From assembly GCF_900187945.1 (NCBI RefSeq), contig NZ_FYEH01000003.1, forward strand, positions 1 through 64,000: a stretch of DNA of 64,000 nucleotides. The letters run 5' to 3'. The position numbers and the translations under genes were made by a program. Below are positions 1 to 64,000 of the stretch, piece after piece. This stretch comes from Arboricoccus pini. GTDB lineage: Bacteria; Pseudomonadota; Alphaproteobacteria; Geminicoccales; Geminicoccaceae. The notes beneath the pieces are model-generated. The model was not told the DNA's origin and searched no databases. It saw nothing but the letters and a program-made list of their open reading frames with translations. Within the stretch, counting starts at the first letter, position 1, and the number at the start of each line of letters is the position of its first letter.

Positions 1-212
1 CCACCAGACCAAGCGACAAATCCATCACCTCTCCCCCAACCAGTCTCCCGCCGCCCGCGACAATCAACCAGACAACAGGACGTTGGCAAAGCAGCAGGGA
101 ACCGATACCCCCCGGTCGCAACGCCCAAGAAGACCAAAACACACCACCAGCCTAGGGAATGCAGACCCCAGGGCTTTCGGTCGGCCTGCGCATGGTCATG
201 GCGTGTCGTCGT
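1..212. other. Edge sequence without a supported gene
   Basis: This stretch lies downstream of the minus-strand permease gene that ends at 213. Short open frames cross it, but they have arginine-rich shadow composition and no ribosome-binding site. I see no RNA gene, repeat or promoter I would defend. Confidence 0.4.
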
Positions 213-1442
213 TCATGCGGCCTTGCGACCGTCGGCAAGACGCGATGCGAGGGCAAAGGCCAGCGGGTAGATCGACAGCGCGACGACGGCCGTAGCCGCG
301 GTCGCCCAGTAGGCGCCCAACCAGTCGCCCAGAACGCCGTAGAAGATCGGCGAGATCGCCCCCGATCCGATCGTCCCGGTGTAGAAGAGGGCAAACGCGC
401 GTTCCGCCTTGTCTGCCGGCGTGAGTTCCGGGACGGTGCCATAGAGGACCGACGACGTACCGTTCAGCATGAGACCCAGGAGCGGCAGCAGGATGAACAG
501 AGGAACAAGCGGCAGCACCAGCACCCCGACGATGCAGGCCGCCGTCCCTCCCTCCGTAGCGAGCACCGTCATAAGAACGCCTACTCGGGATCCCAGCCAT
601 CCACAAAAAAATTTGCCGGCGGCACCGCCCAGAAAGACCATGGCCAGGGCGATACCGACCATCGGCAAGGATGCACCCTTCTCCGCCAAAATAAATGGCA
701 GGAAGGTCAACAGGCCCATTCGCACGCCTGTGTCCAGGACGCCGATCGCAAACAGCACCCAAAAGCCGCCGCGATCCCGGCCGGCCCTTTTTTGGACCTG
801 CCGCGAAGGGTTGGCACGCACGACCGGCGGCATCAGCAAGAGGATCGCCGCCGCGACGGCTGCACCCAGCACGGCCATGAGCCAGAGCGCGCCACGCCAT
901 GGCATCAGTGTCAAAAGCAGGGATGTCAGGGCAGGAATCGCTGCCTTTCCCAGATCGCCCGTGAAATTGTACGTGCCAAGCGGGCCGCGGGCCGAGTCCC
1001 CATAAGCCCGGGAAACCGCCGCCGAGGCGATCGGATGCTGCGTACTCGATCCCGCGCCGGACAGGGCCAAGGCTGCCGAGAGGCCCACGAGGCTCCCCGT
1101 CACGCCGGCCAGGGCGTAGCCGGCGGCGGCCAATAAGGTACCGGCGGCAAGAATAATCCGGCCGTCTATCTTCTCAGCGAGCCAACCGGAGGGGAGTTGG
1201 AGCAGGGCCATCACACCGGCATAGAGCCCGCGAAGTGCCGCCAACATCCCGTAGCCCAAGGCGAATTCTGTTTGCCAGACAGGCAACAGGACGTAGATCA
1301 GGTCGGTATAGCCATCATGCAGGGCATGTGCCGTACCGGCCAATGCGAGCGTGTGCCTGGCTGACACAGATTGCCCGTTTCGGCGCGCCGACCTTGCCAC
1401 GCGAGGTCGCTCGAAACCGCGGCTGCCGGCCATCATCGCCAC
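213..1442 (-). CDS. MFS transporter, Fsr-like
   Basis: A 409-residue protein of the major facilitator superfamily, expected to have about 12 inner-membrane helices; hydrophobic segments recur along its whole length. The early segment with ALHDGYTDLIYVLLPVW and the LPSGWLAEKIDGR loop after the second helix resemble the fosmidomycin-resistance (Fsr) type of drug exporter. The annotated start is a GTG at 1442, with ATG codons two and three codons later that may be the true start. It is divergent from the LysR gene at 1685, across an intergenic region with a perfect 12-bp palindrome, so that regulator may control it. The substrate cannot be read from the sequence. Confidence 0.8.
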   Translation of the reverse strand: MAMMAGSRGFERPRVARSARRNGQSVSARHTLALAGTAHALHDGYTDLIYVLLPVWQTEFALGYGMLAALRGLYAGVMALLQLPSGWLAEKIDGRIILAAGTLLAAAGYALAGVTGSLVGLSAALALSGAGSSTQHPIASAAVSRAYGDSARGPLGTYNFTGDLGKAAIPALTSLLLTLMPWRGALWLMAVLGAAVAAAILLLMPPVVRANPSRQVQKRAGRDRGGFWVLFAIGVLDTGVRMGLLTFLPFILAEKGASLPMVGIALAMVFLGGAAGKFFCGWLGSRVGVLMTVLATEGGTAACIVGVLVLPLVPLFILLPLLGLMLNGTSSVLYGTVPELTPADKAERAFALFYTGTIGSGAISPIFYGVLGDWLGAYWATAATAVVALSIYPLAFALASRLADGRKAA

Positions 1443-1579
1443 CCCGCGGTTGTCGTTCGCCGCTTTGCTCTGATGGGAGGCAGTTGCAAGATACAGACAT
1501 CAGGTCCGTCGCATCCGATGGGAGTGAAGAAAGCTGACATGGACCCGGAGAGGGTTTGCCGGTTGTTCGGACTGGCCAT

Positions 1580-1591
1580 GATTGATCAATC
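1580..1591. promoter_or_regulatory. 12-bp palindrome between MFS and LysR genes
   Basis: GATTGATCAATC is a perfect palindrome in the 242-bp gap between the divergent MFS and LysR genes, followed by the partly symmetric GGATATCTGCGATCC. LysR-type regulators often bind dyads in the gap to a divergently transcribed target. That this is the operator is inference. Confidence 0.35.
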
Positions 1592-1684
1592 GGATATCTG
1601 CGATCCGCAAGTATATGTTGCATGTTCATGACAGCGACAAACGACTAAAACTAGGAATTCAGGTCAGCTAAAGTCACCCGAACC

Positions 1685-2632
1685 ATGCCGTCGAACCGTC
1701 GCTCGCTCCCGCCGCTCAACGCCCTGCGTGCCTTCGAGGCCGCAGCCAGGCTCGGTAGCTTCAAGGATGCCGCGACCGAGCTGGGCGTGACCCATGGCGC
1801 GATCAGCCGGCACGTACGCCTGCTCGAGGACTGGCTGGGGCCGCCCGCTCTGTTTCGGCGGCTCAATCGGCTGGTTGTCTTGACTCCCACAGGCAGGGCG
1901 CTCCTCGCGGAGGCGGGGCCGATGCTCGATCGCCTTGCCGCCGCCGTGGAACAACATCGTTCGGGAGGTGACAGCCCCCCGCCAGCCGTGCTGCACGTGA
2001 ACGCGCTTGCCACGTTCAGCCTGCGATGGCTGCTGCCGCGCCTCGCGCAATTCCGCGATCGCCATCCGGGGATCGAGGTGCGTCTTTCCACCTCCACCGA
2101 GTCCGTGGACGCTCTAAGCGACCCCTATGACGTCATTATCCGAGGCGGTCCGGACACGTATTACGGCTTCACCTGCCACTTCTTCCTCAGCGAGAGCCGC
2201 TTGCCGATCTGCAGCCCGGATCTTCTCGAACGGCAGCCGCTTGCCGATCTGTCGGATCTGCGCTCGCACACCCTGATTCATGCATCCTCGCTGCCGCGCG
2301 TCTGGCCGGATTGGCTGAGGGCGGCGGGCATGCCGGAACTGAGGACGGCGAGTTCGCTGACGCTCGATCATTTCTACTTGACGATCCAGGCAGCGCTGGC
2401 CGGCCTGGGCGTGGCGATGGGGCCGACCGCCCTGGTCGCGGACGATCTCGCGACGGGGCGCCTGATTGCGCCGTTTCCCGACATGACCCTGCCGACGCGA
2501 GGCTATCATGCCTATCTGCCCGACGCGCGAGCGGACGATCGCTCGGCCCTCTGCTTTTGCCGGTGGCTGGAGGAGATGGGCGCTGCGGATGCGCCCGGTG
2601 CCGATGGCCCGAAAGAGCGTCTCTCACCATGA
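1685..2632 (+). CDS. LysR-family regulator, GcvA-like
   Basis: A 315-residue LysR-type regulator. The N-terminal winged helix-turn-helix is at about residues 8-66 (LPPLNALRAFEAAARLGSFK, then ATELGVTHGAISRHVRLLE), a form typical of the GcvA subgroup. It is followed by a periplasmic-binding-fold effector domain with VRLSTSTESVD and the C-terminal AALAGLGVAMGP element. Length is normal. No strong ribosome-binding site precedes the ATG. It is divergent from the MFS gene, the usual layout of a LysR protein and its target. The hydrolase gene at 2901 on the same strand is a second possible target. The effector is unknown. Confidence 0.85.
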   Translation: MPSNRRSLPPLNALRAFEAAARLGSFKDAATELGVTHGAISRHVRLLEDWLGPPALFRRLNRLVVLTPTGRALLAEAGPMLDRLAAAVEQHRSGGDSPPPAVLHVNALATFSLRWLLPRLAQFRDRHPGIEVRLSTSTESVDALSDPYDVIIRGGPDTYYGFTCHFFLSESRLPICSPDLLERQPLADLSDLRSHTLIHASSLPRVWPDWLRAAGMPELRTASSLTLDHFYLTIQAALAGLGVAMGPTALVADDLATGRLIAPFPDMTLPTRGYHAYLPDARADDRSALCFCRWLEEMGAADAPGADGPKERLSP

Positions 2633-2900
2633 TCGCTTGGCGTATCCCAGGGGAATTCGCGCCCTTCGTCCAGCGGAAACCCTCAAGGACGATGTTCGCC
2701 CGGCACTCGCCCTCAAGCAGCGAACGGGTGGCTCATTTGCCGAGTGCGGTATAGGTGACGCGTCAGGTCAGGTTCGTGGTGCGAATGGGCCTATTGGGAT
2801 TAAGGGGACGCGGCCGCCAGGCGAGCCGGATTACCCGACAGCGACGCCTCGCCATTGAGGCCGCGTCGCCGCAAGGATCAGCCACCCAAAGCAGGCGGGG

Positions 2901-4391
2901 ATGTGCGTGCCGGGCAAATCGAGATCATGGCTGCGGCTATTTCGCCGTCTCGCCCTATTTGCCACCTTAAGCATTCTGCTGGCGTTCGTCAGTTTCCTGG
3001 CACTGCGCATCTGGGAGTCGGAACGCGGACCACCGCTCGAGGCCTGGCATCTCTTCGTGCCCACGGAAATGACGGCGGCGGAGATCGACCACGCCGACTG
3101 GGCTGCCTATCTGACAGCCGAGCAGCGGGTCTTCGACGAGGTGCGGACCAACGTCGTCGACAAGATGCCGGCGGACCAGGAAGTGCCGGCCAACCGCTAT
3201 TTTTCCGCAAGTGCCGTCAATCCCGCACGGTTCGCCGACGACTGGAACCGCTCTCACCTTCTGTTGCCCGCCGGCTCCCCCAAGGGGGCCGTCGTCCTCC
3301 TGCATGGGCTGACTGATTCTCCCTACAGCATGCGCCATCTGGCCGGGATTTACGTGTCGCATGGGTATGTGGCGATCATTCCCCGCCTGCCGGCCCACGG
3401 CACGGTGCCGGCGGCGCTGACCGCCGTCCATTGGGAGGACTGGATGGCCGCCACACGTCTGGCCGTGCGTGAAGCCAGGCGGCTGAGCGGCCCTGGTCGA
3501 CCGCTGCACATCGTGGGATTCTCCAACGGCGGCGCGCTGGCACTCAAATACGCGCTGGACGCGAACGAGGATCGGGCCCTGGCCCGCCCCGATCGCCTCA
3601 TCCTCCTCTCGCCCATGATCGGCATCACCAGCTTTGCCCGCTATGCCGGACTGGCCGGCCTGCCGGCCATTCTGCCCGCTTTTGCCAAGGCTGCCTGGCT
3701 GAGCATCCTGCCGGAGTTCATCCCCTTCAAATATAATTCCTTCCCCGTTAACGGCGCACGCCAGTCCTACGAGGTCACGCAGGTTCTCCAGGCCGAACTG
3801 ATCAGGCAGGCCAACGCGGACGAACTCCGGCGCCTCGCCCCCATCCTGACCTTTCAATCGGTCGTCGATTCAACGGTCAGCACCGCTGCGGTCATCCGCA
3901 ACCTCTACGCCCTCTTGCCGCCTGGCTCGAACGAGCTCGTCCTTTTCGATCTCAACCGCTCGATGCAAAAGAGCCTGTTCCTCAATGCCGACGCCAATGT
4001 CGCACTCGATCGACTTCTGCCGTCACCACCGCGCAACTTCCGGACTTCCATCATCACCAATGCCTCGCCGACCGATGCCGAACTGGTCGAGCGACGCATA
4101 GAGGCTGACAGCGTCGAGGAAACGATCCGTCGCCTGGACCTCGCCTATCCACAAAACGTCTTCTCGCTCTCCCACGTGGCTCTCCCCTTCCCCGTCGACG
4201 ACCCGCTTTATGGTTCGACGCCGGCCAATCCTGACGAATTTGGCATCAATCTGGGCTCGATCATGCCGCGCGGAGAACGGGGCGTCTTCGTCGTCAGCTT
4301 GGACGCGCTCTTTCGTATAACCTCCAATCCCCTCTTCCCTTATGTGCGCGACCGCATCGACGCGGAACTGGCGCAGCCCTCCAATCGATGA
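2901..4391 (+). CDS. Membrane-anchored alpha/beta hydrolase
   Basis: A 496-residue alpha/beta hydrolase. An N-terminal hydrophobic segment (about residues 12-35, LALFATLSILLAFVSFLAL) looks like a membrane anchor or uncleaved signal. The catalytic core has the HGLTDSPYSM oxyanion-hole region, the nucleophile elbow GFSNGG with Ser, a candidate acid in SVVDSTV and a candidate His in SLSHVALPFP. This order fits a serine carboxylesterase or lysophospholipase-type enzyme. It is longer than the roughly 300 residues of a minimal member, because of the anchor and the C-terminal part. The substrate is unknown. Confidence 0.75.
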   Translation: MCVPGKSRSWLRLFRRLALFATLSILLAFVSFLALRIWESERGPPLEAWHLFVPTEMTAAEIDHADWAAYLTAEQRVFDEVRTNVVDKMPADQEVPANRYFSASAVNPARFADDWNRSHLLLPAGSPKGAVVLLHGLTDSPYSMRHLAGIYVSHGYVAIIPRLPAHGTVPAALTAVHWEDWMAATRLAVREARRLSGPGRPLHIVGFSNGGALALKYALDANEDRALARPDRLILLSPMIGITSFARYAGLAGLPAILPAFAKAAWLSILPEFIPFKYNSFPVNGARQSYEVTQVLQAELIRQANADELRRLAPILTFQSVVDSTVSTAAVIRNLYALLPPGSNELVLFDLNRSMQKSLFLNADANVALDRLLPSPPRNFRTSIITNASPTDAELVERRIEADSVEETIRRLDLAYPQNVFSLSHVALPFPVDDPLYGSTPANPDEFGINLGSIMPRGERGVFVVSLDALFRITSNPLFPYVRDRIDAELAQPSNR

Positions 4392-5283
4392 CTTAGGCGG
4401 TCATGCGGCCATCGGCGGTGCTATGCCGGAAAAAGAAAAAAGCACTGGCCACATGAACCTAATGGCGGGCCAACTAGACCAGATCGCTATTTGTCTATTA
4501 AGATAATGGACAAGATTCTATAGAGTGATAGGATGGTGCTTCAAACCATTGGCAATGGGGGTTCGTTTCCATGAACGCACTGACGCGCCACCTCTGCCTT
4601 CCAATCTCGGGTGAAGGGGATCGCGAGGCAGTTCGCGACCATACGGCATCCGGCCGCGCTCGGTTGCCGGGCGTGGTCGGATGCCGGCGGGTGCCGGCAC
4701 GGGATGGGAGATGCGCGCAGCTCGAATGCCTTTCCCTTTACTGAGGATTTGGGCAGGCGGACGATCGCTGCCGGGGAATGGAAACTTAGCCGGGGTCAAT
4801 CCCGACGTCGCGACGTCGACCGCCCATGTATGCGGCGATCCGCTCGTTCGATCGCCCCCAAGGCCCGGGTCGCCAGAATCGTTGGATTTCGGCCCGCCGG
4901 ATCGCGGGATGGCACGGAATCATGATGCAAAAATGATGCGGCCAATCGGATAGAGATCATGTCCTTCATCTGCCGGAACGCTTCAGTTGTCTGGACCCTG
5001 CGGTCGCCTCACGCGCGCTCGTCCGCCGATTTCAAGGACTTCCGCCACTGCCAGTGTCCCCGGTCGGCCGCCACGATGGCGGCTGGCGTTGGTGCACGAG
5101 GGTCAAGGCATGGGGATTGGGTCGATGGGCAGAATAGAGCGGTTTCAGGACTGGGTGCGGGAAGTCGCAGGGCTTTTGGCGCAAGCGCTGCTCGGCGAGC
5201 AGGGATGGCCGCGCGAGCCGGATCAACATCGACCGAGGAATTGAGCCGAAGCTGGCCTAACGGCACTTCCCTGGAGATGCTCC
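4392..5283. other. Long non-coding leader region
   Basis: This 892-bp stretch between the hydrolase and the flavin monooxygenase has no frame with convincing protein composition or a ribosome-binding site. The first 150 bases are AT-richer than the surroundings and hold the inverted repeat at 4491-4513. A perfect 16-bp palindrome lies at 4803-4818. A GGAG at 5273-5276 is the ribosome-binding site of the next gene. It probably contains the promoter of the organosulfur operon. Confidence 0.4.
4491..4513. promoter_or_regulatory. Inverted repeat, candidate operator copy 1
   Basis: TTGTCTATTA and TAATGGACAA are separated by three bases and form a 10-bp dyad with a single mismatch. The outer arms and the nine-base spacing (TTGTCTA-N9-TRGACAA) recur at 7990-8012, in the other long non-coding gap of the same gene cluster. 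It sits in an AT-rich patch next to promoter-like TATAGA at 4519-4524. A dimeric repressor or activator site is the natural reading, but no regulator is identified. Confidence 0.5.
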
Positions 5284-6618
5284 ATGCCTGACCGACAGCG
5301 GCTGATCCTGACCGCCGGGGCCAACAGCACCGGCTATGCCGCGCAGTCGTGGCGCCTTGCCAAAGGCGGCCCGCTGGCCTTCGCCGACCCCGCGCACTAT
5401 CTGGCCGTAACGCGGATCGCGCATGCGGGCTGCCTCGACGCCGTCTTCTTTTCCGACCATCCGGCCCTTTGGGCCAACCCGGCCGAACGCCCACTGCACA
5501 GCTTCGATCCCCTGGTGCTGGCCGCCAGCCTGACAGCAAAAATTCCCGATATCGGCGTCGAGATCACGGCTTCCACCAGCTTCAGCCCGCCCTACGAGCT
5601 GGCAAGGCGCGTCTTGACGCTCGATCATCTCTCGCATGGCCGCGTCATCCTCAATCTTGTCTCGTCCTTCAACCCGGCCATCGCCGCGAATTATGGCGAC
5701 GCGCCGCTTCCCCCTCGGGATGAGCGCTACCGGCAGGCACACGAATTCGCGGCCCTACTCAAAACACTTTTTAACAGCTGGGATCTATGCCGGCCGGCCG
5801 ACCCGCAAAGAAGCGTCTGGGATCCGAGCCATGCCCAAGCGATCGATCATCGCGGCGAATTCTTCAGCGTCCGCGGTCCCCTCAACGTCCCGAGGCGAGA
5901 GGATGGCGGCCCCATTCTCGCCCAGGCAGGTGGCTCCAATGCCGGGATGGAGCTGGCTGCCGCGCATGGCGAGATCATCTACACAGCACAGTTGACGCTC
6001 GAGGGCGCCAGGCGTTTTGGCGATCAGATCCGTCGCCGCGCCGTATCGCTCGGCCGAGCGCCAGATGCCATTCGCATCGTCCCGGGCCTTGTCCCGATTC
6101 TTGGCCGAACTCGTGCTCAGGCCCTGGAGCGCCATCATGCCATCACAAATGTCGACGGCGAAGAGGCACTGCTCGCGCGTTTCGCGCACGAGATAGGCAT
6201 TGAGCCCAGCGACCTCGACCCTGATGCTCCCCTGAGTGAGGCAGTGTTTCCCTCGAGCGATGATCAACAACGGCCGGTTGGCTTCACCCAGGCCCTGGCC
6301 GAGCTGGCACGTCTCGAACGCGTGACGGCAAGGCAGTTTGTGCGGCGAGTAGAGGGCGGCCATCGCGTCGTGCTCGGAACCGCTGACGAAGTCACCGCCG
6401 ATATCGTCCATTGGTGGGAAAGCGGCGCGGTCGACGGCTTCAACATTCAGGTACCGGTCCTGCCCGACGACCTTACCGAGTTCGTCGAGGAGGTCGTTCC
6501 CCGCCTCCAGGATCGCGGCCTGTTTCCTCGGCATTATGACGGACAATCCCTCCGCCGCCGCTTCAACCTGACCTCTCCCGAGACCACAGCCATCACCCGA
6601 TTGGATCGCTCCGCATGA
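5284..6618 (+). CDS. NtaA/SnaA/DszA-family flavin monooxygenase
   Basis: A 444-residue luciferase-like (LLM class) FMNH2-dependent monooxygenase of the NtaA/SnaA/DszA branch. Features are the N-terminal LAKGGPLAFADPAHYLAV region, DHPALWANP, the long insertion with ERYRQAHEFAALLKTLFNSW, and HRGEFFSVRGPLNVPR, which family members share. Known relatives oxidise nitrilotriacetate, pristinamycin IIB or dibenzothiophene sulfone, using reduced flavin from a separate reductase. A GGAG seven bases before the ATG supports the start. The next gene overlaps the stop by ATGA. The neighbouring SsuBC-like transport and SfnG-like genes suggest an organosulfur substrate. No flavin reductase is in the window. 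Confidence 0.85.
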   Translation: MPDRQRLILTAGANSTGYAAQSWRLAKGGPLAFADPAHYLAVTRIAHAGCLDAVFFSDHPALWANPAERPLHSFDPLVLAASLTAKIPDIGVEITASTSFSPPYELARRVLTLDHLSHGRVILNLVSSFNPAIAANYGDAPLPPRDERYRQAHEFAALLKTLFNSWDLCRPADPQRSVWDPSHAQAIDHRGEFFSVRGPLNVPRREDGGPILAQAGGSNAGMELAAAHGEIIYTAQLTLEGARRFGDQIRRRAVSLGRAPDAIRIVPGLVPILGRTRAQALERHHAITNVDGEEALLARFAHEIGIEPSDLDPDAPLSEAVFPSSDDQQRPVGFTQALAELARLERVTARQFVRRVEGGHRVVLGTADEVTADIVHWWESGAVDGFNIQVPVLPDDLTEFVEEVVPRLQDRGLFPRHYDGQSLRRRFNLTSPETTAITRLDRSA

Positions 6619-7853
6619 GCTCTGCCGCCATCCTCCAGCTGGCCACCCCCGCAGCACCGCGACTCACCCGCGCGGGCCTTCTTGGCCAGTTACCGGCACT
6701 TGTCGACGAGATCGCCGCCGGTGCCGTTCGCCGCGACCTTGAGCGTGAGCTGCCCTACCCTGCCTTCCAGCGCATCAAGGAGCTGCGTCTTGGTGCCCTG
6801 CGCATTCCCGAGGCCCTGGGTGGCCCTGGCGGCTCGGTTGCCGACTATATCGAGTTGATAGCGACGCTGGGCGCCGCCGATTCGAACGTAGCGCACGCGC
6901 TTCGCTCGCATTTCGACTTCACCGAGGGCCTGTTGCTCGACCCGACGACGGCACGCTCCCGCGCTCACCTTGAAAACGTTCTGTCCGGCAAGCTGTACGG
7001 CGCGGCTCATACGGAGCAGGGCACCAAGCGACCCGGTGAGATCAAGACCGCTCTGCGTCACACGGCGAATGGTTGGCGACTGGATGGGCGCAAATGGTAT
7101 GCGACCGGCACGGCCTTTGCCGATTTCGCCGTCATCAGTGCCCAAAACGAAGAGGGCGTGCTGATGACCGCCCTCGTGCCGACGGATCGGCAAGGCATCC
7201 AGATTCTCGACGACTGGGACGGCATGGGCCAGAAGCTGACTGCCAGTGGCGGGATCAAGCTCGATAACGTCGAGGTGCGGGACGAGGAGCTTGTCATTCG
7301 CGATCGCGAAACGTCGATCGGTCGGCATACCGCGACCTTGCGCCAGCTTCATCTCGCGGCTTCCGCCGCCGGCGCCATCCGCGCCGTGCTGCGGGAAGGC
7401 ATCGACTATGTGAGGAAACACGCGCGCACGGCGCCACATAGCCCGGTCGATACCGCCAGGCACGACCCCTTCGTCCAGAACGTGGTGGGCGAGATCGCCG
7501 CCGCCTCCTTCGCGATCGACGCCAGTATAGCCGAGGCGGCTCGCGCGCTCGACCGCAGCGTCGAGGCGTTCGGTTCGGGCAGCGAATCCGCGATCGACAA
7601 GGCGCTCATTGAAAGCTCGATTGCAACATCGCGCGCGCAGATCGTGCTGGCAAAGCTCGGTCAGCCCGCGGCTCAGCAGATCTTCGAGCTCGGCGGTGGC
7701 TCTGCCACGTCCAGCCGCTTCAATCTCGATCGTCACTGGCGAAACCTGCGCACGATCTTGAACCACAACCCGCTCCTTCATAAGGCGCGCGTCATCGGCG
7801 ATTTCTACCTGAACGGCACGACCACCCATCTGCGCGAGGGCCGCGTCTTTTGA
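6615..7853 (+). CDS. Acyl-CoA dehydrogenase-fold oxidoreductase, DszC/SfnB-like
   Basis: A 412-residue flavoprotein with the acyl-CoA dehydrogenase fold. The N-terminal helical domain has LGALRIPEALGGPGGSVADY. The middle beta domain has GAAHTEQGTKRPGE and WRLDGRKWYATGTAFADF. The C-terminal helices include IFELGGGSATSSRFNLDRHW. This pattern fits the monooxygenase-like group (DszC, SfnB and flavin-dependent hydroxylases) rather than true acyl-CoA dehydrogenases; the usual catalytic Glu context is not apparent. The start overlaps the upstream monooxygenase (ATGA), so the two are translationally coupled and may act in sequence on one substrate. An S- or N-oxygenation role is inferred. Confidence 0.8.
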   Translation: MSSAAILQLATPAAPRLTRAGLLGQLPALVDEIAAGAVRRDLERELPYPAFQRIKELRLGALRIPEALGGPGGSVADYIELIATLGAADSNVAHALRSHFDFTEGLLLDPTTARSRAHLENVLSGKLYGAAHTEQGTKRPGEIKTALRHTANGWRLDGRKWYATGTAFADFAVISAQNEEGVLMTALVPTDRQGIQILDDWDGMGQKLTASGGIKLDNVEVRDEELVIRDRETSIGRHTATLRQLHLAASAAGAIRAVLREGIDYVRKHARTAPHSPVDTARHDPFVQNVVGEIAAASFAIDASIAEAARALDRSVEAFGSGSESAIDKALIESSIATSRAQIVLAKLGQPAAQQIFELGGGSATSSRFNLDRHWRNLRTILNHNPLLHKARVIGDFYLNGTTTHLREGRVF

Positions 7854-7989
7854 GGGCCCAGCCGGATCGTCGCGGCGCACCTGGCGCACCCGCGCGCTCC
7901 GGCTGCACGCGTCAGCCCCTCAGGCAAAAGGACTGACGGAGCGTCGGTAGAACTGGGTCATATGCCACCGGCAGGTCCCCGACGCATTA

Positions 7990-8012
7990 TTGTCTAGCAA
8001 TACTATAGACAA
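7990..8012. promoter_or_regulatory. Inverted repeat, candidate operator copy 2
   Basis: TTGTCTA at 7990-7996 and TAGACAA at 8006-8012 are perfect inverted 7-mers separated by nine bases. They match the arms and spacing of the repeat at 4491-4513. The repeat lies 59 bases before the permease start at 8071, in the only sizeable gap inside the cluster, so it could control a second promoter for the transport and SfnG-like genes. A TTG at 7990 could open a longer reading frame for the permease. I prefer 8071, because the repeat would otherwise be coding. Confidence 0.5.
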
Positions 8013-8070
8013 ATATGTTTTTGGCTGCATCCTACAGCAACAACAAGGTTTGCAGCTCGAGGGATCCGCC

Positions 8071-8907
8071 ATGCTAGTGGGACTGCCCCGCGCGATCGCG
8101 CAGGATGACCGTCGCTCCCATGTCTTTCTCCCGATTTGGCATTTTCTTCGCCCCTGGTGCGAAAATCTGCTGGCGATCGTCCTGTTCCTGCTCGCCTGGG
8201 AGCTGGCGCCGCGGCTGGGCGTGGTTAACCGGACGTTCCTCCCGCCCTTCTCCGAGATCGTGGCCTACGGCGTAGAATACGCGCTGGCTGGCAAACTCCT
8301 GCCGCATGTGCTGGCCAGCCTCGGTCGCGCGGCCGGAGGTTTCGCGCTGGGCATCCTGACAGGCGTCCCGCTCGGCATCCTCCTTGCCTGGTACCGACCG
8401 CTTGAGCGCTATCTGAACCCGCTCCTGCAATTGTTGCGTCAGACCAATCCGGTCTCGCTCTTCCCTGTCTTCATCCTCTTCTTCGGCATCGGCTACCTGA
8501 CCAAGGTGGCCATCATCTATTGGGTGGTGGTCTGGCCGATCCTGCTCAACACGATGAGCGGCGTGAAATATGCCGATCCCGCGCTGATCAAATATGCGCG
8601 CTCCTTACGGCTCGGCACGAAAACCCTGTTCTGGCGAATCATCGTGCCGTCCGCACTGCCCTCGATCGTCACCGGCATGCGCCTTGCGGCTACCTATTCT
8701 TTCTTGATGCTCGTCGTTTCGGAGATGGTCGGCGCCAGCGACGGACTGGGCTATCTGATCGTCAATGCTCAGTATCTGATGAGCATCGATCTTCTTTATG
8801 TGGGCGTGATCATCCTGGCGCTTCTCGGCATCGCCGCCAATTACGCGCTGGTTCGGCTGGAGCGTCGACTGACCCGCTGGAAGGTCGACGTCGGAGCCAC
8901 GGCATGA
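8071..8907 (+). CDS. ABC transporter permease, SsuC/TauC-like
   Basis: A 278-residue inner-membrane permease of the nitrate/sulfonate/taurine (SsuC/TauC) family. It has about six hydrophobic segments and the conserved ATPase-contact loop [20 protein letters not shown] (EAA-type), followed by [18 protein letters not shown]. The ATG at 8071 is preceded by a GAGGGA element at a suitable distance and lies downstream of the inverted repeat. An in-frame TTG at 7990 would add 27 residues of atypical composition. The next gene overlaps by ATGA. It should form the membrane channel with the ATPase at 8904 and the binding protein at 10852. Confidence 0.88.
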
Positions 8908-9734
8908 ACACTCCCAAACTGGCGGCACAAGGCGTCACCAAGCGCTTTGCCGGCAACATGGCGAGGAACGCCCGCGCCGATTTCCTGGCCCTGGATGGCA
9001 TCGATCTTAACGTCGATGCCGGCGAGTTCCTCGTCATTGTCGGGCCATCTGGCTGCGGCAAGTCGACCCTGCTCGACATCCTTGCCGGCCTGGAGGCGCC
9101 GAGCGCTGGCCGCGTGCTGCTGGACGGCAAGCCGATCGAAGGGCCCTCGCTCGATCGGGCCATCGTCTTCCAGCATTATGCCCTCTTCCCCTGGCTGACG
9201 GTCCTGGAGAATGTGGGTTTCGGGCTCGTCGCCAAACGAGTGCCGCGAAAGGAACGTCTGGCCATCGCCCGGGAGCACCTGACGATGGTGGGGCTCGAGG
9301 GATTCGAGCAGCATTACCCGCACGAGCTCTCGGGCGGCATGAAGCAGCGCGTGGCGATTGCCCGCAGCCTCGCCCACGCGCCCGACGTCCTCTTGATGGA
9401 CGAGCCCTTCGCCGCTCTCGATGCCCAGACCCGCGAGACGCTCCAGGCCGAGCTGCTGCGGCTCTGGGCGACCACGGGAAAGACGATCGTCTTCATCACG
9501 CACGGGATCGACGAGGCGATCTTCCTTGGCCAGCGCGTGGCGGTGATGCAGGCCCGGCCCGGGCGCATCAAGGCATTGATCGACGTCGATCTCGACAAAG
9601 GCGATGGCGGGGAGGATCTGCGCGGCCGACCGGGGTTCGCGGAGCTTCGCCATCAAGTCTGGTCGCTGCTGCGACATGAGATCGAAGAGGCCGATCCGCG
9701 CCATAACCTCAGCCGGCAGCGAGCCCCGGCCTGA
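8904..9734 (+). CDS. ABC transporter ATP-binding protein, SsuB/TauB-like
   Basis: A 276-residue ATPase subunit of a sulfonate/nitrate/taurine-type importer. All motifs are intact: Walker [12 protein letters not shown], the Q-loop region [12 protein letters not shown], signature [15 protein letters not shown], Walker [13 protein letters not shown], and the H-loop in FITHGIDEA. The ATG at 8904 overlaps the permease stop. The same frame is open further upstream within the permease gene, but that part has shadow composition. It lies between permease and monooxygenase genes, so it should energise uptake of the substrate used by the flanking oxygenases. Confidence 0.9.
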
Positions 9735-9765
9735 TGACCACTTCCAGCATTCGGAGGTCCAGCAC

Positions 9766-10824
9766 ATGAGCTATGAAGGTCCTCGCTTTGGCATCTGGGC
9801 ACTCGTCTCCGGTGCCACCGGCTCGCTCTTCCACCCCGATGACCCGCCCGACGCCACGTGGGAGCGCAATCGTCGGCTCGTCCTGGAAGCCGAGGCCCTG
9901 GGCTATGACAGCACGCTCGTCGCCCAGCATCTCTTTCATGTCCGCGACGAAAGGCTGGATCAGCTCGAGACCTGGACCGCCTGCGCCGGACTGGCGGCGA
10001 TCACCAGTCGAATCGAGATCATCGCCGCGATCAAGCCCTATCTTTTCCATCCCGTCGTCCTGGCCAAGATGGCGACGCAGATCGAGGAGATCAGCCAAGG
10101 TCGCTTTGCCATCAACCTCGTCAATGCTTGGTACAAACCCGAGTTCGAACGCGCCGGCATTCCCTTCACCGACCATGACGACCGCTATGCGTATGGGCGG
10201 GAATGGATCGATATCGTCCGGCCGTTGATGGAGGGTCGTAAAGTCAATACGAAGGGCCAGCATTTCGAGGTCAGCGATTATCAGCTCCATCCGACCGGCC
10301 GCTACCGACCCCGCCCCTTGATCTATGCCGGCGGCGAATCCAGCCAGGCGCGCGACTTGGCGGCGGGCGTGGCGGATACGTGGTTCATCAATGGCCAGCC
10401 GCCCGAGGATGTGGCGGCATTGATCGCCGACATCAGTCGGCGGCCGCGCGTCGATGCCCCCCTTCGCTTCGGCCTTGCCGCTTTCGTCATCGCCCGGCGG
10501 ACGGACGAGGAAGCCCAGGACGAATTGCAGCGGGCATTCGAGCTAGCCGAGCAGGATCGCCCGTATCGTCGACAAAGCCTCGACAATACCGACAACAAGG
10601 CCGTCATGTTCAAGACGTTCGCTCGGATGCCGCACGTTGGCACCAATGGCGGCACCGCGGCCGGCCTGGTTGGCAGTTATGAGCGCGTGGCCGAACGCAT
10701 CCGGCGCTTCCACTCGCTGGGCATCGATCTTTTCATGCTGCAGTTCCAGCCCTTCGAGGCGGAAATGCGCCGCTTTGCGCACGAGGTGATGCCACGCGTG
10801 CGCGAGCGGAGCGCTGCCGCCTGA
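9766..10824 (+). CDS. LLM-class flavin monooxygenase, SfnG/SsuD-like
   Basis: A 352-residue luciferase-like monooxygenase. The motifs GYDSTLVAQHLF, ISQGRFAINLVNAWYKPEFE and PLIYAGGESSQARDLA fit the dimethylsulfone (SfnG) and alkanesulfonate (SsuD) monooxygenases, with the NAWY segment closer to SfnG. Such enzymes cleave a C-S bond using FMNH2 and oxygen to release sulfite or a sulfinate. The ATG at 9766 is preceded by GGAGG at about 9753-9757. The frame is open upstream into the ATPase gene, but that part is not coding-like. It is a different subfamily from the monooxygenase at 5284, so the cluster encodes two distinct flavin oxygenases. Confidence 0.85.
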   Translation: MSYEGPRFGIWALVSGATGSLFHPDDPPDATWERNRRLVLEAEALGYDSTLVAQHLFHVRDERLDQLETWTACAGLAAITSRIEIIAAIKPYLFHPVVLAKMATQIEEISQGRFAINLVNAWYKPEFERAGIPFTDHDDRYAYGREWIDIVRPLMEGRKVNTKGQHFEVSDYQLHPTGRYRPRPLIYAGGESSQARDLAAGVADTWFINGQPPEDVAALIADISRRPRVDAPLRFGLAAFVIARRTDEEAQDELQRAFELAEQDRPYRRQSLDNTDNKAVMFKTFARMPHVGTNGGTAAGLVGSYERVAERIRRFHSLGIDLFMLQFQPFEAEMRRFAHEVMPRVRERSAAA

Positions 10825-10851
10825 TCTCGCTTGGTTCAAAAGGGCAATGAC

Positions 10852-11883
10852 ATGATGGCAACTCCACGCCGTAGCCTCCTGCGGACGGGCTTGGGCCTGT
10901 GCGCTTCCGTCCTGGCCATGCCGGCACTTATCCGCCACGGCAGGGCGGCCGAGCTGAAGCCTGTCCGGATCATCGATTCGCCCGGGCGCTGGGCAAGCTA
11001 CGAGCTTATCTTCGTGGCCGACTCCAATGGACTGTTCAAGGAACAGGGATTGGCGCTGGAACTGATACCCCTGCCCCCGGATCAGTACACGGTGGCCCTG
11101 GATAGCGGGGTTACCGATTTCGCCCCGGCTTCGGACTATGCCTATTTCATCAATGTCCGCGACAAAGGACTGATCGCCAAGGAAATCGTCGTTTCGACAC
11201 CGAACATCGATCCGGCGCGTGCCTCGGACGGGCTCTTCGTTCGAGAAGACAGCCCGATCCAGCGCGCAACCGATTTGCGCGGCAAGAAGATCGGCATGAC
11301 CAATGTCAGCTTCTCGAGTGCTTGGTTCACCGCCGAGTTTCTGGGCCAGAGCGGCGTCGGGCTTGGCGAAGTGACCTACGTGCCGATCCCGGCCCAGCAA
11401 CAGGAACAGGTTCTACAGTCGGGCGACGTCGACGCCATCTTCGCCTTCTCGCCGATCGACGCGATCCTCAGGCGGCGCGGCGGCTATCGGCAGATATTCC
11501 AGCTCGGCACCATCGCTGGCCGCCGCATAAACCGAGGCGGAACGATGGCCAAGGAATCGCTCATCCGCTCCGATCCGGATCTCGTTCGCAACTACGCCAC
11601 AGCCATTGCGAAGGCTGCCGATTGGGCCAACCACAACCAGGCGGCCGTGATCCAGCTCGGCATCGACAAAGGACGCATTCCAGACGGCCTCGCACCCTAC
11701 ATCTATACCAAGGACGGAAAGGGCGATTACAGCGTGCTCACCTGGCCGGATCATGGACTTCAGCGTGAGGATGATGTGCGCTTCTGGCTGGAGATGGACG
11801 AGCGCCAGGGGGTCGTGCCGAAGGGCAAGCTGAGCGTCGCCGAGCTTTACACCAACGAGTTCAATCCTTTCGCTAGCGCATGA
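10852..11883 (+). CDS. ABC substrate-binding protein, SsuA/NMT1-like
   Basis: A 343-residue periplasmic binding protein. The N-terminus has a twin-arginine-type signal (RRSLLRTGLGLCASVLAMPA, probably cleaved after GRAA). The mature part fits the SsuA/NMT1/THI5 family: VADSNGLFKEQGLALELIP, then DLRGKKIGMTNVSFSSAWF, then GDVDAIFAFSPIDAIL. An AAGGG element precedes tandem ATG codons at 10852 and 10855; an upstream TTG at 10831 is less likely. It is the last gene of the cluster and should deliver ligand to the permease and ATPase encoded at 8071 and 8904. The ligand is inferred to be organosulfur. Confidence 0.85.
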   Translation: MMATPRRSLLRTGLGLCASVLAMPALIRHGRAAELKPVRIIDSPGRWASYELIFVADSNGLFKEQGLALELIPLPPDQYTVALDSGVTDFAPASDYAYFINVRDKGLIAKEIVVSTPNIDPARASDGLFVREDSPIQRATDLRGKKIGMTNVSFSSAWFTAEFLGQSGVGLGEVTYVPIPAQQQEQVLQSGDVDAIFAFSPIDAILRRRGGYRQIFQLGTIAGRRINRGGTMAKESLIRSDPDLVRNYATAIAKAADWANHNQAAVIQLGIDKGRIPDGLAPYIYTKDGKGDYSVLTWPDHGLQREDDVRFWLEMDERQGVVPKGKLSVAELYTNEFNPFASA

Positions 11884-12365
11884 GAACGAGCCGGGCCCCT
11901 TCCCATCCAGGAAAGCGCGCTTGTTCCGCCAGCGGCTCGATGAGTTCCGCCTAGGTCCAAGTCTGCCGCGCGCGCTGCCTTCTGCTCCTTCGACCGCCGC
12001 AATGAGTCCTGTTGCCGGTACTGGCGACCGGCTTGCGCCAGCGCATCGTCGACGCCGCCTACAATCTTGCCACAGGTCGGCATCAAACCCGGTTGGCGCC
12101 GCGACCGGTACCGACCGCGCGCTGCACTCTGGCTGACAGACCAGGCTTCGAGATCGGCCAATTCCCTCGTGGCCCGCCGGCCGCCAGGAACGGTGATCGT
12201 CGCGGCCAGGGACATCGCCACGCCGATCGAACCGGTGCGCCGCATCAACACGCCCATTTGCGGGTCACCCACCTCGTCTTCCTGCCAACGGCCGACGGCC
12301 CTATCCTTGACCAGCAGATGGCGGGTGGCGAGTTCGGCCATCCAAACGAATGTCGGCGAGGAACT
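11884..12365. other. 482-bp region without a clear gene
   Basis: Between the binding-protein gene and hsdM, both strands have long open frames but none has a start signal or a recognisable family. A minus-strand frame (about 12350 down to 11850) has a fairly protein-like middle part but runs antisense into hsdM, so I treat it as a shadow or a worn remnant. GAGGA at 12358-12362 is the hsdM ribosome-binding site. Confidence 0.35.
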
Positions 12366-13862
12366 ATGGCAACAGGCGAACTGGCCCGAGGCGCGGTGAC
12401 GACCCGCGACATCGTCCAGAAGCTCTGGAATCTTTGCCATGTCCTGCGCGACGATGGCGTTTCCTACAGCGAGTATGTGGTCGAGCTAACCTTCCTCCTG
12501 TTCCTCAAGATGATGGAGGAGACCGGCAATGAGCAGAGGCTGCCCCAGCCCTATCGGTGGCGCGAACTTGCGAGGCGCGAGGCCCTCGATCAGCTCACCT
12601 TCTACAAGCAGCTGCTGCACGATCTGGGCAATGCCGGCTGCACCAAGAATGCGACCGTCCGGACGATCTTTACGGACGCGCGGACACGGCTGAGGGAACC
12701 CGCCAACCTCAAGGCGCTCACCAGGGCCATCGACCGGCTGGACTGGTTCTCGGCCCGCGAGGAAGGCTTGGGCAATCTTTATGAAGGCCTTTTGGAGAAG
12801 AACGCGTCCGATAAGAAATCGGGTGCCGGCCAGTACTTCACGCCGCGCCCCCTGATCGACTGCATCGTGCGTGTCATCAAGCCGCAGCCGGGTGAGACCA
12901 TTCAGGATCCGGCCGCCGGCACGGGCGGTTTCCTGGTCGCCGCCGATCGTTACATCAAGGATGCCACCAACGATCTCGCCAAGCTCTCGGCAAAGGCGGC
13001 GATCTTCCAGCGCCGCCATGCCTATAAGGGCCTGGAACTGGTGGTGGATACCCACCGGCTCTGCCTGATGAACCTGATGCTCCACGATATCGACGCATCG
13101 CTGGAGCAAGGCGATACGCTCTCCCCCGATGGCCAGGCGCTGGGCAAGGCCGATATCATCCTCACCAACCCGCCCTTTGGTACCAAGAAGGGTGGCGGCC
13201 GGCCGACGCGTGCTGATTTCTCGGTAACGGCCGATAGCTCCAACAAGCAGCTGGCCTTTGTCGAGCATCTGGTCCGGGCGCTGAAACCCGGAGGCCGGGC
13301 GGCCTTCGTCGTGCCCGACAATCTTCTCTTCGAGGATAATACCGGCCGGCGTCTGCGCACCTGGCTGATGGAACTCTGTGATCTGCACACCATCCTGCGC
13401 CTGCCGACCGGTATCTTTTATGCCCAGGGCGTGAAGACCAATGTTCTCTTCCTCACCCGAGGACGAACCGACAGCGGCAATACCGACCAGGTCTGGATCT
13501 ACGATCTGCGCGCCGACATGCCGGCCTTCGGCAAGACCCGCCCCCTGACGCTGGCCGACTTCGCCGGCTTCGAGGCGGCCTTCGGCGACGATCCCAACGG
13601 CAAGACTCCTCGAACAGACGAGGGCGAGACCGGCCGCTTCCGTTCTTTCACGCGGAGCCTGATCGAAGAGCGCAACGACAATCTCGACATCGCCTGGCTG
13701 CGCGACGCCGAGGCCGACGCCGAAGAGGGCCTGACCGAACCAGAGGACATCGCTGCTGCCATCATAGGCCACCTGCGGGCAGCCTTGGCCGAGATCGAGG
13801 CACTCAGCCAGGAACTGGAAGTGCCAGAGCCGGACATAGCAGGAGGTACCGCCGCCGAATGA
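12366..13862 (+). CDS. hsdM: Type I restriction-modification methyltransferase subunit (HsdM)
   Basis: A 498-residue N6-adenine DNA methyltransferase subunit. The N-terminal HsdM domain has IVQKLWNLCHVLRDDGVSY and the KKSGAGQYFTPRPLIDCIV junction. The SAM-binding motif DPAAGTGGFL is at about residues 181-190, and the catalytic NPPF motif is at residues 268-271. GAGGA just before the ATG at 12366 fixes the start; the frame is open further upstream but not coding-like. It overlaps hsdS by ATGA. With HsdS it should make a sequence-specific methyltransferase. No HsdR translocase/nuclease gene is present on either side in this window. Confidence 0.92.
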   Translation: MATGELARGAVTTRDIVQKLWNLCHVLRDDGVSYSEYVVELTFLLFLKMMEETGNEQRLPQPYRWRELARREALDQLTFYKQLLHDLGNAGCTKNATVRTIFTDARTRLREPANLKALTRAIDRLDWFSAREEGLGNLYEGLLEKNASDKKSGAGQYFTPRPLIDCIVRVIKPQPGETIQDPAAGTGGFLVAADRYIKDATNDLAKLSAKAAIFQRRHAYKGLELVVDTHRLCLMNLMLHDIDASLEQGDTLSPDGQALGKADIILTNPPFGTKKGGGRPTRADFSVTADSSNKQLAFVEHLVRALKPGGRAAFVVPDNLLFEDNTGRRLRTWLMELCDLHTILRLPTGIFYAQGVKTNVLFLTRGRTDSGNTDQVWIYDLRADMPAFGKTRPLTLADFAGFEAAFGDDPNGKTPRTDEGETGRFRSFTRSLIEERNDNLDIAWLRDAEADAEEGLTEPEDIAAAIIGHLRAALAEIEALSQELEVPEPDIAGGTAAE

Positions 13863-15175
13863 GCGAACTCCCAAGAGGTTGGCGCTGGGCAAGCATCTGC
13901 GACCTGTGCGATCTCGTGCGCGGGGTTACCTACGCGGGAAACGAGGCTCACACGCAGCCTGCCGATGGCCTGATCCCCCTGTTACGGGCGACCAATATCC
14001 AAAGCGGGCGCATCGTGACGCATGATCTTGTCTATGTTCCCCGCCGTTACGTCGCGCCACGCCAATATCTGCGCTCTGGTGATCTGTTGATCGCCACGTC
14101 ATCCGGATCGCGTGATGTCGTGGGCAAGGCGGCACCCGCCGGCAGCGCGCATGAACATTATGCCTTTGGCGCCTTTTGTTCCGTCGCACGACCCAGGACC
14201 GCCGAGGCTGCGGCTTGGCTGCGCCTGTTTCTGCGGAGTGCCGCATACCGAGCCTATGTCGAAAGCGTCGCGTTTGGCGCCAGCATCAATAATTTCCGCA
14301 GCACCGATATCGGCAATCTCCCGCTGCCCCTGCCCCCGCCCGGCGACCGGCGGCGAATCAGCACGAGGCTGGACAGCCTGCTCGCCCGGACCGCGCGCGT
14401 CCGCGATGAACTGGCCGCGATCCCTCCCCTGGCCAGCCGCTACAGACAGGCCATCCTGACCGCGGCCGCGAGCGGCTCCCTGACCAGGGCGTGGCGGGCA
14501 AAAGCAGCCTCGCCGGTCTGGCGACGGACACGTCTTGTTGATGTCGCACAAGCGATTTTCGACGGTCCCTTCGGTTCCAATCTGAAATCATCGGACTACA
14601 CGTCGTGCGGCGTGCGCGTCGTGCGGCTCGAGAATATCGGCCATCTCCGCTTTTTACACGACAGGCAGACTTTTATTTCCGCGGACAAGCATGCGGCACT
14701 GATCCGTTATTCGCTTCGTCCTCATGACATCTTGATCTCGTCTTTCGTGAATGAGGAAATCAGGGCCTGTCTTTATCCCTCCGACCTTGAAACGCCAGCG
14801 ATCAACAAGGCCGACTGCTTTTGCATTCGCCTCGACGAGCAGGTCTGCGATCCGAAATTTCTGGCGTTTCGCCTCGCCTGCCGCACGACCCATTCGCTTT
14901 TCAGGGCCGCCGCCCACGGCGCCACGCGTCCCCGGATCAGGCTTGGTCAGCTCCGTGCATTCGAATTCGACCTGCCCCCCATCGACGAGCAACGCGAAAT
15001 CGTCCGCCTCGCCGAGGGCGCATTCGCCCGGCTCGACCGCCTGATCGCAAGCTGGACGCGCGCATCGAGCCTCGCTCCCAGACTTGACCAGGCGCTGCTC
15101 GCCAAAGCCTTTCGAGGCGCTCTTGCGCCAGAGGATACCCCTGACGAGCCAGCGGTCGCCGGCAGTGGCGTCTAA
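13859..15175 (+). CDS. hsdS: Type I restriction-modification specificity subunit (HsdS)
   Basis: A 438-residue specificity subunit. It has the expected two target-recognition domains: the first after LPRGWRWASICDLCDLVRGV, the second after RRTRLVDVAQAIFDGPFGSN. Conserved helical spacers follow each (SRYRQAILTAAASGSLT, and LDQALLAKAFRGALAPED at the C-terminus). The presence of two complete domains means a bipartite DNA target; its sequence cannot be read from the protein. It is translationally coupled to hsdM. The usual third gene, hsdR, does not follow. Confidence 0.9.
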   Translation: MSELPRGWRWASICDLCDLVRGVTYAGNEAHTQPADGLIPLLRATNIQSGRIVTHDLVYVPRRYVAPRQYLRSGDLLIATSSGSRDVVGKAAPAGSAHEHYAFGAFCSVARPRTAEAAAWLRLFLRSAAYRAYVESVAFGASINNFRSTDIGNLPLPLPPPGDRRRISTRLDSLLARTARVRDELAAIPPLASRYRQAILTAAASGSLTRAWRAKAASPVWRRTRLVDVAQAIFDGPFGSNLKSSDYTSCGVRVVRLENIGHLRFLHDRQTFISADKHAALIRYSLRPHDILISSFVNEEIRACLYPSDLETPAINKADCFCIRLDEQVCDPKFLAFRLACRTTHSLFRAAAHGATRPRIRLGQLRAFEFDLPPIDEQREIVRLAEGAFARLDRLIASWTRASSLAPRLDQALLAKAFRGALAPEDTPDEPAVAGSGV

Positions 15176-15986
15176 CGACACGCGTAACGCCACCGGAGTC
15201 CGGGGGCCAAAGCTCCAGATTCGACTGGATTAAACGAGATCGGTGGCAGGCCGGGAATGATGAAGAGGCATCGACGAACCCGCTCACCTGCCGCTCTTTA
15301 AGACCTCCTCGACAAGGCGGTAACGCAGAGGGCCGCCTAGGAGCTGCCCCTGCTTTTGAACATGACGACCAAATGGACGAATATTGGCCAGAGCAGCGGG
15401 AAACCCTTGCCGCCCTCATCGCCCGATCCCGGGATCTCGAGGCTGACACTCGTTACTACCGGGCGCTCTTCGACGAACAGATACAAGCCTCAAAGCCCAA
15501 ACGAACGCCGCCAGAGCGCCCGATGGACCACGCCGATCTGACCACGGGTATCCTCTGCGTCAACGAGCACAACCAAGCCCGAACAACGGGCGAAGACGTC
15601 TCGTGGCTCTCCATTGAGGCGACCGGAATGCCCCACAACGAATGCCATCATGGTGGAGGCGTAGTCTTCGAGGAGCGCTTGCCCGAGCACGCGAAGCAGC
15701 CCGACAGGGCAGCTCGACTCCCCACCTCTCAAGAATGCACGCCATTTACTATCGCGTCCTCATCTCCGGACCGGGTTCGGACAAGAGGGCCTGATATGTG
15801 CACTGCTAATAAGCCCAAGGCACATGACGCACCGGCTCCGACACCCGCCCCGAGGCACCCGGCGTGCCTGATCACGCAGCCGAGCGCAGTGACGTGAACG
15901 CCAACGTCTTGGTGCATCACAGCTCGTGATCCAACGGCAGAAGGTCGGTAGCTCTATATCAGCCGGGATCAATGTGCCGACCTAGG
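15176..15986. other. Gene-poor stretch after hsdS
   Basis: No convincing gene. A plus-strand frame from ATG 15373 encodes about 174 residues; its first 45 or so (MDEYWPEQRETLAALIARSR and on to about 15510) look like a real helical, charged N-terminus, but the rest loses protein character. It may be the start of a decayed gene. I see no hsdR sequence, transposase or terminal repeat. Confidence 0.3.
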
Positions 15987-16289
15987 CTAGCCCCGACACT
16001 TCTTGACGAAAGACCTACGAGAAGCTCCATGCAGCTTCTTGGCGTCAGCATCCGCAGCACACTTCTTGCTGGCATCGCTCGTGGTCGAGGTGGCTGCGGC
16101 AGTGTCGTTGGCAGAAAAACAACGGCTCAGGAAATTTATACGGGCATCTCCAGATAGCCCTTTTGTCTCCGCGTCCGCGCTGCACCTACTCATAATTGGG
16201 TTCTCCGGCTCGAGTGCGTGGGCCACGCCGGGAAGGTTGGTACAGAGTGCCGCTGCCACCAACATTGCCGAAACTAAAAGACCGCGCAT
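15987..16289 (-). CDS. PsiF-repeat secreted protein
   Basis: A 100-residue protein with a clear Sec signal peptide (MRGLLVSAMLVAAALCTNLP, cleavage near AHA). Two PsiF-type repeats follow, each with the pattern C-x3-A-x2-K-x-L-x-G-x2-R-x2-F-x2-C: CSADAETKGLSGDARINF ending at SRC, and CAADADAKKLHGASRRSF ending at KKC. They are joined by an alanine/threonine-rich linker. PsiF was first named as a phosphate-starvation-inducible E. coli gene, and its biochemical function is not known. I chose the internal ATG at 16289 because the signal peptide begins there. It is isolated, with no same-strand partner close by. Confidence 0.8.
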   Translation of the reverse strand: MRGLLVSAMLVAAALCTNLPGVAHALEPENPIMSRCSADAETKGLSGDARINFLSRCFSANDTAAATSTTSDASKKCAADADAKKLHGASRRSFVKKCRG

Positions 16290-16792
16290 TGCTCTGTCTC
16301 CGTGCCGATGCTGCAATATAAGTCGTCGGACCTTACCGAGGCTGATTCGAGATCATGGCAGCACTAGAGGCCGCCAGGAAAGTGGGAATGAGGGCCTCTG
16401 TCTGCCTCTCGACTGACGCCTCTCTTGGCCGGGTGTCCACGGGATACCGGCGTGCCCCGATGGAGGCTGGTGGAGGAACTGACAGCCAATCTGCTGTCAG
16501 CATGCCCCTATACGTGCGAAGAGCTTTATCTTGAGGACACATGATGTGCTGGCGGTAGACCGTCTCATCACCCTCAGGGCCACAAGCGTCGGCTCAAGGT
16601 GGACAAACCCGAGACAGCCGATCTAGGCGGCAGTTATTTCTTCGGATGGCCTGATGATACTTTCAGCTCATCAAGTCACCCCCACCGAGCAACCCAGAGG
16701 GATAGCTGCCGGTCCGGATCCACGATAAGAGACAGCCTGTTGCCGCCCCAATGAAACCGTTCATTGATTGAGAAAGTGTCGCCCGGATGCGG
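16290..16792. other. Region without a clear gene
   Basis: Short frames on both strands are interrupted by stops. A minus-strand stretch at about 16680-16790 reads as a short protein-like piece (INERFHWGGNRLSLIVDPDR) without a start, ending at a stop, and could be a remnant. Nothing else is supported. Confidence 0.3.
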
Positions 16793-17095
16793 TCATTCCC
16801 GACGCATCCATTTTGCATTATCCTCGGTAATCCTATCAGCATACCGTTGGATGACGTGCAGGGCATGAGCGAAATGCTGCTCGTCGTTATTCAATTCTTT
16901 GACGGCCATTCGTCCGACATCGATCTCGCCCGGCACAAGGCCGGAAAGACCATCCGCCGAGATATGGCGATCGATGATGGCGAGTTGATCCAGTGTGTGG
17001 ACGTAGACGGGATCAAAAGGTCTGCCCTTGCAGCCGTCCTCGGCGTGGCGGCGGGCGTGTTCGATTGCGGTAGTAAGCTCCGACGGCAGCGTCAT
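16793..17095 (-). CDS. Small hypothetical protein
   Basis: A 100-residue, mostly helical, soluble protein rich in His, Asp and Ala, with no signal peptide or membrane segment. It begins MTLPSELTTAIEHARRHAED and contains PVYVHTLDQLAIIDRHI and KELNNDEQHFAHALHVI. An AAGGGA lies about 11 bases before the ATG. I do not recognise the family. It lies 72 bases downstream of the MarR gene on the same strand and may share its transcript. It sits in an accessory region with pseudogenes, which lowers confidence that it is functional. Confidence 0.5.
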   Translation of the reverse strand: MTLPSELTTAIEHARRHAEDGCKGRPFDPVYVHTLDQLAIIDRHISADGLSGLVPGEIDVGRMAVKELNNDEQHFAHALHVIQRYADRITEDNAKWMRRE

Positions 17096-17167
17096 GGTGC
17101 GGACGGTCCCTTGTTCATCGAGAAATAAGGCAATCGACCGGGCCGTCGCCGCCCCAGTTGTTGCCGT

Positions 17168-17740
17168 TCAAACCGAGCTTGTCGGTTCCTGATAGCGGTC
17201 AGCGCTCTTTGCATACCATTCCTCCAGAAGCTGCGAGATGCGATCGAATAGCGAGTGTTTCGCCAGCGCATCATCAAGGCGATCGAGAACGGCCACCACA
17301 CCACCTGCTTCCTCATCCAGCATGGCCGAAGCTTTATCGAACGCATTCCACATGGGACCCAGTTCACGCACCAGCGCTTGTCCCTTCGCGGTAAGTGAAA
17401 GGAGACGTCGACGTCCGTCTGCTGCATCTGGCTGGGACGCAACGAGTCCCGCGGCCTCCAGCGATCGCGCAGCTTGACTGACCGACACATGCGTGATCCT
17501 CAGCCTCTCAGCGAGTTCTCCGATCGCGAGAGGACCGTCTAGTGCGACCGCATCCCTGACGACCCGCATGATTTCGTTCGGTCCGAGCTTCAGGTCGTAG
17601 GGCGATGCCTGCTTCAGGCCTGGGAACCCATCCGCGATGATGCCCTTCAGCCGGTAATAACCAAGCGCGTCCAGGTTGGGATCGTAGTTGCTGACGTTCG
17701 CCTTTACGGCGGCAAGGAAGAAGTCGACCGCTTTAACGCT
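17168..17740 (-). pseudogene. MarR-family regulator, 5' end lost
   Basis: The winged-helix core is intact (about 17569-17168): GPLAIGELAERLRITHVSVS, then AARSLEAAGLVASQPDAADG, then RRRLLSLTAKGQ, as in MarR regulators. The coding frame continues upstream to about 17740 with a plausible dimerisation helix (VDFFLAAVKANVSNYDPN, then LGYYRLKGIIADGFPGLK). No ATG, GTG or TTG occurs in that extension, and it runs straight into a fragment of a short-chain dehydrogenase. A deletion therefore seems to have removed the original start. A 133-residue product from ATG 17569 would lack the N-terminal helix, so it is probably inactive; some function cannot be excluded. Confidence 0.6.
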
Positions 17741-17986
17741 GGGATGGAGGCGAATGGGAATGTTCTCGAGGAACAGTCCGAAGCCATCCGACGTGGTGCG
17801 GCTTGAGTGTACATCACGCCGGCCTTGTTGATCAGCAGGTCGACGCGTGGATGGGCGGCCAGCAACTTGGCCGTCGCCAACCGGATCGAATTGAGCGAGG
17901 TTAGGCCGAGCGGCTGGAGGACCACGTCACCGGCGATGCGGGCTGCTGCCTGTATGCCTTTCCCAACAACGCGGACGGTTCACGGT
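17741..17986 (-). pseudogene. Short-chain dehydrogenase fragment
   Basis: An internal piece of a short-chain dehydrogenase/reductase of the retinol-dehydrogenase-like group. It has the segment after the cofactor site (AARIAGDVVLQPLGLTSLNS) and the conserved N-N-A-G-V-M-Y motif, here INKAGVMYT. After MYT a frameshift leads to TTSDGF, which would follow in a normal SDR, and then into the MarR frame. The N-terminal GxxxGxG cofactor loop and the catalytic YxxxK region are missing; a stop lies immediately upstream at about 17989. It is a remnant. Confidence 0.65.
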
Positions 17987-17989
17987 GAT

Positions 17990-18421
17990 CGAGGGAGAGA
18001 AAAGCGTCCCTACGGAATTATGACTGTGGGCGGGATTGCGGGTCAAGCTGCGTGGCATTATAGGGTAATATTATAATTCAACGACTTATTGGCAATTAAT
18101 GGCGGGGTACGCCCGACGAAGATGAGTGCTATGTCTACGCTATAGCTCTCTAAAACCGCACGGTGCATTCCAGCGTTTGGCGATTTCTGAACGGCAAGGC
18201 CTGTGGGATAGCGATCGGTCGGCTGCCAGGAAGCCAATGTGCTGAAACGCCGATTCGTTTGCCTATCGTGACGTTACCGCGTCTGACGAATGTCTGCCAA
18301 TCCCGCGTAGATCTCCGAACGATTGCGTGCGGAAGCCGCAATTTCAGCTCAAGAAGCCGATCATCGGCAACGGGCGCGTTTGCCCCGACCGGAGGCGAAA
18401 TGAAGTCGGCACCGGGACCTG
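17990..18421. other. Gene-free, AT-richer stretch
   Basis: No supported gene on either strand. The segment about 18041-18130 is clearly AT-richer than the rest of the window (for example TAATATTATAATT), which suggests foreign or regulatory DNA. It lies between the end of the methyltransferase gene and the SDR fragment, probably a boundary between two imported segments. Confidence 0.35.
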
Positions 18422-19000
18422 TCAGGGCTTCACGAAGCGGTACGCTAAACGATCGGTCTCGCCCTTGATCGTTGGATCGAACACCTTAACCGAGTGCGCA
18501 TCGTCCTTGTTCGCAAGCATGGCGCTTTCCGCCTCCAATACGAAGCCGGCCGCCTCCACCTCCTCGCGGACGGAGGCAGGGTCGATCCGATGCAGCGACT
18601 GTGCGTCCCTCGTGCCCGCCCCCGCGGCGGCGGCATGATCGACGATGACGTACGACCCACCGGACTTCAGCCGCTCGTACACGACTCGATTGAAGTCGGC
18701 CGCCGTCGCGTCCCTGGCCTCGATCAGCGCGGCATGGAGATCGTGGTAGAATAGGTGCAGCCACAGGACATCCGCTGGCTGCGTGACCTCCGGCATTGCG
18801 ACGAGATCCGCTGATACGGCTTCGACGTTCTCTCGGCCAGGCTCCTTCGCGAGCGCCCGCATGCGGCTGACCGAATCGCTCTTCACGTCGGAGAAGAGGC
18901 GCGTCCAGTCTCCGTCGCCTGGGTACACGTCGATCACGGTGGAGCCCGCATCGATGCCGGCAAACCGGATTAGCTCGGATAGCTTGGGTTGGTCGTACAT
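18422..19000 (-). CDS. Class I SAM-dependent methyltransferase
   Basis: A 192-residue Rossmann-fold methyltransferase: N-terminal PKLSELIRFAGIDAGSTVID, the SAM-binding loop VIDVYPGDGDW, a later LKSGGSYVIVDHAA strand and a C-terminal SVKVFDPTIKGETDR hairpin. This resembles proteins annotated as predicted methyltransferases whose substrate is unknown. A GGAGA just before the ATG at 19000 decides the start over an in-frame ATG 69 bases upstream. It is the last gene of a minus-strand set that begins with the SDR at 20988 and is divergent from a LysR regulator. Confidence 0.75.
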   Translation of the reverse strand: MYDQPKLSELIRFAGIDAGSTVIDVYPGDGDWTRLFSDVKSDSVSRMRALAKEPGRENVEAVSADLVAMPEVTQPADVLWLHLFYHDLHAALIEARDATAADFNRVVYERLKSGGSYVIVDHAAAAGAGTRDAQSLHRIDPASVREEVEAAGFVLEAESAMLANKDDAHSVKVFDPTIKGETDRLAYRFVKP

Positions 19001-19103
19001 CGGGGTCTCCGTTACGGCTGGGCATTCGACAAGCGCGCGGCGTGCGAGGGGGCGCGACGGCTGATCCACCGCCTATCCGGTGGCGCGGGCTCCAAAGGCC
19101 GAC

Positions 19104-19519
19104 CTACGCAGGCCCGGACGCGTCCATCTGCGAGGCCCGGGCAAGCGCTTGCGTGTCGATGTATTCCCGGATGCTCGTCAGCTTGCCGTCTCGAACCGTA
19201 ATGGCAAAGATCTAGTCGTCCACAAACGTCTTGTTGGTCGCTTTGATCTTTCCCGTCGCGAATCCGCGACGACGAGGAACCGGTCTCCTTGCGCCACGAA
19301 CTCCTGGGGCTCCGTGGACATGTCTATCGACCTGGATGCCGTCTCCAGCAGATCCGCCAGCCCGGCGTGTCCGTGTAGCGTCCCGGCCAACGGCCAGTCC
19401 TCGCCCGGAATGATCCACTCGATGTCTTCGGCGACCAACGCCAGCAGAGCCCCCGTGTCGCCGCGGCCGATCGCAGCGAAGAAGTCCTTCACGGTCTGGA
19501 TGTTCGTCTCAATGCTCAT
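19104..19519 (-). pseudogene. NTF2/SnoaL-like protein, frameshifted and amber-interrupted
   Basis: The first part, from ATG 19519 (MSIETNIQTVKDFFAAIGRG, then WPLAGTLHGHAGLADLL), is a normal SnoaL/NTF2-like fold. Near 19260 the frame shifts by one: reading continues properly as ATGKIKATNKTFVDD only in the next frame. There a TAG at 19212-19214 replaces what should be a Trp, and the sequence resumes as IFAITVRDGKLTSIREYIDT to a stop at 19104. Two lesions in one 400-base gene mean it is broken. Family members are small ketosteroid-isomerase-like proteins. It lies between the reductase and methyltransferase genes. Confidence 0.8.
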
Positions 19520-19577
19520 GGAATTTCTCCATTCCCAACGGATTGTGTGCCGCCTACCGGCGGGCACGCCGTGTTCA

Positions 19578-20177
19578 TCAGTCGAACTTGACCAGGTCCT
19601 TGAAGATCAGCCGGCCCCAGCTGTTTCCGCGCGCCTGGACGAGCAGCCCGCCCTCCGAAAGCCCGCCGAGCTTTACCGGCGCGAACCCGAGCTTCTCCGC
19701 AAGTGCGCCGATCTCCGTCGCGGCGGCATCATCGTCGCTCGCCAGGAACACGGCCCTCCTGCCACCGTGTACGGCCGGATCCTGCTCGAGGATGCCAGCG
19801 ACCAGATGGTTGAAGCCCTTGACCAGCCTGGCACCGGTGAAGGCCTGCGCGACGGCCTTGGCGGAGGATTGTTCGACCAGTTCCTCGGCGGACACGCCGT
19901 AGGCATTGGTTACATCGACGATGATCTTCCCCTGCCAGGTGGGCAGCGCCTTCGCGATTACCCGGTATGACTCGAAACGGACCGCCAGGAAGATAATGTC
20001 CGCCCCGACGGCTTCCGCCAGTGTCCCGGCAATGACCTTAGGCCCGATCGCCGCCGCTTCAGCTGCAAAGCTTTCCGGGTCGCGCGTGGTGGCGACGGAG
20101 ACTTCGATGCCCTTGCGGGTGAATGCCTTGGCCAGGGCCTGGCCAACGGCGCCGAAGCCGATAATAGCGTAGCTCAT
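19578..20177 (-). CDS. NADP-binding reductase, COG2085/F420-reductase-like
   Basis: A 199-residue single-domain dinucleotide-binding protein. The N-terminal beta-alpha-beta motif is GFGAVGQALAKAF, followed by the ATTRDPESF loop that may contact the NADP phosphate. The later parts IIVDVTNAYGVSAEELVEQ, KGFNHLVAGILEQDP and GGRRAVFLASDDDAA match the family of predicted dinucleotide-binding enzymes related to F420-dependent NADP reductase. It appears intact, unlike two of its neighbours. It is 76 bases downstream of the interrupted SDR on the same strand, and its own start is at ATG 20177. The substrate is unknown. Confidence 0.8.
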   Translation of the reverse strand: MSYAIIGFGAVGQALAKAFTRKGIEVSVATTRDPESFAAEAAAIGPKVIAGTLAEAVGADIIFLAVRFESYRVIAKALPTWQGKIIVDVTNAYGVSAEELVEQSSAKAVAQAFTGARLVKGFNHLVAGILEQDPAVHGGRRAVFLASDDDAAATEIGALAEKLGFAPVKLGGLSEGGLLVQARGNSWGRLIFKDLVKFD

Positions 20178-20253
20178 AAACTTGTCCTTTGGATTACCAC
20201 GCTCAACCGGCGCTCCGAATGTTCGAATGGAGCGCCCGGCCGGGCGTCGCGCG

Positions 20254-20988
20254 TCAGAGTTGCGCCAGGCCGCCGTCGACGGCGACCTCGCTGGCGGTCA
20301 TGAAGCTGCTGTCCGACGACGCGAGAAAGGCGGCCACGGCTCCGATCTCCGCCGGGTCGGCCATGCGCTGGAGCGGAGTCATCGAAGCGAAGACCTTCTG
20401 CCCCTCCTCGCCGAGCGCTTCCTTCGCAAGCTCGGTCGCGGTCGCCCCGGGCGACAGCACGTTGACCCGGATGCCGGTGCCCTTCAGATCCTCCGCCTAG
20501 CTCCGCGCGAGGTTGCGCACCGCCGCCTTGCTCGCGCTGTAGGCGGTCATCCCCGGGGCGCCCGTGGTGCCGGCGCTCGATCCGGTCAGGATGATCGAAC
20601 CGCCCGGACCCATCAGCGGCAGCGCCTTCTGGACGGTGAAGATCGTCCCCTTCACATTGGTGTCGAAGGTCTCGTCGATGTGCTCGGCGGTGATCTCGCC
20701 AAGCTTGGACATGCTTCCAGCTCCGGCATTGGCGAAGACGATGTCGAGGGTTCCGCGCTCGGCCTTCACCGCCGCGTAGAGCCGGTCGAGGTCAGCCTCA
20801 TCCGAGACCGAGCCTTTCACCGCGCGGGCGTTGGGCCCAAGCTCGGCCACAGCGGCGTCAAGTGCTTCCTGCCGGCGGCCGAAGAGGAAGACGAAGGCGC
20901 CTTCCTCGATAAAGCGCTTTGCCGAGGCGCGGCCGATGCCGGTGGCACCGCCCGTGATGATGGCGGTCTTTCCATTCAATCTGGTCAT
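20254..20988 (-). pseudogene. Short-chain dehydrogenase interrupted by an amber codon
   Basis: The full coding span is 244 codons, a normal SDR length. The N-terminal part has the cofactor loop TGGATGIGRASAK, the NAGAG motif, the catalytic Ser in LTGSSAGTTG and the YSASKAAVRNLARS catalytic Tyr/Lys segment. A TAG at 20497-20499 then stops the frame. The same frame continues without other damage as AEDLKGTGIRVNVLSPGATA to the end. Most SDRs have Trp at this place (ARSWAxDL), so a TGG-to-TAG change is the likely lesion. The truncated product would lack the C-terminal part of the fold. Confidence 0.8.
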
Positions 20989-21218
20989 GTCGTGTGTCCT
21001 TCGTTTCGCCATCACGAGTTTTGGCTTTACTGGGAGATCCCCCAAGAGCCCCGATATGTGTTCGCCGAAGTCCGACGGTGAGTACGAAATCGCGCACATC
21101 GTCGGTGCGAAAACGATCCGGATAGACGATATGACGTCGCGACGGTCGTCGTGCACACTGCGGTTCGGCGTGCTAGACAGCGTTTCGGAAGGCGCAGCTG
21201 GTGGCGCGGGAATGCACC

Positions 21219-22112
21219 ATGATCGACTGGGATGACGTTCGCTACTTTCTTGCTGCCGCGCGCTGCGGCTCAGTGCGGGCCGCCGCCAAGCGCCTGGGGG
21301 TGAACCACGCGACGGTGTTGCGACGCATCGCCCAGCTTGAGGAGCGCCTCGGGGCGCAGATGTTCGAAAAGCTGCCTTCGGGCTACCGCCTGACGGCCGC
21401 GGGCGAGGAGGTCCTCGAGTTCGCGGATCAGATGGAAGCGTCGTCGCACCAACTGGAAACGCGCATCTTCGGGCGCGACCAGAGCGTGCGCGGGCTTCTG
21501 CGGGTGACGCTGCCCCCGCCCCTCGCAGCACACCTGCTCATGCCGGACTTCGCCGACTTCATACGCCTGCATCCGGGCATCGAGATGGACATCCTGTCGT
21601 CCGGCGAGCTGGCAAACCTGACGAACCGGGAGGCCGACGTGGCGATCCGTGTCGTCTACGACCGCGAAGCTCTGCCGCTCAATCTTCACGGCCTGAAGGG
21701 ACCGGAGCTATTCGGCGGCTTCTATATGTCCGGCGATCGCCTCGCCCAGTGGCGGGCGGGCGGACCGGAACCCAGGTGGATTTCTGTAAGTGGTCATGGA
21801 GTACCGGACTGGACCCGCGAGGGTGAGCTTCGCACAGCTGGAGCTCCGTTCAGGACCATGGATCTCGAAACGCAGATCGCGGCGGTACGGCAAGGGATCG
21901 GCATCACGACGCTGCCGTGTTTCGTCGGAGATACCGATCCCCTGTTAGAAAGGGTGCCAGATACCGACCTCCACCTGTATGGACCGGTCTGGCTTCTCAC
22001 TCAGGGGGAGACCCGCAAGACGAAGCGCGTACAACTCTTCACGGAGTTCTTATCCCGCAAGCTCGCCGCCTACGCTCCGCTTCTAGCGGGGCAGTCCATA
22101 TCGCCCGACTGA
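21219..22112 (+). CDS. LysR-family regulator
   Basis: A 297-residue LysR-type regulator. The helix-turn-helix is at about residues 3-62 (WDDVRYFLAAARCGSVRAAA, then KRLGVNHATVLRRIAQLEER). An effector-binding domain follows with PGIEMDILSSGELANL and ETQIAAVRQGIGITTLPCF. The DVRYFLAAA and VNHATVLRRI forms are typical of LysR proteins found next to short-chain dehydrogenase or quinone-reductase genes. ATG 21219 has a GGGA element upstream and begins the conserved domain; an ATG-less 18-base extension is also open. It is divergent from the SDR at 20988, its probable target. Confidence 0.85.
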   Translation: MIDWDDVRYFLAAARCGSVRAAAKRLGVNHATVLRRIAQLEERLGAQMFEKLPSGYRLTAAGEEVLEFADQMEASSHQLETRIFGRDQSVRGLLRVTLPPPLAAHLLMPDFADFIRLHPGIEMDILSSGELANLTNREADVAIRVVYDREALPLNLHGLKGPELFGGFYMSGDRLAQWRAGGPEPRWISVSGHGVPDWTREGELRTAGAPFRTMDLETQIAAVRQGIGITTLPCFVGDTDPLLERVPDTDLHLYGPVWLLTQGETRKTKRVQLFTEFLSRKLAAYAPLLAGQSISPD

Positions 22113-22289
22113 CATCTGGCAGATCGCCGGCGAGGTTGCCGTTCAGCCGGCAAAGCGGTTGGGGCGATTTCTGCCGCCACGGCGTTGCCAGCTTTGGTTC
22201 GAACTCGCGCGAGAAGTCCGTGCGGCAATCGGCGGTGATTGAGTAGCAATCTCGCAGCATATCGCGCCATAGCGTAGAATCGGCGGTAT

Positions 22290-22379
<90 letters not shown>

Positions 22380-22490
22380 GCAACGAATGGGCAAGCTCGC
22401 GATCGGGAGCCGCTTCTTAGTCGAGGATCGCGGGCCAGGCAAGTGGGCCGTCAAGAGCGGCCTGACCAGACCGCGGCGCAAGAATTCGCG

Positions 22491-22793
22491 TCAGGCGGCG
22501 GCCTCGGAATCGTCGACGTCGTCGCCGCCAGCCTCGATGGCACCACATAGCGCGGCAGCGGCGCAGACAGCCTCGCATCCCGTGTGGTCCTGGAGCGTGG
22601 CGGCCTGCATCTGCGCGGCCTGGGCCACCGCGCGCGCCTCATGAAATAGGCGGCGCATCTCCGGCACGCACTTGCCGCATTGGACGCGGCAGCCGAAGCA
22701 GCGATAGACCTCGCCCGCCGTGCGGCACATCCCCGAACAGGCGACCTCACTGACCGACTTGTCGCTGATGCGATTGCAAAGGCACACGATCAT
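22491..22793 (-). CDS. BFD-like [2Fe-2S] protein
   Basis: A 100-residue protein whose first 50 residues match bacterioferritin-associated ferredoxin. Cys4 and Cys6 (MIVCLCNRIS) pair with Cys39 and Cys42 (VQCGKC) to bind a [2Fe-2S] cluster. The chosen ATG at 22793 starts directly at the ferredoxin motif. The extra Cys residues at 19, 23, 32 and 35, and an acidic alanine-rich tail of about 40 residues (ending GGDDVDDSEAAA), are not part of the classic 64-residue Bfd. Bfd takes electrons from a ferredoxin reductase to release iron from bacterioferritin. No bfr gene is nearby. Confidence 0.78.
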   Translation of the reverse strand: MIVCLCNRISDKSVSEVACSGMCRTAGEVYRCFGCRVQCGKCVPEMRRLFHEARAVAQAAQMQAATLQDHTGCEAVCAAAALCGAIEAGGDDVDDSEAAA

Positions 22794-23070
22794 GATGACC
22801 CATTTTAGGAACGGGGCACGGCCTATCAAGCGCTCTCTTTAACAAGCACCTTAAACTGTTTCGAAGCTATACTGGGAACTGGTTGAAGCACTGCTTGATA
22901 CGCCGCCGATGGACACGGCGCTGTGGCCCGGCCGCATCGGGTTCTTGCCAGCCACGAAAGCCTCGTCTACCCGGTTGGAAGCTCCGCCCCTGGCTGCTTG
23001 AGCACTTGGCCAGTCGGGGCGCCTTCGTCATCCTCTCGCCCATCCTGCACCGCGCCAGCCGGACATCCCG

Positions 23071-23985
23071 ATGCTCTATTTCCTCCAGCAATTGATCAAC
23101 GGTCTCACGCTCGGCGCCATGTATGGCCTGATCGCCATCGGTTACAGCATGGTCTACGGCATCATCGGCATGATCAATTTCGCCCATGGCGACATCTATA
23201 TGATCGGCGCCTTCGTCACCGTGATCGCCTTCACCACGCTAGGCATCGTCGGCATCACCTGGATGCCGCTGGCCCTCATGGTCGTGCTGCTTTGCGCCAT
23301 GCTGTTCACGGCCGCCTATGGCTGGACGGTCGAGCGCATCGCCTACCGGCCATTGCGCGGCTCGTTCCGCCTGGCCCCGCTAATCTCGGCGATCGGCATG
23401 TCGATCTTTTTGCAAAACTACGTCCAGGTGGCGCAAGGGGCCAACGTCAAGCCACTGGCTCCCATCATCACGGGCGGAATCCAGCTGGGCAGCGACGGCA
23501 GCTTTTCCGTCGGCATCAGCTATGTGCAGATCATGGTCATCGTCCTGACCACGGTCTTGATGGCGGCCTTCTCCTTCCTCATCGCCAAGACGCCGCTTGG
23601 CCGTGCCCAGCGGGCCTGCGAGCAGGACCTGAAGATGGCGGGCCTTTGCGGCGTCAATGTCGACCGGACGATCTCGACCACCTTCGTCCTGGGCGCGGCG
23701 CTGGCCGCCGTCGCGGGCCTGATGGCGTCGCTCTATTATGGCGTCGTCGACTTTTTCATCGGCTTCCTGGCCGGCGTCAAAGCCTTCACGGCGGCCGTGC
23801 TGGGCGGCATCGGCTCGATCCCGGGCGCCATGCTGGGTGGTCTGCTCCTGGGCCTGATCGAATCCTTCTGGTCCGGCTATTTCTCGATCGAATACAAGGA
23901 CGTGGCCGCGTTCGGCATCCTTGTCGTCGTCCTCATCTTTCTGCCGACCGGCCTTCTGGGCAAGCCCGAGATCGAGAAGGTCTAA
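23071..23985 (+). CDS. livH: Branched-chain amino acid ABC permease LivH
   Basis: A 304-residue inner-membrane permease of the LivH family. It begins with the hallmark LINGLTLGAMYGLIAIGYSM and INFAHGDIYMIGAF. The ATPase-contact region QRACEQDLKMAGLCGVNVDR and the terminal AVLGGIGSIPGAMLGGLLLG segment are also present. It is the first gene of a complete uptake operon (livH-livM-livG-livF, DUF6867, livK). The 240 bases upstream, after the divergent BFD-like gene, should contain the promoter. The predicted ligand is leucine, isoleucine, valine or a related amino acid or amide. Confidence 0.93.
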   Translation: MLYFLQQLINGLTLGAMYGLIAIGYSMVYGIIGMINFAHGDIYMIGAFVTVIAFTTLGIVGITWMPLALMVVLLCAMLFTAAYGWTVERIAYRPLRGSFRLAPLISAIGMSIFLQNYVQVAQGANVKPLAPIITGGIQLGSDGSFSVGISYVQIMVIVLTTVLMAAFSFLIAKTPLGRAQRACEQDLKMAGLCGVNVDRTISTTFVLGAALAAVAGLMASLYYGVVDFFIGFLAGVKAFTAAVLGGIGSIPGAMLGGLLLGLIESFWSGYFSIEYKDVAAFGILVVVLIFLPTGLLGKPEIEKV

Positions 23986-23989
23986 GGGC

Positions 23990-25315
23990 ATGCCATCAGC
24001 CGTCAGCAAGCAGGCCCTGCCCGCGGCCCTCAAGGATGCAGCCATAGCGGCGATCGTCGCCTTCATCCTCTTTTTACCCATCATCGGCATGCAGCTGCAG
24101 CCGGGATCGGGCGGGCTCGATGTCAATTTCCGCCTGCCCCTCGTCCTCATCGGCGCCGCCATCGTCTTCGTCGGCCGTCTGCTTCTGGGCCTCCTCGGCA
24201 GCCGACGCCGGGCGCCGCGTGCTGGCCCCAGTATCATGGAAAGGGTTGCCGCCGGCGTCGCCGCCAATGGCCGCTGGCTCGGCCTCGTCGGCATCCTCTT
24301 TGCATTGACGATGCCGTTCATGCCGTTCTCCAACCGCTATGTCGTCGATGTCGGCACCACCGTTCTCATCTATGTCATGCTGGGCTGGGGCCTGAATATC
24401 GTCGTGGGCCTGGCCGGCCTGCTCGACCTCGGCTACGTGGCCTTCTACGCCGTCGGCGCCTATTCCTTTGCTCTGCTCGGGACCACCGCCGGCATGGGCT
24501 TTTGGTACTGCCTCCCCCTGGCAGGGTTGCTCGCGGCGATGTTCGGCCTGCTCCTGGGCTTTCCCGTCCTGCGCCTGCGCGGCGACTATCTGGCGATCGT
24601 CACGCTGGGGTTTGGCGAGATCATCCGCATCGTGCTGCTCAACTGGACCAATGTCACCAACGGCCCGAACGGCATCTCCGGCATCCCGCGCCCGAGCTTC
24701 TTCGGCCTCGATTTCGCCCGTAGTCCGGAACCCGGCACCACGGCCTTCCATCAGTATTTCGGCATTCCCTATTCGGGCGAACAGCGCGTCATCTATCTCT
24801 ATTTCCTCATCCTCCTTCTGGCCCTCATCACCAATTTCTTCGTCATCCGCATTCGCCGGCTGCCGATCGGCCGTGCCTGGGAGGCGCTTCGCGAGGACGA
24901 GATCGCCTGCAAGGCGCTGGGCATCAATCCGACCAACACCAAGCTCACGGCCTTCGCGCTGGGCGCGATGTTCGGCGGTTTCGCCGGCGCATTCTTCGCC
25001 ACCCGCCAGGGGTTCGTCAGCCCTGAGAGCTTCACCTTCATCGAATCGGCCATCATCCTGGCGATCGTCGTTCTGGGCGGGATGGGCAGCCAGATCGGCG
25101 TGGTTCTGGCCGCCATCATCATCGTCCTCCTGCCCGAGCTCGGCCGCGACTTTGCGCAATATCGCATGCTCATCTTCGGCGCTGCCATGGTGGGCATCAT
25201 GATCTGGCGGCCGCGTGGCCTTCTTGCCCATCGAAGCCCGACCGTCCTCCTCCATCCCAAGGGAGGACCCAGGCCGGCCGACGTGCCACCCAGCGTCAAG
25301 GAGGCCGGAGCATGA
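23990..25315 (+). CDS. livM: Branched-chain amino acid ABC permease LivM
   Basis: A 441-residue permease. An N-terminal region of about 120 residues with extra hydrophobic segments precedes the core, which has LGWGLNIVVGLAGLLDLGYV, then GDYLAIVTLGFGEIIRIV, then REDEIACKALGINPTNTKL (ATPase contact) and ILAIVVLGGMGSQIGVVL. The length, greater than the 300-350 residues of short forms, fits the long LivM type. The ATG at 23990 lies two bases after the livH stop. The next gene begins before this one ends (ATGA at 25312). It pairs with LivH to form the channel. Confidence 0.92.
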   Translation: MPSAVSKQALPAALKDAAIAAIVAFILFLPIIGMQLQPGSGGLDVNFRLPLVLIGAAIVFVGRLLLGLLGSRRRAPRAGPSIMERVAAGVAANGRWLGLVGILFALTMPFMPFSNRYVVDVGTTVLIYVMLGWGLNIVVGLAGLLDLGYVAFYAVGAYSFALLGTTAGMGFWYCLPLAGLLAAMFGLLLGFPVLRLRGDYLAIVTLGFGEIIRIVLLNWTNVTNGPNGISGIPRPSFFGLDFARSPEPGTTAFHQYFGIPYSGEQRVIYLYFLILLLALITNFFVIRIRRLPIGRAWEALREDEIACKALGINPTNTKLTAFALGAMFGGFAGAFFATRQGFVSPESFTFIESAIILAIVVLGGMGSQIGVVLAAIIIVLLPELGRDFAQYRMLIFGAAMVGIMIWRPRGLLAHRSPTVLLHPKGGPRPADVPPSVKEAGA

Positions 25316-26159
25316 GGGAGCAAGGCGGTCTCGAGGTCACGCATCTCACCATGCGCTTTGGCGGCCTGGTCGCCGTGAACGACCTCTCCTTCAGCGCCAG
25401 AGGCAAGGAGATCACGGCCATCATCGGCCCGAACGGGGCCGGCAAGACGACGGTCTTCAACTGCCTGACCGGCTTCTACAAGCCGACCGTCGGCGAGCTC
25501 GCCTTCATGGGACGCGACGGCCGCATCCTGCTGGAGCAGTTGGACGGCTTCGTCATCGCCCGCCACGGCCTCGCCCGCACCTTCCAGAACATCCGCCTTT
25601 TCCCCGGCATGAGCGTCCTGGAAAATCTCCTCGTGGCGCAGCACCAGCCGCTCATGCAGGCCTCGGGCTTCACGCTGCTCGGCCTCTTTGGCGCCCGTCG
25701 CTACCGCGAGGCGGAAAAAGACGCGATCGAGCTCGCCCGGCAGTGGCTGGACCGCATGGAACTGACACACCTGGCCGATTCGCCGGCGGGTGCCCTCCCC
25801 TATGGCCAGCAACGCAAGCTCGAGATCGCGCGCGCCATGTGCACGCGACCGACCATGCTCTGTCTGGACGAGCCCGCCGCCGGACTTAATCCGCGCGAGA
25901 CAGCGGAGTTGGGCATTCTCCTCAAGGCGATTCGCGACGAGACCGGGATCGGCATTCTCCTCATCGAGCACGACATGGGCATGGTCATGGGCATCTCCGA
26001 TCACATCATCGTCCTCGACTATGGCCGCAAGATCGCCGACGGCACGCCGCTTGCGGTGCGCAGCGACCCCGAGGTGATCAAGGCCTACCTTGGCGAGGAG
26101 GACGACGACGAGCTGCCGCCCGAGATCCGGGCCGAGATCAGCGAGACGGCGGCACGAGC

Positions 26160-26163
<4 letters not shown>
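25312..26163 (+). CDS. livG: Branched-chain amino acid ABC ATPase LivG
   Basis: A 283-residue ATPase subunit. Walker A GPNGAGKTTVF, the LivG-typical VIARHGLARTFQNIRLFPGM, signature LPYGQQRKLEIARAM, Walker B MLCLDEPAAGLN, and IEHDMGMVMGISDHIIVLDYG are present. It ends in an acidic tail (GEEDDDELPPEIRAEI). It overlaps livM and livF by ATGA, so it is translationally coupled to both. It forms the ATPase heterodimer with LivF. Confidence 0.93.
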
Positions 26164-26893
<730 letters not shown>

Positions 26894-26894
<1 letters not shown>

Positions 26895-27238
26895 TGGATC
26901 TGCTGGGCTCCTCGGTGCCGGTCTTCATCGGCCTGACCCTCATCCTCATGGGCGCGGCCGCCTTCATGGCGGGGCGCTCCATCGCCTATCAATGGCGGCC
27001 CTTCTGGCTCGTGGCGCCGGCCGCCTTCGGCCTGGCGCTGGCCGACCGCTTCCTCACCTACGCGCTCTTCAACGGCCCGTTGCTGCATCCGCCGGGCTTG
27101 CTCCTCCAGTTCGTCATCCTCCTTCTCTTCGCGGCCCTGGGCTGGCGTCTCACCCGCGTGGCCAAGCTCTGCGGCCAGTATCCCTGGCGCTACGCGCGCT
27201 CCGGCCCTTGGTCCTACCAGCGGCTCCAAGATGACTGA
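26894..27238 (+). CDS. DUF6867-type small membrane protein of the liv operon
   Basis: A 114-residue protein with three predicted membrane helices: PVFIGLTLILMGAAAFMAG, WLVAPAAFGLALADRFLTYA and LLLQFVILLLFAALGWRL. It ends with a short soluble tail (CGQYPWRYARSGPWSYQ). Such proteins occur directly after livF in alphaproteobacterial liv operons (DUF6867 type). The role is unknown. The TAATG overlap with livF implies coupled translation and association with the transporter. The tail sequence, rich in Trp, Tyr and Arg, is well conserved in the family as far as I recall. Confidence 0.75.
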
Positions 27239-27342
27239 GACGCCATCTTGCCAACCACCGCGCCCTTCGTTTCTATCTGTTCATGCGTTCCGCAACACCA
27301 CGTTTCGGGCATCGGCCTAAAGGCCTCTTCAGGAGTATCAAG

Positions 27343-28449
27343 ATGACTCGTCTGACCTCGCTGCTGCTCGCTGCCACGGCAGCCACGGCCCTCGTGGCAG
27401 GCACCGCCAGAGCCGATATCGTCATCGCCACCGCCGGGCCGATGACTGGCCAGTACGCGGCCTTCGGCGAGCAGATGAAGCGCGGTGCCGAAATGGCGGT
27501 CAAGGACATCAACGCCAAAGGCGGCGTCCTCGGCCAGAAGCTGGTCCTCAAGGTCGGTGACGATGCCTGCGATCCGCGCCAGGCCGTGGCCGTTGCCAAC
27601 CAGTTCGTCAATGACGGCGTTGTCTTCGTCGCCGGCCATTTCTGTTCGGGCTCCTCGATCCCCGCCTCCGCCGTCTATCACGAGGAAGGCATCATCCAGA
27701 TGTCGCCCGCCTCGACCAACCCCACCTTGACCGACCAAGGCTTCGACAACGTCTTTCGCGTTTGCGGCCGCGACGATCAGCAAGGCCCCTACGCCGCCGA
27801 CTACGCCATCAAGAACAAGCTCTTCACCAAAGTAGCCATCGTCCAGGACAAGAGCGCCTACGGCAAGGGCCTGGCCGACGCGTTCAAGGCCGAGCTCAAC
27901 GCCAAGGGCACGACCGAGGTCTCCTACGATGCCGTCACGCAGGGCGATAAGGATTTCTCGGCGCTGATCACCAAGCTCAAGGAGGAAGGTGCCGACTTCC
28001 TCTATTACGGCGGCTACCACACCGAACTTGGCCTCATCACCCGCCAAGCCAAGGAACAGGGCCTGAAGCTTGCCATCATGTCGGGCGATGCCATCGTCAC
28101 CGACGAATACTGGGCCATCACCGGGACCCAGGGTACCGGCACCTACATGACCTTCAGCCCGGACCCGCGCAACATCCCGGCCGCCGCCGCCGTCGTAAAG
28201 GAATTTCAGGCCACCAACTACAACCCCGAGGGCTACACCCTCTACACCTACGCCGCGATCCAGGTCTTCGCCGAGGCCGCCGCCAAGGCCAAGTCGTCTG
28301 AGCCCGACAAGGTCCTCCCTGTCCTCCGAGATACCAGCTACGACACCGTGATCGGCCCGGTGGGCTTCGACAAGAAGGGCGACAAGACCGGCCAGAACTA
28401 CGTCATGTTCCAGTGGAGCCAGGACGGCAAATACGCCGAGATCAAATAG
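27343..28449 (+). CDS. livK: Branched-chain amino acid-binding protein LivK/LivJ
   Basis: A 368-residue periplasmic binding protein. A signal peptide (MTRLTSLLLAATAATALVAG, cleavage near ARA) precedes the mature N-terminus DIVIATAGPMTGQYAAFGEQ. The ligand-site segments GHFCSGSSIPASAVY, SPASTNPTLTDQ and VAIVQDKSAYGKGLAD are typical of LivJ/LivK. CAGGAG, about 10 bases before ATG 27343, supports that start over an in-frame ATG at 27283. It is separated from DUF6867 by 104 bases, so it may have an extra promoter, in line with the high level usually needed for a binding protein. Confidence 0.92.
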   Translation: MTRLTSLLLAATAATALVAGTARADIVIATAGPMTGQYAAFGEQMKRGAEMAVKDINAKGGVLGQKLVLKVGDDACDPRQAVAVANQFVNDGVVFVAGHFCSGSSIPASAVYHEEGIIQMSPASTNPTLTDQGFDNVFRVCGRDDQQGPYAADYAIKNKLFTKVAIVQDKSAYGKGLADAFKAELNAKGTTEVSYDAVTQGDKDFSALITKLKEEGADFLYYGGYHTELGLITRQAKEQGLKLAIMSGDAIVTDEYWAITGTQGTGTYMTFSPDPRNIPAAAAVVKEFQATNYNPEGYTLYTYAAIQVFAEAAAKAKSSEPDKVLPVLRDTSYDTVIGPVGFDKKGDKTGQNYVMFQWSQDGKYAEIK

Positions 28450-28743
28450 ACGAGCTCTCGCTGACATCGTGACCGGGGGCCCCTTGGAGTGCGCCCCGGT
28501 CGCCCCGACGATGCGGGCATCGTCGCATCGCCCATAAGCGCATGCCAGTGACTCTCGGCGGTTTTTATTCCTAAATCAAGCTGCGACCATGGCCCCCTTT
28601 CGTGTCGGGGGCCTGACGCGCTATATCTACTGCAGATAGTCTCCACGGTCGTGGACGCTCTGCCTTCACGTCTAACGGTGCGCGTACCGGTGCCCCGCCC
28701 CTGAACGGCAGGCACCGCGCCGGTCGCGAAAAAGGATCATCCG
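28450..28743. terminator. Intergenic region with possible livK terminator
   Basis: An eight-base stem (GACCGGGG near 28470, CCCCGGTC near 28494) lies 20-50 bases after livK and could end the operon transcript, but it has no adjacent U-tract. The remainder up to trcR at 28744 holds no gene and probably contains its promoter. Confidence 0.35.
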
Positions 28744-29349
28744 ATGGATCGCCCCTTGATGCCGAAGGCCACCGCCGTGTGGCTGGTCGACAATACCGGT
28801 CTCACCTTCGAGCAGATCGCCGACTTCACGGGCCTCCATCCCCTTGAGGTCAAGGGCATCGCCGACGGCGAAGTCGCAGCCGGCATCCGTGGCCTCGACC
28901 CCGTCGTCGCCGGCACGCTCACGCGTGAGGAAATCGCCCGCTGCGAGCAGGACAAGAAGGCCCGGCTCCGCATGGAGAAGTCGATCGCCCTCGACGTCAA
29001 GCAGCCCAAGCGCAAAGAGCCACGCTACACTCCACTCTCCAAGCGCCAGGACCGCCCTGACGCCATCGCATGGCTCTTGCGCAACCACCCCGAGCTCGGC
29101 GAGCAGGCGATCTGCAAGCTCTTGGGCACCACCAAGAATACCGTCCAGTCGGTCCGAGATCGCACACACTGGAAGAGCCAGGACATCCGTCCGCGCGACC
29201 CCGTGCTCTTGGGCCTCTGCCAGCAGATCGAACTCGACGAGGCCATCGCTCGCGCCAGGGCAGACATGCCGCAAGGCGCCAGGCCGCAGCCAATCGATCC
29301 CCTCCCCGCCTATGACGAGCCGCTCGAATCCTTCGACAGCGATCGCTAG
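28744..29349 (+). CDS. trcR: DUF1013 cell-cycle regulator, TrcR-like
   Basis: A 201-residue soluble protein of the DUF1013 family, which includes the Caulobacter cell-cycle transcription factor TrcR. The N-terminal domain (TAVWLVDNTGLTFEQIADFT, then GLHPLEVKGIADGE) looks like a helix-turn-helix. A basic linker (DVKQPKRKEPRYTPLSKRQD) leads to a second helical domain with RPDAIAWLLRNHPELGEQAI and LLGTTKNTVQSVRDRTHW. The tail is acidic and proline-rich. The family is essentially alphaproteobacterial, which supports the assignment of the organism. It stands alone as a single-gene unit. Confidence 0.88.
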   Translation: MDRPLMPKATAVWLVDNTGLTFEQIADFTGLHPLEVKGIADGEVAAGIRGLDPVVAGTLTREEIARCEQDKKARLRMEKSIALDVKQPKRKEPRYTPLSKRQDRPDAIAWLLRNHPELGEQAICKLLGTTKNTVQSVRDRTHWKSQDIRPRDPVLLGLCQQIELDEAIARARADMPQGARPQPIDPLPAYDEPLESFDSDR

Positions 29350-29392
29350 CGCCTCACGGGCCTGCGAACCGGGCACTCCCGCTGGCGGAAGA

Positions 29393-29662
29393 TCAGGGGA
29401 GTTCCATGCCCCGCTTGCGCGCAGCCGCTCGCTCCCGCGAGCGGTCGACGATCCCGGCCGAGAGGGCCTGACGCTGCGGCCGGGATAGATGATTGAACAT
29501 CCGCCTCGCCGTTCGCATCGCTTCCAGGTCGCCTCGCCGCAAGCCGCGCTTTACCGCGTGATAAAGCAGGGCACTCGGTCCGAGCCGGCTCTCCACCACC
29601 GGCAACAGGTCGGTAAGGAACGACCGAAGACAGGTCTGCTCGCCCCAATAGCGCTCGTCCAT
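29393..29662 (-). CDS. Small hypothetical protein
   Basis: An 89-residue basic, helical, soluble protein, from an ATG at 29662 (MDERYWGEQTCLRSFLTDLL) to a charged C-terminus (RSRERAAARKRGMELP). The frame is open for 22 more codons upstream, but that part is less protein-like. It lies between trcR, convergent, and the M20 amidohydrolase. I do not recognise the family, and there is no known domain or signal. Confidence 0.5.
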   Translation of the reverse strand: MDERYWGEQTCLRSFLTDLLPVVESRLGPSALLYHAVKRGLRRGDLEAMRTARRMFNHLSRPQRQALSAGIVDRSRERAAARKRGMELP

Positions 29663-29803
29663 GCATCTCCCCGAAAAAGGATGCAGGCCCGATCGGTCGC
29701 GACGACGAAGGCCATCGATCACGACCACGCGGCCCCGCTCCGCAAGGCGGCCGCCTTTGCCTCAGGCGGCAGGCTCGATGCTCAATCAGGCCTGCCGATT
29801 TTG

Positions 29804-30997
29804 TCAAGCGGCTTTGGCAGTCTCGGCCCGGCGCGGCAGCAGATGCTCGGTCAGCTTTGCCCAGTACGTGACCCCCAAAGGCAGCATCTCGTCATTAAAG
29901 TCATAGGTCGGGCTGTGACAGACCTTCCCCTCGCTGGCGCCGCCCACACCCAGCCAGATATAGCTGCCGGGCTTCTTCTCTAGCATGTAGGCGAAATCCT
30001 CACCGCCCATCGAGGGCGCCATGTCCCAGACCACCTTGTCCTCGCCCACGATCCCGCGTGCCACCTCGGCGCCGATTCTGGCCTCGGCGCTGCTATTGAT
30101 CGTGGCCGGATAATTGGGCTGGAACCGCAGATCGACCTCGACCTCCTGCGCCAGGGCGATCCCGGCACAGATCGACCTGATCCGCTGCTCCACCTCGTCC
30201 TGGACCTTCCGCTCATAGGTCCGCACTGTCCCCCAGAGCTCAACCTGCCCGGGAATGACGTTATAGGCATCGCCGCCCGCGATCCTCGTCGTCGACACGA
30301 CGGCACTCTTCAAGGGATCGACCGTCCGCGACACGATCGACTGCAACGCGCCTACCAGCAACGAGGCCGCCACGATCGGATCGCGCCCCTGATGCGGCAT
30401 CGCCGCATGGCAGCCTTTGCCCTTCACGAGGATCTCATATTCAGCCGTGGCCGCCATGATCGGCCCCTCGCGCATTCCGAACTGCCCGGCTGGAAGGTCC
30501 GGCCAATTATGCATGCCAAAGACGCGCTCCGCCGGAAACCGCTCGAACAACCCGTCCTGCATCATGGCCGCCGCACCAGCGCCACCCTCCTCAGCGGGCT
30601 GGAAGATCAGATAGACCGTGCCATCGAAGCAACGCGTCTCGGCCAGATACCGGGCAGCACCTAAAAGCATCGTCGTATGCCCGTCATGCCCGCAGGCATG
30701 CATCCGCCCCTTGGCCCGCGACGCCCACGCAACCCCGCTCTGCTCATCCATCGGCAGCGCGTCCATGTCGGCCCGAAGGCCGATCGCCCCCTTACCGCTG
30801 CCATTGCGTAAAACCCCGACGACACCCGTCTTGCCAAGACCCTCATGAACCTCGTCCACGCCGAACGACCGCAGCTTCTCCGCCACGAACCGCGCCGTTT
30901 CCACTTCCGTGTAGGCAAGCTCCGGATGCTCATGCAGATGCCGCCGCCACGCCACCAACTCGTCCTGATACTCCGCCACCCGATTGATCACCGGCAC
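29804..30997 (-). CDS. M20-family amidohydrolase (hippurate/N-acyl amino acid hydrolase)
   Basis: A 397-residue metal-dependent amidohydrolase of peptidase family M20D. Metal-binding and catalytic signatures are RADMDALPM, MHACGHDGHTTMLLGAARYL (Cys and His at about residues 102-104), QPAEEGGAGAAAM, GMHNWPDLPAGQFG and the C-terminal MGGEDFAYML. GTG 30997 is the likely start: it has GGGAG seven bases upstream. The in-frame ATG at 31054 has no such signal. Family members remove an acyl group from an amino acid (hippurate, indole-acetyl or N-acetyl amino acids). The protein is cytosolic. Confidence 0.88.
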   Translation of the reverse strand: MPVINRVAEYQDELVAWRRHLHEHPELAYTEVETARFVAEKLRSFGVDEVHEGLGKTGVVGVLRNGSGKGAIGLRADMDALPMDEQSGVAWASRAKGRMHACGHDGHTTMLLGAARYLAETRCFDGTVYLIFQPAEEGGAGAAAMMQDGLFERFPAERVFGMHNWPDLPAGQFGMREGPIMAATAEYEILVKGKGCHAAMPHQGRDPIVAASLLVGALQSIVSRTVDPLKSAVVSTTRIAGGDAYNVIPGQVELWGTVRTYERKVQDEVEQRIRSICAGIALAQEVEVDLRFQPNYPATINSSAEARIGAEVARGIVGEDKVVWDMAPSMGGEDFAYMLEKKPGSYIWLGVGGASEGKVCHSPTYDFNDEMLPLGVTYWAKLTEHLLPRRAETAKAA

Positions 30998-31231
30998 GAT
31001 GAAACTCCCAGAGATTGTCCAAGGACCATGATGCCTCCGCCGGACAGGAGCCACCAGTCCCTCGGTGAGAGGATTGGGTAATAGCCTCCGGCGGCCCTCG
31101 GCGATCTGATGATCGCCGCCTCGCTGCGAGACAGCAGGGATGCCTCCGGTGGCCAGGGGGCACCGCCCCCTGGACCCGGGTTGGGGCGGGATTGTTGGTG
31201 CGGGTGAGGATTGAGTCTCAGCCGGCCAGGA

Positions 31232-32002
31232 TCACGAGGGCGGGCCGGTCCCATAGCGGCCGATCTTCCGCGCACCCTGCAAGCGTATCGCCGCCTGCAT
31301 GCTCTCCGCCGGCCGCTCGTGCCAGTACCGCGCCACACCCCGCGCCACCGCCTCAAGGCGAAGCGAGGGCAGCGCGTTCGGACCAAGGCCCGTACCCATC
31401 CGCTCGGCCTCGGACGCCAGCTTGTCCGCCAGACGGTTCAGCTCAGCCCGGTTGTCCCGCGCCACCCGGCGCAGATCGGCCAGGGCCAGCGCTTCCGCCT
31501 CCTCCTGGTGCTCGGGTATCGCCGCGCAATGGCTCCAGTCGCCCGGCGGCTGGCACGGCTCGGCCGGCGGTACGGGTGGGCGACGCTCGGGCCTGGGGTG
31601 CACCTCCCGTGCGGCGGCCTCGGCCCGGGCGACGAAGCGCTGGGCCATGCTCCGGGCCGGATCGCGGCCCCGGTGCTGCTCATGGAGGACGAACATGGCG
31701 ACCCGCATGTCGCCCGTCTCCAGACCCATCTCCAGGATGGAGAGCGCCAGGGGTGCCAGCCGGGCGATGCGCTCCTCATAAGGGAGCGATGCCACCGCGC
31801 TGTAATGCCGAAGCAGTTCCTGGAACTCCTCGTCCCGGAGCAGCTTCTCGACTTCCATGACGGGAACGCGATTGACGAGCGCCATCTCCTCGGCACTGCG
31901 TCCGGCCGCCATGGCCTGGGCCGTGCGCCTGCGGTCGCGCCTGGCCCAGAAGGGATAGCGGCGCCGTGGCGGCTTGGTGGCGAGGCGGTCGGTCCAGTCC
32001 AT
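31232..32002 (-). CDS. Hypothetical protein with a helix-turn-helix-like N-terminus
   Basis: A 256-residue soluble, charged protein from ATG 32002 (MDWTDRLATKPPRRRYPFWA). The segment AQAMAAGRSAEEMALVNRVP, about residues 29-48, followed by VMEVEKLLRDEEFQELLRHY, looks like a homeodomain-type helix-turn-helix, as found in phage terminase small subunits and some regulators. A proline-rich linker (RPERRPPVPPAEPCQPP) leads to a helical C-terminal half with LARRVARDN-like and ARGVARYWHERPAESMQAAI segments. I do not recognise the family with confidence. No phage genes are nearby. Confidence 0.6.
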   Translation of the reverse strand: MDWTDRLATKPPRRRYPFWARRDRRRTAQAMAAGRSAEEMALVNRVPVMEVEKLLRDEEFQELLRHYSAVASLPYEERIARLAPLALSILEMGLETGDMRVAMFVLHEQHRGRDPARSMAQRFVARAEAAAREVHPRPERRPPVPPAEPCQPPGDWSHCAAIPEHQEEAEALALADLRRVARDNRAELNRLADKLASEAERMGTGLGPNALPSLRLEAVARGVARYWHERPAESMQAAIRLQGARKIGRYGTGPPS

Positions 32003-32123
32003 CGAAAAACTATAATAGGTTTTTATACCTTTGACTATCGCAAAAGGCACGTTTTAGATGTGGCAGGGTGGCGGTGGAAGGCGCGTCGTGCCTCGCCACG
32101 CGAAGCAGCAAGGAATGGCACCC

Positions 32124-32729
32124 ATGGCCGAACCGTCCAGAACCCCCTCTTTTCTCGGACCGGATCTGACCGCACTACACCTCAAATGGGGGTGGTTCGT
32201 CGTCCTGGGCGTGGTGCTCCTGATCTTAGGACTGATCGCCCTCGGCAACCTCTTCGAAGCCACCATCGTGAGCATTTATTATCTGGGTGCCCTCATGCTG
32301 CTGGGCGGCATTGCCGAGGTCATCCACGCTTTTGGCGTCAAGACCTGGGGCCGCTTCGCCTACTGGCTCCTGAGCGGCCTGATCTACTGCCTGGCCGGCA
32401 TCCTTGCCTTCGTCAATCCACTCCTGGCCTCGGCCGTCTTGACCCTCGTTTTGGCCATCAGTCTGATCGTGGCCGGCATCCTGCGGCTGGTCGCAGGGTT
32501 TTCCAGCCCAAGCGGCGGCCTCTCCGGCTGGATCGTTCTGAGCGGCATCATCACGCTGCTGGCCGGCCTCGTCGTCGCCGTCGGCTGGCCGGTCAACAGC
32601 CTGTTTATTCTCGGGCTCCTGCTGGCGATCGATCTGATCTTCCAGGGCTGGGCCTCCGTGGCTCTGGGCCTGGCGATGCGGCGCCTCGGCGGGGATCGCC
32701 TCCCGCCGGCGAACGGCACCCTCGCCTGA
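32124..32729 (+). CDS. HdeD-family acid-resistance-type membrane protein
   Basis: A 201-residue inner-membrane protein with six helices in pairs, matching the HdeD/DUF308 family: WGWFVVLGVVLLILGLIALG, then IYYLGALMLLGGIAEVIHAF, LLSGLIYCLAGILAFVNPLL, IVLSGIITLLAGLVVAVGWP and FILGLLLAIDLIFQGWASVA. E. coli HdeD contributes to acid resistance at high cell density; a stress role here is inference. AAGGA at 32110-32114 sits nine bases before ATG 32124, which I prefer over ATG 32115. No partner gene is obvious. Confidence 0.8.
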   Translation: MAEPSRTPSFLGPDLTALHLKWGWFVVLGVVLLILGLIALGNLFEATIVSIYYLGALMLLGGIAEVIHAFGVKTWGRFAYWLLSGLIYCLAGILAFVNPLLASAVLTLVLAISLIVAGILRLVAGFSSPSGGLSGWIVLSGIITLLAGLVVAVGWPVNSLFILGLLLAIDLIFQGWASVALGLAMRRLGGDRLPPANGTLA

Positions 32730-32894
32730 AAGCGACCTTGAAGAGAAAAACTGGCCCGCTCGTTGCTGAGTGAGAGCATGACGAACCGGCGGCCGGGCGT
32801 CGGCTGGCACCGTGCCGGCTAGCTTGCCGGGCGGTGACGCTTCGCGCGGCATCTGCCTAAGTGAACGTCGCCAAGGGAGGGGGAGACGCTCGAC

Positions 32895-35800
32895 ATGGTC
32901 ATGCACGTCGCACTCAATCATCGAACGAGCTACAGCTACGATCGGCTGGTCAATCTGGGCCCACAGGTCGTGCGACTCCGGCCGGCGGCGCACAGCCGCA
33001 CGCGCATCCTCAGCTATTCTCTGAACGTCAAGCCGGCCAAGCATTTCATCAACTGGCAGCAGGACCCGTTCGGCAACTGGCTGGCGCGCCTGGTCTTCAC
33101 CGAGAAGACCGACCATTTCTCGGTCGAAGTCGATCTTGTGGCCGAGATGGCGGTCCTCAATCCGTTCGATTATTTCCTCGAGCCCACGGCCGAGCAATGG
33201 CCTTTCGAGTACGATCCGGCGCTGAAGAAGGACCTCGAGCCCTATCTGGCGGCACCGCCTTTAACGCCGCGGTTGAAGGCCTGGATCGCCGACGTCTCGC
33301 GCGAGCGCCGCGACACCTCCACCTTCCTGGTCGACCTCAATCAGCGACTCTGGCGCGAGATCGGCTATCTCGTGCGCATGGAGCCGGGCGTGCAGGCGCC
33401 TGAGGATACGCTGCGGCTGGGCTCCGGGTCCTGCCGCGACAGCTCCTGGCTGCTGGTGGCCATCCTGCGCCACCTGGGCCTGGCCGCCCGCTTCTGCTCC
33501 GGCTACCTCATCCAGCTGAAGGCCGACATGAAGGCCCTGGACGGCCCCTCAGGCGCCGAGGAGGACTTCACCGATCTCCATGCCTGGGCCGAGGTCTACC
33601 TGCCCGGTGCCGGCTGGATCGGCCTCGATCCGACCTCGGGCCTCCTGGCCGGCGAAGGCCATATCCCGCTTGCCGCCACCCCCTCGCCCGAGACCGCCGC
33701 GCCGATCAGCGGTGCCGTCGAAAAGAGCGAGGTGACGTTCGACTTCGCGATGAGCGTCAAGCGCATCTTCGAGCAGCCGCGCGTCACCTTGCCCTATACC
33801 GAGGGACAGTGGGCCGACATCGTCGCCTCCGGCCAGGCGATCGATGCCCGCCTGGAAGCCGGCGACGTGCGCCTGACGATGGGCGGCGAGCCCACCTTCA
33901 TCGGCATCGACGACCGGGACGCCGCCGAGTGGAACGTCGATGCCGTCGGTCCGACCAAGCAGCAGCGCGCCGACGAGTTGATCCGTCGGCTGCGCCGCCG
34001 CTTCGCGCCGGGCGGCATGCTGCATCACGGCCAGGGCAAATGGTATCCGGGCGAGCAATTGCCCCGCTGGTCCTACAGCCTCTACTGGCGCGGCGACGGC
34101 TTTCCGCTCTGGCAGGACGAGAGCCTGGTGGCGGAGGAGACCGACGAGCGGGCGACGATCGCTGACGCCGAACGATTCACCAGGCTTCTGGCCGAACGGC
34201 TGGAGGTCAAGGCGGACCATGTTCAGCCGGCCTTCGAGGACCCGGCCTATTTCGTCTGGAAGGAGCAGAACCTCCCGGAGAATCTGGACCCGGCCAACAA
34301 CAACCTCACCGATCCGATGGACCGGCAGCGCCTGGCCGAGGTCTTCGCGCGCGGCCTCGACAAGCCATCGGGCTATGTCCTGCCGATCCAGCCCTGGCAG
34401 GGTGCCGCCGCCGCCGACAGCCGCCGGCTGGTGCGCTGGAAGAGCGAGCGCTGGACGACCAGACGCGGGCGGCTCTTCCTCGTGCCGGGCGGCAGCCCGG
34501 TCGGCTACCGCCTGCCGCTCTCCGCCCTCCATCACCTGGAGGAGACGGACTATCCGCACGTCTATCCGGTGGACCCCTTCGCCGCCCACGCAGCCTTGCC
34601 GGCCGTGACCCCCAGCTTCCAGGAGCGCCACACCACGGCACCATCCTCACCCGTGCGCGGCGGCTGGGGGAGCGATCCCAATGCCAGCAATGCCGGCAAT
34701 GCCCATGCGGAGGCGGAACCGGACGTCGATGTGCGCACGGCGCTGGCGGTCGAGCCCAAGGACGGCAAGATCGCGGTCTTCCTGCCGCCTCTTCCCGGAG
34801 CCACCGAATATGTCGATCTCGTCGCCGCTATCGAGGAGGTGGCTGGCGAGCTGCGTCTCCCCATCCGCCTTGAGGGTTACACGCCGCCTGCCGACCATCG
34901 CCTGAACGTCATCAAGGTGACGCCCGATCCCGGTGTGATCGAGGTCAACATCCACCCGGCCTCGAGCTGGGCGCAGCAGGTAGCCGTGACCGAGGCCCTC
35001 TACGAGGAGGCCCGCCTGGCCAGGCTCGACACCTGCAAATTCATGATCGACGGCCGCCAGGTCGGCACGGGCGGCGGCAATCACATCGTCGTCGGCGGCG
35101 AGCGGCCCGAAGACAGCCCCTTCCTGCGTCGTCCCGACCTTCTGGCCTCGATCGTCACCTTCTGGCAGAATCACCCAGCCCTCAGCTATCTCTTCTCGGG
35201 CCTCTTCATCGGCCCGACCAGCCAGGCACCGCGCAGCGACGAGGCCAGGAACGACCAGCTCTACGAGCTCGAGATCGCGCTCGCCCAGATTCCCGATCCC
35301 TTCGCGGGCGGCCCGCCCGTGCCGCCCTGGCTGGTGGACCGGCTCTTTCGCAACCTGCTGATCGACGTCACCGGCAACACGCACCGGGCCGAGATCTGCA
35401 TCGACAAGCTCTACAGCCCCGATGGCCCGGCCGGACGACTGGGCCTGGTCGAGTTCCGCGGGTTCGAGATGCCGCCGCATGCGCGCATGAGCCTGGCCCA
35501 GACCCTCCTGATCCGCGCCTTGATCGCCCGCTTCTGGGAGCAGCCCTACCGGCAAAAACTCGTCCGCTGGGGTACGCGCCTCCATGACCGCTTCATGCTG
35601 CCGCATTTCGTCTGGGAGGATTTCAAGGACATCCTGGCCTTCCTCAGGGAGGACGGCTTCGATCTCCGCGAGGAATGGTTCCTCACCCATTTCGAGTTCC
35701 GCTTTCCGCGCTACGGCGCGGTCCAGTGCCGCGACGTCGAGATCGAACTCAGAGCGGCCCTGGAGCCCTGGCACGTGCTGGGCGAGGAGGGAATCATCGG

Positions 35801-36245
35801 TGGCACGGCGCGCTATGTCGACAGCTCGCTCGAGCGCCTGCAGGTACGGGTAGCCGGGCTCACGGGCGAGCGCTACGCCGTCACCTGCAATGGCAAGACC
35901 GTGCCGCTCTCGACGACGGACGATCGCGGCATCGGCGTGGCGGGCGTGCGCTTTCGCGCCTGGCAGCCGCCCCAATGCCTGCATCCGACCATCGGCGTGC
36001 ACTCGCCTTTGGTCTTCGACCTGGTCGATCGCTGGAACGGTCGCAGCCTCGGCGGCTGCACCTATCACGTTGTGCACCCGGGCGGCCGCAGTTTCGAGAC
36101 CATGCCGATCAACGATTTCGAGGCGGAGGGCCGCAGGCTCGCCCGCTTCCAGGCCATGGGCCACACGGCCGGTCCGATGACCGCCGCCCCGGCGGTGGTC
36201 CATCCGGACTTCCCGCACACGCTGGATCTCAGACGCTTTCCCTGA
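32895..36245 (+). CDS. Transglutaminase/DUF2126 long protein
   Basis: An 1116-residue protein. The N-terminal 290 residues are a bacterial transglutaminase-like protease domain, preceded by the beta-rich N domain (HVALNHRTSYSYDRLVNLGP). The catalytic triad is visible: Cys180 in SGSCRDSSWLL, His229 in DLHAWAEVYL and Asp245 in IGLDPTSGLLAGEGHIPLA. The rest is DUF2126, with GGEPTFIGIDDRDAAEWN, HHGQGKWYPGEQLPRWSYSL, GGGNHIVVGGERPEDSPFLR and VEFRGFEMPPHARMS. Known relatives occur in operons with an ATP-grasp ligase and an alpha-E protein, thought to build or trim a peptide. None of these partners is adjacent here. Residues about 570-600 are a low-complexity Ser/Gly/Asn/Ala insert. Confidence 0.88.
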   Translation: MVMHVALNHRTSYSYDRLVNLGPQVVRLRPAAHSRTRILSYSLNVKPAKHFINWQQDPFGNWLARLVFTEKTDHFSVEVDLVAEMAVLNPFDYFLEPTAEQWPFEYDPALKKDLEPYLAAPPLTPRLKAWIADVSRERRDTSTFLVDLNQRLWREIGYLVRMEPGVQAPEDTLRLGSGSCRDSSWLLVAILRHLGLAARFCSGYLIQLKADMKALDGPSGAEEDFTDLHAWAEVYLPGAGWIGLDPTSGLLAGEGHIPLAATPSPETAAPISGAVEKSEVTFDFAMSVKRIFEQPRVTLPYTEGQWADIVASGQAIDARLEAGDVRLTMGGEPTFIGIDDRDAAEWNVDAVGPTKQQRADELIRRLRRRFAPGGMLHHGQGKWYPGEQLPRWSYSLYWRGDGFPLWQDESLVAEETDERATIADAERFTRLLAERLEVKADHVQPAFEDPAYFVWKEQNLPENLDPANNNLTDPMDRQRLAEVFARGLDKPSGYVLPIQPWQGAAAADSRRLVRWKSERWTTRRGRLFLVPGGSPVGYRLPLSALHHLEETDYPHVYPVDPFAAHAALPAVTPSFQERHTTAPSSPVRGGWGSDPNASNAGNAHAEAEPDVDVRTALAVEPKDGKIAVFLPPLPGATEYVDLVAAIEEVAGELRLPIRLEGYTPPADHRLNVIKVTPDPGVIEVNIHPASSWAQQVAVTEALYEEARLARLDTCKFMIDGRQVGTGGGNHIVVGGERPEDSPFLRRPDLLASIVTFWQNHPALSYLFSGLFIGPTSQAPRSDEARNDQLYELEIALAQIPDPFAGGPPVPPWLVDRLFRNLLIDVTGNTHRAEICIDKLYSPDGPAGRLGLVEFRGFEMPPHARMSLAQTLLIRALIARFWEQPYRQKLVRWGTRLHDRFMLPHFVWEDFKDILAFLREDGFDLREEWFLTHFEFRFPRYGAVQCRDVEIELRAALEPWHVLGEEGIIGGTARYVDSSLERLQVRVAGLTGERYAVTCNGKTVPLSTTDDRGIGVAGVRFRAWQPPQCLHPTIGVHSPLVFDLVDRWNGRSLGGCTYHVVHPGGRSFETMPINDFEAEGRRLARFQAMGHTAGPMTAAPAVVHPDFPHTLDLRRFP

Positions 36246-36284
36246 TGGAGGTTGATTAACTATCCAAGCTTGCTAGCTTTGGCG

Positions 36285-36470
36285 CGTCGAACGGTTTCCG
36301 GCCGCTGCCGGAATGAAAAGGGAACGCCGTCATAAAGCGGCGACTGCCCCCGCAACTGTAGGCGGCGAGCCTGCCACCGCGTTCTTGCTCGGCCACTGGG
36401 CTCGCCCGGGAAGGCCATGCGGTGCCAGGCAGCGACCCGCAAGTCAGGAGACCTGCCGCTCGACGGGTAA
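36285..36470 (+). ncRNA. Cobalamin riboswitch (AdoCbl class)
   Basis: The sequence has the ordered landmarks of a B12 riboswitch: an initial GGTTTCCGGCCGCTGCCGG stem, AAAAGGGAACGCCGT, ACTGCCCCCGCAACTGTAGG, GGCGAGCCTGCCACCGCG, CCACTGGGCTCGCCCGGGAAGG-like pairing, and the 3' box ACCCGCAAGTCAGGAGACCTGCC with AAGTCAGGAGACC at about 36443-36455. It lies 30 bases before cbtB, as cobalt-transport genes are usually organised, and should repress them when cobalamin is high. Confidence 0.95.
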
Positions 36471-36500
36471 CAAAGGCTAACATGACGGAGGGTCATCGCC

Positions 36501-36692
36501 ATGGCCGCGCATCAGGTAACCATCGCTTCCACCGCCGCCGGCACGACCAGCCGCGCCAGCGTCCTGCTCCAGGCCTTCATCGCCATGGGGCTCGGTCTTT
36601 TCATCGTCGGCATGGTGGGCTTTTCCCACATCGAGGTGGTCCACAACGCCGCGCACGACACGCGCCATTCCAACGCCTTCCCCTGCCACTGA
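36501..36692 (+). CDS. cbtB: Cobalt transporter subunit CbtB
   Basis: A 63-residue protein with one membrane helix (about residues 22-44, VLLQAFIAMGLGLFIVGMVG). Its His-rich C-terminus ends HIEVVHNAAHDTRHSNAFPCH, the metal-binding signature of CbtB. GGAGGG eight bases before the ATG at 36501 supports the start. It follows the cobalamin riboswitch directly and is followed, 16 bases later, by cbtA. The pair is a predicted cobalt importer feeding B12 synthesis; the exact mechanism is not established. Confidence 0.93.
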   Translation: MAAHQVTIASTAAGTTSRASVLLQAFIAMGLGLFIVGMVGFSHIEVVHNAAHDTRHSNAFPCH

Positions 36693-36708
36693 GCGCAGGC
36701 AGGGACCC

Positions 36709-37395
36709 ATGGACATCCTGCGTCGCATTCTAGCCACGGCCCTGGCAGCCGGCATCTTGGCCGGCCTAGCCATCACCGTCTTCCAGCATTTCTCGACGGC
36801 CCCCCTCATCCTGAACGGCGAGGTCTACGAGGAGCAGGCCGCCGCCAGCATGCCGGCCACCCATGACCATGAAGGCGTTGCCGCCTGGGAGCCCAGGAAC
36901 GGCTTTGAACGCACAGCCTACAGCTTCCTTGCCAATCTTCTGACCGGGGTCGGCTTTGCCCTCGTGCTCACCAGCCTCTACGTCCTCCGCGGCCGGCCCG
37001 TCACCTGGCGGGAAGGGCTCCTCTGGGGACTGGCCGGCTTCGTCGTCGTCGCCCTGGCGCCGGGCCTCGGCCTGCCGCCCGAGCTACCGGGCATGCCAGC
37101 CAGCGCACTCGGCCCACGCCAGACATGGTGGGTGGCAACCGCGCTCCTGACAGCGATCGGCCTGGCCCTCGTCTTCCTGCGGCGCGATCTCTGGGCTGTG
37201 GTGCTGGGCGTCGCCCTCATCGTCGCTCCGCATCTTTGGGGTGCGCCCCCGCCAATGGACGAGCCCAGCACCGTGCCCGCCAGCCTGGAGCACAGCTTCA
37301 TCGTCGCCGTGACGATCTCCACCTTCCTTTTCTGGGTAGTGCTGGGTGCCTTGAGCGGCGCTTTCTACCGACGCTTCGGCGGCAGCGCCGCCTGA
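36709..37395 (+). CDS. cbtA: Cobalt transporter subunit CbtA
   Basis: A 228-residue membrane protein with five to six predicted helices. It begins RILATALAAGILAGLAITVF and includes an extramembrane segment (PATHDHEGVAAWEPRNGFER) with His residues and GLPPELPGMPASALGPRQTWW. It ends with VTISTFLFWVVLGALSGAFY. These are the features of CbtA, found with CbtB under B12 riboswitch control. The gene starts 16 bases after cbtB. It likely forms the channel for cobalt uptake. Confidence 0.9.
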   Translation: MDILRRILATALAAGILAGLAITVFQHFSTAPLILNGEVYEEQAAASMPATHDHEGVAAWEPRNGFERTAYSFLANLLTGVGFALVLTSLYVLRGRPVTWREGLLWGLAGFVVVALAPGLGLPPELPGMPASALGPRQTWWVATALLTAIGLALVFLRRDLWAVVLGVALIVAPHLWGAPPPMDEPSTVPASLEHSFIVAVTISTFLFWVVLGALSGAFYRRFGGSAA

Positions 37396-37401
37396 GACGC
37401 C

Positions 37402-38037
37402 TCAGGGGTGAAAGAGGCTGATCTGTTCGGCCTGGAGCGCGTCCCGCACCGAGGGACGCTCGGCCAGCCTCGCCGCGTAGGCGCTCCAGGCTGGCCGCGT
37501 CGTGCGGTCAATCGTCAGTCCCGCCTTGATGCTCCAGCGATAGAGCACGAGGAACATGGGATCGGCGATGCTGAAAACGCTACCGGCCGCGAAGGCGTTG
37601 GCCGCCAGCCAGTCCTCGATCTCCTTGCCGAACCGCTCCAACCGCTTCAGGCCCGCATCGCGCACTGGCCCAAAATCCGCCTCGCGCTCGACGAAGCGCT
37701 CCGTGCGCCAGAGGCCGGCCACCGCGACTTGGGCAGTGTTGCTCTGCCAGGCCACCCATTCCAGGCATTTGGCCCGCTGGCCCTCGTCCTCCGGCAGCAG
37801 GCGGGCCTGCGGATAGCGAAGCGCCAGGAAGGTCATGATGGCGGCGTTCTCGGTCATGATGCCGCCATCGTAATCCAGTGCTGGCAGCATGCCGCGCGGG
37901 TTGATCGCCTTGAAGGCCGGCTCCTTTTGCGCGCCCTCGGCGGTGGAGACGAGAACGCGCTCGAACGCGGCACCCGTCTCGCGAAGCACGATATGCGAAG
38001 CGAACGAACAGCTGCCGGGACTGTAATAAAGTTTCAA
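37402..38037 (-). CDS. Glutathione S-transferase family protein
   Basis: A 211-residue GST. The N-terminal thioredoxin-like domain starts MKLYYSPGSCSFASHIVLRE; the SPGSCS segment, with Ser and Cys near residues 7-11, is typical of bacterial beta-class enzymes. The glutathione site ALDYDGGIMTENAAIMTFLA follows. The C-terminal helical domain has VAWQSNTAQVAVAGLWRTER and the AGSVFSIADPMFLVLYRW N-capping region. It is convergent with cbtA, with six bases between them. The substrate is unknown. Confidence 0.88.
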   Translation of the reverse strand: MKLYYSPGSCSFASHIVLRETGAAFERVLVSTAEGAQKEPAFKAINPRGMLPALDYDGGIMTENAAIMTFLALRYPQARLLPEDEGQRAKCLEWVAWQSNTAQVAVAGLWRTERFVEREADFGPVRDAGLKRLERFGKEIEDWLAANAFAAGSVFSIADPMFLVLYRWSIKAGLTIDRTTRPAWSAYAARLAERPSVRDALQAEQISLFHP

Positions 38038-38183
38038 GGATTATCTCCCGCATATCGACAATCGACCTTGCATCAAGGACGATAAGCCTCGACACGGCCG
38101 CACAAAGACAGAACGCACGGTGTACGAGCGATCATGCCGTGCCGCCAAGGTCAGTGTCGAGGGAGAGAAGGCTACCGCCCGCC

Positions 38184-40886
38184 ATGTTCGACGACATCAC
38201 CTTCCTTATTTTTCTTGCCCTCGGCCTCCTACTCGTGGGGCCAATTTTCGGCATCGTGGCCCTAGCGCGAGCCAGCGGCCTACGCAACCGGCTGACCATC
38301 CTCGAGCGCGAGGTCGCGGCAATGCGCGCGGGCGGCCCGACACCGCTTCCTGAGCCGGTCCTCGCGCGCGAGGCGGCCAGCCCCCCTCCCAGCGAAACGA
38401 GGGTAGCGGAGCCTCCCTTGCCCAGCGCGACGGAGGAGCCGGACTCATCGCCGCCCGCATCCGAGCCGCCCCCCTCGCCCGAGCCACAGCCTGAGCCAGC
38501 GCCCTCGATCGAGCCGGCGCCATTCCCGCCTCGCCGGAAGGGCGATCTCGAACGACGCCTGGCGCAGCACTGGCTGGTCTGGCTGGGTGCCGGCACGCTC
38601 TGCCTGGGAGGTATCTTCATGGCGGCCTACGCGGTCGAGGCCGGCTTCCTCGGCCCCTTGGCCCGCCTCGTCCTGGCGACCCTTTTCGGCTTTCTCCTGA
38701 TCGGCCTTGCCCTTCGGACCCGCAAGGGCGAACTGGCGCGCGGCGCCCTCGACCTCGTGCCCGCTGCATTGGCGGCGGGCGGCCTCGTGACGCTCTTTGG
38801 CGCGACGGTCGCCGCACACGCGTTCTACGATTACCTGGCCGCCACCCTGGCTCTTGCCCTCATGGCAGCCGTCTCCCTGGCCGCCATTCTCTTGAGCCTA
38901 CTCTTTGGCCCCTTGACGGCAATTTTGGGCTGCCTCGGCGCTTATACAGCCCCCTTCCTGATCCAGAGTGCCGATACCTCGCTCCTTGGCCTCTCGCTCT
39001 ATCTGGCGGTCGTCGCCATCGTCATGCACAGCCTCTCGCGCTGGGCGGACTGGCGCTGGCTCGCAGCCGAGAACGCCATCCTTGCGCTCGGCACCTGTCT
39101 CGGGCTTTTCATCCTTTTCTACGCCTATGAGGCGGACGGCCAGGGCCCCCTGGCTCTCATTCCGGGCGGCCTCAGCCTCGCCGTCCTGGCGGCGCCCTTG
39201 GCACTCAACCGCAAGCAGGGCCCTGACGCGCATCGTCTCGGGCGCCCGGGACGACTGATCCTCCAGGCGGCATTCCTCCTCTGTATCGTCGTCCTCGTCG
39301 CCGCCTACTATTCCCTTCTACCGCTGTTTTGCCTGACCCTGCCGGTCCTCGTGGCCCTTCTGGTCGCCTGGAGCGGACGGGCAGAGGCCAAGCTGGCCAC
39401 CATCGCCGCCGCCGCCGCCCTCCTGGCAGCCGCCCTCTACCAGATTCCGCCGGACCTCCTCTCGCCGGACGGGATCGAGCCGCCGATCGTGTTCGAGGCC
39501 ACCATCTGGCTGGTACCGGCGGCAGGCGATCTGGCCGTGGCGCTCACGCTCATCAGCGCGGTCTTCGCGCTTGCCGGCTATAGCGCCTCGCGACGACAGG
39601 GTGAGGCCAGCCTCTATTGGGCGGGTCTGGCCGTGGCCGTGCCCCTCCTGGCCCTCGTGATCGCCTGCTGGCGCCTGGAAGGCTTCGGCCCGAGCAGCCT
39701 CCTCAGCCTCGCGGCCCTGGCCCTTGCAGCCTTGGCCCTCCTGGCAGCCAAGGTGACGCCGGACGACCGTGCGGCACGAGCCGCCTGGATCACCGGCGGG
39801 TTCGGCGCGCTGGCCCTGGGCGCCGCCTTCATCCTGCGCGAGGAATGGCTCCTCGTGGCACTCTCGGCCCTCCTGCCTATCCTGGCCTATGTGGCCGGCC
39901 GGCTCGACGTGCCGGCCCTACGCCGCCCCGCCATGGCCTTGACGTTGGCCATCCTCGCGGCCGCCGCCTGGATCCTCAATACCAACCTCTATGGCGGACT
40001 GGGTTGGTTCTGGGCCCTCTATGGCCTGGGCGTGCCCCTGGCCCTGGTCTTTACCGCACGGCGTCTCTTTGCCGCTGTCCGCATCGACCTTCTGGTCGAG
40101 CTCCTGGACGCCGCGATCCTCCTCCTCTGGCTGCTCTTCGTCACCTACGCGACGCGCACCCTGATCGGCCAACCCGGGATGGAGCTGGGTCTGGCCGAGG
40201 CAGGCCTCCAGGTCAGCGTCTGGCTGGCCGGCGCCCTGGCCCTTTTGCGCCTCAAGGACATGGCCGAGGGACGCCATGTCCTGGCCTATGCCTGGCGCAT
40301 CAAGCTGACCCTGGCAGCCGCCGAGTTCGCCATCGTCTGCCTCTATCTCGAAAATCCGCTGCTCACGGGCCAACCGATCCTGGGCTGGCCGATCTTGAAC
40401 GTCCTGGCCCTGGCCTACCTGCTGCCGGCCCTCCTGACCGCTGGCATCGCCCGCGCCCTTCGCCGCCGCGAGCATCATCGTCCGGCCGTCCTGGCCGGAG
40501 CGCTCGCCATCCTTGTGGGGCTTTTCTGGATCGCACTCGAGGTCAAGCGCAGCATAGGCGGCCCGGAGCTGGCGTCGCAGTGGGGCCCGGACGAGCAACT
40601 GGCGCTCTCGCTTGCCTGGCTGCTCCTCTCGGGGGTCCTCCTTCTGATCGGCATCTGGCGGCGCGACCGGACGATCCGGGCCGGAGCGCTCGCGGTCGCC
40701 TGCCTCGCTATCGGCAAGGCCTTCCTCTTCGATCTCTCGGAGCTGGAGGGCCTCTACCGCGCGGCATCCTTCGTCGGCCTGGGCCTGGCCTTGATCGGCA
40801 TTGGCTGGCTTTATGGCCGCTTTGTCACCACCCTGCCTTTCGCGCCCGGCAAGCAGCAGGACCCTGGAAGCGAGGAACAGCCATGA
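38184..40886 (+). CDS. DUF2339 polytopic membrane protein
   Basis: A 900-residue inner-membrane protein of the DUF2339 family with more than 20 predicted helices. After an N-terminal helix (TFLIFLALGLLLVGPIFGIV) and a coiled segment (LRNRLTILEREVAAMRAGG), there is a Pro/Glu/Ser-rich linker (about residues 65-115). The membrane core starts LAQHWLVWLGAGTLCLGGIF. The final part has LAVACLAIGKAFLFDLSELE and GLYRAASFVGLGLALIGIGW, typical family features. I chose ATG 38184; an in-frame ATG 45 bases upstream has weaker character. The next gene overlaps by ATGA. The function is unknown. Confidence 0.85.
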   Translation: MFDDITFLIFLALGLLLVGPIFGIVALARASGLRNRLTILEREVAAMRAGGPTPLPEPVLAREAASPPPSETRVAEPPLPSATEEPDSSPPASEPPPSPEPQPEPAPSIEPAPFPPRRKGDLERRLAQHWLVWLGAGTLCLGGIFMAAYAVEAGFLGPLARLVLATLFGFLLIGLALRTRKGELARGALDLVPAALAAGGLVTLFGATVAAHAFYDYLAATLALALMAAVSLAAILLSLLFGPLTAILGCLGAYTAPFLIQSADTSLLGLSLYLAVVAIVMHSLSRWADWRWLAAENAILALGTCLGLFILFYAYEADGQGPLALIPGGLSLAVLAAPLALNRKQGPDAHRLGRPGRLILQAAFLLCIVVLVAAYYSLLPLFCLTLPVLVALLVAWSGRAEAKLATIAAAAALLAAALYQIPPDLLSPDGIEPPIVFEATIWLVPAAGDLAVALTLISAVFALAGYSASRRQGEASLYWAGLAVAVPLLALVIACWRLEGFGPSSLLSLAALALAALALLAAKVTPDDRAARAAWITGGFGALALGAAFILREEWLLVALSALLPILAYVAGRLDVPALRRPAMALTLAILAAAAWILNTNLYGGLGWFWALYGLGVPLALVFTARRLFAAVRIDLLVELLDAAILLLWLLFVTYATRTLIGQPGMELGLAEAGLQVSVWLAGALALLRLKDMAEGRHVLAYAWRIKLTLAAAEFAIVCLYLENPLLTGQPILGWPILNVLALAYLLPALLTAGIARALRRREHHRPAVLAGALAILVGLFWIALEVKRSIGGPELASQWGPDEQLALSLAWLLLSGVLLLIGIWRRDRTIRAGALAVACLAIGKAFLFDLSELEGLYRAASFVGLGLALIGIGWLYGRFVTTLPFAPGKQQDPGSEEQP

Positions 40887-42613
40887 TGTCTCCCTCGAGG
40901 CTGGCTGGCTGGATCGACCAGGCAACGGGCCAAGCGCCCCTCGACCTTCTGATCACCAACGCTCGGCTGCTCAACACGGCCACGGGTGCAATCCAGGAAG
41001 CGGCGATCGCGATCGGGGGCGAGCGGATCGTCGGGCTAGACCTCGGTGATCCAGGCGGAGCCCGCTTCGCGGCCGCGCGAACCCTGGACGCGGCCGGCCG
41101 CTACGCCGTGCCAGGCTTCATCGACACGCATCTGCACATCGAAAGCTCGATGGTAACGCCCGACCAGTTCGAGCGTGCCGTCCTGCCGCGCGGCACCACC
41201 ACGGCCATCTGCGATCCGCACGAGATCGCCAATGTCGCCGGCGCCGCCGGCATCAGCTACTTTCTTGCCGCCGCGCGCACGCTGCGCATGACGCTCAAGG
41301 TCAATCTCAGTTCCTGCGTGCCAGCCACGGCCCTGGAAACGGCGGGTGCGCGCCTGGACGTCGACGACCTCCTGGCACTCAAGGACGATCCGGCCGTCCT
41401 CGGCCTCGCCGAGATGATGAATTTCCCCGGCGTCCTCGCCAAGGAGCCGGCCGTCCTGGCCAAGCTCGCGGCCTTCGCGGGTGACCATATTGACGGCCAT
41501 GCGCCTCTTTTGCGCGGTCCCGCCCTGGACGCCTATCTGGCAGCCGGCATCCTTACCGACCATGAATGCACCAGCTTTGCGGAAGCCTGGGAAAAGCTCG
41601 AGAAAGGCATGGCGATCTTGATGCGCGAGGGCTCGGTCGCCAAGAATGTCAAGGCGCTGGCGCCGTTGATCGGGCCCGACACCTGGCAGCGCCTGGCTTT
41701 TTGCACCGACGACCGCAACCCTCTCGAAATCGCCCATGAGGGCCATATCGATTATGCGCTCCGCCTCGCGATTGATGCGGGCGCGCCGCTCATTCCGGCC
41801 TACCGGGCAGCGACACTCGGTGCAGCCATGATCATGAAGCTCGAGGATCGCGGCCTGATCGGCCCCGGCAAGCGCGCCGACATCCTCCTGATCCGCCGAC
41901 TGGAGGACGTCGACGTCGAGGCGGTGGTCTGCGGCGGCAGCCTCGTCGAGCCAGACTTCTTCGCGGACCGCGACAAGGTTGCCCCGGTGGGCCTGCACTC
42001 GATCCGCCGGGCCAGGGTCGAGCCCGCCTCCTTCGAGGTGGCCGGCGCCGGCCGGCCCACGCCAATAATCGTCGTCCACGAAGCACAGCTCCTGACGGAT
42101 CGCCTGGAGGCCCTGCTGCCGGAAGCAGCAGGCTGCCGCCAATCCGATCCGAAGGCAGGCATCATGAAGCTCGCCGTCCTTGAGCGGCATGGCAGGAACG
42201 GCAATATTGGCCTGGGTTTCGTTCAAGGCTTCGGCACGCTCAAAGGGGCCATCGCCACGAGCATCGGCCATGACAGCCACAACATCACTGTCATCAGCGG
42301 CAACGAGCAGGACATGGCCTTGGCGGTCAATCGCTTGATCGAGATCGAGGGTGGCAGCGTAGTCGTCGAGCAAGCGAACGTCCTGGCCGAGTTACGGCTG
42401 CCGATCGCCGGCTTGATGAGCGACCGGCCGCTGGAAGCGGTCAGCCAGGACCTCGCGGCACTGCGCGCGGCGGCGCTGCGTATCGGCTGCAGCCTGGCCG
42501 AGCCGGTCCTGCAACTGGCCTTCCTTCCCTTGCCCGTCATTCCGCATCTCAAGCTCACCGACATGGGCCTGGTCGCCACCGAGGGCGACGGGCTGAAGCT
42601 GATCGAGCTTTGA
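40883..42613 (+). CDS. ade: Adenine deaminase
   Basis: A 576-residue adenine deaminase of the amidohydrolase superfamily. It converts adenine to hypoxanthine in purine salvage, in the cytosol. The metal-binding GFIDTHLHIESSMVTPDQFE, then PHEIANVAG, GDHIDGHAPLL, LTDHECTSFAEAWEKLE and FCTDDRNPLEIAHEGHID are all present. The C-terminal domain has GNIGLGFVQGFGTLKGAIA and TSIGHDSHNI. The ATG at 40883 overlaps the DUF2339 stop. The same frame is open through much of that upstream gene, but with shadow composition. Length matches the family (about 570-600). Confidence 0.92.
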   Translation: MMSPSRLAGWIDQATGQAPLDLLITNARLLNTATGAIQEAAIAIGGERIVGLDLGDPGGARFAAARTLDAAGRYAVPGFIDTHLHIESSMVTPDQFERAVLPRGTTTAICDPHEIANVAGAAGISYFLAAARTLRMTLKVNLSSCVPATALETAGARLDVDDLLALKDDPAVLGLAEMMNFPGVLAKEPAVLAKLAAFAGDHIDGHAPLLRGPALDAYLAAGILTDHECTSFAEAWEKLEKGMAILMREGSVAKNVKALAPLIGPDTWQRLAFCTDDRNPLEIAHEGHIDYALRLAIDAGAPLIPAYRAATLGAAMIMKLEDRGLIGPGKRADILLIRRLEDVDVEAVVCGGSLVEPDFFADRDKVAPVGLHSIRRARVEPASFEVAGAGRPTPIIVVHEAQLLTDRLEALLPEAAGCRQSDPKAGIMKLAVLERHGRNGNIGLGFVQGFGTLKGAIATSIGHDSHNITVISGNEQDMALAVNRLIEIEGGSVVVEQANVLAELRLPIAGLMSDRPLEAVSQDLAALRAAALRIGCSLAEPVLQLAFLPLPVIPHLKLTDMGLVATEGDGLKLIEL

Positions 42614-43305
42614 GGCGGCCTGTCCGTGCGGCGTTGCTTTCCGCCTTCCTTACGGTTCTGTTCATGGCGGGCAGTCGCGTGACGGAGGCCGCCCAGCCGG
42701 TCTGGCCGGATACCAGAACCGCCCGCCTGGAGGCCTTGGTTCTTCTCGAGACGCTGAATGCCGATCTCCTCAGCCACGACAGCGCCACCTTGACGCTGGA
42801 TCGGTGGTGCAAGGCGCATGGCCTGGGACAGCCGGCGGTCATCGTCGCCGACCGGGTGCGGGACGAAGACAAGCCCGCCGACGATGCCGTCCGTGCCCGT
42901 CTGGGCGTCGGGCCGACCGAGACCGTCGGCTATCGCCGCGTCCGCCTGCGCTGCGGCCAGCGCGTCCTTTCCCTGGCCGACAACTGGTATGTGCCAGCCC
43001 GCCTCTCGCCCGAGATGAACGAGGTGCTGGCGACGACCGACACGGCCTTCGGTCGCGCCGTCCAGGGGCTGCATTTCCAGCGCCACACCCTCTCGGCCGA
43101 TCTTCTCTGGCAGCCTTTGCCGGCCGGCTGGGAGATGGCGCCCCTGCCCGCATCCGTGCCGCCCGCGAGCACCACGCTGGCCATCCCCGACATGCTGATC
43201 CGCCACCAGGCCGTCCTCACCTTGCCGGACGGCACACCCTTCAGCCTGGTGGTCGAGACCTACACCCGCGACGTCCTGGCCTTCCCGCCCCCTCCGGCCC
43301 CCTGA
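42610..43305 (+). CDS. Exported protein, possibly chorismate-lyase-like fold
   Basis: A 231-residue protein with an N-terminal signal (RAALLSAFLTVLFMAGS, cleavage near TEAA). The mature part has a UTRA/chorismate-lyase-like pattern (ALVLLETLNADLLSHDSATL, VGYRRVRLRCGQRVLSLADN, then NWYVPARLSPEMNEVL and GTPFSLVVETYTRDVLAF). Sequence similarity is weak, so the fold is a guess. The frame starts at TTG 42610, overlapping the adenine deaminase stop (TTGA); a TTG at 42634 or ATG at 42664 are alternatives. The short distance implies co-transcription with ade. The gene's 3' end overlaps a strong terminator. Confidence 0.6.
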   Translation: MRRPVRAALLSAFLTVLFMAGSRVTEAAQPVWPDTRTARLEALVLLETLNADLLSHDSATLTLDRWCKAHGLGQPAVIVADRVRDEDKPADDAVRARLGVGPTETVGYRRVRLRCGQRVLSLADNWYVPARLSPEMNEVLATTDTAFGRAVQGLHFQRHTLSADLLWQPLPAGWEMAPLPASVPPASTTLAIPDMLIRHQAVLTLPDGTPFSLVVETYTRDVLAFPPPPAP

Positions 43306-43324
43306 TGGGGGCGGAAGTTTTTTT
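43281..43324 (+). terminator. Intrinsic terminator after the ade operon
   Basis: CTTCCCGCCCCC (43281) pairs with GGGGGCGGAAG (43307-43317) with one bulged C, followed at once by seven T residues. The hairpin includes the end of the coding sequence and its stop codon. It is a classical rho-independent terminator. Confidence 0.9.
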
Positions 43325-43406
43325 AGGGCTACCGCGCTGGCGCACTGCTTGACCCGGGTTTGCGGGGTTACGGTGCTGCGCGCTGCTTCCTTGAGCCGGG
43401 GGCTGG

Positions 43407-44162
43407 CTACGGCGCGGTTGACTGGTCCTGGTTGGAGGGGGTCGAGCTGGCCGGAGCCTGCCCGGTCTGGGCGGGATCGCCGGTCGTCTGGCCCTGGCCG
43501 GAGGGAGTGGACGCCGTTGCGGACGTAGGCGAAGTCGTTGGACTGGTCGGCGGCGAGGATGGCGACGCATTGGCGCCATCGGATGCTGCCGGAGCCGCCT
43601 GTACGGGTGCCGCGGCCGGCGCCGGAGCGGCCAATGTGGCCGGTGCGTGCTCGAGGCCCTTGGCTGCTTCGGCCTTGGGCGGCGGGGGCGGCTCGGCGAT
43701 CGTCACGGTGTAGTCCGGCACGATGCGCGCCTGGTTGCCACCGATGAGGAGGACGCGCTGGCCAATATTCAAGGGCTTGTCGTCCTTTTGGACGACCGAC
43801 ATCAGGCTGCCGTCGGGCTTCCTGATGATATACTCGAACGCTTCGGTATTGCCGGTCGCCTTTTCGACGCCGCTGCCGATCAGGCCGCCCACGAGCGTTC
43901 CGCCCACAGCACCCAGGGCCGTGGCCATGGTGCTCTGCGAGCCGGCGGCACCGCCGACGATGCCGCCGGCGGCCCCACCCGTCACCGTGCCGGTCGTGCC
44001 ATCGGGTCGGATGATGATCTGCCGGTAGCCGACGATCACGCCCTGATCGACCTTGTTGGCCTGCTGGACCGCGTTGACCGCATAGTCGTTCGGCGAATAG
44101 GAGGGCCGACAGGCCGCCAACGCGCCGACGGCCACCAGTCCCAGGCATGCGAGCTTGCGCAT
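43407..44162 (-). CDS. Outer-membrane lipoprotein, SlyB/Pcp-like
   Basis: A 251-residue lipoprotein. The signal peptide MRKLACLGLVAVGALAAC ends in a lipobox (ALAAC), so Cys18 should be lipidated. The core has a glycine-rich glycine-zipper stretch (VTGGAAGGIVGGAAGSQSTM, then GGTLVGGLIGSGVEKA) and ends with the SlyB-type KPLNIGQRVLLIGG and ARIVPDY region. A Pro/Ala/Ser/Thr-rich C-terminal tail of about 85 residues is unusual for the family. I chose ATG 44162 over 44189 because the signal begins there. Function: probably envelope integrity, by family. Confidence 0.82.
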   Translation of the reverse strand: MRKLACLGLVAVGALAACRPSYSPNDYAVNAVQQANKVDQGVIVGYRQIIIRPDGTTGTVTGGAAGGIVGGAAGSQSTMATALGAVGGTLVGGLIGSGVEKATGNTEAFEYIIRKPDGSLMSVVQKDDKPLNIGQRVLLIGGNQARIVPDYTVTIAEPPPPPKAEAAKGLEHAPATLAAPAPAAAPVQAAPAASDGANASPSSPPTSPTTSPTSATASTPSGQGQTTGDPAQTGQAPASSTPSNQDQSTAP

Positions 44163-44303
44163 CTTAACCAAAGGCTCACCTGTTCCCATTCAAGCGCGCT
44201 CTAGATAATGCCTTCGCCACCCGATGTCGACGCCACCCGCGCAATGGCCGAAGCCGCCCTGCCCGGCTCAAGCAGCCCAAAGGGCGGCAGCCTGCAAAGA
44301 CTC

Positions 44304-44336
44304 GCTAAAGAGGTCGAGACGCTCGACCTCTTTAGC
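44304..44336. terminator. 15-bp perfect inverted repeat at the end of a lipoprotein gene
   Basis: GCTAAAGAGGTCGAG (44304-44318) and CTCGACCTCTTTAGC (44322-44336) are perfect arms around a 3-base loop. The right arm contains the TAA stop of the minus-strand gene at 44332. It would form a very stable hairpin in transcripts of that gene, but only TCTTTG, not a true U-tract, follows. An end-of-transcript hairpin is the best explanation. Confidence 0.6.
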
Positions 44337-44871
44337 GTGCGTCGAAGCGCTGGACGGCCGCGTCCTTTGGCATGTCGATACCGATATAGACCTTCCAGAG
44401 CGGTGCCGTGCCCCTGCCAACGCCGGCAAGCGTCTGCTCGATCATGTCCTGCACCCCGACGGCCTCGCGCGCGCGCGGTGGATTGATGCGGGCCGTGAAG
44501 TCCTGCTTGTCGATGATCTGACCGGCTTCGTTGGCGACGGCGACGAAATAGGGAAAGGTGATCGGCCGGCCGTCATAGGCGGGACCGGCCACGGCAGAGA
44601 GGTCGACGGTCAGCCGGATCAACGTGCCGTCCGAGTTCTGGGCGCAGCCGCCGCCAAACCCAAGAATCGTGGCGCGGTAGACGACCTGCGAGGGATCGCT
44701 CACCTCCGGGATGACACCGACATTGCCAAAGGATGCGCTCTGCGCCCCGCTGACGATGGCGGGTTGCGGGCAGGCGGGCGGCTCCTTCTGCCCGTGCGTG
44801 CAGCCGGCCAGGAGAAGCGGGATCGCCGCAAGGAAGCCTGCCGTGGCGAGCATGCGGCGAATCGTGACCAT
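44332..44871 (-). CDS. Hypothetical lipoprotein
   Basis: A 179-residue predicted lipoprotein. MVTIRRMLATAGFLAAIPLL is followed by a lipobox ending LLLAGC, so the protein should be anchored by Cys25. The mature part is a compact beta-rich domain (SDPSQVVYRATILGFGGGCA, TLIRLTVDLSAVAGPAYDGR, then PFYVAVANEAG-like and APLWKVYIGID). I do not recognise a named family. ATG 44871 begins the signal, and the frame is open further upstream. Its stop lies in a perfect inverted repeat. It is the only gene of its unit. Confidence 0.7.
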   Translation of the reverse strand: MVTIRRMLATAGFLAAIPLLLAGCTHGQKEPPACPQPAIVSGAQSASFGNVGVIPEVSDPSQVVYRATILGFGGGCAQNSDGTLIRLTVDLSAVAGPAYDGRPITFPYFVAVANEAGQIIDKQDFTARINPPRAREAVGVQDMIEQTLAGVGRGTAPLWKVYIGIDMPKDAAVQRFDAR

Positions 44872-45107
44872 GGCGTCTTTTCCGTCCTTTTGTAGGGCCG
44901 CCCGGATGGCGTCGATGGCGATCGGCCTTGAGGGTACCGTCAGGACAGCACCCACCCGGCCATCGCCGAACCTGCCCGGAGTTGCTGCCGTTAGCAACCG
45001 TGCGGCCCGGCAGCAAGGGGGCGAGCTTGCTCTTGCGTTCGGCGCTTGCGCGCCTGCCACAGGCGCCTAGTATCAGGCATTGAACCTGCAACAGCGAATC
45101 GTTCTTG

Positions 45108-46184
45108 ATGGACACGCTCCTGGCCGATCCGAAGCGGATCGGCGACTCCAGCCCACCACCGTCACGGCTGCCAGCCCAGAATGAACGGCTGGCCGCCCTT
45201 GATCTCGGCACAAATAATTGCCGACTGCTGGTGGCTGAGGTGCGGAATGGCGACTTCGTCGTAATCGATAGTTTCTCGCGAATCGTCCGACTGGGCGAGG
45301 GCCTGGCGCATAGCGACCGGCTGAGCAGCGCCGCCATGTCGCGCACGATCGCTGCGCTCAAGGTCTGCGCCCGGATCATCGAGCGCAACCGGGCGACCCA
45401 TGTTCGCTGCGTGACGACCGAGGCCTGCCGCCGCGCCGTCAATGGCGCCGCCTTCATCAGCCGCGTGCAGGGCACTGTCGGCCTGTCCTTTGAGATCCTG
45501 GACCAGGACGAGGAAGCGCGGCTGGCCATGCTAGGCTGCCTGCCGCTGGTCGATTCCAGAGCCGAGCGGCTCTTGATGCTCGATATCGGCGGCGGCAGCA
45601 GCGAGGTCATGTATCTCGACCGCCGCGCCAGTGCCGATGGCCGGCAGCAAGGTCTGACCGCCTCATTGCCGGTGGGCGTTGTGACCTTATCCGAGACCCA
45701 TGCGCAAAGCCCGGCCGAGATGGCGGGTCTGTGGCAGCCCGCTGCCTTCGAGCGGATGGTGGCCGATGTCGCGATGCGGCTCGATCAGGCGACGGCCAGC
45801 TGGCCCGACCTGGACGAAGCCGAAGGCTGGCAGATGCTGGGAACGTCCGGCACGGTGACGACACTGGCCGCCCTGCATCTGGGCCTCAAGCGCTATGATC
45901 GCCGCCGGGTTGACGGCATGTGGCTGAGCTTTGCCGCCATCGACAAGGCGGCTGCGGAACTCCGAGACCTCGACGACCATGCACGTGCCTTGCATCCCTG
46001 CATCGGACAGGGTCGGGCCGATCTCGTCGTCGCTGGCTGCGCCATCCTGGAGGCGATCCGCCGCCGCTGGCCAGTAATGTCGCTCAGGGTCGCCGATCGC
46101 GGCTTGCGCGAGGGCATTCTTGGCACCCTTATGGGTCAGAACCTGCAATCGGCACTGCTGCCGTCGGGCGTGGCCGTCCGATGA
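45108..46184 (+). CDS. Ppx/GppA-family phosphatase
   Basis: A 358-residue protein of the ASKHA phosphatase group that includes exopolyphosphatase (Ppx) and pppGpp phosphatase (GppA). The N-terminal phosphate-binding loop is ALDLGTNNCRLLVAEV; the second loop is LMLDIGGGSSEVMYLD; LGTSGTVTTLAALHLGL and ADLVVAGCAILEAIRR follow. This is the short form without the C-terminal HD domain. It is coupled by ATGA to rlmE, a pairing seen in alphaproteobacteria. Whether polyphosphate or pppGpp is the substrate cannot be read from the sequence. Confidence 0.88.
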   Translation: MDTLLADPKRIGDSSPPPSRLPAQNERLAALDLGTNNCRLLVAEVRNGDFVVIDSFSRIVRLGEGLAHSDRLSSAAMSRTIAALKVCARIIERNRATHVRCVTTEACRRAVNGAAFISRVQGTVGLSFEILDQDEEARLAMLGCLPLVDSRAERLLMLDIGGGSSEVMYLDRRASADGRQQGLTASLPVGVVTLSETHAQSPAEMAGLWQPAAFERMVADVAMRLDQATASWPDLDEAEGWQMLGTSGTVTTLAALHLGLKRYDRRRVDGMWLSFAAIDKAAAELRDLDDHARALHPCIGQGRADLVVAGCAILEAIRRRWPVMSLRVADRGLREGILGTLMGQNLQSALLPSGVAVR

Positions 46185-46837
46185 CCGCCCCGCGCGGCAC
46201 GAAAACGCAGGTCAAGACGGCCGCCAAGCGCAGCCATTCCTCGACCCGCTGGCTGGAGCGCCAGCTGAACGACCCCCTGGTGCACGAGGCCAAGCGCCTC
46301 GGCTATCGCGCACGCTCGGTCTTCAAGCTCGAAGAGCTGGACAAGAAGTTCAAGCTTTTGCGCGCCGGCATGCTTGTGGCCGATCTCGGCGCCGCCCCCG
46401 GCAGTTGGACACAGTACGCGATCGCCAAGGGCTGCAAGGTCGTAGCGATCGACATCCTGCCGATGAGCCCGGTCGCCGGGGCCACCATCATCGAGGGCGA
46501 CTTCCTCGATCCCGCCGTCCAGGACAAGGTGACGCAGGCATTGGGCGGGCCGGTCGACATGGTGCTCTCCGACATCGCCGCCCCGGCTACCGGTACTCGG
46601 GCCGTCGACCGGTTGCGCGCTGAAGCCATGGGCGAGATCGTCCTCGATTATGCGATGGCCTCGCTCAAGCCGGGCGGCCATTGCCTCTTGAAGCTGTTGA
46701 AGGGCTCTGAAGCCACTCTGGTACCGGTGGCGCAAAAGCAATTCGGCGGCTACCGGCTTCTCAAGCCGCAGGCCACTCGGGCCGAATCCTCGGAGATTTA
46801 CCTGCTGGCGACCGGCCGCCGGGACGGAGCCGCTTGA
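46181..46837 (+). CDS. rlmE: 23S rRNA 2'-O-methyltransferase RlmE (FtsJ/RrmJ)
   Basis: A 218-residue rRNA methyltransferase that modifies the 2'-O of the uridine in the ribosomal A-loop. The K-D-K-E catalytic tetrad is visible: Lys49 in RARSVFKLEELDKKF, Asp131 in MVLSDIAAP, Lys171 in CLLKLLKG and Glu205 in AESSEIYLLATG. The SAM-binding loop is VADLGAAPGSWTQYA. A basic N-terminal extension (about 20 residues, KTAAKRSHSSTRWLERQL) is longer than in E. coli. The ATG at 46181 overlaps the Ppx/GppA stop. Confidence 0.93.
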   Translation: MTAPRGTKTQVKTAAKRSHSSTRWLERQLNDPLVHEAKRLGYRARSVFKLEELDKKFKLLRAGMLVADLGAAPGSWTQYAIAKGCKVVAIDILPMSPVAGATIIEGDFLDPAVQDKVTQALGGPVDMVLSDIAAPATGTRAVDRLRAEAMGEIVLDYAMASLKPGGHCLLKLLKGSEATLVPVAQKQFGGYRLLKPQATRAESSEIYLLATGRRDGAA

Positions 46838-46873
46838 GTCTGGCGTTTCATTTGCAGCGCAATCGAGGCTAGC

Positions 46874-47638
46874 GTGGGCGACAAGGGCAGAGCCTCGCGC
46901 CAGGCTGGCGGGGTCGTCGCATGTGTGGACTGCCCCTTGCGCCATCAGGCGGCGTTCCGCCAATTCGCGCCCGAGGAACTGGCGTTTGTTACGCATTTCA
47001 AGGCGGGCGAACTCCAGATCACCGCCGGCACAGACATTCTCCTGGCCGAGCACAACAGCGCCCATCTCTTCACCCTGCTGCGCGGTTGGGCATACCGCTA
47101 CAGCCTGCTGCCCGACGGTCGCCGCCAGATCCTCAATTTTCTCCTCCCCGGGGATTTCATCGGCCTGCAGGCCGGCCTGTTCGACGCCATGCAGCACTCG
47201 GTCGCGGCATTGACGGACGTCACTCTTTGCGTCTTTCAAAGGAGCGAACTCTGGTCGCTCTATCGTGAGCAGCCGAGCCTCGGCTACGATCTCACCTGGC
47301 TTGCCGCCAATGAGGAGGCGCTGGTCGACGCCAACCTCGTCGCCGTGGGCCAGCGCACCGCCTTGGCACGGATCGCCTACCTCATCGTGCAGTTCCATGC
47401 GCGGCTGGAAGGTGTGGGCATGTCGCAGCATGGCCGCTTTGCTTTTCCCTTGACGCAACAGCATGTGGCGGACGCGCTTGGCCTTTCGCTGGTCCACACC
47501 AACAAGACGCTGCGCCGCCTAGTCAAGCTGGGGGCCGTCAAGGTTGGCGGCGGCATGCTGGCCATAGCCAGGCTCGATCAGCTCCGCGCGATCGCCGGCC
47601 TGGAGGAGGCCAAACCGCGTTCGCGCCCCATTCTCTAG
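46874..47638 (+). CDS. Crp/Fnr-family regulator
   Basis: A 254-residue regulator starting with GTG 46874 (GAGG five bases upstream). The N-terminus has CVDCPLRHQAAF, a Cys pair in the place where FNR-type proteins hold part of their [4Fe-4S] ligands. The cyclic-nucleotide-binding-fold domain has FKAGELQITAG, then LLRGWAYRYSLLPDGRRQIL and LPGDFIGLQAGLF. The C-terminal winged helix has LTQQHVADALGLSLVHTNKT. It is FNR-like, of the type responding to oxygen or redox in alphaproteobacteria. Sensing is inferred, because a complete ligand set is not clear. Confidence 0.85.
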   Translation: MGDKGRASRQAGGVVACVDCPLRHQAAFRQFAPEELAFVTHFKAGELQITAGTDILLAEHNSAHLFTLLRGWAYRYSLLPDGRRQILNFLLPGDFIGLQAGLFDAMQHSVAALTDVTLCVFQRSELWSLYREQPSLGYDLTWLAANEEALVDANLVAVGQRTALARIAYLIVQFHARLEGVGMSQHGRFAFPLTQQHVADALGLSLVHTNKTLRRLVKLGAVKVGGGMLAIARLDQLRAIAGLEEAKPRSRPIL

Positions 47639-47645
47639 GACGGCG

Positions 47646-48410
47646 ATGATCGACGCCTCGCGCCTTCGCCAACTCGAGCGCACGGCCCTTCTAGCTTGGC
47701 CGCCCGCGACGCTCGAGGTGATCGATGGCTGGCAGGTCCGCCGCGACGCCGACATCTCCAAACGCTGCAATGCCTGTTCCGCCTCGTTCCCCTATGTGGG
47801 CCCCTATGCCGGCCGCGACGTCGGCACCAGCATCGCTCGCGTGGAGGCATGGTATCGAGGCCAGGGCAACGAGCCGCTCTTCCAATTGACGGCGGCGGCC
47901 GAGCCCTGCGACCTTGCCATCCGCCTCGATCAGGCGGGCTATCGGTGTTTCGGGACGACCTCCGTCATGACGAGGCCCGTCCAACCGCCGCTTGCTGTCA
48001 AAAGCGACGTGTCGATCCTGCTCGAAGGACGACCGACGCAACTGGCCATGGCGGGGTTGATCGACCAGCGTTGGCCCGCCGGCCCGCGCACTGCCCGGGC
48101 CGCCCTGTTCAATCGCGTAAGGCTACCCATGGTTCTGGCCGTGGCGATCCTGGGCGATCGGCCGGTTGGCGGTGGCTATGCCGCGATCGACCGCGAGACG
48201 GTGTTCCTTGCCAGTATCCGCGTCGAGCCCGCCCATCGCGGCCGGCGCATAGGTCGTGCCGTCCTGGCCCGCCTGCTGGCCTGGGCGGCTGGCATGGGTG
48301 CCAAGGAAGCGATGCTGCAGGTGGAGCGCGAAAACGCCACAGCCCGCGCTCTCTATGAGCAAGCGGGATTTTCGAGCGCCTATGACTACTGGTACCATCG
48401 ACCGAATTGA
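47646..48410 (+). CDS. GNAT-family N-acetyltransferase
   Basis: A 254-residue acetyltransferase. The N-terminal half (RQLERTALLAWPPATLEVID, then RRDADISKRCNACSASF) is a non-canonical domain. The C-terminal half is a classical GNAT fold: VFLASIRVEPAHRGRRIGRA is the acetyl-CoA pyrophosphate loop (motif A, R-x-x-G-x-G-like), followed by LLAWAAGMGAKEAMLQVERE and NATARALYEQAGFSSAYDYW (motif B). It lies eight bases after the Crp/Fnr gene, so they are probably one transcript. The acceptor substrate is unknown. Confidence 0.85.
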   Translation: MIDASRLRQLERTALLAWPPATLEVIDGWQVRRDADISKRCNACSASFPYVGPYAGRDVGTSIARVEAWYRGQGNEPLFQLTAAAEPCDLAIRLDQAGYRCFGTTSVMTRPVQPPLAVKSDVSILLEGRPTQLAMAGLIDQRWPAGPRTARAALFNRVRLPMVLAVAILGDRPVGGGYAAIDRETVFLASIRVEPAHRGRRIGRAVLARLLAWAAGMGAKEAMLQVERENATARALYEQAGFSSAYDYWYHRPN

Positions 48411-48449
48411 GGGTTGGCCGCCCGCCTGGACCGGCCATGGGAGAAGACA

Positions 48450-49331
48450 ATGCGCCATTGGCTCTTCTGGGCCGCCATGGCCCTGACGCTCGGCACCGGC
48501 GCGGCCCGGGCGGAAGGCATCGTCGTGCTCGAGAGCGACCTTGGCGACGAGGTCGAGGTCGCCGCCTTGAAGGGCCTTATCTTCGGAGTCGATCGCGGGC
48601 TCAACGTCGTTGATCTCAGCCACGATGTCCCGTCGCAGGATATCTGGATCGGCGCCTACCAACTAAGCCAAGTCGTGCCCTCCTGGCCGGCGGGCACCGT
48701 TTTCGTCGGTATCGTCGATGCTGATGCCAACCGCCCGGCCTTGGTGGCGCGCCTCAAGACCGGCCAGATCGTGGTTGGCCCCGACAATGGCCTCCTAACC
48801 CTCCTGGCTGACCAGCCAGGCCTGGCGGATGTCAGGCAGCTACAGCCCGACCTCGTCCAGAAGCCTCCCTTCGAGAGCCCGAGGAAATTCGCCGCCCGAG
48901 ATCGCTTCGCCATGGCGGGAGCCCTGCTGGCCGCCAACAAGCTAAGTTTCGATCAGGCCGGTCCGCCACTGGGCGAGCCCGTCATGATCCCCTATACGCA
49001 TGCTACCTTCGTGGACGGCGAGGTGGTCGGCACCATCCCCGACATCGACCCCGACCAGGGCGATGCCAAGACCAACATCGGCAGCGACCTTCTTGCCAAG
49101 CTGTCTCTGCGGGAGGGCGAGCGCGTCCACGCACGGATCGACCAGGACAAGCACACAATCTGGGAAGGCAATCTCGTCCTGGCGCGTGCCCCTGGCGATG
49201 TGCCCGAGGGAGACTCCTTCGTTTATGTGGACGAGCACGACCGAGTGGCGCTGGGTGTAAACATGGGGAGCTTCGCCGACCAGAACGGCATCGGCGCCGG
49301 TCCGGACTGGACCTTGAGCCTGCGCAAATAG
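48450..49331 (+). CDS. Exported SAM-hydrolase-family protein (DUF62)
   Basis: A 293-residue protein of the SAM hydroxide adenosyltransferase/halogenase family. Conserved segments are LESDLGDEVEVAALKG (the family's Asp), VVDLSHDVPSQDIWIGAYQL, GTVFVGIVDADANRP, QIVVGPDNGLLTLLAD and PYTHATFVDGEVVGTIPDID. An N-terminal signal (LFWAAMALTLGTGAARA) implies periplasmic export, although cytosolic SAM is the usual substrate. GGGAGA seven bases before ATG 48450 and the signal peptide decide this start over an in-frame ATG at 48414. It lies 40 bases after the GNAT gene. Confidence 0.8.
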   Translation: MRHWLFWAAMALTLGTGAARAEGIVVLESDLGDEVEVAALKGLIFGVDRGLNVVDLSHDVPSQDIWIGAYQLSQVVPSWPAGTVFVGIVDADANRPALVARLKTGQIVVGPDNGLLTLLADQPGLADVRQLQPDLVQKPPFESPRKFAARDRFAMAGALLAANKLSFDQAGPPLGEPVMIPYTHATFVDGEVVGTIPDIDPDQGDAKTNIGSDLLAKLSLREGERVHARIDQDKHTIWEGNLVLARAPGDVPEGDSFVYVDEHDRVALGVNMGSFADQNGIGAGPDWTLSLRK

Positions 49332-49452
49332 TTGCTGCCTTCAGGCATACGGGTAGGCCCCTAACCCATGAGCCGCGAGAACGACTCCGGAGCGAGCATC
49401 CAGGCCGCGCATGATTCCGACCTCTAGCGGCAGCGAGCCTGGCTGGCACCGG

Positions 49453-50835
49453 ATGAGCGAAGGCGCGACGCCGCGATCTGCCCCTACGGGCGCACTTGCC
49501 TGGCGGCTCCTCGTAGTGCTGCCACTCCTCGCTGTCCTTTTCGGCTGCGCCAGTACCCGGCGGGCCCAGGAGGTGGCTCTGTGCCGGGAAGCGACGCTGG
49601 CCCTCCAGCCGAAGGACGCCAGTCTCGAGTTCGTCGCGGCAACTGACACCCTACCGGCCGTGCCGGAGAGCGTCGTTGTCAGCTATCGCGTCCCTGGCTT
49701 GCCGCCCGCCCATCCGGCACCGCTGCCCGACCGGCAAGGATCGCACGCCCCGTCACTTGGGAGCGACTGGACGATCTGTCGTTTCGAGGTCCGCTCGGCC
49801 CTGGCATCGCCTTTGCTCGTGGAGCTCACAACAAGCCGGGATGGCCTGATTGGCCAGGCCGTCCTATTCTATCTTCGCACCTACGCGCTGGGCCAGCCGA
49901 CCGGCCTGCCCTACAGCTTCGCGCCGCGCTCGCCCCTGCCGCTCATCGTTCAACAGACCGTGAATGGCATGCGCGAGGGAGCGCTCATTGCGCTGCTGGC
50001 GATGGGCCTGACCCTTATACTCGCCCATACAGGCCGGCTGCATCTGACCTTGGGCGATATCGGCACCGCTGCGGCCTTGACCACGCTGCTCCTGACGACC
50101 TTCCTGACCGGTGCCGGTGCCCTTCCCCTCTGGCTGACACTGATCTTGACCATCGCAGTTGGCGTCAGCAGCGGCGCGCTCTTGGCACTCACCGCCGGGA
50201 GCGGCGCCTTCGGCCGACTCTGGCGGACAGCCGGCATAACTCCCCTCATCGCCTCTGTCGGCATATCGGTGGCCCTTCGCGAAAGCGCGCTGCTGGTCTT
50301 GGGTAAAGGACCGGCTTGGCTGAGCGCCTTGCTGCCGCAGCCGCTGAGGGCGAGCCTGGCGGGCGGCATCACTCTGCCGAGTGCGGCATCCCTCAATCTT
50401 CTGGTCGCCATCCTGACCTGCCTGGCACTTGGCGGCCTGATGCGCTTCGCGCGCTTTGGCAGCGCCGTCCGGGCAATCGCCGACGATCTTTCCATCGCAG
50501 CCTTCGACGGCGTGCGAACCCAGCGCGTCAGCGCGCTGGTCTTCACACTCTGCGGTGCCTGTGCCGGCCTTGCCGGCGCCCTGACGCTGCTCAGCTATGG
50601 GACGATGGACAGCGAGGGTGGCCTCATCCTCAGCCTTAAGGCCATGGCCGCAGCCGTCCTGGGCGGCATTGGCAGCCTTTCAGGCGCGCTCCTGGTCGGC
50701 CTTTTGATCGGCGTCATGGCGAGCCTCTGGTCCGCCTATCTCGATCCCGCCTATCGCGACGTCGCCGTCCTTGCCGTCCTGGCCCTCCTCCTGGTCTTGC
50801 GGCCGCTGGGCGGCGCGCCGGGCGCGCCTCGCTGA
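49453..50835 (+). CDS. LivH-like ABC permease with an N-terminal exported domain
   Basis: A 460-residue protein. The C-terminal 290 residues form a LivH-type branched-chain permease: IVQQTVNGMREGALIALLAM, SAVRAIADDLSIAAFDGVRT and LKAMAAAVLGGIGSLSGALL. Before it, about 160 residues are not permease-like. A hydrophobic segment with LLAVLFGCAS (Cys32) resembles a lipobox, followed by a soluble domain (CREATLALQPKDASLEFVAA, ICRFEVRSALASPLLVEL). An in-frame ATG at 49411 would add 14 residues. No LivM, LivG, LivF or binding-protein partner is adjacent, so it might work with a distant set or be a divergent system. Confidence 0.75.
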   Translation: MSEGATPRSAPTGALAWRLLVVLPLLAVLFGCASTRRAQEVALCREATLALQPKDASLEFVAATDTLPAVPESVVVSYRVPGLPPAHPAPLPDRQGSHAPSLGSDWTICRFEVRSALASPLLVELTTSRDGLIGQAVLFYLRTYALGQPTGLPYSFAPRSPLPLIVQQTVNGMREGALIALLAMGLTLILAHTGRLHLTLGDIGTAAALTTLLLTTFLTGAGALPLWLTLILTIAVGVSSGALLALTAGSGAFGRLWRTAGITPLIASVGISVALRESALLVLGKGPAWLSALLPQPLRASLAGGITLPSAASLNLLVAILTCLALGGLMRFARFGSAVRAIADDLSIAAFDGVRTQRVSALVFTLCGACAGLAGALTLLSYGTMDSEGGLILSLKAMAAAVLGGIGSLSGALLVGLLIGVMASLWSAYLDPAYRDVAVLAVLALLLVLRPLGGAPGAPR

Positions 50836-51183
50836 GGGCCGTCCTTTGGAATACCAGGCAAAGACTTCCTGCTGGCGGGCGGCGACGAAGGCGGCCGCTG
50901 CCTCGCCGCTGTCCGCGCCATCGTAGAGCCCCTCGCGTCTGAGCGCCGTGAAATAGCCGGCCCCCGGCATGCCGTCCGACTTGCGCACCACCAAGACGGC
51001 GAGATCGGGGCCACCATCGGCCTCGACGAGACGACAGGCTTCACCCAGATCACGACAAAGAGCGCCAACGCTGACCCTGGTCACCTTGCGGCCGAAAAAG
51101 GTCAAGATCTGGCCATAGGTCAACGCACGGCCTTCGCCAGCCGCCCGCTCCAGCACTGCCTTGAGCTTGCCGATCTCGACCAA
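50680..51183 (-). CDS. Hypothetical protein, convergent overlap with permease
   Basis: A protein of 167 residues from TTG 51183, which has GAGGAG just before it (VEIGKLKAVLERAAGEGRAL at the N-terminus); ATG 51210 would add nine residues. The folded part (TYGQILTFFGRKVTRVSVGA, LCRDLGEACRLVEADGGPDL, MPGAGYFTALRREGLYDG) runs to about residue 110. The last 45 or so residues (from ARRARRAAQ, basic then acidic) lie antisense to the permease 3' end, overlapping it by about 155 bases. I do not recognise the family; the N-terminal part resembles a winged-helix. Confidence 0.55.
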   Translation of the reverse strand: MVEIGKLKAVLERAAGEGRALTYGQILTFFGRKVTRVSVGALCRDLGEACRLVEADGGPDLAVLVVRKSDGMPGAGYFTALRREGLYDGADSGEAAAAFVAARQQEVFAWYSKGRPSARRARRAAQRPQDQEEGQDGKDGDVAIGGIEIGGPEARHDADQKADQERA

Positions 51184-51455
51184 GTTCTCTCCTCTTTGAT
51201 TTTGGCGCATGCCTGCATGGCAAAAGCCATGCTTCAAGAATTCGACGCCGGCGGCTAGGGCTGCGCTCCCTTCGCGCTCACCCATTCGAATCGGGGGGCC
51301 AGCGGAGGGCACAGGCTCTGGCGCGCCTCAATTCTTGTCGCCCACGCGCCGCACCCTCTAGACTAGATCATTGCGGCAGTCATTTGGCTTGGCCCCGGCA
51401 AGGGGGCCGCACCATATGACTGCCGCCAACAATGCGCGAGCAAGCCGGCCGCTCC

Positions 51456-54305
51456 ATGGAATCTTCGATCTACGCCTTCGTCAAACGCTATAGCTGGCGT
51501 CAACAGCTCATCATTCTTGGCATGAGCGCTGTCCTCCTGCCCTTGAACTACGTGACGCTGGAACTGCCAAAGACAATCGTCAACCGGGCCCTGGGTGAGA
51601 ACGCCACACCTCATTACATGGGGTATAATTTCGATCGCCTGAATCTCCTTTGGCTGCTCTGCGGCCTCTTCCTGGCGGCGGTCGTCGTCAGCGGCGGTTT
51701 GAAATACATCGTCAACGTTTATGCCGGCATCGTCTCCGAACGGATGCTGCGCCGACTGCGCTACCAGCTCTACGAGCACATGCTGCGCTTTCCCCTGGCC
51801 CAGTTCCGCCGGACCAGCCAGGGCGAGATCGTGCAGATGATCAATGCCGAGACGGAACCGCTCGGCGGCTTCGTCGCCGAGGCGGTCTCGACGCCCGGGC
51901 TGCAAGGCGGCACGCTGCTCACGACGCTGGTCTTTATCTTCGTGCAGAATCCGATCCTGGGCATGGCCGCGATAGCCCTCTACCCCTTGCAGATCTACTT
52001 GATCCCCAAGCTGCAGCGGCAGGTCAACCAGTTGGGCAAGCTCAGGGTGCAGCAGGTCCGCCGCAATGCTGAGCGGATCAGCGAGACCGTCCAGGGCGCG
52101 CGCGACATCCACGCCAACGACGGCACCCGCTACGAGCGCGCCCGCATGGCGCAGCAACTGGGCGAGGTCTTCTGGATCCGCTTCGACATCTACAAGAAGA
52201 AGTTCCTGATCAAGTTCCTGAATAACTTCATGGCACAGTTCGGGCCCTTCCTCTTCTATTCCGTTGGCGGCTATCTGGTGCTCCAGGGCAGCATCACGCT
52301 GGGCGCCCTGGTTGCCATCGTCTCGGCGCACAAGGACATTTCCGCCCCCTGGAAGGAGCTCCTGGCGTTCTACCAGGGTGCCTACGACGTAAAGATCAAA
52401 TACGAGCAGGTCGTCACTCAGTTCATGCCCCCCGATCTCAGGCGCGCATCCCGCCTGGACGGCGACGCGAACGAGCGGCTCAAGATTGAGACGAACCTCA
52501 AGGTCAGCAAGCTCTCGCTCCAGGACGAGAACGGCGACGTGCTCTTGGAGAACATCGATCTCGAGGTCGAGCTGCCGACGCGACTGGCCGTGATCGGACC
52601 GGCCGGCAGCGGCAAGGAGGATCTGATCCTCACGCTGGCCGGCCTGCACGTGCCAACCACCGGCAAGGTGACGATCGGCGGACGTGATCTGGAAGAGCTG
52701 CCAGAAGCAGTGCTAGGACGCGCCATCGGCTTCATCGGCAGCCAGCCCTACATCTTCGCCGGCACAATCTATCGTAACCTCGTCTACGGCTTGATGCACG
52801 AGCCCGTGGCACCTCGCCCGAACGTGGACGAGGAAGCTTATAAGCGCGACTTGAGCGAATCCAGGCTCTCGGGCAACACGACGCTCGATGTCGAGGCGGA
52901 TTGGCTGGGCTTTGACGAACTGGGCCTAACCAAGCCCGCCCAGCGGCGCGCCGAGGTCATGCGCGCCTTGGATCTCGCCCTCTTGAGCGACGATGTTTAT
53001 CGCCTGGGCCTGCGCGGCCGGGTCGGGAAGGCACTCAGCCCCGAATCGGTGGAGCGTATCCTCGAAGCGCGCCGCCTGGTCGAGGAGCGGCTCAACCAGG
53101 ATCCGAAGCTGCGAAGGTTGATCGAACGCTTCGATCAGGATCGCTACAACGACAACGCAACGCTGGCCGAAAACCTCCTCTTTGGCACGCTACGCGGCGA
53201 CGATTTCGATGCCGACCATCTGACCCAGTATCCCTACGTGCTGGAGACACTGGCACGTACCGGTCTGGATAAGGAGTTGATGAGCGTCGGCCTCAAGATC
53301 GCCGAGACGATGGTCGAGCTTTTCGCCGACCTGCCGCCCGATCACGATTACTACCGCCAGTTCAGCTTCATCGCCGCCGACGACCTGCCCTATTACCGCG
53401 CCTTGGTCAGCCGAGCCCAGCCCGGGCGTCTCGACAAGCTTCGCCGGGCCGACCAGGAGCGGCTCTTGATGCTGCCCTTCAAGCTCGTCGAGACCCGCCA
53501 CCGGCTTGGTCTCCTGACCGAGGACCTCAAGGCCAAGGTCGTGGCAGCCCGCCACGATTTCCGCGAGCATCTACCCGAACGCCTGATCGACCGAGTCGAC
53601 TTCTTCGATCCCGACCGCCTCAACGAGGCCTCAAGCGTCCAGGACAATATCATCTTCGGCCGGATCGCTCTCGGCCAGGCGGGCGCCCAGCAGCGGATCG
53701 GCCAGCTCATCGCCGACATCATCGACGAATTAGAGCTCAAACCCTTCATCATCGAGATCGGACTGGAGGCACAGGTCGGGGTAAGTGGCAGTCGGCTGCC
53801 GGTGGCCCAGCGCCAGAAGCTGGCGATCGCCCGGGCGATCCTGAAGCGGCCCGAGATGCTGATCGTAGCCGACGCCACGGGTCCGCTCGATATTGGCGAG
53901 CAGCCCCAGGTGCGCGACAATATCCTCAAGGAGTTCGAGGGCCGGACGGTTGTCTGGGCACTCCACCAGCATGAATGGGCCCGCGACTTCGAGCACGTGG
54001 CCGTCATGGACCATGGCCGGTTGCGCGCCTTTGGCGGCTATGACGAGGTGATGGCCAAGATCGAGGGGCCGTCCGCCGCGCCTACCGGCGAGGCGGCTAA
54101 CGACCGGGCGGACGAACTCGGGAATGCCAACCAGTCCGACGCCGCCCCGGTGGCCGAGGCCGCTGACCGCGCTAGCCACGCGGCCGAGGAGGGCGAGCCC
54201 GGCGGCAGTACCCAGTCGGGAGAAAAGACTAGCGGCACGGCCCGCGCTGCCGATAGCAAGGAGCAGAGACGCCGCGAGGGCGTGCCTGCCTCGCCCGCCG
54301 AATGA
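51456..54305 (+). CDS. Divergent ABC exporter with an altered nucleotide-binding domain
   Basis: A protein of 949 residues from ATG 51456; an in-frame ATG at 51432 would add eight. Residues about 10-320 form a six-helix ABC exporter membrane domain (LPLNYVTLELPKTIVNRAL, FRRTSQGEIVQMINAETEPL, AQFGPFLFYSVGGYLVLQGS). The ATPase domain is altered: Walker A is GPAGSGKE (Glu for Ser/Thr), the signature is replaced by SGSRLPVAQRQKLAIARAIL, and Walker B ends VADAT (Ala for Glu, about residue 807). Between the Q-loop (IGSQPYIFAGTIY) and the signature lie some 350 residues instead of about 60, with three N-x-x-x-G motifs (RNLVYG, ENLLFG, DNIIFG). Next genes encode cyclic-nucleotide proteins. Confidence 0.85.
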   Translation: MESSIYAFVKRYSWRQQLIILGMSAVLLPLNYVTLELPKTIVNRALGENATPHYMGYNFDRLNLLWLLCGLFLAAVVVSGGLKYIVNVYAGIVSERMLRRLRYQLYEHMLRFPLAQFRRTSQGEIVQMINAETEPLGGFVAEAVSTPGLQGGTLLTTLVFIFVQNPILGMAAIALYPLQIYLIPKLQRQVNQLGKLRVQQVRRNAERISETVQGARDIHANDGTRYERARMAQQLGEVFWIRFDIYKKKFLIKFLNNFMAQFGPFLFYSVGGYLVLQGSITLGALVAIVSAHKDISAPWKELLAFYQGAYDVKIKYEQVVTQFMPPDLRRASRLDGDANERLKIETNLKVSKLSLQDENGDVLLENIDLEVELPTRLAVIGPAGSGKEDLILTLAGLHVPTTGKVTIGGRDLEELPEAVLGRAIGFIGSQPYIFAGTIYRNLVYGLMHEPVAPRPNVDEEAYKRDLSESRLSGNTTLDVEADWLGFDELGLTKPAQRRAEVMRALDLALLSDDVYRLGLRGRVGKALSPESVERILEARRLVEERLNQDPKLRRLIERFDQDRYNDNATLAENLLFGTLRGDDFDADHLTQYPYVLETLARTGLDKELMSVGLKIAETMVELFADLPPDHDYYRQFSFIAADDLPYYRALVSRAQPGRLDKLRRADQERLLMLPFKLVETRHRLGLLTEDLKAKVVAARHDFREHLPERLIDRVDFFDPDRLNEASSVQDNIIFGRIALGQAGAQQRIGQLIADIIDELELKPFIIEIGLEAQVGVSGSRLPVAQRQKLAIARAILKRPEMLIVADATGPLDIGEQPQVRDNILKEFEGRTVVWALHQHEWARDFEHVAVMDHGRLRAFGGYDEVMAKIEGPSAAPTGEAANDRADELGNANQSDAAPVAEAADRASHAAEEGEPGGSTQSGEKTSGTARAADSKEQRRREGVPASPAE

Positions 54306-54336
54306 CGCCACCCATCGTCCATCCGAGGAGCCGCCG

Positions 54337-54801
54337 ATGAGCCTGCAGCGTGATGTCGAGGTCCTGCGCGGCGTCCCTCTCTTTGCCAAGATCGAGCCCG
54401 CCAAGCTCAAACTGCTGGCATTCACCAGCGAGCATATCGAGTTCCTGGACGGCGAGGACATCTGCAAGGAGGGCGAACTGGGCGATGCCGCCTACATCCT
54501 CCTGGACGGTAAGGCGCTGGTCCAGGTGCTGACGGAGCAAGGCCGGGTCACGGTGGCGACGGTCAAGAAGAACGACATCGTGGGCGAGATTGCCATTCTT
54601 TGCGACGTTCCCCGCACCGCCACGGTGACGGCGGACGGCCGGGTCATGGCGCTACGCATCTCCAAGGACGGATTTTTCCACCTAGTTCAGCAATTCCCCC
54701 AGGTCGCGGTCGAAGTCATGCACGAGTTGGCGGCCCGCTTGCACCAGACGACCCAGCAGCTCATCCAAAGCGCGGCCGGCAAGGCCGCCAGTCGGTCATG
54801 A
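54337..54801 (+). CDS. Cyclic-nucleotide-binding protein
   Basis: A 154-residue single-domain cNMP-binding protein with no DNA-binding or enzymatic domain. The binding cassette is complete: ELGDAAYILLDGKALVQVL and the phosphate-binding cassette DIVGEIAILCDVPRTATVTA, in which Glu and Arg contact the cyclic nucleotide. It starts 31 bases after the ABC gene with GAGGAG upstream, and overlaps the cyclase gene by ATGA. The natural reading is a cAMP or cGMP receptor that regulates the adjacent ABC protein. This is inferred from position only. Confidence 0.9.
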   Translation: MSLQRDVEVLRGVPLFAKIEPAKLKLLAFTSEHIEFLDGEDICKEGELGDAAYILLDGKALVQVLTEQGRVTVATVKKNDIVGEIAILCDVPRTATVTADGRVMALRISKDGFFHLVQQFPQVAVEVMHELAARLHQTTQQLIQSAAGKAASRS

Positions 54802-56018
54802 TGACACCTCAGACTTCCTTACCGACGGGAATCTGGCCGACCCGTTCCAATCCTATCCTCGACTGGCTGATGCTGGAGAGTCGCGGCGAGCGGTTCCTCG
54901 ACGTCATCTTCGCCGAACTCTGCCAGCGCCTGGTCGGGCTCGACATCCCGGTGGCTCGGGCGACCCTGCACGTGCGCACCCTGCATCCACAATATAGCGG
55001 TGCCAGCATGATCTGGCGCTCCGGCATGAACCAGGTCGAGATGCGGACCTTCGAGCACGCTGAACTCGAGGGGGCAGTCTACAATGCCAGCCCGGTCAAG
55101 GCGATCTACGAGGGTGCCGAAGGCTTTCGTCAGCGGCTGGATCGCCCCCTGCCCGAGGGTGCGCCGAACTATCCGATCTTCGACGATCTGCGCCAGCAGA
55201 ACCTGAGCGACTATGTCGTCTGGCCGCTCGACTTCGTGGGCGGCCAGCGCCACGTGATGAGCCTTGCGACCGACCGCCCGGGCGGCTTTCACGGCGACGA
55301 ATTGATGCTGATCGCCGATCTGATCCCGGCCATCGCCCTGGTGGCCGACATCCGGATCAAGAATCGAATCACTCGCACGCTGCTCGACACTTATGTGGGC
55401 GGCTACGCCTCGGAGGAAATCCTCAAAGGCGTCATTCGCCGCGGCAGCGGCATGACGGTGCGCGCGGTCATCACGGTCTGCGATCTGCGCGGCTTTACCG
55501 CCCTCTCCGAGCTCTGGCCGCGCGACGACGTGATCGCCATGTTGAACGATTATTTTGATGCCATGTGCGAGCCCGTCGAGCGGAATGGCGGCGAGATCCT
55601 CAAGTTCATCGGCGACGGGCTCTTGGCGATCTTTCCGATGCGCGATCCCGATGCCTGCGACGCCGCCCTGCGAGCAGCGATCGGCGCGAGGCGCAACATG
55701 GCGGCCCTCAACGCCAAGCGCCAAGAGCGCGGGCTGGCCCGGCTGGGCTACGGGCTGGCCGTCCATGTGGGCGACGTCATGTATGGCAATATCGGCTCGG
55801 CCAAGCGCCTGGACTTCACGGTCATCGGCCCGGCCGTCAACATCGCCTCGCGCCTCGAAGGCCTGAGCAAGACGGTGCATCGCGAGATCCTCTTCTCCGG
55901 TGCCTTCGTCAATACCTGTCCCTGCGGCGGCCTCGGCCTCGACTATGTGGGTCGCTATCCCCTTCGCGGCGTCGATGCCCCCATGGATGTCTGGGCGCTT
56001 CCCGAAACCAGCAAATGA
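54798..56018 (+). CDS. Class III adenylate/guanylate cyclase
   Basis: A 406-residue protein. An N-terminal domain of about 185 residues (LMLESRGERFLDVIFAELCQ, then VWPLDFVGGQRHVMSLATDR) looks GAF-like. A linker leads to a class III cyclase catalytic domain. Catalytic residues are present: metal-binding Asp (about 228) in VCDLRGFTALSEL, Lys and Asp in GGEILKFIGDG, substrate-selecting Asp in KRLDFTVIG and the transition-state Asn/Arg in VNIASRLEG. The domain therefore appears active, probably an adenylate cyclase. It is coupled both upstream (ATGA) and downstream (ATGA) to the neighbouring genes. Confidence 0.9.
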   Translation: MMTPQTSLPTGIWPTRSNPILDWLMLESRGERFLDVIFAELCQRLVGLDIPVARATLHVRTLHPQYSGASMIWRSGMNQVEMRTFEHAELEGAVYNASPVKAIYEGAEGFRQRLDRPLPEGAPNYPIFDDLRQQNLSDYVVWPLDFVGGQRHVMSLATDRPGGFHGDELMLIADLIPAIALVADIRIKNRITRTLLDTYVGGYASEEILKGVIRRGSGMTVRAVITVCDLRGFTALSELWPRDDVIAMLNDYFDAMCEPVERNGGEILKFIGDGLLAIFPMRDPDACDAALRAAIGARRNMAALNAKRQERGLARLGYGLAVHVGDVMYGNIGSAKRLDFTVIGPAVNIASRLEGLSKTVHREILFSGAFVNTCPCGGLGLDYVGRYPLRGVDAPMDVWALPETSK

Positions 56019-56770
56019 GTGCTTTGTTCTCCACTCTGGCCGCCGCCATGGGTTACGATCTCGTGCCCCGGCGCAAGCAGCGGGACCGCTGGCGACAGCT
56101 CGAAGCCGGGCTCGAGCGCTTCGCCGTCGATGCCGTGATCGATATCGGCGCCAATCAGGGCCAGTTCGCGCACGCCTTGCGTCAGGGCGGCTGGGAAGGC
56201 CCGATCCTCTCGATCGAACCGCTGGCCGAACTGCACCCTATCCTCAGACGGACAATGCGGGGCGACAAAGCCTGGCAGGTCGCCCCGCCCATGGCGATCG
56301 GCGACAAGGACGGATCGGCGGTGATCGAGGTCTCGGCCGAAAGCGACATGAGCTCGCTTCGTGCCCGCAGCCCGCTCCTCGAGCGGTTATCGCCCTCCTC
56401 CGCCGTTAAGGAGCGCCGCGACGTGCCGCTCCGCCGGCTCGACCATCTGGACGAAATCGACCCGCGCTGGCAACGACTCTTCGTCAAGATCGACGTGCAG
56501 GGTGCCGAGGCGGCCGTCCTCGAAGGGCTGGAGGCGCTTTGGCCACGGATCGTCGGGCTGGAACTGGAGATGGCGCTTCTTCCGCTCTATGAAGGTGAGA
56601 CGGACTGGCGGGTCATGACCGACAGGCTGGCGGCCCTGGGCTTCGAGCTTTATCTGCTCGTCCCGGGCTATTTCGAAAAGAAGCTCGCAAGGCAGGTACA
56701 GGTGGACGGTATTTTCTTCAGACAGGCCGCGGACCCCTCAACCGGTTCGACCGGAAGGTCTCTGCCATGA
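56015..56770 (+). CDS. FkbM-family methyltransferase
   Basis: A 251-residue FkbM-type SAM-dependent methyltransferase. The SAM-binding loop is VIDIGANQGQFAHAL, followed by GPILSIEPLAELHPIL and the FkbM-type RLFVKIDVQGAEAAVLEGLE (which includes the conserved Asp and Gly). Family members methylate sugars, polyketides or other small molecules. It overlaps the cyclase gene by ATGA and the psd gene by ATGA, so it is coupled into the same transcript. Its substrate is unknown. Confidence 0.87.
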   Translation: MSALFSTLAAAMGYDLVPRRKQRDRWRQLEAGLERFAVDAVIDIGANQGQFAHALRQGGWEGPILSIEPLAELHPILRRTMRGDKAWQVAPPMAIGDKDGSAVIEVSAESDMSSLRARSPLLERLSPSSAVKERRDVPLRRLDHLDEIDPRWQRLFVKIDVQGAEAAVLEGLEALWPRIVGLELEMALLPLYEGETDWRVMTDRLAALGFELYLLVPGYFEKKLARQVQVDGIFFRQAADPSTGSTGRSLP

Positions 56771-57471
56771 GTGCTGATCGCTCGGCGCTATCGACGGTGA
56801 TGACGCCCATCCACAAGGCAGGGTGGCCCTTCATCGCCGGCGCCTTCGTGCTGGCCATCCTCCTGGGCTTCCTCTGGAAGCCGCTCTTTTGGCTGGGCCT
56901 GATCGCCACCGCCTGGTGCATCTATTTCTTCCGCGATCCTCGTCGCGTGACCCCCGACGATCCAATGCTGGTGACGAGCCCAGCCGACGGGCTGGTCCAG
57001 ATGATACGCCTGCGCCGCCCGCCGCCGGAGATGGGGCTTGGCGATGAGAAACTGCTTTGCGTAAGCATTTTTCTCAACATTTTCGACGTGCACGTGAACC
57101 GCACGCCCGTGCCGGGCCGGCTTTTGACCCGCGCCTACCACCCGGGCAAGTTTCTGAACGCCGCCGCCGACAAGGCCTCGGAACTCAATGAGCGCCAGTC
57201 CTGGCTGATCGAGGCAGCCGACGGACGCAAGGTGGGCCTCGTCCAGATCGCCGGGTTCGTGGCGCGGCGTATCGTCAGCTTCGTCGAAGCTGGCGCCGTC
57301 CTCCTGCCGGGTGATCGAGTCGGGCTTATCCGCTTCGGCAGCCGCTGCGACGTCTATCTGCCGGACGGCGTCGAGCCGCTCGTCATCGAGGGACAAAAGG
57401 CGGTGGCGGGCGAGACGATCATCGCCCGGCTCGACGGCCAGCAGACCTGCTATCAAGGTCGGGAGACCTGA
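56767..57471 (+). CDS. psd: Phosphatidylserine decarboxylase
   Basis: A 234-residue proenzyme, the short form seen in alphaproteobacteria. It makes phosphatidylethanolamine from phosphatidylserine. Conserved segments are VTPDDPMLVTSPADGLVQMI, VSIFLNIFDVHVNRTPVPGR and the autocleavage site RFGSRCDVYLPDG, where Ser192 after Gly191 becomes the pyruvoyl group. The N-terminus has a hydrophobic segment (FIAGAFVLAILLGFLWKPL) for membrane association. It overlaps the FkbM gene by ATGA and pssA by one base, the usual psd-pssA order. Confidence 0.93.
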   Translation: MSADRSALSTVMTPIHKAGWPFIAGAFVLAILLGFLWKPLFWLGLIATAWCIYFFRDPRRVTPDDPMLVTSPADGLVQMIRLRRPPPEMGLGDEKLLCVSIFLNIFDVHVNRTPVPGRLLTRAYHPGKFLNAAADKASELNERQSWLIEAADGRKVGLVQIAGFVARRIVSFVEAGAVLLPGDRVGLIRFGSRCDVYLPDGVEPLVIEGQKAVAGETIIARLDGQQTCYQGRET

Positions 57472-58364
57472 TGTTGCGACGTAGTGCCAGGTTAAGGGAG
57501 CGGCGGCGATCGCTGCGTGCCCGGCCGCTTTTGCATCTGATCCCCAATATGATCACGATCCTTGGGCTCTGCCTTGGCTTGACGGCACTACGTTATGGCC
57601 TCGACGGGCGCTTCCAGATCGCCGTCGCTCTCATCCTGTTCTCGGCCGTGGTCGATGGCCTGGACGGCCGCTCGGCCCGCCTCCTCAAGATCACGAGCCG
57701 GCTGGGCGCGGAGCTCGACAGCCTCGTCGATTTCGTCGTCTTCGGCGTCGTGCCGGCGGTCTTGGTGTATCTCTGGTCGCTCGAGGACATGCGCAATGTC
57801 GGCTGGGGCGTGTCCATGCTATTTGCCACCTGCATGGCGCTGCGCCTGGCCCGCTTCAACAGCGAACTCGAGATGCCGGACCGGCCACGCTGGACGCTCT
57901 ATTTCTTCACCGGCGTCCCGGCCCCGGCAGCGGCCATGCTCTTGCTTACCCCGATGATGGCCTCGTTCACCACGGGCGTCGGCTGGCCGCGCCATCCCGC
58001 GATCAACGCGATCCTGGCCATCTTCGTCGCCTTCATGATGGTGAGCCGGATCCCGACCTTTTCCTTAAAGCGCGTCCGCGTGAAGCCCGAATGGGTTTTG
58101 CCCGTCCTGATGCTGGGCGGCACGGCCCTGGTATTCCTCGTCACCGAGCCCTGGCTGGCCATGACCGTTTTTGGCGTCGGCTACATCCTCTCGATCCCAG
58201 TCGGCTGGTTCTTCGCCAACCGCATGCGCCGTCGCGAAGAGATGCCCTCCCACGACGAGGGAGGCATCGCTTCGGCCGCCGCAGCAATCGACAGGCAGGA
58301 GGATCGACCGCCTCTGTCCGATCGCATCATTGCCTGGACCGGACGAGGCTCACGACGATCCTGA
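57471..58364 (+). CDS. pssA: CDP-diacylglycerol-serine O-phosphatidyltransferase
   Basis: A 297-residue phosphatidylserine synthase of the CDP-alcohol phosphatidyltransferase family, with about eight membrane helices. The catalytic signature D-G-x2-A-R-x8-G-x3-D-x3-D is complete, from Asp65 to Asp87 (DGRSARLLKITSRLGAELDS, then LVD). The ATG overlaps the psd stop by one base (TGATG). It supplies phosphatidylserine for Psd to make phosphatidylethanolamine. Its place at the end of a six-gene run implies it is co-regulated with the ABC and cyclase genes, which is unusual. Confidence 0.93.
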   Translation: MLRRSARLRERRRSLRARPLLHLIPNMITILGLCLGLTALRYGLDGRFQIAVALILFSAVVDGLDGRSARLLKITSRLGAELDSLVDFVVFGVVPAVLVYLWSLEDMRNVGWGVSMLFATCMALRLARFNSELEMPDRPRWTLYFFTGVPAPAAAMLLLTPMMASFTTGVGWPRHPAINAILAIFVAFMMVSRIPTFSLKRVRVKPEWVLPVLMLGGTALVFLVTEPWLAMTVFGVGYILSIPVGWFFANRMRRREEMPSHDEGGIASAAAAIDRQEDRPPLSDRIIAWTGRGSRRS

Positions 58365-58369
58365 CCCAC

Positions 58370-58840
58370 TCAGGATGTCTTCAGGGCGCCGATGAGGGCC
58401 AGTAGCGTGAGGCCAAGCGCCAAAAGCGCATTCCAGCTGGCAAGCGAAAGGCCGAGCCACACCGCCTTGACCTGATCGCAGGTGGGAGCAGCCGTCATAA
58501 GCTGAGCGCGGAGATCGTCGATCGTCTGCGCTTCCTGCCCGGCGATGCAACTGGCCGGCAGCGTGAAGAGCCCCTCTTCAACGCCCACATGGTAGGCGGC
58601 CAGGAGCGTTCCCGTCGCCATGGCGACGGCCACAAGCACCAGGGCCAGGCGCGGCTTGGAGGCAGCAGCACCGATGAAGGCGATGGCGGCTGCAGCCACA
58701 TAAGGCCAACGCTCGAGGATGCAGAGATGACAGGGCTGGAGCCCGCCAGCATATTGCAGCACGAAGGCGGCGGCGATGGCCAGGACGGCCGCGGCACCGA
58801 TCAGGAGGGCCAGGCGATAATGAATAAGAGCGCTGCGCAT
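58370..58840 (-). CDS. Disulfide bond formation protein B (DsbB family)
   Basis: A 156-residue membrane protein with four helices (LALLIGAAAVLAIAAAFVL, and others). The first catalytic Cys pair is the CHLC in LQPCHLCILERWPYV. The second is formed by the Cys of LPASCIAGQ and that of APTCDQVKAVW in the following periplasmic loop. DsbB re-oxidises DsbA using quinone. It is convergent with pssA, with five bases between stops, and the YqaA-like gene lies upstream on the same strand. Confidence 0.87.
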   Translation of the reverse strand: MRSALIHYRLALLIGAAAVLAIAAAFVLQYAGGLQPCHLCILERWPYVAAAAIAFIGAAASKPRLALVLVAVAMATGTLLAAYHVGVEEGLFTLPASCIAGQEAQTIDDLRAQLMTAAPTCDQVKAVWLGLSLASWNALLALGLTLLALIGALKTS

Positions 58841-58892
58841 GAAAAGCGGGCCTCCGAATGTGGGAGACGCTCATACAGCGAACCAAAGGGCC

Positions 58893-59471
58893 TTACAAAT
58901 AGCGTAGGCTGACAAATCCAACGACGATCAGGAGGGCGAAAACCGTGGTCACCAGGGTCAAGCGCGCCTCAATAAAAGTGCGGATCGGCGGCCCGTAGAA
59001 CTTCAGAAGCGCCGCCACGATGAAAAAACGAAGCGCGCGCGTGATGCACGAGGCCAGTATGAACCAGGGCAGACTGAAATGGGCGATGCCTGATGCAATC
59101 GTGACCAACTTGTAGGGAATGGGTGTCAGGCCCTTGATCAGAATGATCCAGACCCCCCACCGCGCGTAGGCTGCCTGGAACTGGTCGAGCTTATCGGTCA
59201 GGCCGTAAAGATTGATGATCCAAGCGCCCACCGTCTCAAGGAGATAGTAACCGATCGCATAGCCAAAGAGGCCGCCCACGACGCTGGCCAGCGTCGCAAT
59301 GAAGGCCAGCCGCCATGCTCGTTCTGGCCGAGCCAGAACCATGGGGACCATCATGGCATCGGGCGGAATCGGGAAGAAGGAGCTTTCGGCGAACGAAACG
59401 CCAGCTAGCACCCATTCGGCATTACGCCGGGCGGCAAGCCCGAGCGTCCAGTCGTAGAGGCGTCTGATCAA
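58893..59471 (-). CDS. YqaA/DedA-family membrane protein
   Basis: A 192-residue membrane protein of the YqaA group within the DedA/SNARE-associated family. It has AGVSFAESSFFPIPPDAMMV, then LASVVGGLFGYAIGYYLLE, GVWIILIKGLTPIPYKLVTI and ASGIAHFSLPWFILASCITR, which carry the conserved Pro/Glu/Arg residues of the family. DedA proteins take part in membrane and lipid homeostasis, some as undecaprenyl phosphate or phosphatidylethanolamine flippases; the specific role here is unknown. It is upstream of the dsbB gene on the same strand, probably one transcript. Confidence 0.85.
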   Translation of the reverse strand: MIRRLYDWTLGLAARRNAEWVLAGVSFAESSFFPIPPDAMMVPMVLARPERAWRLAFIATLASVVGGLFGYAIGYYLLETVGAWIINLYGLTDKLDQFQAAYARWGVWIILIKGLTPIPYKLVTIASGIAHFSLPWFILASCITRALRFFIVAALLKFYGPPIRTFIEARLTLVTTVFALLIVVGFVSLRYL

Positions 59472-59745
59472 TGAGCGAACCCTCGATCATGTTCGGGACC
59501 TTCGGCAAAAATCCGCCGCCCGTACATGAAAAAATGCCGGTATCAACATCGTCCCCGAATAAAGGACACCGGCGCCAAGGACAAGCATTGCGGCTATCTG
59601 CAGTTGGACGATGGCCGCAGTGCTAACTGCCAGCGATCGCTTGGCGGACCTTGCTCAAGGGCCCGTTCCACACTAGCTCTGTCGCGTCGCGCTCTGCCTC
59701 GCCGATCGGGCAGGTCCGCCTCGAACTCGCAACTGAGGTAGTTTT

Positions 59746-60546
59746 TTGATGCCATTGCCTGAACCGAGCACGTGGCCTTCTCGCAGTCTCAAGGCCGGCC
59801 TGATGGCCGCTTTGCTCCTCGTTCCAAGCGTTCTGCGCGCCCAGGAAGTGCAGATCGCCGATCCGATCGAGCCCGTCAACCGCGGCATTTTCGCCTTCAA
59901 CACCTATCTGGATGGCCTAGTCCTGCGTCCCGCCTCCAAGGCCTATGACTTCGTCGTACCAGATGTGGGCAAGCAGGGTGTTCGCAACGTCCTCGACTAC
60001 CTCCATACCCCCGTTGTACTCGTCAACGACCTCCTCCAGGGCGATACCGACGCGGCCGGCAACACGCTCGGCCGCTTCATGATCAACACGATCCTGGGGC
60101 TTGGGATCTTCGATGTGGCCAGCGAGGCCGGCTTCAAAAAGCACGACGCCGATTTCGGCCAGACCCTCGGGCGTTGGGGTGCCGGCAACGGCATCTATCT
60201 GGTTCTACCGGCCTTCGGCCCCTCGACGCTGCGCGATGCCGGCGGCCGGGCCGTCGACTCGCTGGTAATCGATCCGATCGGCACGCCGTTCTACCCGCCC
60301 GGCAGCGAGCTGCCATGGTGGGTGAAATTGTCCCGCACGGCGACGGATGCGATCGACACGCGCTTCCGCTATGGCGACACGCTGGAAGATCTCTACAATA
60401 ACAGCCTCGATCCTTATGCGACGTTCAAGACCATCTATCTGCAAAGGCGCGCCGCGATCGTCCGCGGCGAGCAGGCCGATGCGACGCAGCAAAAAAGCTA
60501 TGATGCCATCTTCCAGGATGACGGAGCCGACAATGGCGCCAAGTAA
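59746..60546 (+). CDS. mlaA: MlaA/VacJ-family lipid transport protein
   Basis: A 266-residue outer-membrane phospholipid-transport protein. Conserved segments are ADPIEPVNRGIFAFNTYLDG, then TPVVLVNDLLQGDTDAAGNT, GRFMINTILGLGIFDVASEA and DFGQTLGRWGAGNGIYLVLP. A signal peptide (SLKAGLMAALLLVPSVLRA) ends at a signal-peptidase-I-type AQE, with no lipobox Cys, whereas E. coli MlaA is a lipoprotein. It is followed by mlaC. The mlaFEDB ABC genes are not here. MlaA removes phospholipids from the outer leaflet and passes them to MlaC. Confidence 0.9.
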   Translation: MMPLPEPSTWPSRSLKAGLMAALLLVPSVLRAQEVQIADPIEPVNRGIFAFNTYLDGLVLRPASKAYDFVVPDVGKQGVRNVLDYLHTPVVLVNDLLQGDTDAAGNTLGRFMINTILGLGIFDVASEAGFKKHDADFGQTLGRWGAGNGIYLVLPAFGPSTLRDAGGRAVDSLVIDPIGTPFYPPGSELPWWVKLSRTATDAIDTRFRYGDTLEDLYNNSLDPYATFKTIYLQRRAAIVRGEQADATQQKSYDAIFQDDGADNGAK

Positions 60547-61192
60547 TCTGCCGATCCGCCTCGGGAACCGCCGCGTCGTTCTCCAAGGACTTTTGGCAAC
60601 GGCCCTCCTCCCGCTGCTCTTGAAGTTCAGCCCCTTTGCCATGGCACAGACGACCGATGGTGCCGAGGCGTTCGTGCAGAGTTTGGGCGACGAGGCGCTG
60701 AAGGTTCTCAAAAGCAACCAGTCGACCTCGGCCAAGATCGACCAGTTGAAGGGGCTCTTGACCCGTGCCGTCAATCTCGAGCTCGTCTCGCGGCTGGTGG
60801 CTGGCCGCTATTGGCGCGACATGAACGACGCTCAGCACGGCCAATTCGTCGACCTATTCCGCCAGCTTTCGATTAAGACCATGGCCGACAGCTTATCCAG
60901 CTATTCCGGCCAGACCTTCAAGGTGGCGGGCAGCCGTGCAGCCGATGATCGCGACACGGTCGTCTCGACCTTGATCATGCAACCAGGCGGCGCACAGCCT
61001 ACCCATGTCGATTGGCGGGTACGCTCCTTGAACGGCCAGTACACGATTGTCGACATCGTGGCCGAGGGAGTGAGCCTCGTCGTCACCCAGCGCAACGAGG
61101 TCAACAGTATCGCCGGCAGCCAGGGTATCCCTGGCCTCCTGGCCGAGATGCAGCGGCGGTTACAAAGCAACGAGCCGCTTCGCGCCGGCTGA
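60533..61192 (+). CDS. mlaC: MlaC-family periplasmic lipid-binding protein
   Basis: A 219-residue protein of the MlaC/Ttg2D family. The N-terminus has RRVVLQGLLATALLPLLLK, with an Arg pair before the hydrophobic stretch, then an AMAQ cleavage site. The mature part has SLGDEALKVLKSNQSTSAKI, NLELVSRLVAGRYWRDMN and the DIVAEGVSLVVTQRNEVNSI segment that contributes to the lipid pocket. GGAG six bases before ATG 60533 supports the start; the gene overlaps the end of mlaA by about 14 bases. It ferries phospholipids between MlaA and the inner-membrane Mla complex. Confidence 0.9.
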   Translation: MAPSNLPIRLGNRRVVLQGLLATALLPLLLKFSPFAMAQTTDGAEAFVQSLGDEALKVLKSNQSTSAKIDQLKGLLTRAVNLELVSRLVAGRYWRDMNDAQHGQFVDLFRQLSIKTMADSLSSYSGQTFKVAGSRAADDRDTVVSTLIMQPGGAQPTHVDWRVRSLNGQYTIVDIVAEGVSLVVTQRNEVNSIAGSQGIPGLLAEMQRRLQSNEPLRAG

Positions 61193-61214
61193 GCTCGGCC
61201 GCTTGTCGCGAACG

Positions 61215-61258
61215 GTGGCGCGCCCGGTCGCCGGGCGTTCCACCCGAGCCCGGGTTTT
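61215..61258 (+). terminator. Hairpin after mlaC
   Basis: CGCCCGG and CCGGGCG (about 61221-61237) pair around TCG, with GTGG and CCAC pairing outside. A second small stem (CCCG/CGGG) ends in TTTT at about 61255. Together they look like a weak rho-independent terminator for mlaA-mlaC. Confidence 0.5.
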
Positions 61259-61335
61259 GATAGAAGCGCCGCCAATATCGGTCCCAGCCGGACCGCTTTC
61301 TCCCATTTTGCTGGCACGATGCCAGGGAGCTGCTG

Positions 61336-63018
61336 ATGGCCTCCTATCAATATATCTACGTGATGAAGAACCTCTCCAAGTCCTATCCGGGCGGCAAGGA
61401 GGTGATGAAGAACGTCACGCTGGCCTTCCTTCCAGGAGCCAAGATCGGCGTGCTCGGCGTCAATGGTGCCGGCAAGTCGACGCTCCTTAAGATCATGGCC
61501 GGTCGCGAGACCGAGTTTCTGGGCGAGGCGTTCGCGGCCGAGGGGGCCAAGGTCGGCTATCTGGAGCAGGAGCCGTATCTTGATCCAGAGAAGGATGTGC
61601 TTGGAAACGTCATGGAGGGCGTGGCCGAGACCAAGGCCCTCCTCGACCGCTTCGACGAGGTCAGCGCCCGCTTCGGCGAGCCGCTCGACGACGACGAGAT
61701 GAACGATCTTCTGGCCGAGCAGGCCGAGTTGCAGGAGAAGATCGACGCCTGCAACGGCTGGGAGCTGCAGCGGACGCTCGACATGGCGATGGACGCGCTA
61801 CGCTGCCCGCCGCCAGATTCGGACGTCACCAAGCTCTCGGGCGGTGAACGCCGCCGGGTAGCTCTTTGCCGGCTCCTTCTTTCGCAGCCCGACCTTCTCC
61901 TCCTGGATGAGCCGACCAACCATCTGGACGCCGAATCGGTGGCTTGGCTGGAGCGCTTCCTCAAAGACTATAAGGGTACCGTGGTTGCGATCACTCATGA
62001 TCGCTACTTCCTGGACAATGTCGCCGGCTGGATCCTCGAACTCGACCGTGGCCGCGGCATTCCCTTCGAGGGCAATTATTCGGGCTGGCTCGAGCAGAAG
62101 CGCAAGCGCCTGGAGCAAGAGGCCTCGGAGGACAAGGCAAGGCAGCGTACGCTCGCACGTGAGGCCGAATGGATCGGCCAGAGTGCCCGCGGTCGTCAGG
62201 CGAAGCAGAAGGCGCGTATCACCGCCTATGAGGATCTCCTGCAGCAGGCGCAGAACCTCCAGGTGGGCACCGCCCAGATCATCATTCCAGCCGGCCCCCG
62301 CCTTGGCGCCAACGTTATCGATGCCGAGGGGCTGACCAAGGCTTTTGGCGACCGGCTGCTGATCGACGATCTCACCTTCAAGCTGCCGCCTGGCGCCATC
62401 GTCGGCGTGATCGGCGCCAACGGCGCCGGCAAGTCGACGCTCTTTCGCATGATCACCGGCCAGGAGAAGCCCGACAGCGGCACGATCACCATCGGGGACA
62501 CCGTGACGCTCGGCTATGTCGACCAGAGCCGCGACAGCTTGAACCCCAACAAGAACGTCTGGGAGGAGGTCAGCGAGGGCAAGGAGATCATTGAGCTCGG
62601 CAAGTCGACGATCAACAGTCGCGCCTACGTCTCTGCCTTCAATTTCAAGGGACCGGATCAGCAGAAGAAGGTGGGCCAGCTCTCGGGCGGCGAGCGCAAC
62701 CGCGTCCACCTGGCCAAGCTTTTAAAGTCCGGAGCCAACGTCATCCTCCTTGATGAGCCCACCAATGATCTCGACGTCGACACGCTGCGCGCGCTTGAGG
62801 ATGCGCTGCTCGACTTTGCCGGCTGTGCCGTCGTCATCAGCCATGATCGCTGGTTCCTCGATCGGATCGCCACCCACATCCTCTCCTTTGAGGGCGATAG
62901 CCAAGTCGTCTGGTTCGAGGGCAATTATCAAGATTACGACGCCGATCGGAAGCGCCGGCTCGGCCATGACGCCGACCAACCGCACCGCATCAAGTACAAG
63001 CCGCTCCGTGTCGCCTGA
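61336..63018 (+). CDS. ettA: Energy-dependent translational throttle protein EttA
   Basis: A 560-residue ABC-F protein with two ATPase domains and no membrane helices. Domain 1: Walker [12 protein letters not shown], signature [15 protein letters not shown], Walker [14 protein letters not shown] helical linker ([20 protein letters not shown]) follows. Domain 2: Walker [12 protein letters not shown], signature [15 protein letters not shown], Walker [13 protein letters not shown]. The C-terminus ([13 protein letters not shown]) is like EttA. EttA binds the ribosomal E site and controls the first translation step with the ATP level. Length matches. Confidence 0.93.
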
Positions 63019-63191
63019 GGCCGACGGCGCAAAGATCGTCGATTTCGCGTCGTGCGGCGGCGCAACGGTCCTGGCCCGGCAGTTTCACACGTGCCCGGTC
63101 GGCGACTTCGCCCATGTCCGGTCCCGCAGCTTTGCAGAGGTGCTTTCTGCAACAACGCGGCGCTCTCCTCTCCCGCCCCCCTTCTCCTTGG

Positions 63192-63233
63192 GGTGCGGGA
63201 GCGCTAGAGCCTTTGGATAGGCGCTCCCGCACC
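63192..63233. repeat. 13-bp inverted repeat downstream of ettA
   Basis: GGTGCGGGAGCGC (63192-63204) and GCGCTCCCGCACC (63221-63233) are perfect arms around a 16-base loop. It is in the non-coding gap after ettA and before the small lipoprotein gene, and could end or attenuate transcription. No U-tract follows. Confidence 0.5.
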
Positions 63234-63314
63234 GACACCGACGGAGTGCCCGGCTGGACCTAGCCGGTCTGGTTTAAGCAAGGACGCCTGGCGTCAATGG
63301 TTGGAGAAGCATCG

Positions 63315-63845
63315 ATGCCCCTTGGCAAACCCGGCCGTCTCATTCCCAGCCTAGCCTGTCTGCTGGCCCTCTCGGCCTGCGCCGAACCCTTCGTCTATCA
63401 GAGCCCCGACAGCGCCGCGCCGACTTTGAGCGGTACGGCCTCGCTCGCCCCCTCTGCCCCTCCACCGGCCAATGCAGGTGCGGCCGAAGGCGGCATTGCC
63501 GCCGCATCGGCGGCCACGGCCGAGCGCTGCCCACCCCTGGACTTCAAGCTTAGCATCGCTAGTGGCGGCACCATCGCCGGCGACGTCAGCGGCGCCCAGG
63601 GACATTATTACGCCTCGGGCGAGCTCTACGAAAACGGCAACATCCTGGTCCAGCTCTGGAAACCCACCTACTGGCCGAATGGCCCAGACCAGGCACCTGG
63701 CGAGAAGCCGTTCGCCGTCTGGCGCGGCACCGTAGCCGACCAGCAGGTGCGCCTCTACGAACAGCCCCCCGCGACCTGCCGCCGCAGCCTTGCGGTGCCG
63801 GCTGGCGAAATCGACGCGGCAGCGATCACCCGCGCGCCGCAATAG
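63315..63845 (+). CDS. Hypothetical lipoprotein
   Basis: A 176-residue predicted lipoprotein. The signal peptide MPLGKPGRLIPSLACLLALS ends in a lipobox LLALSAC. A Pro/Ala/Ser/Gly-rich linker (about residues 30-65) leads to a small beta-rich domain with CPPLDFKLSIASGGTIAGDV, GHYYASGELYENGNILVQLW and the final TCRRSLAVPAGEIDAA. I do not recognise a named family. An in-frame ATG at 63297 would add six residues. A strong terminator follows. It appears to be a single-gene unit. Confidence 0.65.
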   Translation: MPLGKPGRLIPSLACLLALSACAEPFVYQSPDSAAPTLSGTASLAPSAPPPANAGAAEGGIAAASAATAERCPPLDFKLSIASGGTIAGDVSGAQGHYYASGELYENGNILVQLWKPTYWPNGPDQAPGEKPFAVWRGTVADQQVRLYEQPPATCRRSLAVPAGEIDAAAITRAPQ

Positions 63846-63863
63846 GTCTTCAGGCCGCCAAGA

Positions 63864-63898
63864 GGGGCTGGCGCCTTCGGGCACCGGCCCTTTTTTTT
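63864..63898 (+). terminator. Intrinsic terminator after the last gene
   Basis: GGGGCTGGCGCC pairs with GGCACCGGCCC around a TTCG loop, with one bulge and one mismatch, and is followed by eight T residues at 63891-63898. This is a typical rho-independent terminator, 20 bases after the lipoprotein gene stop. The remaining bases to 64000 hold nothing I can support. Confidence 0.9.
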
Positions 63899-64000
63899 CG
63901 CCCGCGCCCGGAAAAGCCCGTGCTCAAAAAATCGCCACTGGATGGTCCTTGAGCAGCGCCCCCCACTTTGTTGCACCCGCGTGCTTCTTTGCTAACAAAT

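Follow-up and report, generated by a model that had tools for sequence, protein, structure and literature searches.

What process is served by a gene run that places an ABC exporter with an altered ATPase domain beside a cyclic-nucleotide receptor, a nucleotide cyclase and enzymes of lipid synthesis? The run occupies positions 51456-58364 of the window, the whole 64,000-nucleotide stretch of Arboricoccus pini DNA analysed here. A sequence-only reading had taken it for a self-contained second-messenger circuit joined to phosphatidylethanolamine synthesis and an exporter.

Layout of the run and its conserved core

The run is composed of six open reading frames, each in frame from ATG to TGA. Recomputed coordinates reproduce the spacing described before, with a gap of 31 nt after the ABC gene followed by overlaps of 4, 4, 4 and 1 nt. 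Pfam and NCBIfam back all six gene names (ABC_membrane plus a split ABC_tran, cNMP_binding, Guanylate_cyc, FkbM, PS_Dcarbxylase and CDP-OH_P_transf), with the following features:

51456..54305, + strand: pseudo-ATPase protein of ABC-exporter fold, 949 aa (Pfam ABC_membrane 1e-24; ABC_tran in two pieces)
51456-52430, + strand: membrane domain (TMD) of the ABC protein, about aa 1-325
52488..52790, + strand: first part of its nucleotide-binding domain (NBD), aa 345-445
52596-52622, + strand: decayed Walker A, GPAGSGKED; the Q-loop region GSQP lies in the same NBD part
52791..53741, + strand: insert of 317 aa (aa 446-762), with extra units like the helical subdomain
53148-53186, + strand: insert motif NDNATLAENLLFG
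53622-53660, + strand: insert motif NEASSVQDNIIFG
53742..54065, + strand: second part of the NBD, aa 763-870
53796-53810, + strand: signature LPVAQ in the second NBD part
53856-53891, + strand: Walker B region MLIVADATGPLD in the second NBD part, which also holds the H region WALHQHEW
54337..54801, + strand: stand-alone cyclic-nucleotide receptor, 154 aa (Pfam cNMP_binding 1.8e-18)
54580-54627, + strand: phosphate-binding motif of the receptor, VGEIAILCDVPRTATV
54798..56018, + strand: class III nucleotide cyclase, 406 aa, catalytic domain aa 226-391 (Pfam Guanylate_cyc 7.8e-10)
56015..56770, + strand: FkbM-type methyltransferase, 251 aa (Pfam 2.2e-16)
56767..57471, + strand: phosphatidylserine decarboxylase (psd), 234 aa (Pfam and NCBIfam)
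57471..58364, + strand: phosphatidylserine synthase (pssA), 297 aa (Pfam and NCBIfam)

The naming of psd and pssA as the phosphatidylethanolamine enzymes holds, as the curated cut-offs of NF003679 (286.5, cut-off 252) and TIGR00473 (108.9, cut-off 107) are passed; NF003677, the best-scoring model in that test, reaches 311.1, slightly below its 315. Between 51200 and 58600 no sigma-70-like site is found, and the three terminator-like sites (mean of 4.0 in shuffles) give no signal.

Relatives of the ABC gene were compared at 91 loci, 19 from the window's bacterial family and 72 from elsewhere (the window, L012, L040-L042, L044-L049, L053-L069, five named plasmid loci and 58 of 60 further fetched loci). 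Near-duplicates such as L040/L042, L044/L049, L047/L048 and L123/L179 were kept; L043 and L026 (contig-end cuts), L050-L052 (weak non-family matches) and L147 and L169 (fragments) were left out before counting. The receptor gene lies directly downstream of the ABC gene in 69 loci, is fused to it in 18, and is elsewhere or not found in four: in L045 it sits 6.4 kb upstream, and in L154, L159 and L176 it is not found in the available flanks. On a quick tree all 18 fused genes fall into a single clade, which one change accounts for; the proteins of Azospirillum lipoferum and Ruegeria are natural examples. At the level of gene order, the coupling of ABC protein and receptor is thus near-obligate, fusion included, with the pair adjacent or fused in 87 of 91 loci, in line with the earlier pairing of the two proteins. 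Co-occurrence in other alphaproteobacteria had been proposed as a check, with lack of adjacency elsewhere as one of two refuting outcomes; in the 91-locus comparison, counterparts of the first genes do lie side by side in other genomes, and the sequence-only reading therefore survives on this half. Since the ABC-receptor order recurs so widely, and the receptor and cyclase genes overlap by 4 nt in 13 (window included) of the 18 loci of the window's bacterial family that carry both, the six-gene arrangement is more than chance.

The remaining genes are neighbours of narrower range. A cyclase lies within 3.5 kb downstream in 22 of 91 loci, which comprise 18/19 in the window's bacterial family and 4/72 elsewhere. 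Its residues D229, K269, D273, T341 and R352 are invariant in all 15 aligned loci of that family and N348 is kept in at least 90%; we take D229 and D273 to be the metal Asp residues, and K269, N348 and R352 to be the substrate Lys, Asn and Arg. As judged from these intact motifs, the cyclase beside the receptor keeps its catalytic residues, as expected of the predicted maker of cyclic nucleotide. Close relatives of FkbM in this position are found in that family only (13/19 loci), and psd and pssA stand near the ABC gene in 8/19 of its loci. The same six-gene order occurs in seven other loci there (L041, L053, L054, L055, L056, L059 and L060). This recurrence, together with the coupling of all six genes in the window, favors a closed cAMP circuit in which the operon couples phosphatidylethanolamine synthesis to export. 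However, psd and pssA are near the system in 0/72 loci outside the family, and the window's genome contains two further class III cyclases (three in total) and three further cNMP domains (four in total), which leaves room for an open circuit. We consider this explanation improbable. The self-contained circuit with lipid synthesis thus stands for the window's bacterial family (cyclase 18/19, psd/pssA 8/19) and falls elsewhere (4/72 and 0/72). By this comparison, the conserved core is the ABC protein with the receptor, smaller than the six-gene run and of far wider spread. FkbM and psd-pssA would be later, lineage-specific neighbours, compatible with an envelope role.

The exporter fold, its ATP site and the insert

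In the ABC protein an ABC_membrane TMD precedes an ABC NBD (Pfam 1e-24 and 4.1e-14), and the fold is that of type IV exporters (top Z 29.2; 450 residues aligned, rmsd 5.4). Entries of SUR2 and KATP are among its fold matches, tied with ordinary exporters. Its best NCBIfam match is MsbA_lipidA, at 172.7 bits against a cut-off of 602 bits.

ATP-driven transport is the defining trait of ABC exporters. Six ATPase positions were scored, namely the Walker A Lys and Ser/Thr, the Q, the Walker B Asp, the catalytic Glu and the His, with the Q-loop alignment column (429) set from controls. Canonical residues are held at 0, 1, 2, 3 and 4 of these positions in 20, 23, 27, 17 and 4 of the 91 members, respectively; none exceeds four of six, and a complete set of Walker A, Q, signature, Walker B and H is absent. 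The altered ATPase domain noticed in the window is therefore a property of the ABC family, whose ATPase residues, read from the alignment, are lost throughout. As controls, twelve candidate exporter frames (L027-L038) were taken from the window's and related genomes, three shorter than 450 aa were excluded, and eight of the nine used carry all six residues; the ninth (L031) is not an ABC reading frame. Moreover, mean pairwise identity in the ABC family is 0.52 for the TMD and 0.355 for the NBD, the reverse of the eight controls (0.20 and 0.47). In the alignment, both the TMD and the insert appear as strongly constrained parts.

The decay is uneven, which bears on whether the protein may be an ATP-powered exporter of glycan or glycolipid, an unusual slow ATPase under receptor control in which other residues replace the decayed ones. 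The Walker A glycines are largely kept (G1 77/91, G4 60/91, G6 78/91), Lys or Arg occupies K7 in 76/91, and one member, L171, is nearly complete. Weak ATP binding or hydrolysis may persist, because the Walker A Lys is retained in 41/91, the signature Gln in 73/91 and the D-loop Asp in 81/91, and L171 carries K, S, D and E. On the other side, Ser/Thr8 of Walker A, which holds Mg, is retained in 8/91, the Walker B Asp and the His in 21/91 each, and the Walker B Asp and Glu occur together in 3/91; NBD conservation below that of the TMD, opposite to the controls, also argues against a working motor. We regard the slow ATPase as a doubtful alternative. Searched with the family profile, the 91 loci yield no second exporter-type membrane part that could belong to a partner half-transporter, within flanks of up to about 10 kb that are shorter at contig ends and leave a distant partner possible; the single match beyond the ABC genes is the detached start of an ABC family member. 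A C39 peptidase gives no Pfam match in the window's ABC protein.

The 317 extra residues separate the Q-loop from the signature. Units of the insert align with one another (hhalign) and resemble the helical subdomain, of which the insert seems to carry two additional copies, and N573, N731 and G735 of the insert region are invariant in 91/91 members. The insert is modelled with a mean pLDDT of 82. By VIA, ABCB1 476-547 ranks first (Z 3.6, rmsd 3.1, 69 residues) and the TM287 NBD 413-490 scores Z 3.0; both matches are weak. These two segments, which we take to be Q-loop to signature regions, are consistent with the predicted helical-subdomain repeat, yet too weak alone. An already known domain was considered and rejected, as a Foldseek search with the insert folded alone gave nothing at E <= 0.001 and its VIA scores do not exceed Z 3.6. 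DNA repeats inside the insert are weak and short; therefore the duplication, if any, is old.

Glycosyltransferase partner and proposed mechanism

Of the 385 alphaproteobacterial genomes sampled, 131, about a third, carry the insert-bearing ABC protein, which is mostly single copy and widespread; flanks were examined for part of these 131. A glycosyltransferase occurs in 126 of the same 385 genomes, 124 of them shared with the insert (phi 0.95, kinship not corrected for), and the phaC control in 251, with 118 shared (phi 0.375, likewise not corrected for kinship). Among 11 mixed families viewed, eight are concordant and three (f71, f43 and f26) discordant. At the level of gene content, the two thus co-occur. 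The glycosyltransferase often adjoins the ABC gene, and at least two of the glycosyltransferases are found at the locus in 39/72 cases outside the window's bacterial family and 2/19 inside. The glycosyltransferase cluster is the most class-wide conserved partner among those tested. In the window's genome it is unlinked, on another contig, and it escaped the sequence-only reading.

The ABC family is also plasmid-borne in Rhizobium, Sinorhizobium, Azospirillum and Ruegeria. A phylum search gave 31 positives in 398, and among the matches listed all belong to the same class. One relative (L045) comes from a MAG labelled Arenicellales, for which misbinning and transfer are both possible. Within the window's bacterial family, three of 24 genomes (G008, G011 and G021) have no member and two (G006 and G022) only a cut one.

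Pycsar phage defence consists of a cyclase adjoining a cNMP-binding effector, with sporadic distribution. Among PADLOC models, the cyclase scores against PycC (2.1e-24 at best) and the receptor against PycTIR (2.1e-16), as a Pycsar-like pair of cyclase and cNMP-binding membrane effector would, but generic domains in common could account for these matches. The distribution is not sporadic: the ABC protein is broadly spread, mostly single copy and set in a recurrent neighbourhood, and most loci are without a cyclase. Phage defence is therefore highly improbable.

The receptor keeps the Glu and Arg of its phosphate-binding cassette, with Arg93 in 88/88 and position 84 as Glu in 83/88 and Asp in 5/88; its homologue in Rhizobium etli is WP_004679746.1. 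Its most likely ligand is a cyclic nucleotide, with cAMP favoured. The pocket motif is no proof, because the available text on HetC describes a cNMP domain that binds ppGpp and not cAMP (PMC10986499).

Our preferred reading, to which we give a probability of about one half, is that of a translocator or gate, deficient in hydrolysis and controlled by a cyclic nucleotide, that acts on an envelope glycan or glycolipid, with the receptor docking on the insert platform. The first two genes would encode a two-protein membrane system, in which the ABC protein is presumably a homodimer of exporter fold, its NBDs lack ATPase chemistry, and the extra helical-subdomain copies serve as a regulatory platform. 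The receptor would bind a cyclic nucleotide, probably cAMP, which in the window's bacterial family may be supplied by the cyclase of the next gene. Docking on the platform would switch the membrane part between states, and this part may pass or flip the product, glycan or glycolipid, of the glycosyltransferase cluster with which the system co-occurs.

The loss of the motor beside a conserved membrane part, and the SUR2 and KATP entries among the fold matches (tied as they are with ordinary exporters), would also suit a membrane sensor or scaffold without transport, in which the pseudo-ABC protein relays the state of the envelope to the receptor, cyclase or glycosyltransferases. SUR acts this way for its potassium channel. 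However, the recurrent link with glycan synthesis suits transport at least equally, and no channel or kinase is among the annotated recurrent neighbour groups, which are a subset of all groups. These groups come from simple ORF picking, and in one of them, with 34 loci, ATPases of importers stand together with antisense frames. We consider a sensor or scaffold unlikely.

For the gated translocator, the combination of pseudo-ATPase transporter, receptor and sugar-transferring enzymes suggests an unstudied signal-controlled step in cell-envelope building. More tentatively, the whole class may share an ABC family that works with no ATP hydrolysis. It would be a translocator gated by a cyclic nucleotide, either scramblase-like or a gated flippase, and would move a lipid-linked glycan; a triplicated helical subdomain would have taken over from the ATP motor as control element, and a detachable cAMP receptor would play the role of ATP. 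A family whose membrane part is constrained while its ATP site decays would be a natural test of the fold without its motor. In addition, the system is a candidate non-transcriptional target of cyclic nucleotide in alphaproteobacteria, and points to an envelope glycan pathway accessible in genetically tractable strains.

Comparison with known systems

In the open-access literature, searched by abstracts and matching passages, no description of the ABC-receptor pair was recognised. The Sinorhizobium meliloti MsbA2 operon is described, in the text available, as an ABC exporter beside glycosyltransferases on pSymB (PMC3687685). With these neighbours and a symbiosis phenotype, msbA2 was considered as a studied family member and rejected, as the operon lies at about 938 kb (PMC3687685) and the receptor at about 844 kb of pSymB, about 93 kb apart. 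From spacing, our guess for the S. meliloti member is SMb20813, an msbA homologue by name in the passage seen (PMC10945364); the parts available on SMb20811 (PMC6180224) and SMb20805 (PMC5539429), and of PMC12239276, hold no usable information on it.

The ABC protein has the TMD and NBD fold in common with the type IV exporters MsbA, Sav1866 and TM287/288. The family differs from MsbA-type exporters in its missing catalytic residues, its 317-aa insert and an NBD less conserved than the TMD. SUR is a regulatory ABC protein that binds and hydrolyses nucleotide and partners a potassium channel; the use of the ABC fold as a regulator is common to both, whereas no channel is seen near the ABC family. 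TAP and CFTR are exporters with one degenerate site. The same is reported, in the text available, for the heterodimeric exporter TM287/288 (PMC7756269), and a degenerate nucleotide site is likewise found in the ABC family; in heterodimeric exporters a partner half preserves one competent site, and no such half was found in the 91 loci. HetC of Nostoc, a peptidase-containing ABC exporter whose cNMP domain is needed for function according to the passages seen, resembles the present system in joining a cNMP-binding domain to an ABC exporter (PMC10986499). In HetC, however, this domain is N-terminal, a C39 peptidase is present and an ATPase residue is essential (PMC10986499), whereas the ABC family has its receptor at the C-terminus or as a separate protein and a decayed ATPase, and the window's protein matches no peptidase.

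The six-gene run and the ATP site of the ABC protein

The run is composed of six reading frames with a 31-nt gap after the first gene, followed by overlaps of 4, 4, 4 and 1 nt:

51456-58364, + strand: six open reading frames, ATG to TGA, in the order ABC exporter, cNMP-binding protein, class III cyclase, FkbM methyltransferase, phosphatidylserine decarboxylase, phosphatidylserine synthase (profile names)

The reading frames and profile matches bear out the sequence-only reading, which had named these genes as one coupled run. A scan of 51200-58600 gave no promoter-like site and no more terminator-like sites than shuffled sequence does, both results carrying little weight for Arboricoccus pini. 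The window also holds a further cNMP-binding domain (47021-47269, in a separate frame of ~266 aa) and a SAM hydroxide adenosyltransferase (SAM_HAT, 48414-49331) upstream of a branched-chain permease (49411-50835) with a long N-terminal extension.

Modelled at full length, the ABC protein (mean pLDDT 80.9, pTM 0.77) resembles type IV exporters in structure comparison. Its nucleotide-binding domain (NBD) comes in two pieces, the first ending past the Q-loop and the second beginning ahead of the signature, with an insert of 317 residues between them. The NBD of ComA aligns with residues 340-874 (233 residues, rmsd 2.1, Z 28.8), so that the match spans both flanks of the insert. The motifs read GPAGSGKED (Walker A), LPVAQ (signature) and MLIVADATGPLD (Walker B). 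Other residues thus stand in place of Ser/Thr in Walker A, of Asp in Walker B and of the catalytic Glu.

Six positions (Lys7, Ser/Thr8, Q, Walker B Asp, catalytic Glu and His) were scored in the 91 members of the family. Canonical residues numbering 0, 1, 2, 3 and 4 are kept in 20, 23, 27, 17 and 4 members, and five or six in none. Walker A Lys and Ser/Thr occur together in one member, Walker B Asp and Glu in three. Ordinary exporters from the window's and related genomes, placed in the same alignment as controls, carry all six in eight of nine frames, the ninth not being an ABC reading frame. As read from the alignment, decay of the ATP site is family-wide, extending beyond the window's genome. 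Most members retain the glycines of Walker A, Gln in the signature and Asp in the D-loop, and the site may therefore still have its shape. The ABC protein would no longer pump through ATP hydrolysis; the main rival readings make it a genuine ATPase of low rate, or a sensor without transport.

Within the family, pairs of members share on average 0.52 identity over the membrane part and 0.355 over the NBD, against 0.20 and 0.47 in eight controls, which are paralogues, so that the order and not the absolute levels can be compared. Judged by this order, selection is shifted toward the membrane part over the NBD, the reverse of the controls. In S. meliloti strain ml59 (L122 9962-12708) the ABC gene is spread over two frames and lacks gene annotation, possibly through sequencing error; other S. 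meliloti records among the matches listed have it in one piece.

The insert

Two stretches of the insert carry the motifs NxNATxAENLLFG and xxxSxQDNILFG, and N573, N731 and G735 are kept in 91/91 members. In profile comparisons, its halves (446-585 and 586-740) match each other at 98.5% (E 4e-15) and its second and third units at 97.8% (E 8e-13), the third continuing into the signature like an ordinary NBD. The first unit, which begins at the true Q-loop, matches the others more weakly (45 and 57%, E 2e-4 and 1e-4), and four control comparisons with membrane segments reach at most 0.2%. These profiles give good support for reading the second and third units as additional helical-subdomain copies, and no more than suggest it for the first. 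Folded alone, the insert gives a confident model (pLDDT 82) without a strong structural match; best among the weak matches is the corresponding region of ABCB1, with TM287 near it. The insert profile (E 1e-15) finds members in 131 of 385 alphaproteobacterial genomes and 87 of 277 genera, and a protein search matches 262 plasmid records, including 144 from Rhizobium and 80 from Sinorhizobium.

Receptor, cyclase and lipid neighbours

The 154-aa receptor has the ligand pocket motif VGEIAILCDVPRTATV. All of 88 receptor domains have Arg93; position 84 is Glu in 83 of them and Asp in five. Of the 91 loci, 69 have the receptor gene downstream in the same orientation, 18 have it fused to the C-terminus of the ABC protein, and 4 show neither arrangement; it precedes the ABC gene in L045, and none was found in loci L154, L159 and L176. 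In the two-gene form, seen in Rhizobium etli CFN 42 and a Mesorhizobium, a median of 29 nt separates the stop codon of the ABC gene from the aligned receptor domain, and at most 100 nt in 65/69. The 18 fusions, including those of Ruegeria sp. THAF33 and Azospirillum lipoferum 4B, form one supported clade in a quick tree, reflecting one change. In two of the fused proteins, nearly identical to each other, a GGDEF domain follows at the C-terminus (9.8e-9 in L049; by similarity in L044):

L044 5598-9155 and L049 10001-13558: ABC-receptor fusion with GGDEF, the GGDEF motif degenerate-looking by eye

A cNMP domain with 32% identity to the receptor also lies within a 921-aa open frame elsewhere in the window's genome (G000:C8:260710-261090, locus L002).

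In the cyclase, D229, K269, D273, T341 and R352 are invariant in 15/15 sequences and N348 nearly so. By the residue rules of class III enzymes, the pair of Lys and Thr is consistent with an adenylate cyclase. The cyclase gene is found downstream, on the same strand and no more than 3.5 kb away, in 18/19 loci of the window's family versus 4/72 others, and the window's genome holds three class III cyclases and four cNMP domains. The window's family therefore appears to have brought a cAMP source together with the receptor-transporter pair, the signal elsewhere seemingly coming from another place. A Methyltransf_17 group stands just behind the receptor in 17 loci (L161, 10811-11311, and 16 others), at the position that the cyclase takes in the window's family.

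Close relatives of psd and pssA follow within 6 kb in 8/19 loci of the window's family and 0/72 others, and those of FkbM in 13/19 and 0/72, although in S. meliloti the receptor is immediately followed by another kind of FkbM-type gene. These three genes are therefore taken to be neighbours compatible with a role in the envelope and are not counted as the core of the system.

Glycosyltransferases and the proposed mechanism

Neighbour clustering of the 91 loci, with Pfam names taken from one locus, yields a glycosyltransferase group (46 loci), a histidine phosphatase group (22) and a group without assigned family (22), polysaccharide deacetylase-like by eye, whose sole scanned member had no Pfam match. 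At least two of these glycosyltransferases are present in 39/72 loci outside the window's family and 2/19 inside. The window's genome carries its set on another contig than the ABC gene:

G000:C23:342353-350271 (L188 9354-17274): GT28-like, second glycosyltransferase (10568-11776 in L188), Glycos_transf_1, histidine phosphatase, GT28-like, unassigned 250-aa protein, oligopeptide-type importer ATPase

This order is that found beside the ABC gene in L161 and similar loci of other families. One glycosyltransferase of the set occurs in 126/385 genomes, 124 in common with the insert (7 and 2 exceptions), giving phi 0.95; phaC, the one control gene, used for lifestyle, occurs in 251, 118 in common (phi 0.375), both values ignoring kinship. 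In 11 families with members seen to differ, insert and glycosyltransferase are concordant in 8 and discordant in 3. Two of the discordant genomes of family f26 have completeness of 86 and 63%, and an f71 genome without the glycosyltransferase (G304) also yielded no receptor at its locus, L176. The member at L176 is highly divergent and sits on a long branch, perhaps from a lineage losing the system.

In ordinary exporters the helical region is the coupling element between NBD and membrane part. Here, the target of the receptor, once it has bound cyclic nucleotide, would be this region in its enlarged form, gating the passage of a glycan or glycolipid that the partner glycosyltransferases would produce.

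For the combination, the family-wide decay with a constrained membrane part and the repeated region, no description was found in the open-access papers searched, and earlier mention elsewhere is possible. The individual parts are of known kinds. The nearest precedent found is HetC, an ABC exporter with a cNMP domain (PMC10986499). It demonstrates that an ABC exporter can be controlled in this way, and that ppGpp can serve as the ligand.
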